This document shows positions 1 to 33,959 of a stretch of 33,959 nucleotides of DNA, piece by piece; within the stretch, counting starts at the first letter, position 1; each line of letters opens with the position of its first letter. The notes below the pieces were generated by a model that ran no database searches, was not told the origin of the DNA, and worked only from the letters and a program-made list of their open reading frames with translations. Source of the DNA: Clostridium sp. (GTDB taxonomy: Bacteria; Bacillota; Clostridia; Clostridiales; Clostridiaceae). Made by a program: the position numbers and the translations under genes. The stretch is from positions 1 through 33,959 of the forward strand of contig JAAZDF010000042.1 of NCBI GenBank assembly GCA_012512905.1, written 5' to 3'.

Positions 1-2
1 AA

Positions 3-83
3 ATAGAAACTTGGCTCAATAATTATCCAAGGCGGCTATTTAATGGGCTCTCAGCATTTCAATATAAATTAAAAGTAGCGTAA
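3..83 (+). pseudogene. C-terminal end of a transposase-like ORF (truncated by window edge)
   Basis: Frame 3 reads IETWLNNYPRRLFNGLSAFQYKLKVA* with a stop at 81-83; the WLNNYPRR..NG.SAFQ pattern resembles transposase C-termini. Only 26 aa are visible. Confidence 0.45.
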
Positions 84-151
84 AATATTGTGTAGGATTT
101 TTCTTTCATTACACTTTACAACCTAGGGAGTTATTATTATCATAAATTTAT

Positions 152-180
152 TTGCTTAATGAATAATAAGGTGTTATAAT
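152..180 (+). promoter_or_regulatory. sigma-70-type promoter upstream of helicase leader
   Basis: TTGCTT (152-157), 17 nt spacer, TATAAT (175-180). Confidence 0.5.
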
Positions 181-232
181 ATTTCAGTGGTTGAGAGTAT
201 TATAATAAAATGAAATTATGCTTAAGTATGAT

Positions 233-262
233 AACCTTGCAGTATAACTGCGAGGTTTTTTT
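233..262 (+). terminator. Intrinsic terminator in the leader of the helicase gene (possible attenuator)
   Basis: AACCTTGCAGT-ATA-ACTGCGAGGTT 11-bp stem (one G-U) followed by TTTTT, 33 nt before the ATG at 295. Confidence 0.65.
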
Positions 263-294
263 ATGAATAGAAATAAATATATAATGAGGTAAGA

Positions 295-1869
295 ATGGGA
301 AAAACAAGATTTAATGAATTAAATTTAAAAAAAGAAGTTTTAAAATCGATAGACGAAATGGGATATGAGTATCCTTCGGAAATACAAGAGGAAGCAATAC
401 CAGTAATTTTAGATGGAAAAGATATAATAGGCCAAGCTCAAACAGGAACAGGGAAAACCCTTGCATTCGCAGCTCCTATTCTTTCAAAACTTAAAAAATC
501 TAAATCTGTAAAAGCTGTGATTCTTGCACCAACAAGAGAACTTGCTATGCAGGTAAGTGAAGAAACAAGAACTATAGCTAAAAATTCTAATGTAAAAATA
601 CTCGCTGTTTATGGTGGTTCATCAATCCAAAATCAACTTCGTGAATTAAGAAGAGGCGTTGATATAGTTGTTGGAACTCCTGGAAGAATGATTGACTTAA
701 TAAAAAGAAGAGCCTTAAAAGTAGATGAGATAGAGTATCTAGTACTAGATGAAGCAGACGAGATGCTTAATATGGGTTTTATAAATGATATAGAAAGAAT
801 AATGAGAGATATGTCAGGAAAAAAACAAACCATGCTTTTTTCTGCAACAATGCCAAGAGAAATAAAAAATCTATCAAAAAAATATATGAAAAATGATAGA
901 GTTCATATAAAAACTAAAGACAAGGCAATGACCGTATCTACAGTGTCACAGTATTACTATGAGGTTAAGAATCATTTTAAATTTGAATCTTTATGTAGAA
1001 TAATAGATACAGAAGATATGGATTCTGTTTTGATCTTCAGAAAAACTAAACGTGGTGTGGATGAACTTGTTAGAAGTCTAATAGATAAAGGATTTAATGC
1101 AACTGGAATGCATGGAGATATGACTCAAAATGTTAGAATATCTACCCTTAAAAACTTTAAAAATAAAAAAGTTAAGTTTTTAGTTGCAACAGATGTTGCC
1201 GCTAGAGGAATTGATATAGATGCCTTATCTCACGTAATAAATTATGATCTTCCACAAGATGTTGAGTCTTATGTTCATAGAATAGGAAGAACAGGAAGAG
1301 CGAAACAAGAAGGAATAGCTATATCTCTTGCAAGTAATAAAGATAGAAATATGCTAAGAGTTATAGAAAGAACAACTAAAAGTAAAATAACAAGAAAAGA
1401 ACTTCCAAGTGTAGAGGATATTTTTAAATCTAAGAATGAAGAATTAGTTTCTAAGGTTAAAAAGGAAATTGATAAAAAAGGTTTTGAAAAATACTATCCT
1501 ATACTTGAAGAGTTAAAGGAAGAATCATCTATAGAAGATATAGCAGCTGCCTTAATTAAAATGGTTTACAAAGAAGAGCTTAGTTTTGACTATTCGTCAA
1601 ATACTTTAGAGCAGCCTACAAGCCAAACTAGATTATTTATCAATGCTGGTTCTATGGATAAGCTAACACCAATAAAACTTATCGAGTTTTTAGCAGAAAC
1701 TGCGAATATCGAGAGAAAAGATATTGGAAGCATAGATATATTAACTAAATTTTCATTTATGGATATAACTCAAGGTCTTGAAAAAGATATTATAAAAAAT
1801 GCAAACGGTAAAAATTTATCGGGACGAAAAGTTAGATTTGAAGTCGCGTCAAACAAAAAAAGAAAATAG
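295..1869 (+). CDS. DEAD-box ATP-dependent RNA helicase with DbpA-like C-terminal RNA-binding domain
   Basis: AQTGTGKT, PTRELA, DEAD, SAT, HRIGRTGR motifs; C-terminal ..TRLFINAGSMDKLTP...NLSGRKVRFEVA resembles the DbpA/CshA RRM-like domain. Confidence 0.93.
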   Translation: MGKTRFNELNLKKEVLKSIDEMGYEYPSEIQEEAIPVILDGKDIIGQAQTGTGKTLAFAAPILSKLKKSKSVKAVILAPTRELAMQVSEETRTIAKNSNVKILAVYGGSSIQNQLRELRRGVDIVVGTPGRMIDLIKRRALKVDEIEYLVLDEADEMLNMGFINDIERIMRDMSGKKQTMLFSATMPREIKNLSKKYMKNDRVHIKTKDKAMTVSTVSQYYYEVKNHFKFESLCRIIDTEDMDSVLIFRKTKRGVDELVRSLIDKGFNATGMHGDMTQNVRISTLKNFKNKKVKFLVATDVAARGIDIDALSHVINYDLPQDVESYVHRIGRTGRAKQEGIAISLASNKDRNMLRVIERTTKSKITRKELPSVEDIFKSKNEELVSKVKKEIDKKGFEKYYPILEELKEESSIEDIAAALIKMVYKEELSFDYSSNTLEQPTSQTRLFINAGSMDKLTPIKLIEFLAETANIERKDIGSIDILTKFSFMDITQGLEKDIIKNANGKNLSGRKVRFEVASNKKRK

Positions 1870-1881
1870 ATAGTATATAAA

Positions 1882-1919
1882 AGACAGATCTTATTTTTAA
1901 ATAGGCTTTGTCTTTTTTT
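1882..1919 (+). terminator. Intrinsic terminator after helicase
   Basis: AAAGACAGA...TTGTCTTTTTTT stem followed by T-tract. Confidence 0.5.
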
Positions 1920-2035
1920 AGGCATTAATTTGCTTTAAATACTAATAATTACTCTTTAGTTTATCGTAAATATGATATAATAACCTTGAGTAAAGATTTC
2001 TCTAAAACTTATAATAAAATTGGAGGTTTTATAAA

Positions 2036-3031
2036 ATGAAAAAAGTTATTAATAATCCAAATGAAGTTGTAACAGAGTTACTAGATGGTATGGTTTATGC
2101 TCATCCTAACTATGTAAGGCGATTAGAAGGACTAGAAGTTCTAGTTAGAAAAAACGCTCCAGTAGCAGGTAAAGTTGCTTTAGTTAGTGGTGGGGGATCT
2201 GGACACGAACCTTCTCACGGCGGTTTTGTTGGAAAAGGAATGCTTGACGGTGCTGTTGCTGGGGAAATGTTTACATCACCTACGCCAGATCAAGTTTACG
2301 AAGCTGTTAAAGCTGTAGATTCTGATAAGGGTGTACTTTTAATTATTAAGAATTACACGGGCGATATTATGAACTTTGAAATGGCTAAAGAAATGGCTGA
2401 GGCTGATGGAGTAAATGTTGATTATGTAGTAGTTAACGATGACGTTGCAGTTGAAGATTCTACTTATACTTCAGGAAGAAGAGGAATCGCTGGAACAGTA
2501 TTCGTTCATAAACTTACAGGAGCTAAAGCAGAAACTGGTGCAGATCTTAAGGAAGTTAAAAGAGTAGCAGAAAAAGTTATTGCTAACACAAGATCAATGG
2601 GTCTTGCACTTAGTCCATGTACAATACCAGCTGCAGGAAAACCTAATTTTACCTTAGCAGAAAATGAAATAGAAGTTGGTATGGGTATTCATGGAGAGCC
2701 AGGAACACACAGAGAAGAAATAAGACCAGCGGACGAACTTGTTGATCATTTACTTGAAAAAATATTAGAAGATATAGACTATTCTGACAGCGAAGTTGCT
2801 GTTATGGTTAATGGTCTAGCAGCTACACCTCTTATGGAACTATATATAGTAAATAAGAGAGTACATGAAGTGTTAAACGAAAAAGGAATAAAAGTTTATG
2901 ATTCATTAGTTGGAGAATTTATGACATCAATTGAGATGGCAGGTTTTTCAATTACTCTTCTTAAACTAGACGATGAATTAAAAGAATTATTAGATGCTCC
3001 AGCTGATACACCAGCTCTTAAGCATTTATAG
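2036..3031 (+). CDS. dhaK: Dihydroxyacetone kinase subunit DhaK
   Basis: MKKVINNPNEVV.E.L.G.....P....L; GGGSGHEPSHGGFVGKGMLDGAV.GE.FTSPTPDQ; GIHGEPG. Strong RBS (ggagg). Confidence 0.95.
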   Translation: MKKVINNPNEVVTELLDGMVYAHPNYVRRLEGLEVLVRKNAPVAGKVALVSGGGSGHEPSHGGFVGKGMLDGAVAGEMFTSPTPDQVYEAVKAVDSDKGVLLIIKNYTGDIMNFEMAKEMAEADGVNVDYVVVNDDVAVEDSTYTSGRRGIAGTVFVHKLTGAKAETGADLKEVKRVAEKVIANTRSMGLALSPCTIPAAGKPNFTLAENEIEVGMGIHGEPGTHREEIRPADELVDHLLEKILEDIDYSDSEVAVMVNGLAATPLMELYIVNKRVHEVLNEKGIKVYDSLVGEFMTSIEMAGFSITLLKLDDELKELLDAPADTPALKHL

Positions 3032-3054
3032 AACTGCAAGGAGGACATTTGCAA

Positions 3055-3681
3055 ATGGTAAACACACAAAAAATAGTAGAGGTATTACTCTACACAAGAG
3101 AAATTATAGAGGAAAACAAATTATATTTAACAGAACTTGACGCTGCCATTGGAGACGGAGACCATGGAATTAATATGGCCAAAGGATTTAATGCTGCAAA
3201 AGAAAAAATTGAAAGCAGTGAATTTGACAATCCAGGAGCTTTATTGAAATCAGTAGGAATGGCCCTTATTTCTAAAGTTGGAGGAGCATCAGGACCTCTT
3301 TATGGGACTATGTTTCTAAATGCTGGAAAAATTATTGGAGATAAGGAAGAAATAGATGTTAAGGATCTAGTTGAAATGTTAGATTCAGGACTAGAAGGTG
3401 TAAAGATGAGAGGAAAAGCAAATCTTGGAGATAAAACCATGATTGACTCCATCGAACCATCTATTGAAGCGATGAGAGCCTCTATAGAAGCAGGCGACGA
3501 CTACAAGGTTACTCTTGAAAAAGCTGTTGAAGCTGCAACTAAGGGTGTAGCGTATACTGAAACAATAGCAGCTAAAAAAGGAAGAGCAGCATACCTTGGT
3601 GATCGTAGTATAGGACACAAAGATCCAGGTGCAGAGTCCTTCCGTTTTATAATTAAATCTATATCAGACAGTTTTCAATAA
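3055..3681 (+). CDS. dhaL: Dihydroxyacetone kinase subunit DhaL
   Basis: ELDAAIGDGDHGINM, GGASGPLYG, RGRAAYLGDRSIGHKDPGA; RBS aaggagg at 3038-3044; ATG at 3055 chosen over TTG 3049. Confidence 0.93.
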   Translation: MVNTQKIVEVLLYTREIIEENKLYLTELDAAIGDGDHGINMAKGFNAAKEKIESSEFDNPGALLKSVGMALISKVGGASGPLYGTMFLNAGKIIGDKEEIDVKDLVEMLDSGLEGVKMRGKANLGDKTMIDSIEPSIEAMRASIEAGDDYKVTLEKAVEAATKGVAYTETIAAKKGRAAYLGDRSIGHKDPGAESFRFIIKSISDSFQ

Positions 3682-3694
3682 TAAATAAATAAAG

Positions 3695-3725
3695 ACCAGG
3701 CATATAATTAATGCCTGGTTTTATT
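3695..3725. terminator. Bidirectional intrinsic terminator
   Basis: ACCAGGCAT-ATAATTA-ATGCCTGGT followed by TTTATTTTTT; overlaps the 3' end of the convergent EamA ORF. Confidence 0.75.
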
Positions 3726-4625
3726 TTTTGAATAATAATTTGTTCCTATAACTCCTGAAATAATAAAAACTCCACCTATAATATGATAATAATATAAAGG
3801 TTCTTTTAAAATTACCGCTCCAGCGAAAATTGAAATTAATGTTGCTAGATGATTAAAAATACTTGTTTTTGAAGCCTCAAGATGGCTTAAGCTAAAGTTA
3901 GAAAGAGAAGCTGTAAGAAGAGTTGAAAGAAGTGATAAAAATAGTATTGCGACAATAAAAGTATTTGATTTAAATGGCTGAAGAATTATATTTAAATTAT
4001 TATTTAGAATATGAGTTATTAAATTTATAGAATTAAATACAACAAATCCAGATGTTATAGATACAAAAGTCATATCTAAGAAATGATATTTCTTTGAGTA
4101 TTTTCTAATTAATATAAAGTTTATTGATGTAGATAATGCAGACATTAAAATGAGTGCTATTCCTTTGATATTTTTTGTTGCACCTGAATTTGATCCTAAG
4201 ACAACAATTAAAATTACTCCTAGAACTGAAATTAAAATAGAAGTTCTTTGCTTTATATTAATTTTTTCTTTTAGGATTATAACAGCAAGAATTGAGGTAA
4301 TAATAGGAATGCTTGCATTAATTATCCCAGCCTCTGAGGAAGATACATATTGTAATCCATAAATTTGAAGACTAAAAAACATTAGTGGATAAAATATGCT
4401 AATTGGCAGTATATCTTTGAAAAGATTTTTATTTAAATTAACTTTTATTATTTTCAACTTAAGGAGTAATATTAATGCAATAAATGATATTAAAAACCTA
4501 AAAGCTAATGTTTGAATAGGACTTGAAATACCTATTGTTAATTTATTAAACATAAAAGAAAATCCTATAATTGTTGACTGAAGTAGTACTGCTATATATG
4601 CTTTTGTCTTATTAGTTATATTCAT
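3708..4625 (-). CDS. EamA/DMT-family membrane transporter
   Basis: About ten hydrophobic segments; two EamA-like halves (PIITSILAVIILKEKINIKQ...GVILIV; FAGAVILKEPLYYYHIIGGVFIISGV). Confidence 0.88.
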   Translation of the reverse strand: MNITNKTKAYIAVLLQSTIIGFSFMFNKLTIGISSPIQTLAFRFLISFIALILLLKLKIIKVNLNKNLFKDILPISIFYPLMFFSLQIYGLQYVSSSEAGIINASIPIITSILAVIILKEKINIKQRTSILISVLGVILIVVLGSNSGATKNIKGIALILMSALSTSINFILIRKYSKKYHFLDMTFVSITSGFVVFNSINLITHILNNNLNIILQPFKSNTFIVAILFLSLLSTLLTASLSNFSLSHLEASKTSIFNHLATLISIFAGAVILKEPLYYYHIIGGVFIISGVIGTNYYSKNKTRH

Positions 4626-4770
4626 ATCGATCCCCTTTTAAAACCATTCTTTATACTATTGTATATGTTTTTTCAGGATTATCAAATATTTAAAAAATTA
4701 ATGGATACTTAACTTGGCTTTTAAAAATAGTGCTTAAGTGTATGGTATATTAAGTTAAGAGGTGGTAATA

Positions 4771-5724
4771 ATGATTATTAATTCAGTAGGAGAAAAATTT
4801 TTGAGTAAGGAAAATTTAAATCTTCTTTCAGAAGAAAGTGGAGAAGAAATTTTATATATTCCATATAGAGACTTTGATAAAAATTTAGATATTTTAGCTA
4901 AGGCAGAGGCTTTAATTTCTATATCGGGCTTAAAAGTTGAAGATTTAGATAAATTTCCAAAACTAAAGTGGGTTCAATCATTTAGCGCAGGAGTTAATAC
5001 TTATCCTTTTGATGAACTAAAGGATAGGGATATAATTCTTACAAATACTTCTGGTATACATGCTCCCCAAATTACTGATCAAATTATGGGTGTAATTTTA
5101 AGTTTTTCAAGGCGTATACTTGAGAGTATATATAATAAGGAAAATAAAGATTTTAACAGTAATTATAATTTTGAGGAGCTTAAAGATAAAAATCTTTTAA
5201 TAATTGGAGCTGGAAATATTGCAAAACTTCTTGCGAAAAAAGCTAAGGCTTTTGATATGAAAATTACAGGTCTTAAAAGAACAGTAGTGGAGATGGATAA
5301 TTTTGATAAAGTAAAGTCAATAAACAAGTTACACGAAAGCATTAAGAATGCAGATTATGTTGTTAATATACTTCCCCTCACAAAGGAAACCTATAAGATA
5401 ATAGGAAAAGATGAATTTAATCTTATGAAAGAAACTGCAATATTTGTGAACTATGGTAGAGGAGCAAGTGTTGATGAAAAAGCTCTTGTAAATGCATTAA
5501 AGAATAAAAAAATAAGAGGAGCGGCTTTAGATGTTTTTGAAAAAGAACCTCTGCCAAAAGATAGTCCTCTTTGGGAAATGGATAATGTGATAATAACTCC
5601 CCACTCAGGTGGATTTAGTCGTGAAAATGAGCTTAGAGCGGTAAATGAAATCAAAAACAATATTATTAAATATAAAAATAATAAGAAATTAAATAATATT
5701 GTAGATTTGGATTTAGAATATTAA
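4771..5724 (+). CDS. NAD-dependent D-2-hydroxyacid dehydrogenase family protein
   Basis: GAGNIAK Rossmann motif, NYGRGASVDEKAL, ALDVFEKEPLP, ITPHSGG. ATG 4771 follows RBS aagaggtgg. Confidence 0.88.
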   Translation: MIINSVGEKFLSKENLNLLSEESGEEILYIPYRDFDKNLDILAKAEALISISGLKVEDLDKFPKLKWVQSFSAGVNTYPFDELKDRDIILTNTSGIHAPQITDQIMGVILSFSRRILESIYNKENKDFNSNYNFEELKDKNLLIIGAGNIAKLLAKKAKAFDMKITGLKRTVVEMDNFDKVKSINKLHESIKNADYVVNILPLTKETYKIIGKDEFNLMKETAIFVNYGRGASVDEKALVNALKNKKIRGAALDVFEKEPLPKDSPLWEMDNVIITPHSGGFSRENELRAVNEIKNNIIKYKNNKKLNNIVDLDLEY

Positions 5725-5738
5725 AATTGATATAAAAA

Positions 5739-5778
5739 CACCAAAATACCCAAGATGAAAATCTTGGGTATTTTGGTG
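5739..5778 (-). terminator. Perfect 18-bp hairpin, minus-strand terminator
   Basis: CACCAAAATACCCAAGAT-GAAA-ATCTTGGGTATTTTGGTG; minus strand continues TTTTTATAT. Confidence 0.75.
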
Positions 5779-5796
5779 AGACTTAATTTTATAGGT

Positions 5797-6123
5797 TTAT
5801 ATTTGTTCGAATTTTACAGCAGTACCTGAAGCGCTAACAAGTAAGATATTCTTATTAGGACCAAGAACCTGATAATCTAATGTAAGACCTAAAACTGCAT
5901 CTGCATTTAACTCTAAAGCTCTCTCTTCAAGTTCTTTTAGTGCATCGATACGAGAATTTATTAAATCTGTTTCATAAGAGTTATCTTGTTTATTAAAATA
6001 ATCTGAAAATCCAGCAGCCCCAGTATTGATATTCTTTATTTGAGTCATGACTTCACCAAAAACTATACCTGTATACTCTGTAACAACCCTATTATTAACA
6101 GAATCTGTTGTTGTAATTATCAT
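5797..6123 (-). CDS. YbjQ family (UPF0145) putative heavy-metal-binding domain protein
   Basis: MIITTTDSV...GIVFGEV.....ALKELEERALELNADAVLGLTLDYQVLG...LLVSASGTAV typical of YbjQ. Confidence 0.88.
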   Translation of the reverse strand: MIITTTDSVNNRVVTEYTGIVFGEVMTQIKNINTGAAGFSDYFNKQDNSYETDLINSRIDALKELEERALELNADAVLGLTLDYQVLGPNKNILLVSASGTAVKFEQI

Positions 6124-6221
6124 TTTTCCACTTCCTTTATATTAACTTAATACAATTATATCTATAAAATCTTATTATTTTATTAAAATTAATGTAAATT
6201 TAATGTTTTTCATAGAGACTG

Positions 6222-6237
6222 ATACCCTAATGGGTAT
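6222..6237. promoter_or_regulatory. Palindromic candidate operator, CsoR/CstR-like
   Basis: ATACCC-TAAT-GGGTAT in the divergent intergenic region between the YbjQ and ArsC-like genes. Confidence 0.4.
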
Positions 6238-6296
6238 ATAAAGTCTTAGTAATATGATAGTATTTAGTTAAAGGATAATTAAGGGAGGTAATATAT

Positions 6297-6677
6297 ATGA
6301 AAATAGCTTTTATTAGCAATGGAAATAGTTTGAGGTCACAACTTGCTGCTTCAATAGCTAAAAAAGACTTTTTGGATTTTGAAATTATTTCTGTAGGAAG
6401 CGAAAAAGATGATAAAGATCCAACAGTATATAGTGTTTTACAGGAAGAAGGATTAGATCTTGAAAATATAGAGTTTAAATCGTTGTTGGATTTAGAATTT
6501 GATTTAGACTATGCAGTTATAGTAGGATGTGAGGAAGGATGTCCTTTAGTTTTTGCAGATAAAATATTTGAATGGGAACATATAGTGAATCCTAAAGATG
6601 AGTCTATAGATGTTTATAGAGAAGCAAGAAATCAGCTGAAAATAGAAATTAAGAAATTAGCAAAAGAAATACTATAA
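6297..6677 (+). CDS. ArsC / low-MW phosphotyrosine phosphatase-like protein lacking the P-loop nucleophile Cys
   Basis: MKIAFISNGNSLRSQLAAS aligns to ArsC CTGNSCRSQ-type P-loop; GCEEGCP aligns to the C-terminal redox Cys region. RBS gggaggt. Confidence 0.75.
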   Translation: MKIAFISNGNSLRSQLAASIAKKDFLDFEIISVGSEKDDKDPTVYSVLQEEGLDLENIEFKSLLDLEFDLDYAVIVGCEEGCPLVFADKIFEWEHIVNPKDESIDVYREARNQLKIEIKKLAKEIL

Positions 6678-6682
6678 AAAAA

Positions 6683-6718
6683 TTCCGGTAATGAATATAT
6701 TCACTACCGGAATTTTTT
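6683..6718. terminator. Bidirectional intrinsic terminator
   Basis: TTCCGGTA...TACCGGAA with inner TGAATATATTCA, flanked by A/T tracts, between convergent genes. Confidence 0.75.
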
Positions 6719-6720
6719 AT

Positions 6721-7557
6721 TTAAAATCCACGATCAAAAGTAGCTGGATCTGGTCCAAGTCTTTTATTTTGATTCAAATTATCAATAATTTCAACTTCAT
6801 CTTTTGTTAAGGAGAAATCAAAAATATTTATATTTTCTTTTATTCTAGAAGGGGTTTCTGATTTTGGTAGGGCAAGAACTTTGTTTTCATAATGCCACCT
6901 AAGTATTACTTGAGCGGCTGTTTTACCATATTTATAGCCAATATCTTCAATTTGCTTTATATCAAGTTCTTGTTTACCTTGCATAAGTGGTCCCCAAGCT
7001 TCAACTTGTATATCATTATCTTTGCAAAACTTGATTGTTTCTTTTTGACTTATAAGAGGATGAATTTCAATTTGATTTATTGCAGGAACAATTTTTGTGT
7101 TTTTCATCAGGTTTTCAAGATGATGAATCTCAAAATTACATACACCAATTGATTTAGCAAGACCATCATCATACAGTTTTTCAAGAGCTTTATATGTATC
7201 TATATACTTATCTTCACCAGGCCAATGAACTAGGTAAAGATCAATATAATCAAGCTGCATTCTTTCCAGGCTGTCATGAAAAGCTTTTATAGTTTTGTCG
7301 TATCCTTGATCAGAGTTCCATACTTTCGTCGTAACAAATATTTCTTCTCGTGGTACATCGGAATCTTTAATCGCTCTACCAACACCTGCTTCATTATCAT
7401 AAATATAAGCTGTATCGATTAGTCGATAGCCAGCATTTAATGCTTCAAGTACTGCATTATAAACATCTTTTCCATCTTTAATTCTAAAGACACCATATCC
7501 TTGAGCAGGAATATCTAATCCGTTATTTAATTTCCAATTAGGAACATTTATTTTCAT
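6721..7557 (-). CDS. Aldo/keto reductase
   Basis: GYRLIDTAYIYDNEAGVGRAIKDS, TTKVWNSDQGYD, DYIDLYLVHWPG, KSIGVCNFE, LPKSETPSRIKEN. Confidence 0.95.
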   Translation of the reverse strand: MKINVPNWKLNNGLDIPAQGYGVFRIKDGKDVYNAVLEALNAGYRLIDTAYIYDNEAGVGRAIKDSDVPREEIFVTTKVWNSDQGYDKTIKAFHDSLERMQLDYIDLYLVHWPGEDKYIDTYKALEKLYDDGLAKSIGVCNFEIHHLENLMKNTKIVPAINQIEIHPLISQKETIKFCKDNDIQVEAWGPLMQGKQELDIKQIEDIGYKYGKTAAQVILRWHYENKVLALPKSETPSRIKENINIFDFSLTKDEVEIIDNLNQNKRLGPDPATFDRGF

Positions 7558-7737
7558 AGAAAACCTCCTTAGTTCTTATAATCATTATATTATAAAAAAA
7601 TTTAATTGCTATAAACATATTGTGAATATATTTAATATATACTGTGGCTAAGTAAAACCTAAGTTATCAAACTAAAGTATTTGTTAGTAATATAGGATAC
7701 TGAAAATCAAATTTTTATAAATACTAAGTTAGGATAG

Positions 7738-7766
7738 TTCATTCTCTTAGTATCCTGTGATATAAT
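7738..7766 (+). promoter_or_regulatory. Candidate mgsA promoter
   Basis: TTCATT, 17 nt, TATAAT (7761-7766); RBS ataggaggt upstream of ATG 7799. Confidence 0.4.
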
Positions 7767-7798
7767 TCAATCAATACAGGATAGGAGGTATATAATTT

Positions 7799-8179
7799 AT
7801 GAAAGGTGCACTTATAGCCCATGATAATATGAAAGATGATTTAGTAGAGTTTTGCCTAGAACATAAAAAACTTCTAGCGAATTTCCATCTATATGCAACA
7901 GGGACAACAGGAACTATATTGATAGAAAAGACGGGGCTTGATATTGAGAGAGTACTTTCAGGACCTCTTGGTGGAGATCAACAGATAGGTTCTTTAGTAG
8001 CCGAGGAAAAAGTAAAGTTTGTGATTTTTTTAAGAGATCCACTTACAGCTCAGCCGCATGAACCTGATGTACAGGCACTTTTACGACTTTGTGATGTGCA
8101 TGAAATAGCAATTGCTACAAATTTAACTTCTGCTGATATTATTCTTAGCTATTTAGAAGAGTTTTTAAATATACAATAG
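7799..8179 (+). CDS. mgsA: Methylglyoxal synthase
   Basis: [65 protein letters not shown]. Confidence 0.96.
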
Positions 8180-8190
8180 GGAGAATTACT

Positions 8191-8982
8191 ATGAAAAATG
8201 ATGATTATAAAAATGACGACTTAAATGAATCAGAAGATAAATATCTAGAAAAGCAAGATGAAAATATTAATGACAATATTGAAGAAAAAGATATTATAGA
8301 TGTAGATGAGGTCTATGAGTATGATGAGTATCAAAAGAAAGATGAGAAAAAAGAAAAAAGATTTTTTAAAACAAAAGTGACATTAGTTGTTATATTAATA
8401 GCTGCAGTTTTAAGCATACTATCACCTATTATTCAAGAAATGATATTCAGAAGTGATGATGCAAGAATGTTTATTCCACAAAGTGGAATTTTCGGAACAA
8501 GGCTTGGAACAGTTCTCATATTTCTTGGTATATATATAATAGTTTATTCTTTTAATTATTTATTTAAGAAAAATACTAAATTCAACACAAAACAAAAATG
8601 GGTAATGATAGCTCTTGGATTATTAATTTCTATAGTTGGAATATCAACATTTTTTAGGTACACTGAGTATAAAGAAAATACAATTGTCCAACGTAATATT
8701 TTCCAAGAAAACTCATATTCTTATTTAGATATAACAGAAGTTAATGTTGCAACTCGAAGTTTAACAGGCAAAAACTCTACAATTAAATATGAGTATGTTC
8801 TTAAAAATGAAAAAGTTTTTGTAATAAAAGTTACTGAATCAAATATGAAAGAGGTAAGAAATATAGATGGCAAAATAAAATCAACAGCAAGGAGATCTAT
8901 TGATAATTATTCTATTCAAGAAATGGAAAGACTAGGAATGTATTCTAAAGATGAAGCTTTAAAATTATTTATAATAGAATAA
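8191..8982 (+). CDS. Hypothetical membrane protein with acidic N-terminus
   Basis: Complete ORF with RBS (atagggaga); charged N-terminus, three predicted hydrophobic segments, soluble C-terminus. Confidence 0.7.
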   Translation: MKNDDYKNDDLNESEDKYLEKQDENINDNIEEKDIIDVDEVYEYDEYQKKDEKKEKRFFKTKVTLVVILIAAVLSILSPIIQEMIFRSDDARMFIPQSGIFGTRLGTVLIFLGIYIIVYSFNYLFKKNTKFNTKQKWVMIALGLLISIVGISTFFRYTEYKENTIVQRNIFQENSYSYLDITEVNVATRSLTGKNSTIKYEYVLKNEKVFVIKVTESNMKEVRNIDGKIKSTARRSIDNYSIQEMERLGMYSKDEALKLFIIE

Positions 8983-8993
8983 AAGATAAAAAA

Positions 8994-9038
8994 AGTTCTA
9001 TAAATATAGCGCTATTAGCTATATTTATAGAGCTTTTA
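8994..9038. terminator. Bidirectional intrinsic terminator
   Basis: AGTTCTATAAATATAGC-GCTATTA-GCTATATTTATAGAGCT, 17-bp stem (one wobble) between convergent genes. Confidence 0.7.
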
Positions 9039-9806
9039 TTATTTTAAATTTAATAATTTATATGAAAGATTAATTATTTCTTTTGAATTTAGTGAATTTC
9101 TAAACTCTATAGAACCTTTTTTATTGGATTTATTAAGCATATTTTGCTGAGTTAAAATACTTTTAAGTCTTTTTGAAACTCCAAAGCTACCATCAAATAT
9201 AGGTATATCTTCTCCTAAAACTGCGGAGATTTCTTTTTTAGCGAAAGGATAGTGAGTACATCCAAGAACAATACTCTCAAGATCCCTAGGGGTATCTTTT
9301 AGCTCCTCTTTTAAATAGTCATAGCTTTTTTCTTTTACTTCACCAGCTTCCACAATATTTACGAGTTCAGGTAAAGATTTTTTAATAATAGTGCGGCCCT
9401 TATTAAACTTATTAAAAAGAGAATTAAATTTTTCCTCTGCTAAAGTTCTTTCTGTTGCAAGGACTAAAATTTTTCCAGAGTCTCCACTATCAGCAGCAAG
9501 CTTTAAAGCCGGTTCAATACCTATTATAGGAAGATCTGTATATTTATCCCTTGCTGCAATTATGGCAGCACTTGTTGCTGTGTTACAGGCAACGACAACA
9601 GCTTTGACGCCTTGATCAACTAAATACTCGATTGACTTTAAACTAAGTTCTACAACCTCTTCTAAGGGTCTTACACCATAAGGTGCATTTTTAGAATCTC
9701 CGTAATAAATATAGTTTTCATTAGGAAGAAGTTTGATAGCTTCCTTTAAAACACTAATACCCCCAAGGCCGGAGTCAAAAAAGCCGATAGGTAAGTTTTC
9801 ATTCAT
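9039..9806 (-). CDS. murI: Glutamate racemase
   Basis: PIGFFDSGLGGISVLKEA, YYGDSKNAPYGVR, VVACNTATSAA, VLGCTHYPF; both catalytic Cys present. Confidence 0.96.
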   Translation of the reverse strand: MNENLPIGFFDSGLGGISVLKEAIKLLPNENYIYYGDSKNAPYGVRPLEEVVELSLKSIEYLVDQGVKAVVVACNTATSAAIIAARDKYTDLPIIGIEPALKLAADSGDSGKILVLATERTLAEEKFNSLFNKFNKGRTIIKKSLPELVNIVEAGEVKEKSYDYLKEELKDTPRDLESIVLGCTHYPFAKKEISAVLGEDIPIFDGSFGVSKRLKSILTQQNMLNKSNKKGSIEFRNSLNSKEIINLSYKLLNLK

Positions 9807-9870
9807 ATGTATTCCTCCGTAAACTAATTTACCTTCATTTTAGCAAAGATAAAAAAAATAAACAAATAGA

Positions 9871-9995
9871 AAAAACCCCTACTAATTAAGGGGTTGGTAT
9901 ATGCTTTAGGATTAAATCCTAAACTATAGTATAAATTATGGGAAGATAATTTATCTATAAGGTATAGTGATGATGCACTACAGAACTAATGTTCT
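9871..9995 (-). ncRNA. Candidate small RNA with own promoter and terminator
   Basis: Minus strand: TTGACT (10030-10025), 17 nt, TATAAT (10007-10002), then inverted repeats at 9995-9982, 9980-9965, 9956-9944, 9923-9905, and terminator AACCCCT-TAATTAGT-AGGGGTT-TTT (9895-9871). No ORF. Confidence 0.6.
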
Positions 9996-10001
9996 AAATA
10001 T

Positions 10002-10030
10002 ATTATAATACAAACACACGTTCGAGTCAA
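10002..10030 (-). promoter_or_regulatory. Near-consensus sigma-70 promoter for the candidate sRNA
   Basis: TTGACT-N17-TATAAT on the minus strand. Confidence 0.7.
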
Positions 10031-10157
10031 TGGTTTTTTGTAATTAATTTGGATATAGTCAAGACTATTGATATAATATGAAAGAAAGAAAAAACAATAG
10101 CTAGAAAACTTAAAAAAGAGTATTTCTAGATACAATATAAAAGAGGAGATAATATAG

Positions 10158-10670
10158 ATGAAACCAATAGTTACAATAAATTTAAATTCAGGAAAAAAGA
10201 TTAAAGCAGAACTTTATGAGGATATTGCACCTCAATCTGTTAGAAATTTTGTAGATTTAGTTAAAAAAGGATTTTATGATGGATTGAAATTCCACAGAGT
10301 TATACCAGGATTTATGATTCAGGGAGGATGTCCAGAGGGAATAGGAACCGGAGGACCAGGATATTCTATAAAAGGTGAATTTAGATCTAATGGTGTTGAA
10401 AATGATTTAAAACATTCTAAAGGCATCTTATCAATGGCAAGATCTCAAATGAAAGATTCAGCAGGTAGCCAATTTTTTATTATGGTAGAGAATTCCCCTC
10501 ATTTAGATGGTGATTATGCTGCATTCGGTAAAGTAATAGAGGGAGTAGAAAATGCTGTCGATATTTCCAAAGTAGCTAGAGGCCGTAATGATATGCCAAT
10601 AGAAGATCAAATTATCAAATCAATAACCGTAGAAAATGCAGAAAATATAGAAGAGCCAATAAAATTATAG
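10158..10670 (+). CDS. Peptidyl-prolyl cis-trans isomerase (cyclophilin type)
   Basis: SVRNFVDLVKKGFYDGLKFHRVIPGFMIQGG, GSQFFIMVENSPHLDGDYAAFGKV. Confidence 0.95.
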   Translation: MKPIVTINLNSGKKIKAELYEDIAPQSVRNFVDLVKKGFYDGLKFHRVIPGFMIQGGCPEGIGTGGPGYSIKGEFRSNGVENDLKHSKGILSMARSQMKDSAGSQFFIMVENSPHLDGDYAAFGKVIEGVENAVDISKVARGRNDMPIEDQIIKSITVENAENIEEPIKL

Positions 10671-10680
10671 GAGAATATTT

Positions 10681-11073
10681 ATGGATAAAGAAAAAGTTCT
10701 TTTGGTATATAATTTATCTGATAAAGAAAAAAAAGGTCTTATAGAAGCAAAGTATAAGGTAAGACTAATAAATGAAGAAAATTCAGGTGGCACTCTTTCT
10801 GAGATAATTGATGGTAAGATGATAGCTCATAGGGGTAAAGATCTTAAAGATATAAAAATGATTATTTACTCAGGGTTTGGAATTGATGATGAATTAAAAG
10901 AGGTAATAACACATATTAGGAAAAATATAGTTTTTGGCTCTATTATGGCAGTTACTACAAAAACTAATTTAAATTGGACATTTGATTATTTGATGGAACA
11001 TTTATTGGAAGAAAAAGAAGAAAATATTGTAATAGAAAAAGAAAGAAGAAAAGAGTTAAAAGCAAAGGAGTAA
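10681..11073 (+). CDS. DUF3783-like domain protein
   Basis: Sequence pattern ..LIYSGF.....L........AV.T..N..W.. with basic tail; operon position after cyclophilin. Confidence 0.6.
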   Translation: MDKEKVLLVYNLSDKEKKGLIEAKYKVRLINEENSGGTLSEIIDGKMIAHRGKDLKDIKMIIYSGFGIDDELKEVITHIRKNIVFGSIMAVTTKTNLNWTFDYLMEHLLEEKEENIVIEKERRKELKAKE

Positions 11074-11076
11074 AAA

Positions 11077-11748
11077 ATGAGTAGAGTTGGTAGTCAGCTT
11101 AAAGACGCTAGAGAAAAATCTAATTTGACATTAAAAAAAGCTTCAAGAAAATTAGGTGTTTCGGAAAGTTTTTTAAGTGATGTTGAGTTTGGAAGAAAAA
11201 TTGCCAATGAATCATTACTTAACAGATATAAGAAACTTTTAAATATAAAAGACGATAAAATAAACTTACTTGGAAATGAAAAACATATAGAAAAAAAAGA
11301 AATCAAAGCACCTGAAAAAGAAACTTACATAGCTCCAGAGACTCCCGTGAATGATCTTTGGAACCAAGCATTTGGAGATAATATAAAAAATATACCAATA
11401 TTGTCAGAAGATATGAAAGCTTTAGGACACAAAACAGAAGCATTAACAAATGGTAAGCTTTACGGCGAAAATCCAGAAAGAGCAAGCATTATAAAAGTAT
11501 CTACTAATGATTTGAATAGTTATAGAATAAAGGCAGGAGATTTACTTTTAGGTTTTGAAGCTAAAATCATTCAAGGAGAATCTATTATGCTGGTAAAATA
11601 TAAAAATAAAAACATGTTAAGGCACGTTACTAATTTAAATAATGGTAAAATTAAGCTAAGATATGGAAAAGATCAGGAAGATATTATAGCTATGAAAGAT
11701 GTAAAGCCTTTAGTAAAATTTGTAAAAGTAGAATTTGATATTAACTAG
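11077..11748 (+). CDS. HTH XRE-family regulator with C-terminal S24/LexA-like domain
   Basis: GSQLKDAREKSNLTLKKASRKLGVSESFLSDVEFGRK is an XRE HTH; C-term STNDLNSYRIKAGDLLLGFEAKIIQGE..MLVKY resembles S24-type folds. Confidence 0.75.
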   Translation: MSRVGSQLKDAREKSNLTLKKASRKLGVSESFLSDVEFGRKIANESLLNRYKKLLNIKDDKINLLGNEKHIEKKEIKAPEKETYIAPETPVNDLWNQAFGDNIKNIPILSEDMKALGHKTEALTNGKLYGENPERASIIKVSTNDLNSYRIKAGDLLLGFEAKIIQGESIMLVKYKNKNMLRHVTNLNNGKIKLRYGKDQEDIIAMKDVKPLVKFVKVEFDIN

Positions 11749-11763
11749 GAGGAGTTTTAAAGT

Positions 11764-13536
11764 ATGAACTGGAGTTTAAATGAATTATATACATCATTTG
11801 AGAGTAAAGAATACATTGAAGATATAAAAACTTTAGATAGTAAAATTGAAAAGTATGTAGAGTTTTCAAAAACTCTTGAAGAAAGTAAAGGGAAAGAATC
11901 AGAAAATATTTATAAGTATATAAAATACAATGAAGATATATCAACTATATTAAGTAAACTCTCGGCCTATTCAAGATTGAGGCTGGCTGTAGACGTTAGA
12001 GATTTAGATGCGAAAAAACACCAAGATATAATTATTGATAAGTCTGTTAAGCTTACACTTCCAGAAGTGCTGTTTACCGAATATATAAAGAAGATTGAGA
12101 ATATAGAAGAAATAATAGATGAATCAGAGAATTTAAAGGCATATAGTTTTTATTTAACAGAAATTAAAGAAAACTCTAAGTATGTCCTTGGGAGAAAAGA
12201 AGAAGTTTTAATATCTAATTTAAAAAAGACTGGATCTCAAATGTGGTCGGATCTTCAAGGAAATTTAACATCAACATTAAAAGTTGATATTAATAAGGAT
12301 GAAGAAAAGACAATGCCCCTATCTGAGACTCGAAACCTTGCTTATTCTAAAGATAAGGATACAAGAAAATCTGCATATAAAGCTGAAATTGATTCTTATG
12401 AAAAAATAATAGATGGAACAGCTTTTTCATTAAACGGAATAAAGGGAGAGGTTTTAACTTTATCAAAATTAAGAGGATATAGTTCACCCCTTGAAGAAAC
12501 GCTCATAAGCTCAAGAATGACAAAAGAAATTTTGGATTCTATGTTTACAGCTATAGATGAATATCTTCCTTATTTTAGGCTTTATCTAAAGAGGAAAGCA
12601 GAAATATTGGGACATGAAAAAGGACTTCCATTTTACGATTTATTTGCACCTGTTGGCGAGATTGATATGAAATTTAGTTACCCAGAAGCTATGGAATATA
12701 TAGAAGAGAAATTTGCTACATTTAGTGAAGAACTTGCGGCATATGCTAAAAATGCATATGAAAACAAATGGATTGATGTTAAACCAAGAGAAGGTAAAAG
12801 AGGTGGAGCATTTTGTTCTAATCTACATTCTATAGGTGAAAGTAGAATAATGACTAATTTTGATGGAAGTTTTTCCAATATGATTACAATTGCGCATGAA
12901 CTTGGCCACGGATATCACGGACTTAAACTTAAAGATGAGTCTATATTAAATAGTTCTTATCCAATGCCAATAGCGGAAACTGCATCTATCTTATCAGAAA
13001 CAATTGTTATGAAAGCAGCCATTAAAGAAGCAAATGAGAAAGAAGCTCTTTATATGTTAGAATCTTCTATATCTGATGCAACCCAAGTTATTGTAGATAT
13101 TTATTCAAGGTTTTTATTTGAAGATGAAGTGTTTAGGCTTAGAGAAAAAGGTCAAATCTCTAATGATAAACTGTCAGAGATTATGATTGAATCACAGAAA
13201 AAGTCCTATGGTGATGGATTAGATGAAGAGTTTATGCATCCTTTTATGTGGATTAATAAACCTCATTATTATAGTGGAGACAGACATTATTATAATTTTC
13301 CGTATGCTTTTGGACTGTTATTCTCTAAGGGTCTATATAGTGAATATATAGAAACAGGAGATGAGTTTATATCTAGATATGATGAGTTACTAAGACTTAC
13401 AGGTCAAAAAAATATTAAGGAACTTGCTGAGTTCATGGAAATAGATATAACAAAGCCTGATTTCTTTAGGAAATCTCTTGATATCATAAAAGAAGATATA
13501 GATAAATTTTTAGAATTAACAGAAAATATTATATAA
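11764..13536 (+). CDS. pepF: Oligoendopeptidase F (M3 metallopeptidase)
   Basis: HELGHGYHG zinc motif, AETASILSE, HYYSGDRHYYNFPYAFG. Confidence 0.95.
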   Translation: MNWSLNELYTSFESKEYIEDIKTLDSKIEKYVEFSKTLEESKGKESENIYKYIKYNEDISTILSKLSAYSRLRLAVDVRDLDAKKHQDIIIDKSVKLTLPEVLFTEYIKKIENIEEIIDESENLKAYSFYLTEIKENSKYVLGRKEEVLISNLKKTGSQMWSDLQGNLTSTLKVDINKDEEKTMPLSETRNLAYSKDKDTRKSAYKAEIDSYEKIIDGTAFSLNGIKGEVLTLSKLRGYSSPLEETLISSRMTKEILDSMFTAIDEYLPYFRLYLKRKAEILGHEKGLPFYDLFAPVGEIDMKFSYPEAMEYIEEKFATFSEELAAYAKNAYENKWIDVKPREGKRGGAFCSNLHSIGESRIMTNFDGSFSNMITIAHELGHGYHGLKLKDESILNSSYPMPIAETASILSETIVMKAAIKEANEKEALYMLESSISDATQVIVDIYSRFLFEDEVFRLREKGQISNDKLSEIMIESQKKSYGDGLDEEFMHPFMWINKPHYYSGDRHYYNFPYAFGLLFSKGLYSEYIETGDEFISRYDELLRLTGQKNIKELAEFMEIDITKPDFFRKSLDIIKEDIDKFLELTENII

Positions 13537-13540
13537 AATA

Positions 13541-13601
13541 AAAACCTTATGGTACTTAGAAGCTTTTTTAAAAAAAAGTTGCTAAATAATCATAAGGTTT
13601 T
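13541..13601. terminator. Bidirectional intrinsic terminator with long internal loop
   Basis: AAACCTTATG...CATAAGGTTTTTTATT with inner AGCTTTTTT/AAAAAAGTTGCT complementarity. Confidence 0.55.
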
Positions 13602-13604
13602 TTA

Positions 13605-14456
13605 TTATAATAAGCTTTCTAAAAACTCTGCGACACCATTTTCGTCATTACTTGGAGCTATATATTCAGCTAAGCTTATAACATTTGGGACTGCATTAGC
13701 CATTGCTCCTTTATATCCTGCTACTTTTAACATTGATATATCATTATAATTATCACCTATAGCAGCTACATTCTCTAGCGGAATGTTTAAACTATCAGCT
13801 AACTTTGTTAGTGCTACTCCCTTAGAAGTTTTACTACTAGTTAATTCAAAGTTATATTTAACAGAGCTAAAAGTTGATAAACGGGAATCCATTGTAAAAT
13901 GTCTTTTGGCGTTTTTTATTTTATGGAGGTAAGCACTGAGTGAAGATATACTATTGACACTATCAACTTCGTTTAGTAAATCTTCTAATGTAGGAACAAT
14001 TTTCAAGTTTTTTTGAGATAAGACAAGGCCAATAATATCATTATAAAGTTTATTTTTTTTAACTGTATCAGACTCACCTACATCTTCAAGTTCCTTATGT
14101 AGTAAATTAAGACCGTCCTGCGTTGCATAAGTGTATTCATCAGTTGAAGCTTCATATTGAAGGTTTTTACTATCTAAATATTGCAATATTTGTACTACTT
14201 CATTTTTTGGAATTGAAACAGAATGTATTTTATTACCCTTATCATCGTAAGCACTAGCACCATTGCTTGATATTATATAAGGATTTAGATCATAACCTTT
14301 TATTAATTTAATTATATCTCCATAAGATCTCCCCGAGGCTATACATATTTTTACTCCCATACTACTAGCCTTTTTCAAAGTTTCCATGTTGTAATCGCTG
14401 CAAGTGTGATCAGAGCTTAATAAAGTACCATCTAAATCTGTTACAAATAATTTCAT
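13605..14456 (-). CDS. Cof-type HAD-IIB family hydrolase
   Basis: MKLFVTDLDGTLLSSDH, CIASGRS, ELTSSKTSKGVALTKLAD, AIGDNYNDISMLKVAGYKGAMANA. ATG at 14456 follows RBS ggaggt. Confidence 0.94.
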   Translation of the reverse strand: MKLFVTDLDGTLLSSDHTCSDYNMETLKKASSMGVKICIASGRSYGDIIKLIKGYDLNPYIISSNGASAYDDKGNKIHSVSIPKNEVVQILQYLDSKNLQYEASTDEYTYATQDGLNLLHKELEDVGESDTVKKNKLYNDIIGLVLSQKNLKIVPTLEDLLNEVDSVNSISSLSAYLHKIKNAKRHFTMDSRLSTFSSVKYNFELTSSKTSKGVALTKLADSLNIPLENVAAIGDNYNDISMLKVAGYKGAMANAVPNVISLAEYIAPSNDENGVAEFLESLL

Positions 14457-14524
14457 ATTACCTCCTATAACTTTGGTTCTATCTCTCTCTATTATAACAT
14501 AATACATATTTATATTTTTAATTT

Positions 14525-14559
14525 AAAAAAGAGATGAATTAAAAAATTCATCCCTTTTT
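14525..14559. terminator. Candidate intrinsic terminator
   Basis: AAAAAAGAGATGAATT-AAAA-AATTCATCCCTTTTT. Confidence 0.5.
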
Positions 14560-14584
14560 AGTAATGTATATGTAGTTATTAAAA

Positions 14585-15727
14585 TTAATATCTAAAGTTT
14601 GCGATTACACCTGAATCATAATCAAGTTCATCATTTGGCACAATTAGAACTTTAGATTTATTCTTAAGGGATAATATAGCAATATCATTCAGAATATCAT
14701 TATTTATATTCTTATCAATATTAGCGAATCCATTTTCTTTATTAACTTTACCATTAACAATAAAATCTCTTTTTATTAGTATTGAGTAAATTCTCCCTTG
14801 GAAGGCAGCTATTGAAATTTCATTTAAATCAGAAGATGAAAGTTCAGTATTTTTATTAATTTCATAGTTGTTTTTTATAGCAGCAACTTCACTTGTATAA
14901 TCTGGTTTTAATATACTCCAAGCTTCAGTTCTTATTTCATCTAAACTCATAGAAGCAGGGTTTTTTCTTATAGAATCTTCAAGCAAATTATTACTATGAC
15001 TTAAAGATTTAAAAAGTTTATTATGTTCAGGTAATGAAAGAAGAATTAACGGTACTTTAGCATCTTTAGAATAATTATCATTAATATATCTATCAACCAT
15101 TCTGAAAAATCTTATATTATCATTTTTATCTTTTTCATTGGCTGTTTCACTTCCACCCCTGTAAAGTGTATCTCCTCTAGAACCCAGGCTTTGAGCAGTA
15201 ACATTATGTTCTCTTTGCTCATCTTCATATATGTCGGAAATGGAAAATTTTTCGTCTTCTGGTATTTGAACTTCACGTATAGCATATCTATTACCTTCAT
15301 AAAGTTTAAATTCTTTTTTATCAAGAGCGAGCACTCGATAATTATCATTTGTTTGATAAGCATTTAAAAGGGGTTTAATATAAAAAGCGTCAGAAACTTG
15401 ATAAAATGAATCTAAGTCTCTTTGAAGCTTATATAAATATATGTCTTTTTTGTCTGCAAGTACAGCAAGGCTGTCTAATTGATAATTCCAAAAGTCATTA
15501 TCACTTGCTAAATTATTTAATTCCTTAAGAGTTTCTTTAAAGTCACCATAGTTTTTATGTTTTTTTATCTCTGTTTCAACTTTTCTAATTAAATTCTTAA
15601 ATAAAATAGAATTTTCATTAGCTCCTGTTGAAAATCTTGTAGTTGGTAAATATATTGAGATAAAGGGACCTTCATTATTATTATTAAGTATTTCCTCTGA
15701 AAAATTATTTAAAATATTATAATTCAT
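14585..15727 (-). CDS. baeRF-like (bacterial archaeo-eukaryotic release factor family) protein
   Basis: N-term GPFISIYLPTTRFSTGANENSILFKNLIRK; LGSRGDTLYRGGSETANEKDKNDNIRFFRMVDRYI; C-term RIYSILIKRD...GVIANFRY pattern. Confidence 0.65.
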   Translation of the reverse strand: MNYNILNNFSEEILNNNNEGPFISIYLPTTRFSTGANENSILFKNLIRKVETEIKKHKNYGDFKETLKELNNLASDNDFWNYQLDSLAVLADKKDIYLYKLQRDLDSFYQVSDAFYIKPLLNAYQTNDNYRVLALDKKEFKLYEGNRYAIREVQIPEDEKFSISDIYEDEQREHNVTAQSLGSRGDTLYRGGSETANEKDKNDNIRFFRMVDRYINDNYSKDAKVPLILLSLPEHNKLFKSLSHSNNLLEDSIRKNPASMSLDEIRTEAWSILKPDYTSEVAAIKNNYEINKNTELSSSDLNEISIAAFQGRIYSILIKRDFIVNGKVNKENGFANIDKNINNDILNDIAILSLKNKSKVLIVPNDELDYDSGVIANFRY

Positions 15728-15860
15728 AAATTCCTCCTTAAAATAGTAGCTTAAAACTCTTATAACTTCATTATATGCTATAAAGTTAAAAATTCCATGA
15801 ATAATTAAAAAATTATATGAAACTATTATAAAATAAGATACCGAAACTTTATTTCAATGA

Positions 15861-15887
15861 AAAAAGAACCCACTAATGGGTTCTTTG
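15861..15887 (-). terminator. Intrinsic terminator for L25 gene
   Basis: AAAGAACCC-ACTAAT-GGGTTCTTT; minus strand continues with T-tract. Confidence 0.7.
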
Positions 15888-15921
15888 AATAATTTATAAA
15901 TTATTTATATAATTTTCTATT

Positions 15922-16572
15922 TTATTCTTCTTCTTCCTCTTCTTCAGCTTCTGTTATTACTTCCACTTCTGCAGAGATTTCTTCTTCATCGATATCTTCT
16001 TCCTCTTCTTCTTCCTCTTCTGCAAGTGAAGAAATTACTATTCCTACCAAACTATCTAGGTCGTCTAGAACTTCCATAGTTTCAGGAACTTCAAGTTCTG
16101 ATATTAAAACTGTGTCATTAAATTCAAACTCTGAAACATCAACTACGAATTTTTCTGGAAGATCTTCAGCAGGTCCTCTTAATTCGATTTCACTAGTTTC
16201 AAGTTGGAAAATCATTAGCTTAGGCTGTAAAACTTCTTCTCCAATAATTTCAACAGGTATAGCAACTGTAATAATCTCACCTTTTTTGATTACTTGCATG
16301 TCTATATGCTGTACTTTTCCAGTAAGATGATCTAGTTGAACTTCTTTAACAATTACGTTAAACCCTTTATCTAATCCTTCTATTGGAATTATTGATGTTT
16401 TTGTATTTTCTTTAAGAAGTTTAAGCAGAACTGGTTCTTCTATTTCTACAGGGATAGAATGTACATATTCTTCTTCTGCACCATAGATAACTCCAGGAAT
16501 AAAGCCTTCTCTTCTTAAGCGTTTAGCTTTGATGTCACGTCTTTTTTGTATTTGATATACTGTATTACTCAT
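15922..16572 (-). CDS. rplY: 50S ribosomal protein L25/general stress protein Ctc with long acidic tail
   Basis: QKRRDIKAKRLRREGFIPGVIYG, PVEIEEPVLLKLL, DHLTGKVQHIDMQVI; start at ATG 16572 behind RBS gaggagtg; Glu-rich C-terminus. Confidence 0.92.
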   Translation of the reverse strand: MSNTVYQIQKRRDIKAKRLRREGFIPGVIYGAEEEYVHSIPVEIEEPVLLKLLKENTKTSIIPIEGLDKGFNVIVKEVQLDHLTGKVQHIDMQVIKKGEIITVAIPVEIIGEEVLQPKLMIFQLETSEIELRGPAEDLPEKFVVDVSEFEFNDTVLISELEVPETMEVLDDLDSLVGIVISSLAEEEEEEEEDIDEEEISAEVEVITEAEEEEEEE

Positions 16573-16835
16573 ATTATCACTCCTCATACTATTTATATCC
16601 TTGAATAACATTTATTATTGTACATCATTTAAAGAGAAATTACTAATAATAATAAAAATTAAAACATATAAAAAGAAAAGTTTACAAAATGGACACATAT
16701 AAGGTGGTTATTATTTTCAGTACTTTCACTAAAGTTTACAACTTTAGTGTTTTGAAACTCTTTGTAAGGATATAAGCATGATGATATAATAATACTAATA
16801 AGACTTTCTTTTAGCTTGAAAGGATGGGTAAGATA

Positions 16836-17897
16836 ATGGAAAAAATAAATATTGGATTTATTGGATGTGGGAAAATTGCTCAGAAAAGGCACATCCCAGA
16901 AGCAAGTAAAAATGAAAATGTTAATATTGTAGCCTATTGTAACAGAACAGTAGAAAAAGCTGAAGAAATGGCAGATATGTATGGTGGCTCTGTATACTCT
17001 AACTATCAAGAAATTTTAAATGATTCTGGTATTGATGCTGTTGTAATTAGTGTTGCAAATATTCTTCATGGAGAAATTGCAATAGAAGCTTTAAAAAAAG
17101 GTAAACATGTTCTTTGTGAAAAACCAATGGCGACAACTTTAGAAGAAAGTATTGAAATGGTTAAAGTATCTAAGGATACAGGAAAAGTTCTTAATATAGC
17201 TCATAACCAGAGATTAAAACCAATTCATCTTGAAGCTAAAAAGCTTATAAGAGATGGTGCCATAGGTAAAGTTTTGACTTTCAGCACAATTTTTGGAAAC
17301 AAAGGACCAGAAGAATGGAGCTCAACTCCTGGAAAAGATGTATGGTTTTTTTATGAGGATGCTGCAGGCATAGGAGTTATGGGAGATCTCGGGATACATA
17401 AAATTGATTTAATATCATATCTTCTTGATGAAAAGGTTATAGAAGTTATGTCTATGATGGAAACTTTAGACAAGAAGAGTAGCAGTGGAGATTTTATAAG
17501 TGTTGATGATAATGGAGTGTCCATTTTAAAGTTGAGCAATAATATTATGGGGACTATGAGCGTTAGTTGGACTCACTATGGCGCAGAAGATAAAAGTACT
17601 ATTATTTACGGAAAAAAAGGGATTATGTATATTTATGATGATCCTAACAATCCTTTAAAAGTTATTAATAGTGATGGAAAAACAAAAATTTATAAAAATT
17701 CATTTGTTAATGTAAAAGAAGAAGAATTATCATCAGGGGTTATGGATGTATTTATAAAGGGTATATTAAATGAAGAGGACACTATATTATCAGGAGAAAA
17801 AATCCTGCCGGCTATGAGAGCTGTTTTTGCGAGTGAGGAATCTTATCAAAATAAAAAGCTAATAAATATTCCGGAAAATAAAAGAATCAAAATATAA
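16836..17897 (+). CDS. Gfo/Idh/MocA family oxidoreductase
   Basis: INIGFIGCGKIAQKRHIPEA, GKHVLCEKPMATTLEES, GVMGDLGIHKIDL. ATG 16836 chosen, behind aaaggatggg. Confidence 0.93.
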   Translation: MEKINIGFIGCGKIAQKRHIPEASKNENVNIVAYCNRTVEKAEEMADMYGGSVYSNYQEILNDSGIDAVVISVANILHGEIAIEALKKGKHVLCEKPMATTLEESIEMVKVSKDTGKVLNIAHNQRLKPIHLEAKKLIRDGAIGKVLTFSTIFGNKGPEEWSSTPGKDVWFFYEDAAGIGVMGDLGIHKIDLISYLLDEKVIEVMSMMETLDKKSSSGDFISVDDNGVSILKLSNNIMGTMSVSWTHYGAEDKSTIIYGKKGIMYIYDDPNNPLKVINSDGKTKIYKNSFVNVKEEELSSGVMDVFIKGILNEEDTILSGEKILPAMRAVFASEESYQNKKLINIPENKRIKI

Positions 17898-18022
17898 AAA
17901 ATATTTTAATTTATACCTTTAATGCTGCGCTAAATAAGGTTATATAAGGAAGATTAATATAAAAATCAAAAGAATAGCTTTATTTATAGTATAATTATAA
18001 TATTAGGAAAGGAGTGCTTAAT

Positions 18023-18358
18023 ATGCTTAATGTGGTAAAGAAAGATGGAAGAATAGATAAGTTTAATATTGAAAAAATAAAAACTTCTGTGGGGAATAGT
18101 GCATCAGATTCCAATATTCAATTAACAAAAAAAGATTTGGACATTATTGCTAGGGAAACTAAAAGAACTATTGTCGAGGTAAGAGGAGAAAACGGACAAA
18201 CGTCTTCTTATGAAATAAGAGGAGTTATCGTAAGAGTTCTAAAAGAATTAGGATTCAGACAGATTGCAGAAGATTTTTACAAAGGTGAAAAGATTAGAAT
18301 GAGAGAAGATATAATAAGAAAAAGAGAAGAAGAGGAAGAGTTTGAAGATAAAGAATAA
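18023..18358 (+). CDS. Standalone ATP-cone domain protein
   Basis: NVVKKDGRIDKFNIEKIKTSVGNSA...SSYEIRGVIVRVLKELGFRQIAEDFYKGEKIR is a typical ATP-cone, with no reductase domain or NrdR zinc ribbon attached. Confidence 0.82.
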   Translation: MLNVVKKDGRIDKFNIEKIKTSVGNSASDSNIQLTKKDLDIIARETKRTIVEVRGENGQTSSYEIRGVIVRVLKELGFRQIAEDFYKGEKIRMREDIIRKREEEEEFEDKE

Positions 18359-18374
18359 CTATGGAGGATAAAAG

Positions 18375-19244
18375 ATGGAACTTATTATTGTAACTGGAAT
18401 GTCTGGATCTGGGAAATCGATGGCGGTAGATGCTTTAGAGGATATAGGCTATTACTGCGTTGATAATCTACCACCAGAATTTATTTATCCTTTTGCAAAG
18501 CTAACAATACAGTCAAAAGGCCGAGAAGATCACTTAGCTCTTGTTGTAGATTCTAGAAGTAAAGATGTTTATACAAAACTGAAAGAAGAATTAGATAATT
18601 TAGATAGTCATAAAATTAGATATAAAGTAATATATTTAGATACTTCAGATGAAGTTTTACTTAATAGATATAAAGAAACTAGAAGAAAACATCCTCTTAT
18701 GGATAGCAAAATCACATCATTATCAGAGGCTATTAAACTTGAAAGAAAGTCTTTTGAAACTATATATAGCATATCAGATTATATTATTGATACAACTTTT
18801 TTAAGTAATAATGATCTAAAAAAAGAAATCAGAAATTTGTTTATTTATGAAAGTAGTCATTCTATGCAAGTTAAAGCTGTTTCTTTTGGCTTTAAATTTG
18901 GAATACCAAATGATGCAGATTTAGTCTTTGACCTTAGGTATCTTCCAAATCCATTTTATGTAAAGGAACTTAAAAACAAAACAGGAATGGATGATGATGT
19001 TTTTGATTATGTAATGAGTAATAACCTTTCTGAGACTTTATTTAATAAATTAATAGATCTTATAGAATATTTGCTTCCTCTTTATAGAGAAGAAGGTAAA
19101 AGTCAGTTAGTTGTTGCTTATGGCTGTACAGGCGGTAAACATAGGTCTGTGTCATTTGCAAGAAGGACTTCTGAATACTTAAATTCAAAGGGAATAAATG
19201 TAGTTACTCAGCATAGAGATATAGAAAGAAAATCTAGAGCATAG
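18375..19244 (+). CDS. rapZ: RNase adapter/nucleotide-binding protein RapZ (YvcJ family)
   Basis: VTGMSGSGKSMAVDALEDIGYYCVDNLPP, RYKETRRKHPL, SFGFKFGIPNDADLVFDLRYLPNPFY, YGCTGGKHRSV. Confidence 0.97.
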   Translation: MELIIVTGMSGSGKSMAVDALEDIGYYCVDNLPPEFIYPFAKLTIQSKGREDHLALVVDSRSKDVYTKLKEELDNLDSHKIRYKVIYLDTSDEVLLNRYKETRRKHPLMDSKITSLSEAIKLERKSFETIYSISDYIIDTTFLSNNDLKKEIRNLFIYESSHSMQVKAVSFGFKFGIPNDADLVFDLRYLPNPFYVKELKNKTGMDDDVFDYVMSNNLSETLFNKLIDLIEYLLPLYREEGKSQLVVAYGCTGGKHRSVSFARRTSEYLNSKGINVVTQHRDIERKSRA

Positions 19245-19291
19245 TTTTAAAAAGGCTTGTAAAATTTCAATTCTTGTTATAAAATATTATT

Positions 19292-20263
19292 TTGAGAAAA
19301 TATTTGAATAGATTGGTGGATACTTTGAATAAATTTGGTAATAAAAGATATAATACTTTAAACTATTTTCTTAGAAATAAATTTGGTGAAAAAATAGTTA
19401 AAGTAAGTTTAGATGGAGGTTTTTCATGTCCCAATAGGGATGGAAAAATAAGCACTAAAGGCTGTACTTTTTGCAGCGAAAGAGGATCCGGAGATTTCTC
19501 TCCCAGTGCAGACTTAAGTATTAGTGATCAGTTTAAAAAGTCTAAGTTAAGGACTAAATCTAAATGGAAAAACAGAAAATATATTGCATATTTTCAGGCA
19601 TATACTAATACCTATGATAATCCTGAAAAATTAAGAGATAAATATAATGAAGCTTTAAATCAGAAAGATGTAGTTGGAATATCAATTGCAACAAGACCTG
19701 ATTGTTTAGATAGAGATATTTTACAAGTTATTAAAGAAATAAATAAAAAAACATATGTTATAATAGAGCTTGGACTTCAAACAATAAGCGAGAGGGTATC
19801 GAAAGAAATAAATAGAGGTTATAGATTAAGTGTATTTGAAGAATCTCTTAAAAAACTTCGTGATATCAATGTAGATGTTGTTGTTCATGTTATATTTGGT
19901 TTACCAGGTGAAACAAAAGAAGAAATGTTTGAAACTATAAAATATTTAAGTAATAAGGATATTCAAGGAATTAAATTTCATCTTCTTCATGTTATGAAAA
20001 ACACACCACTAGAAAATCAATATAAAAATAAAGGGATAGACTTTTTGACGGAAAAAGAGTATATTTACTTAGTATCAGAGTCTATTGCAATGTTACCAAC
20101 AAATATTGTTATACATAGATTAACAGGAGATTCACCGAGAGATTTACTTATAGGACCTATGTGGTCTTTAAATAAATGGTCTGTTTTAAATGGTATTGAT
20201 AATTATCTAAAAGATAAAAATTTGTACCAAGGAGAAAATTTTAATATAGGGAGCAATAATTAA
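19292..20263 (+). CDS. TIGR01212-type radical SAM protein (YhcC-like)
   Basis: FSCPNRDGKISTKGCTFCSERGSGDF, YFQAYTNTY, VGISIATRPDCL, ELGLQT, VVHVIFGLPGETKEEM; start codon (TTG) uncertain. Confidence 0.93.
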   Translation: MRKYLNRLVDTLNKFGNKRYNTLNYFLRNKFGEKIVKVSLDGGFSCPNRDGKISTKGCTFCSERGSGDFSPSADLSISDQFKKSKLRTKSKWKNRKYIAYFQAYTNTYDNPEKLRDKYNEALNQKDVVGISIATRPDCLDRDILQVIKEINKKTYVIIELGLQTISERVSKEINRGYRLSVFEESLKKLRDINVDVVVHVIFGLPGETKEEMFETIKYLSNKDIQGIKFHLLHVMKNTPLENQYKNKGIDFLTEKEYIYLVSESIAMLPTNIVIHRLTGDSPRDLLIGPMWSLNKWSVLNGIDNYLKDKNLYQGENFNIGSNN

Positions 20264-20976
20264 TGAAAATTGATGTCGTTATAACAGGTAATAATGTTAC
20301 TACAGATATAGTGAAGGATAAAGTAGTAATAGTCATAGATATTTTAAGAGCAACGTCAGTTATTATTACAGCGATTTCTAATGGTGCTAAGAGTGTTATA
20401 CCAGTAACTAATGTAGAAGAAGCTCTAAAAATAAGAAATAAAATGGAAAATGTTGTTTTAGGTGGAGAAAGAAAAGCTAAGAAGATAGATGGATTTGATT
20501 TGTCCAATTCACCTTTAGAATATTCCAAGGAAAATATACAAGATAAAAATGTTATTTTAACAACAACGAATGGAACAAAAGCAATAACAAGATCAAGCTC
20601 AGCTGATAAGGTTTATATTGGCTCACTTTTAAACGCAAAAGCAGTGGCTAGAAAAGTAAATGAAGAAAATAAAGATATCGTAGTAGTTCTTGCGGGAACT
20701 AATGATAAATTTTCAATAGATGACTTCTTGGCAGCGGGAGCTATAATAAATGATATACTTGAAATCAAAGAATACAATCTTACAGACATAGCAAAGACTT
20801 CTTTACTTTTATTTAATACAAATTCTGATTTAGAAGAACTTATTTCAAATGCTTATCATTATAATTTGCTTTTGGATTTAGGTCTTCATGGCGATATAAA
20901 GTATTGTCTTGAAAAAGATATTTTAAATATTGTTCCAGAATTTAAAAATGGCATAATAAAAAATTATGAAGATTAA
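20263..20976 (+). CDS. 2-phosphosulfolactate phosphatase-like (ComB family) protein
   Basis: VVIVIDILRATSVIITAISNGAKSVIPV, LGGERKAKKIDGFDLSNSPLEY, LTTTNGTKAI; ATG overlaps upstream stop (TAATGA). Confidence 0.88.
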   Translation: MKIDVVITGNNVTTDIVKDKVVIVIDILRATSVIITAISNGAKSVIPVTNVEEALKIRNKMENVVLGGERKAKKIDGFDLSNSPLEYSKENIQDKNVILTTTNGTKAITRSSSADKVYIGSLLNAKAVARKVNEENKDIVVVLAGTNDKFSIDDFLAAGAIINDILEIKEYNLTDIAKTSLLLFNTNSDLEELISNAYHYNLLLDLGLHGDIKYCLEKDILNIVPEFKNGIIKNYED

Positions 20977-21015
20977 ATTAGATTTTAATAAGGGAATGAT
21001 TTTTTCAAGTAAAAA

Positions 21016-21055
21016 AGAGTATTTTTCATTTTAAAGAAAAATACTCTTTATTTAT
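21016..21055. terminator. Bidirectional intrinsic terminator
   Basis: AAAGAGTATTTTTC-ATTTTAAA-GAAAAATACTCTTT between convergent genes. Confidence 0.75.
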
Positions 21056-21535
21056 TTAAAAGTCTAAAGCATCCATAACATCAGTTATTAAAAGATCTAT
21101 ATCTTCGGCAGATAGGTTCTCTTTAATTTCATAGTAAGGAGTAATCATACACTTGCGATCAAAAAGCCTAAATACCTCTACCATTATAGGGCTATTCTGA
21201 GGTTCAACTGATTGAGTATTATCTCCTCTATAAGAAAGAACTCCTAAAAACTTTGCTCCCTTTTTCACATGGTCCATAACATCATTTACTAAAGGTAGAA
21301 TAAACTGCCTTGTATACTCTTTAAATTCTTCTGTATTTCTATCTTCTTCAGTAATTTCTCTTTCAAGTTTAAGACTATAATAATTATCTATATTTGGAAT
21401 TTGAACTAACTGAACATTTAAATCTGTTAAGTCTTTTATTACAGGTATAGGACCCTCTGTTAGCCTTTTATCTTCAGCAAGAGCTAATTGATTTAAAATA
21501 CTATGAGTAACTACCATTATTTTTTTATCCATCAT
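21056..21535 (-). CDS. TudS/DUF523-related (CD3072-like) protein lacking the expected cluster Cys
   Basis: VVTHSILNQ, VQLVQIPNIDNYYSLKLER, GAKFLGVLSYRGDNTQSVEP align in order to TudS-like ..HCILNQ, ..Q.PCPE..YLG..R, ..LGVIGIEGSPSC patterns. Confidence 0.6.
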   Translation of the reverse strand: MMDKKIMVVTHSILNQLALAEDKRLTEGPIPVIKDLTDLNVQLVQIPNIDNYYSLKLEREITEEDRNTEEFKEYTRQFILPLVNDVMDHVKKGAKFLGVLSYRGDNTQSVEPQNSPIMVEVFRLFDRKCMITPYYEIKENLSAEDIDLLITDVMDALDF

Positions 21536-21678
21536 CGTACCTCCACTATTATATAATTATAGTATACATTAAATAATATATAATTCAATTGCTTACAACT
21601 AAACTTTGCTAATAAGGTTAAATATGCTATAAATAAATAGATAATAGTTGAAAATTACATTAGAGAGGAGCAGATTTA

Positions 21679-22176
21679 ATGAAATCCAAAAATAAAATTA
21701 TATCAAGCTTACTTGTAGGTGCTATAATTATCCTATCCTTATTGGGATTTGAAATAGATTTTAATAATTTTTTATCAGGAAGTGACAACACAGAGAAAAT
21801 AGTTGAACAGAAATCAGATGAAAAAATTGATATTTCTGAAGATGGATATTATACAAGTAAAGAAGACGTTTATAAATATATAGATAAGTATGAAAAACTT
21901 CCTAATAATTATATAACTAAAAAAGAAGCTAAAGACTTAGGCTGGGATAGTAAAAAAGGTAATCTTTGGGATGTTAGTAATAAAAAAAGTATAGGTGGGG
22001 ATTATTTTGGGAATAGAGAAAATAAACTTCCAGATAAAAATGGTAGAAAATGGTATGAGTGCGATATAAACTATAATGGTGGCTATAGAGGAAAGGAAAG
22101 AATCGTATTCTCAAATGATGGGCAGATTTACTATACGGATGATCACTATAATTCATTTATTAAGCTCAGCGATTGA
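21679..22176 (+). CDS. Barnase-family (N1/T1) ribonuclease with N-terminal signal/TM segment
   Basis: LPNNYITKKEAKDLGWDSKKGNLWDV...KSIGGDYFGNRENKLPDKNGRKWYECDINYNGGYRGKERIVFSNDGQIYYTDDHY; barnase K27, E73, R83, R87, H102 equivalents conserved. Confidence 0.95.
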   Translation: MKSKNKIISSLLVGAIIILSLLGFEIDFNNFLSGSDNTEKIVEQKSDEKIDISEDGYYTSKEDVYKYIDKYEKLPNNYITKKEAKDLGWDSKKGNLWDVSNKKSIGGDYFGNRENKLPDKNGRKWYECDINYNGGYRGKERIVFSNDGQIYYTDDHYNSFIKLSD

Positions 22177-22190
22177 TAAAGGTGCATGAT

Positions 22191-22448
22191 ATGGAAAAGA
22201 TATATTTAAATGGGAAAAAAATGATAGAGCTGGAGAATACTCACAGATATTTAAAAAGAAAATTTATGTTCGACAATTATTATGGGGAAAATTTAGACGC
22301 TCTTTGGGATTTATTGTCAGAAAGGAAGGATACTATTAAAGTTATTATTTTTAATAGTGAGGATATTTTAATAAATCAAGGAAGTTATGGAATTAGCCTT
22401 TTAAAGGTTTTTAAAGACCTTGAAAACGTAGAATTAATATTAAGATAA
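22191..22448 (+). CDS. Barstar-family ribonuclease inhibitor
   Basis: FMFDNYYGENLDALWDLLSE matches the barstar inhibitory helix; ATG 22191 follows aaaggtg, directly after the barnase gene. Confidence 0.92.
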   Translation: MEKIYLNGKKMIELENTHRYLKRKFMFDNYYGENLDALWDLLSERKDTIKVIIFNSEDILINQGSYGISLLKVFKDLENVELILR

Positions 22449-22525
22449 GAGAGAGATATTATATATAAATACTGGTATTTAGTTGTTATAACAAAACGAA
22501 TCTTTAAGAATAAAAATTTCATTCA

Positions 22526-22554
22526 TTGACAAGATAATTTAGTTATAATATAAT
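22526..22554 (+). promoter_or_regulatory. Consensus sigma-70 promoter of the ileS T-box leader
   Basis: TTGACA (22526-22531), 17 nt, TATAAT (22549-22554). Confidence 0.8.
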
Positions 22555-22571
22555 TGATATGTTAAATATGC

Positions 22572-22795
22572 AGACAAGGAAGAGTAGTATTTAAAACTAG
22601 CATTTAGAGAGAGGTTGTATGGTGCAAAACCTTTGCTTATAAATATGAAAATCACCTTAGAGTAGATAGGCTGAAAAATTGGACTAAGCCTGTACGTAAT
22701 TTCGCGTTAAGAAATAGGATATTAGTAAGTATCTGAAGATAAATTTAGGTGGTAAAGCGAGACCTCGTCCTATTAAGGGCTGAGGTTTTTTTAAT
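22572..22795 (+). promoter_or_regulatory. T-box leader (Ile)
   Basis: AGAGAGG..GGTGCAAAACC; specifier ATC in TGAAAATCACC (22651-22653); T-box TTTAGGTGGTAAAGCGAGACCTCGTCC; terminator ..GAGGTTTTTTT. Confidence 0.9.
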
Positions 22796-22815
22796 ATGTT
22801 AAAAGGAGCTGGAAA

Positions 22816-25800
22816 ATGTATAAAAAAGTAGATTCAAAAAAATCTTTTGTTGCAAAAGAAAATGAAATAAGAGATTTTTGGGAAGAAAAAGATATAGTAA
22901 ATAAAAGCTACAGACTAAATCAAGATGGAGAAAGTTTTACATTCTTTGACGGGCCTCCAACAGCTAATGGAAAGCCTCATGTAGGGCATGTTCTGACAAG
23001 GGTAATCAAGGACCTTATACCAAGATATAAGGTAATGAAGGGTTATAAAGTGCTAAGAAAAGCTGGATGGGATACTCATGGACTTCCAGTTGAACTTGAA
23101 ATTGAAAAAAAACTTGGTCTTGATGGAAAAGAAGACATAGAAAATTATGGAGTTGAAAACTTTATAACAGAATGTAAGAAAAGTGTATTTAAATATACTG
23201 AGATGTGGAAAGACATGTCTGAAAAAATAGGTTTTTGGGTAGATATGGATCATCCTTATGTAACCTATGAAAACAATTATATTGAATCTGAGTGGTGGGC
23301 TCTTAAAAAGATATGGGAAAAAGATCTTCTATATAAAGGCTTTAAAGTAATGCCGTATTGTCCTAGATGTGGAACTGCACTTTCTTCTCATGAAGTTGCC
23401 CAAGGATATGAAGATGTAACTGATAACACTGCAATTGCAAAATTTAAAGTTGAAGGTACAGAAAATAAATATATACTTGCATGGACAACAACTCCATGGA
23501 CCCTTCCATCTAATGCAGCTTTAGCTATAAACAAAGCTTATGACTATGCAGAAGTTAAAGTTCTAGATGAGGAAACTTCTAAAGAAGAAATCTTTATTGT
23601 TGCTAAAGATCTTATAACAAAATTATTTGAAGATATTGACTATGAGATAATAAAAGAATTTAAAGGTGAGAAGCTTATAGGAGTCAGCTATGAGCAGCTT
23701 ATGCCATTTTATACTCCAGAGAAAAAAGCCTTTTATGTTATCCATGGAGATTTTGTAACATTATCTGATGGTACAGGTATAGTTCATACTGCGCCAGCTT
23801 ATGGTGAAGATGACTATATTGTGTGCAAAGAAAACAATATCCCATTCATACATTTAGTAAATGAAGATGGTACTTTTATGGATAGTGTAACTCCATTTAA
23901 AGGAATGGATGTAAGAAAAGCGGATAAGGATATTTTAAAATGGCTTGAAGAAAGAAATAAATTATTCTCTACAGAGAAATATGTTCACTCATATCCACAT
24001 TGCTGGAGATGCCATACGCCTCTTTTATATTATCCAAGAGATAGTTGGTTTATAAAAATGAGTTCACTTAGGGACGATTTACTGGAAAATTCAAACAGTG
24101 TTAATTGGCACCCTGACAATATAAGAACAGGAAGAATGGGTAAATTTCTTGAGAATGTTATTGATTGGAGTGTATCAAGAGATAGATATTGGGGAACACC
24201 ACTTCCAATTTGGGAATGTGACTGTGGACATAAAGAATGTATTGGTAGTATAGAAGAGCTAAAGGAAAAAGGAATCGATGTTCCAGAAGATATAGAGTTA
24301 CATAAGCCTTATATAGATAATGTGTACCTTAATTGTTCTGAGTGTGGAAAGAAGATGGAAAGAACTCATGAAGTAATAGATGCATGGTTTGATTCAGGAT
24401 CTATGCCTTTTGCTCAGTGGCACTATCCTTTTGAAAACAAAGAATTATTTGAAGAGAATTTCCCAGCTCAATTTATATCTGAGGCAGTAGACCAAACAAG
24501 AGGATGGTTTTATACACTGCTTGCAATATCTACAGCAATATTTGGGAAAAGTCCTTTTGAAAATGTTATAGTTCTAGGACATGTTCTTGATAATAAGGGA
24601 ATAAAGATGTCAAAGCATAAGGGTAATGTGGTAGACCCATTTCATGTAATAGAAACGGAGGGTGCTGATGCTACAAGATGGCATTTCTATACTTCTTCTG
24701 CACCTTGGCTTCCAACAAGATTTTCACAAAAAGATGTAGCTGAAAGTCAAAGAAAGTTTTTACTAACTCTTCAAAATGTATACTCATTTTATGTGTTATA
24801 TGCAAATATAGATAAGTTTAATCCGTTAGCTTATAAAGACCATAAATCAGAAGATATAATGGACAAATGGATTATCTCTAAATTAAATTCTTTGATTAAA
24901 GAGGTAGAATATAATCTAGATAATTATAGGGTAACTCAAGCTGCTTTAAGTATAGAAGAATTTACTGATGATCTTTCAAACTGGTATGTAAGAAGAAATA
25001 GAGAAAGATTTTGGAGCGAAGAGCTTACCGATGATAAGATTAGCGCATACAATACTCTTTACGAAGTATTAGTTAGCCTTATTAAGGTTGCTGCACCGTT
25101 TATTCCATATCTAACAGAAGATATTTATAAGAATTTAGTATTGAGTTTGGATGAAAATGCTCCAGAGTCTGTGCACTTTAATTCATATCCAGAATATGAT
25201 GAAAATCTTATAGATGAAAATCTTGAGAATGATATGGGTCTTGCATATAGCCTTGTAAGTCTAGGTAGAAGTGCTAGAAACACATCTAATATTAAAAATA
25301 GGCAGCCTTTAAGCAAGATTAGAATTTCAGTAAGAAAACTTCCAGAGTATTATGGTGATATTATTAAAAATGAGCTTAATGTAAAGGAAGTTATATTAGG
25401 AGCAGATTTATCAGAATATGTATCTTATGAGATTAAACCTAATCTTCCAGTAATTGGAAAAAAATATGGTAGATTTATACCTAAGATTAGAAAAGCTATA
25501 GGAAATATGGATCAAGCCTTCTTAGCAAACAAAATAAGAAATGGAGAAACTGTTGACATTGAAATTGATGGAAATACAATTGAGCTTAATGAAGAAAATC
25601 TATTAGTTACAATGGAAGGACTCTCTGGATATGCCTTTAGTGGAGAAGGTGAGCTTGGAGTAGTTTTAGATACTGAGATAAGTCCAGAGCTTAAAGAAGA
25701 AGGAAATGTTAGAGAAATTATATCTAAAGTTCAAATGTTAAGAAAAGAAAAAGATTTTGAAGTTGCAGATAGAATTGAATTTTATATAGATGGAGATAAA

Positions 25801-25947
25801 GATATACTAGATATTGTAAAAAAATATGAAGAGTATATAAGTAAAGAAGTTCTTTCAGAAAACATATTATACAATCAAGAATTTGAAAATGAAAAGATTG
25901 ATATAAATGGAAATGATGTCTATATAGGGCTAAAAGTAATAAAATAA
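22816..25947 (+). CDS. ileS: Isoleucyl-tRNA synthetase
   Basis: [42 protein letters not shown]; Ile T-box upstream. Confidence 0.98.
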
Positions 25948-25950
25948 TTT

Positions 25951-25988
25951 TTTGTAATGCTTGATTTAGGTCAGGCATTATTTTTTTC
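25951..25988 (+). terminator. Intrinsic terminator after ileS
   Basis: AATGCTTGA-TTTAGG-TCAGGCATT followed by ATTTTTTTCT. Confidence 0.6.
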
Positions 25989-26050
25989 TGTTAAATAAAA
26001 TAATTTTTATGTAAACATTTAACAAAAAACATGATAAACTGAGAGTGGAA

Positions 26051-26072
26051 TGTAAACGGGAAATAGTTTACA
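26051..26072. promoter_or_regulatory. Inverted repeat, candidate autoregulatory operator
   Basis: TGTAAAC-GGGAAATA-GTTTACA upstream of the LacI-family gene; nested within an 11-bp IR TTTAACAAAAA (26018-26028)/TTTTTGTTAAA (26078-26088). Confidence 0.5.
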
Positions 26073-26193
26073 TAAAATTTTTGTTAAAATAAAGATTTTT
26101 GAATGAATATGTATTATAATAATTATGATAAGGTTTACTTAAAACTGTATTGTTAAATAGAATAAAAAACATGTAATTATGGGGAGTGATATT

Positions 26194-27192
26194 ATGGCAG
26201 CTTCAATTAAAGATGTTGCAAAAGAAGCAGGTGTTTCTATAGCAACTGTATCTAGGGTTATAAATAAAGTAGATGTGGTTAATAAAGAAACAAAAGAAAA
26301 AGTAGAAAAGGCGATTATCAAATTAAATTATAGACCTAATATAGTAGCTAGAAGTTTGAAGACTCGAAGAACAGAAACAATAGGTATACTGGTACCTGAT
26401 ATTTCCAATCAATTTTATCCAGAAGTAGTAAGAGGGGCCGAAGATGTAGCTAATATATATGACTATAATATAATTCTTTGTAACTCTGATTCTGATATTT
26501 CAAAGGAAAAAGAATATATAAGAGTTTTAAAAGAAAAAATGGTAGATGGTATGCTTTATATGAGTTCATCTCTTGACGATGAAATTATAGAACTTATCGA
26601 TGAATTAAAAATGAAAACAGTTTTAATTGAAACAAAAGCACCAGGAAATAAATTTCCTAGTGTGACTATCGATAATATTAAAGCAGCTTATGATGCGACA
26701 AAGTATCTCTTAGATAAGGGGAATAAAAAAATAGGATATATTGGTATAAAAAAGGATAAATCTAATGCAGTTTCCTTAAGATATGATGGATATGTAAGAG
26801 CATTAAAAGAAAATAATATAGACTTAGATAATAAAAGGACATATTTCGGCGGAATGAAAGTATCAGATGGATATAATGGTATTAATGTAATACTAGAAAG
26901 TAGTGAAATAGACGCTGTGTTTTGCGCCTCTGACGAGATAGCTATGGGTGCAATAAATGCACTAAGAGATAAAGGAATAAGTGTTCCAGACGATGTTGAC
27001 GTTATTGGCTTTAATGATATTGATCTTGCAGCAATATTTTATCCGAAAATAACAACTATATCTCAACCTATGTATGATATGGGATCTGTGGGTATGAGAA
27101 TGCTTATAAAAAATATTAATAAGAAACCTCTTGATGAAGACCAATATCTTTTAAATTATCACTTGGTTGAAAGAGATTCTGTAAAAAAGTAG
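26194..27192 (+). CDS. LacI-family transcriptional regulator, CcpA-like
   Basis: ASIKDVAKEAGVSIATVSRVINK HTH; GILVPDISNQFYPEVVRGAE; DVIGFNDIDLAAIFYPKITTISQP. ATG 26194 behind ggggagtg. Confidence 0.92.
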   Translation: MAASIKDVAKEAGVSIATVSRVINKVDVVNKETKEKVEKAIIKLNYRPNIVARSLKTRRTETIGILVPDISNQFYPEVVRGAEDVANIYDYNIILCNSDSDISKEKEYIRVLKEKMVDGMLYMSSSLDDEIIELIDELKMKTVLIETKAPGNKFPSVTIDNIKAAYDATKYLLDKGNKKIGYIGIKKDKSNAVSLRYDGYVRALKENNIDLDNKRTYFGGMKVSDGYNGINVILESSEIDAVFCASDEIAMGAINALRDKGISVPDDVDVIGFNDIDLAAIFYPKITTISQPMYDMGSVGMRMLIKNINKKPLDEDQYLLNYHLVERDSVKK

Positions 27193-27203
27193 AAGGAGAA
27201 TAG

Positions 27204-27701
27204 ATGACTTATAAATATAACATGGAAAAGCTTTATGAAGAAACGGTTAAATCATTATCCGAAAGAGGTGTAGAGCTTATAGATATTGCTGAGATTGTTT
27301 TTACACTCCAAAAAGATTATACAAAAAACTTAACAATAGAAAAATGCAATGAGAGTGTAGTTCGCGTCTTAAAAAAGAGAGAAGTAATACATGCGGTACT
27401 TACCGGAATCGCTATTGATGAAATTGCTGAGAAAAAAGGTTTTAAGGAACCACTTCAAAGCATAATAGAATCAGATGAAGCTTTGTACGGAATTGATGAG
27501 GTACTTCCTCTTTCAATAGTGAACATATATGGAACTATTGGTCTTACCAATTTTGGTTATTTAGATAAAGAAAAAATTGGTATAATTAAGGTGCTAGATG
27601 AGGAAAAACATGATTTAGCTGTTAATACTTTTCTTGATGATATAGTAGCAGCATTAGCAGCTGCTGCAGCTAGTAGAATAGCCCACTCTGAGAAAGATTA
27701 A
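27204..27701 (+). CDS. pgpA: Phosphatidylglycerophosphatase A-like protein
   Basis: LLSERGVELIDIAEIVFTLQK-type start, AVLTGIAIDEIAEK, GTIGLTNFGYLDKEKIGII, TFLDDIVAALAAAAASRIAH. Confidence 0.82.
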   Translation: MTYKYNMEKLYEETVKSLSERGVELIDIAEIVFTLQKDYTKNLTIEKCNESVVRVLKKREVIHAVLTGIAIDEIAEKKGFKEPLQSIIESDEALYGIDEVLPLSIVNIYGTIGLTNFGYLDKEKIGIIKVLDEEKHDLAVNTFLDDIVAALAAAAASRIAHSEKD

Positions 27702-27719
27702 AAATTTAATTTAATTTTA

Positions 27720-27748
27720 AAAAAGGTGCGTCTTGCGCACCTTTTTTT
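27720..27748 (+). terminator. Strong intrinsic terminator
   Basis: AAAAGGTGCG-TCTTG-CGCACCTTTTTTT. Confidence 0.85.
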
Positions 27749-27992
27749 AGTTATCAAAGAAAGTAGTCTTCGAAAACTAATATATATTTAATGGAAGGCT
27801 ATACTTTTTAAAAATCGGTGCAATGCATGAATACCTATAATACTATCTTGTAACAAAATAGCTAATTGTCATTATTCTTTTCATGAGAAATGTTTTTATA
27901 AATAAGTATAAAAAAGTCGCTACTATTTTGTATATTATGAGCTCATATGAAAATTATTTAATTCCACATAATAGTGGTATTTTTTTAAAATA

Positions 27993-28178
27993 TTAATAAA
28001 AAACAGCTATTATAGCTCCGCAGATTAGAAACGAAACTTTTTGAAAGATAATAAAACCTATAACTCCAATGAACCTCCACTACTGAGTACAGTAGCGCAC
28101 TGAAAGGGATACTCTTTTTAAGACGGATAGATATAATAAAACATAATTTCTGTGTAAAGTATTTTGTGAAGAGTACAT
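27993..28178 (-). pseudogene. Possible small-membrane-protein remnant with one in-frame amber
   Basis: Minus-strand frame reads MYSSQNTLHRNYVLLYLSVLKRVSLSVRYCTQ*WRFIGVIGFIIFQKVSFLICGAIIAVFY*; second half strongly hydrophobic. Confidence 0.2.
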
Positions 28179-28209
28179 AATTTTAAATATCTGTAATTAA
28201 ATTCTTCTA

Positions 28210-28240
28210 TTAACATACTATATGAGATATAATATGTTAA
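28210..28240. promoter_or_regulatory. Inverted repeat bracketing the likely -10 box of the MATE gene
   Basis: TTAACATA-N15-TATGTTAA; TATAAT at 28228-28233 lies within it. Confidence 0.45.
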
Positions 28241-28271
28241 TAAAAACAAAGATTAAAGGGGTGGATAAGAT

Positions 28272-29654
28272 TTGGGTGATAGAGCGAAATTGATGGGTGA
28301 AGAAAATATATTGAAATTGTTTGTAAAGTTTTCCTTGCCTGCTATTTTAGGAATGCTTGTCCAGTCTATGTATAATATTGTAGATAGAATTTTTATAGGA
28401 AACATTCCTGAATATGGTGGATATGCTATAAGTGGTGTAGGTGTAGTTCTTCCGATAACATTTATAATAATGGGATTTAGTATGCTCTTTGGTATAGGTG
28501 CAGGAGCAAATATATCAATTAAGTTAGGTGAGGGAAAGGATAAAGATGCTGAAAAACTTTTTGGTGCAGGTCTTTTTATGCTTATTGTCACTGGAGTTTT
28601 TATAACAGTATTTGGACTAATGTTTTTAGAAAAAATTGTTAATTTGTATGGTGCAGATGACAGTATTAGAATTTATGCTAAAAATTACTTAAGAATAATA
28701 TTATATGGAAATGTTTTTAACACAGTTGCTTTTGGGTTAAATAATATAATACGAGCAGAAGGTAATCCTAAAATAGCAATGTATACAATGCTCATTGGTG
28801 CAATTATAAATACAATTCTTGATCCGATTTTAATATTTACATTTAATATGGGAGTATCAGGAGCTGCCCTAGCAACTATAATAGCTCAATTTGCAACTTT
28901 TATATGGACAATAAGTTACTTTATAAATAAAAAAAGTATGCTAGAACTTAAAAGAAAGTATATAAAATTTAATAAGGAGCTAGTATTTAAAATAATGTCT
29001 ATAGGTGCATCTCCTTTTGCAATGCAAGTTGCAGGTAGTGTTATAGGAATTATTATGAACCGTAGTTTGCTTTTTTATGGATCTTCTAAAGCTATAGGAG
29101 CTTATGCGGCAATAAATTCCATTGTAACTTTATTTTTTATGCCAGTTTTTGGTATGAATCAAGGCTTACAACCAATTGTTGGATATAACTATGGTGCAAA
29201 AAATTATGATAGGGCTAGAGAAGCTTTGAAAGTTGCAATAATCGCAGCTACAATGGTAACTGCAACTGGAGGAATATTGATTCAGTTATTTCCAGAAATG
29301 TTTATAAATTTTGTTACAAAAGATGCAGACATTAGGTTAATAGGGGTCCAAGGTATAAAAAGATTTATGCTTTTTATGCCTGTTATAGGATTTCAAATTA
29401 TAAGCAGTACTTTTTTTCAAGCTATTGGAATGGCTAAAAAATCATTTATCCTATCGATGTTAAGACAGGTAATAATACTTATACCACTTCTCTTAATACT
29501 TCCTAATATATATGGACTTATGGGTATATGGACAGCAGCTCCAATATCAGATATGTTAACAACGATTATAACTGGTATATTTTTATATATTCAATTAAAA
29601 GACATGAGGAAGGAAGAAAAATATTTTGAGAGTGCTGAAAAAATAAAAATTTAA
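28272..29654 (+). CDS. MATE-family efflux transporter
   Basis: FVKFSLPAILGMLVQSMYNIVDRIFIG, two-half multi-TM layout, FFMPVFGMNQGLQPIVGYNYGA; TTG start behind aaaggggtgg. Confidence 0.95.
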   Translation: MGDRAKLMGEENILKLFVKFSLPAILGMLVQSMYNIVDRIFIGNIPEYGGYAISGVGVVLPITFIIMGFSMLFGIGAGANISIKLGEGKDKDAEKLFGAGLFMLIVTGVFITVFGLMFLEKIVNLYGADDSIRIYAKNYLRIILYGNVFNTVAFGLNNIIRAEGNPKIAMYTMLIGAIINTILDPILIFTFNMGVSGAALATIIAQFATFIWTISYFINKKSMLELKRKYIKFNKELVFKIMSIGASPFAMQVAGSVIGIIMNRSLLFYGSSKAIGAYAAINSIVTLFFMPVFGMNQGLQPIVGYNYGAKNYDRAREALKVAIIAATMVTATGGILIQLFPEMFINFVTKDADIRLIGVQGIKRFMLFMPVIGFQIISSTFFQAIGMAKKSFILSMLRQVIILIPLLLILPNIYGLMGIWTAAPISDMLTTIITGIFLYIQLKDMRKEEKYFESAEKIKI

Positions 29655-29671
29655 AAAATAATCAATAAAAA

Positions 29672-29713
29672 AACTGAGTATAAGGTTAGTTTCCACCTTG
29701 CACTCAGTTTTTT
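29672..29713. terminator. Bidirectional intrinsic terminator
   Basis: AAACTGAGT...AAGGTTAGTTTCCACCTT...ACTCAGTTTTTTT between convergent genes. Confidence 0.75.
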
Positions 29714-29724
29714 TATTTATATAT

Positions 29725-31596
29725 TTATTCTTCAAATTGAGACTGATATAGATTATAGTAAAATCCTTTTCTATCAATAAGCTCATCATGATTTCCAGTT
29801 TCAACAATATCGCCATCATCTAACACAAGTATTAAATCAGCATTTCTAATTGTTGAAAGTCTATGAGCTATAACGAAACTTGTTCTACCTTCCATTAGTT
29901 CTTCCATACCGTTTTGTATAAGTACCTCTGTTCTAGTATCTACAGAACTTGTAGCCTCATCTAAGATGAGTATATTAGGATCATTTAAGAATACTCTAGC
30001 AATTGTAAGTAACTGTTTTTGTCCTTGACTTATATTGCTTCCTTCTTCATCGATAATAAGATTATAATCCTCAGGAAGTGTTCTTACAAAATGGTCAACA
30101 TAAGATGCTTTTGATGCATTAACTACTTCCTCATCAGTAGCAGATAATTTTCCATATCTAATGTTTTCCATAATTGTTCCATTAAATAGCCATGTATCTT
30201 GAAGAACCATACCAAGGGTGGATCTAAGATCTGATCTTGGTATATCTGTAATATCTGTTCCATCAATCAATATACTACCTTCATTAACTTCATAAAACCT
30301 CATTAGTAGTTTTACTATCGTAGTTTTTCCAGCTCCCGTAGGACCAACAATTGCAACGTTTTGACCTGGATTTACTTTTAGTGAAAAGTTATTTATAACC
30401 ATTTCATCATCATTATATCCAAAGGAAACGTTTTTAAATTCTACTTGTCCTTTTGCATCTGAAAGTGATTTTTCTGTACTTTCTACTGGAATTTCATCTT
30501 CTTCAAGAAACTCAAATATTCTCTCAGAAGCTGCAACAGATGTTTGAAGTACATTTGAAATTTCTGCTATTTCTCCAATGGGTTGATTAAATCTTCTTAT
30601 ATATTGAATAAAAGCTAGAATATCACCAACTCTTATACTACCAATAATAGTAAGATATACTCCAAGAATTGAAGCAACAACATAACCTAGATTACCAATA
30701 AACATCATTATGGGTTGGCTAAGTCCTGCAAAAAATTGAGATTTCCAAGCGGATTCATAAAGGTCTTCATTTATATATTGAAAGTTTTTATTAGCTGCAT
30801 CTTCGGCACTAAAAGCTTTCATAACTATGTGGCCACTAAAAGTTTCCTCCACATAACCGTTTGCTTCACCAAGATATATCTGCTGGTTTCTAAAAAACTT
30901 TTGAGAGACCTTAACTAGGGATAATATAAGCGTTGCACTAATAGGTATTATAAGTATAGATACTAGTGTCATTGTTAAATTAATTGTAAGCATTATTATT
31001 ATAATTCCTATTAGAGTAGTTATTGCTCTTACAATTTGTGACAATGATTGATTAAGTGTTTGTGATACTGTATCAACATCATTAGTCATTCTTGACAGTA
31101 CATCACCATGAGAATGTGTATCAAAATATTTAAGTGGTAGCCTGTTTATTTTTTGTGATATATCTTTTCTTAAATTATAAGATACGTCCTGCGCTACATT
31201 TGCAACAATAAAACTCTGTATAAAAGAGAATACTGCTGATACTAAGTATAATGAAAGTAAAATTAATAAAATTCTAGAAATTCTAGTAAAGTCTATTCCG
31301 GCTGATGTTCCTGTTATTTTGCCTACTAGACCTTCAAATATAAGTGTTGTAACATCTGCAAGAACCTTAGGTCCTGCTATAAAAAATACTGTGCTACCTA
31401 TTGAAAATATTAAAACGATAATAAGTTTAAAGTAGTAAGGTTTTAAAAAAGTCATAAGTTTAATTAAAGAAGCCTTGAAGTCTTTAGGCTTTCTAGCTTT
31501 AGCTCCTTTTAGTTTAGGACCTCTACCCATGTGACCACTTTCAGGAACTTTGTCTGTGTTTTTATTATGAGAAGAATAATTCTTTTTTCTTTCCAT
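29725..31596 (-). CDS. ABC exporter half-transporter (canonical catalytic Glu subunit)
   Basis: VGPTGAGKTT Walker A, ISQGQKQ signature variant, ILILDEATSSVD, IAHRLST H-loop; N-terminal TMD. Confidence 0.95.
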   Translation of the reverse strand: MERKKNYSSHNKNTDKVPESGHMGRGPKLKGAKARKPKDFKASLIKLMTFLKPYYFKLIIVLIFSIGSTVFFIAGPKVLADVTTLIFEGLVGKITGTSAGIDFTRISRILLILLSLYLVSAVFSFIQSFIVANVAQDVSYNLRKDISQKINRLPLKYFDTHSHGDVLSRMTNDVDTVSQTLNQSLSQIVRAITTLIGIIIIMLTINLTMTLVSILIIPISATLILSLVKVSQKFFRNQQIYLGEANGYVEETFSGHIVMKAFSAEDAANKNFQYINEDLYESAWKSQFFAGLSQPIMMFIGNLGYVVASILGVYLTIIGSIRVGDILAFIQYIRRFNQPIGEIAEISNVLQTSVAASERIFEFLEEDEIPVESTEKSLSDAKGQVEFKNVSFGYNDDEMVINNFSLKVNPGQNVAIVGPTGAGKTTIVKLLMRFYEVNEGSILIDGTDITDIPRSDLRSTLGMVLQDTWLFNGTIMENIRYGKLSATDEEVVNASKASYVDHFVRTLPEDYNLIIDEEGSNISQGQKQLLTIARVFLNDPNILILDEATSSVDTRTEVLIQNGMEELMEGRTSFVIAHRLSTIRNADLILVLDDGDIVETGNHDELIDRKGFYYNLYQSQFEE

Positions 31597-33812
31597 TATG
31601 CTATCTCCTCCTCTGAAAGTTGAGATGCGGCTATCTCTTGATAAATTTTATTGTTTTTCAATAAATAATCATGAGTTCCTTCTCCAACAATTCTACCTTC
31701 ATTCATGACAAGAATTTTGTCCGCATCTTTAATTGTAGAAATTCTTTGCGCTACTATAATAACTGTATTATTAACTTCTTTTTTAAGAGCTTTTCTTAGA
31801 TTAGCATCTGTTTTAAAGTCGAGTGCTGAAAAACTATCATCAAAGATTATGACTTCTGATTTGGCTGCAAGAGCTCTTGCAATTGAAAGCCTTTGTCTTT
31901 GGCCACCTGAAACATTTGTTCCACCTTGAGATATAGGATAATCATATTCACCACTAAGATTTGATATAAATTCTTCTGATTGCGATATTTTAGCAACTTT
32001 TTTCATATCTTTATCCGAAAGTTTAGGATTAGAATATTTTATGTTGTTTTCTATAGTTCCTGTGAACAAGACACCTTGCTGAGGAACATAACTTACTCTA
32101 GATCTTAGATCGTCTAGCTTTAATTCTTTTATATTAATCCCATCTAAAAGGATTTCTCCCTCCGTAACATCGTAAAATCTTGGTATTAGATTTACTAGAG
32201 TTGATTTTCCAGATCCCGTAGATCCAATAAATGCTGTAGTTTCTCCGCTGCTTGCTTTAAAATTAATTTCTTCTAATATACATTCAGATGCATCAGGATA
32301 CTTGAAACATACATTTTTAAATTCAATCTCACCATTTATTTTTTCTGGAAGAGTTTTAAAATCAATAGGATCTTTTATTTTTATATCTGATTCGATTACT
32401 TCAGATACTCGGTTTAGAGATACAGTTGCTCTTGGTAAAATAATTGATACCATTGAAAGCATAACAAAGCTCATAATAATTTGAGTAGTATATTGTATAA
32501 ATGCCATCATATCTCCTACTTGCATGTAACCAGCATCAATTTGTTTTGCTCCAACCCATACAACAAGAATTGTTATTCCATTTAAAACTAACATCATTGT
32601 AGGCTGCATAGTAGACATAAGTCTTGAGACAAATAAATTTAGTTTAGTTAATTTCATGTTTGCTGTTTCAAACTTTTCTTCTTCGTATTTCTCGTTGTTA
32701 AAAGCTCTTATAACAAGCATTCCAACTAAAGAGTCTCTAAGAACAAGATTAACCCTATCAACTAACTCTTGAAGTATTTTAAACCTTGGAACAGCAATAC
32801 TAAAGAGCACTATTACAAGTCCTAAAACAAGTAGCAGGCCCAGACCAATAACCCATGCCATGGATATATTTATGCTTAAAGCTTTTATTAGGCCACCTAT
32901 ACCAAGAATTGGAGCATAAAATACCATTCTAAGTAGATTGGATACTAAATTTTGAACTTGCTGAATATCATTTGTACTTCTTGTAATTAACGAAGAAGTT
33001 GAAAAGTCTTTAAATTCACTTAGTGAGAAATCACTAACTTGCCTAAAAAGTTTTGTTCTTAAATCTTTTCCAAGATTTGCAGCAACTCTTGCAGCAAAAA
33101 AACTAACAGATGCTGCAACTATAAGAGTACCTAGAGCTATAAGGACCATTATTATACCTTTTTCCCAAATAAAACTCGTTTGCATCTTGTCAAGATCTGC
33201 TCCAAGCAGTTCATATTCTGAAGTTAACTTAACGATAGCTCCTTGTTTTAATCTTGATTCTGGAAAATTAGATAAAATTTCTTTTAAAGTTCCTGTAAAG
33301 TTCGCTCGCTCATCTTCATCCATATTGTCAATTGATTTAAAAGGATTATCAGGGTCTATATCTAAAGGAAGTGCATTAAATATATCTTTATTTTGTTCTC
33401 CACCACCTGTTTCAATAGCATTAATTAAAAATAAACTTTCTTTCATAAAGTCTAAATTTTCAATATTTGATTTTGAATTATCCTCTAAAGCATATGTATT
33501 AAAATCTTTTGCATTTGGAAAAGTTTTTATAGTTTTTTCGTAATTTTTGTTATCCTCATCTAATAATTTATAATTATTAGAAACTATTTCTGATTCTTCT
33601 TTTGTAAGGAAATAATTTGCATTTTGCAAAGTATCTTCTGTAATTATTTCTGGTACTGCATTTTCTACACCATTTTGTGATATTCCCACGTTTACGATTT
33701 GTGACATGTAATCTGGCAGTGCCAAATTTAAAAGAGCTTGTCCAAAAAGAAGTAAAACAATAACAAGAATAAAAAATGTATAGGGCTTTAAGTACTTAAT
33801 AAAATTTTTCAT
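31596..33812 (-). CDS. ABC exporter half-transporter (degenerate-site subunit) with large extracellular insertion
   Basis: GSTGSGKST, VSGGQRQR, VIIFDDSFSALD (Asp for catalytic Glu), VAQRIST (Gln for H-loop His); about 180 aa soluble insertion between TM1 and TM2. Confidence 0.95.
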   Translation of the reverse strand: MKNFIKYLKPYTFFILVIVLLLFGQALLNLALPDYMSQIVNVGISQNGVENAVPEIITEDTLQNANYFLTKEESEIVSNNYKLLDEDNKNYEKTIKTFPNAKDFNTYALEDNSKSNIENLDFMKESLFLINAIETGGGEQNKDIFNALPLDIDPDNPFKSIDNMDEDERANFTGTLKEILSNFPESRLKQGAIVKLTSEYELLGADLDKMQTSFIWEKGIIMVLIALGTLIVAASVSFFAARVAANLGKDLRTKLFRQVSDFSLSEFKDFSTSSLITRSTNDIQQVQNLVSNLLRMVFYAPILGIGGLIKALSINISMAWVIGLGLLLVLGLVIVLFSIAVPRFKILQELVDRVNLVLRDSLVGMLVIRAFNNEKYEEEKFETANMKLTKLNLFVSRLMSTMQPTMMLVLNGITILVVWVGAKQIDAGYMQVGDMMAFIQYTTQIIMSFVMLSMVSIILPRATVSLNRVSEVIESDIKIKDPIDFKTLPEKINGEIEFKNVCFKYPDASECILEEINFKASSGETTAFIGSTGSGKSTLVNLIPRFYDVTEGEILLDGINIKELKLDDLRSRVSYVPQQGVLFTGTIENNIKYSNPKLSDKDMKKVAKISQSEEFISNLSGEYDYPISQGGTNVSGGQRQRLSIARALAAKSEVIIFDDSFSALDFKTDANLRKALKKEVNNTVIIVAQRISTIKDADKILVMNEGRIVGEGTHDYLLKNNKIYQEIAASQLSEEEIA

Positions 33813-33883
33813 ATATTCTATCCCTCCACACTATATAGTTGTAAATTCATAATTAATATTATATTTTGATTTCTAATATAAGT

Positions 33884-33909
33884 AAACAGCTTATAAGCGA
33901 TAGCTGTTT
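33884..33909. promoter_or_regulatory. Inverted repeat upstream of the ABC exporter operon
   Basis: AAACAGCT-TATAAGCGAT-AGCTGTTT, 8-bp arms. Confidence 0.4.
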
Positions 33910-33959
33910 TTGCATATAACTTTATACTATCATATAATTACATTGAAAATATTAATGAG

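Follow-up and report, generated by a model that had tools for sequence, protein, structure and literature searches.

A serine at the P-loop nucleophile position of an ArsC-fold protein encoded in a Clostridium genome

The arsenate reductases (ArsC) of Staphylococcus aureus pI258 and Bacillus subtilis use three redox-active cysteines, Cys10, Cys82 and Cys89: after a phosphatase-like displacement, a disulfide cascade leads finally to a Cys82–Cys89 disulfide that is reduced by thioredoxin (PMC2714181). The protein described here is encoded at positions 6297–6677 (+) of a 33,959-nucleotide stretch of DNA from Clostridium sp., referred to as the window. It resembles the thioredoxin-coupled enzymes in its fold, its length, an x5-R-S loop containing GNS and a downstream cysteine pair, but has serine as the nucleophile, leucine for Cys15, asparagine for the general-acid aspartate and a C-x3-C pair, with a spacing of x3 rather than the x6 that separates Cys82 and Cys89. 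The same substitution in the same fold is found in the engineered C10S/C15A mutant of pI258 ArsC (1jf8, 1jfv) and in YwlE C7S (4kk4), all of which retain folding; in those proteins the Cys-to-Ser change was made in the laboratory, whereas here it is present in a genome sequence. Structures of C15A ArsC also exist, as judged from PDB titles. No natural ArsC with a serine P-loop was found in the open literature searched, which is not proof that none exists.

The ATG-started reading frame, which reads MKIAFISNGNSLRSQLAAS..., encodes a product of 126 residues with the N-terminus MKIAFISNGNSLRSQLAASIA... and is preceded by a Shine-Dalgarno sequence, AGGGAGG (6282–6288, +), 8 bases 5' of the ATG. 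The codons given for the P-loop in the initial annotation (att agc aat gga aat agt ttg agg tca caa) were confirmed, as was its assignment of serine to the nucleophile position (Ser7, codon AGC, 6315–6317) and leucine to that of the second loop cysteine (Leu12) within the loop SNGNSLR, in which R13 is retained; the codons for S7-N-G-N-S-L-R13-S14 span 6315–6338 (+). The two downstream cysteines that it reported are likewise present, as C78 and C82 of VGCEEGCP (GCEEGCP region, 6525–6545, +). Residues N98-P99 (6588–6593, +) occupy the place of the ArsC general-acid Asp-Pro. In the gap between this gene and that of an aldo/keto reductase there is a stem-loop terminator (6677–6718), which was called by the scan on the − strand; on the + strand, too, the palindrome finishes with a run of T.

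That the predicted protein adopts the ArsC/low-molecular-weight phosphatase fold, as had been proposed, is not in doubt. The Pfam LMWPc profile (PF01451) matches with E=1.2e-7 and a score of 32.4 bits (cut-off 23.2). The nearest solved structures in a PDB sequence search are ArsC enzymes with E down to 2e-9, the value for the best single-sequence match, the glutaredoxin-type ArsC of Synechocystis. The AlphaFold2 model, built from an input of nine aligned sequences, has a pLDDT of 90.9 and a pTM of 0.87, and Foldseek with this model returns ArsC structures first, headed by 1jf8 with a TM-score of 0.78, with LMW-PTP structures also among the matches. The curated NCBIfam cut-offs lie far above the scores for both the thioredoxin-type (TIGR02691, 34.3 versus 174.3 bits) and the glutaredoxin-type enzymes (TIGR02689, 44.3 versus 157.6 bits), and in comparison with the latter the protein lacks the same residues as above. 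Where LMW protein tyrosine and arginine phosphatases have C-x5-R-S and a DP motif with the general-acid Asp, it has S-x5-R-S and NP. Matches on plasmids are ArsC-like sequences alone, with 30–35% identity and mostly annotated as arsenate reductase. A search of viral contigs revealed no relative, and a search of the protein against defence families gave no match.

Relatives were recovered from genome contigs with a three-row alignment as the query; a single-sequence query found none. The close group, identified in GTDB genomes, comprises Proteiniclasticum ruminis (two genomes), P. aestuarii, a metagenome-assembled genome near P. aestuarii, and Youngiibacter fragilis, and these five orthologues are 50–55% identical to the window protein over the full length. 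Members were found in 3 of the 56 genera of the order, and in a class-wide sample of 391 genomes only the window's own genome contained one; its genus is represented by one genome, the host itself. The sequence PLVFADK is identical across all close members and the longer core GC-EGCPLVFADK is conserved in the group. The members make up a small, narrow and uncharacterised enzyme group of Proteiniclasticum, Youngiibacter and the window's genus. The cysteine-bearing orthologues (L032:5028-6393, also L033-L036) form an uncharacterised ArsC-like group in their own right, adjoining a gene for a TtcA-like protein. A fusobacterial ArsC-like protein (L039:5085-7219) has the loop CNGNSFKS, in which Lys replaces the loop Arg; its gene is found between those of a TauE/SafE-like permease and a rhodanese-like lipoprotein, 3' of an FmdE-like gene (names assigned by eye), a setting that is possibly sulfur-related.

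The nucleophile position is occupied by cysteine in all five orthologues and in all 36 homologues aligned, which were chosen by similarity and not by motif, so that serine occurs in the window sequence alone; its codon, AGC, is one base away from the Cys codon TGC. In the initial annotation an orthologue alignment had been put forward as the check on the serine, with cysteine in the orthologues counting against the proposal. By that standard a conserved repurposed family is refuted: the serine is not a family feature, and the position at which a conserved pseudophosphatase family would keep the replacement is cysteine in 5/5 orthologues. Leu12 is uninformative in this respect because the whole group lacks the second loop cysteine, with A, T or V at this position in the orthologues. 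The general-acid aspartate, present within xDP in canonical homologues, is asparagine in the window protein, in pairwise comparisons too, and in all four orthologues that reach this site. With both residues missing throughout the group, the departure from normal ArsC chemistry predates the loss of the nucleophile in the window. The cysteine pair is C-x3-C in the window protein and in a canonical ArsC paralogue encoded in the same genome, whereas it is C-x4-C in the orthologues. This paralogue (CIHNSAR, GCGVVCP, WGLDDP) means that canonical activity in the host need not depend on the gene at 6297–6677.

The orthologues share not only the core and the two missing residues with the window protein but also their place in the chromosome. 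In the relatives the gene order is YbjQ (−), TtcA-like (+), ArsC-like (+), followed in Proteiniclasticum, where the stretch is long enough, by an aldo/keto reductase (−) and MgsA (+). The window keeps this order minus the TtcA-like gene, which lies directly upstream in L032-L036 and is missing from the whole host genome (98.75% complete), where the best match has 32% identity (7.6e-14). The loss of the partner gene coincides in this one genome with that of the nucleophile, which is suggestive. A TtcA-like gene or near relative was present in 51 of 58 genomes searched (E<1e-30; mostly same family and order). A functional unit of the two genes was considered, and the case for it is weak, as the TtcA-like gene usually has no ArsC-like neighbour. 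Elsewhere in the window, a barnase-like ribonuclease gene is directly followed by a gene for a barstar-family inhibitor (21679–22448; Pfam 1.4e-21 and 1.3e-15), and a baeRF-family (bacterial archaeo-eukaryotic release factor-like) protein matching baeRF families 3, 6, 7, 8 and 11 is encoded at 14585–15727.

Upstream of the ArsC-like gene, the promoter region contains a perfect inverted repeat, ATACCCTAATGGGTAT (ATACCC-TAAT-GGGTAT, 6222–6237), which is a candidate CsoR/CstR-type operator. The host genome encodes two CsoR-family repressors, the first of which is located downstream of copA/copZ-like genes and has an H-x3-C pattern. The second (C239) lacks the His, and a similar site, ATACCCCTATATGGTAT, precedes its own gene. 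We take H-x3-C to be the pattern of copper sensors and the absence of the His to be as in CstR, so that C239 is presumably CstR-like. Chance would give 0.5 sites like that at 6222–6237 in the window with two mismatches allowed. A genome-wide search for ATACCC-N4-GGGTAT found no site beyond 6222–6237, so no regulon could be built, and no such site was found before the TtcA-like gene in the relatives. The pseudo-palindromes to which most CsoR-family proteins bind have G/C runs of at least four (PMC10318464); the run in this repeat is three. A connection between C239 and the ArsC-like gene is a lead, not a result. An Rfam scan of 5700–6800 revealed no element.

In our view the frame at 6297–6677 is probably, at slightly better than even odds (about 0.55), a real and maintained gene for a lineage-specific pseudoenzyme, a reading that depends on one base of a draft assembly and on one genome. 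Of the two main rivals, the first is that the serine codon is a sequencing or consensus error, the true residue being Cys as in all relatives. The single-base difference between AGC and TGC, unique against 36 homologues in a loop that is otherwise kept, and an assembly in 248 contigs would fit such an error, but the gene has no other defect, the loop also differs from close relatives at I6, N10 and L12, and base errors are rare within a 34-kb contig; we regard it as unlikely. About as unlikely is the second, early decay of the gene, in which its function disappeared together with the TtcA-like partner and drift removed the catalytic cysteine. Decay is consistent with the loss of that partner, with a small genome (1.88 Mb) and with a branch that is the longest in the group (0.71 versus about 0.3), but the frame and the Shine-Dalgarno sequence are intact, the GC-EGCPLVFADK core is conserved, and the TtcA-like gene occurs widely in the family with no ArsC-like neighbour, which leaves the functional link unproved. 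The divergence also lies inside the range of the neighbours: the protein is 55.6% identical to that of P. ruminis, against 41.2% for the transporter, 50.3% for the hydroxyacid dehydrogenase, 50.0% for YbjQ, 63.2% for the aldo/keto reductase and 65.9% for MgsA (41–66% for the five syntenic neighbours). The same additional distance of the host lineage is seen in YbjQ, which is 50% identical to its counterparts in the two relatives, these being 77% identical to one another, and the GC content by codon position resembles that of the neighbours. An intact gene with neighbour-like divergence argues against decay. Nothing in the sequence points to general decay, nor does it prove strong constraint, one genome at such divergence yielding no useful dN/dS.

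The protein might still be an enzyme, using Ser7 or C78/C82 in other chemistry, or it might recognise phospho-proteins and trap its substrate as phosphoserine. C78/C82 are retained, and the structural matches include YwlE C7S, whose active-site serine is phosphorylated according to the title of 4kk4, but the general acid is missing and there is no direct evidence; we consider this improbable. On the pseudoenzyme reading, an ArsC-fold protein of the narrow clostridial group would already have been without the second P-loop cysteine and the general acid, and one base change in the window's lineage would then have removed the nucleophilic cysteine, in a genome without the TtcA-like gene. With no equivalent of Cys10 the first displacement step should not run, and from established chemistry a Cys-based arsenate or phosphate-ester cycle should be blocked. 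The proposal that the nucleophile had been lost with the oxyanion loop and the cysteine pair retained holds (Ser7, R13, C78/C82). With its backbone and R13 the loop may still bind an oxyanion or a phospho-group, C78 and C82 could perhaps form a thioredoxin-reducible disulfide, and the remaining role might then be that of a binding or redox-switch protein. A more specific version, in which a protein with both the binding and the redox-switch function came under the control of a CsoR/CstR-type operator once the TtcA-like gene upstream had been lost, is improbable. The protein might act as a sensor, adaptor or decoy; no operon partner supports such a role.

Should the serine prove real and fixed, the protein would be the natural equivalent of the laboratory Cys-to-Ser variants of ArsC and YwlE, and an ArsC-fold protein kept without its chemistry. 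The larger point is the cysteine-bearing group itself, which has neither the general acid nor the second loop cysteine.
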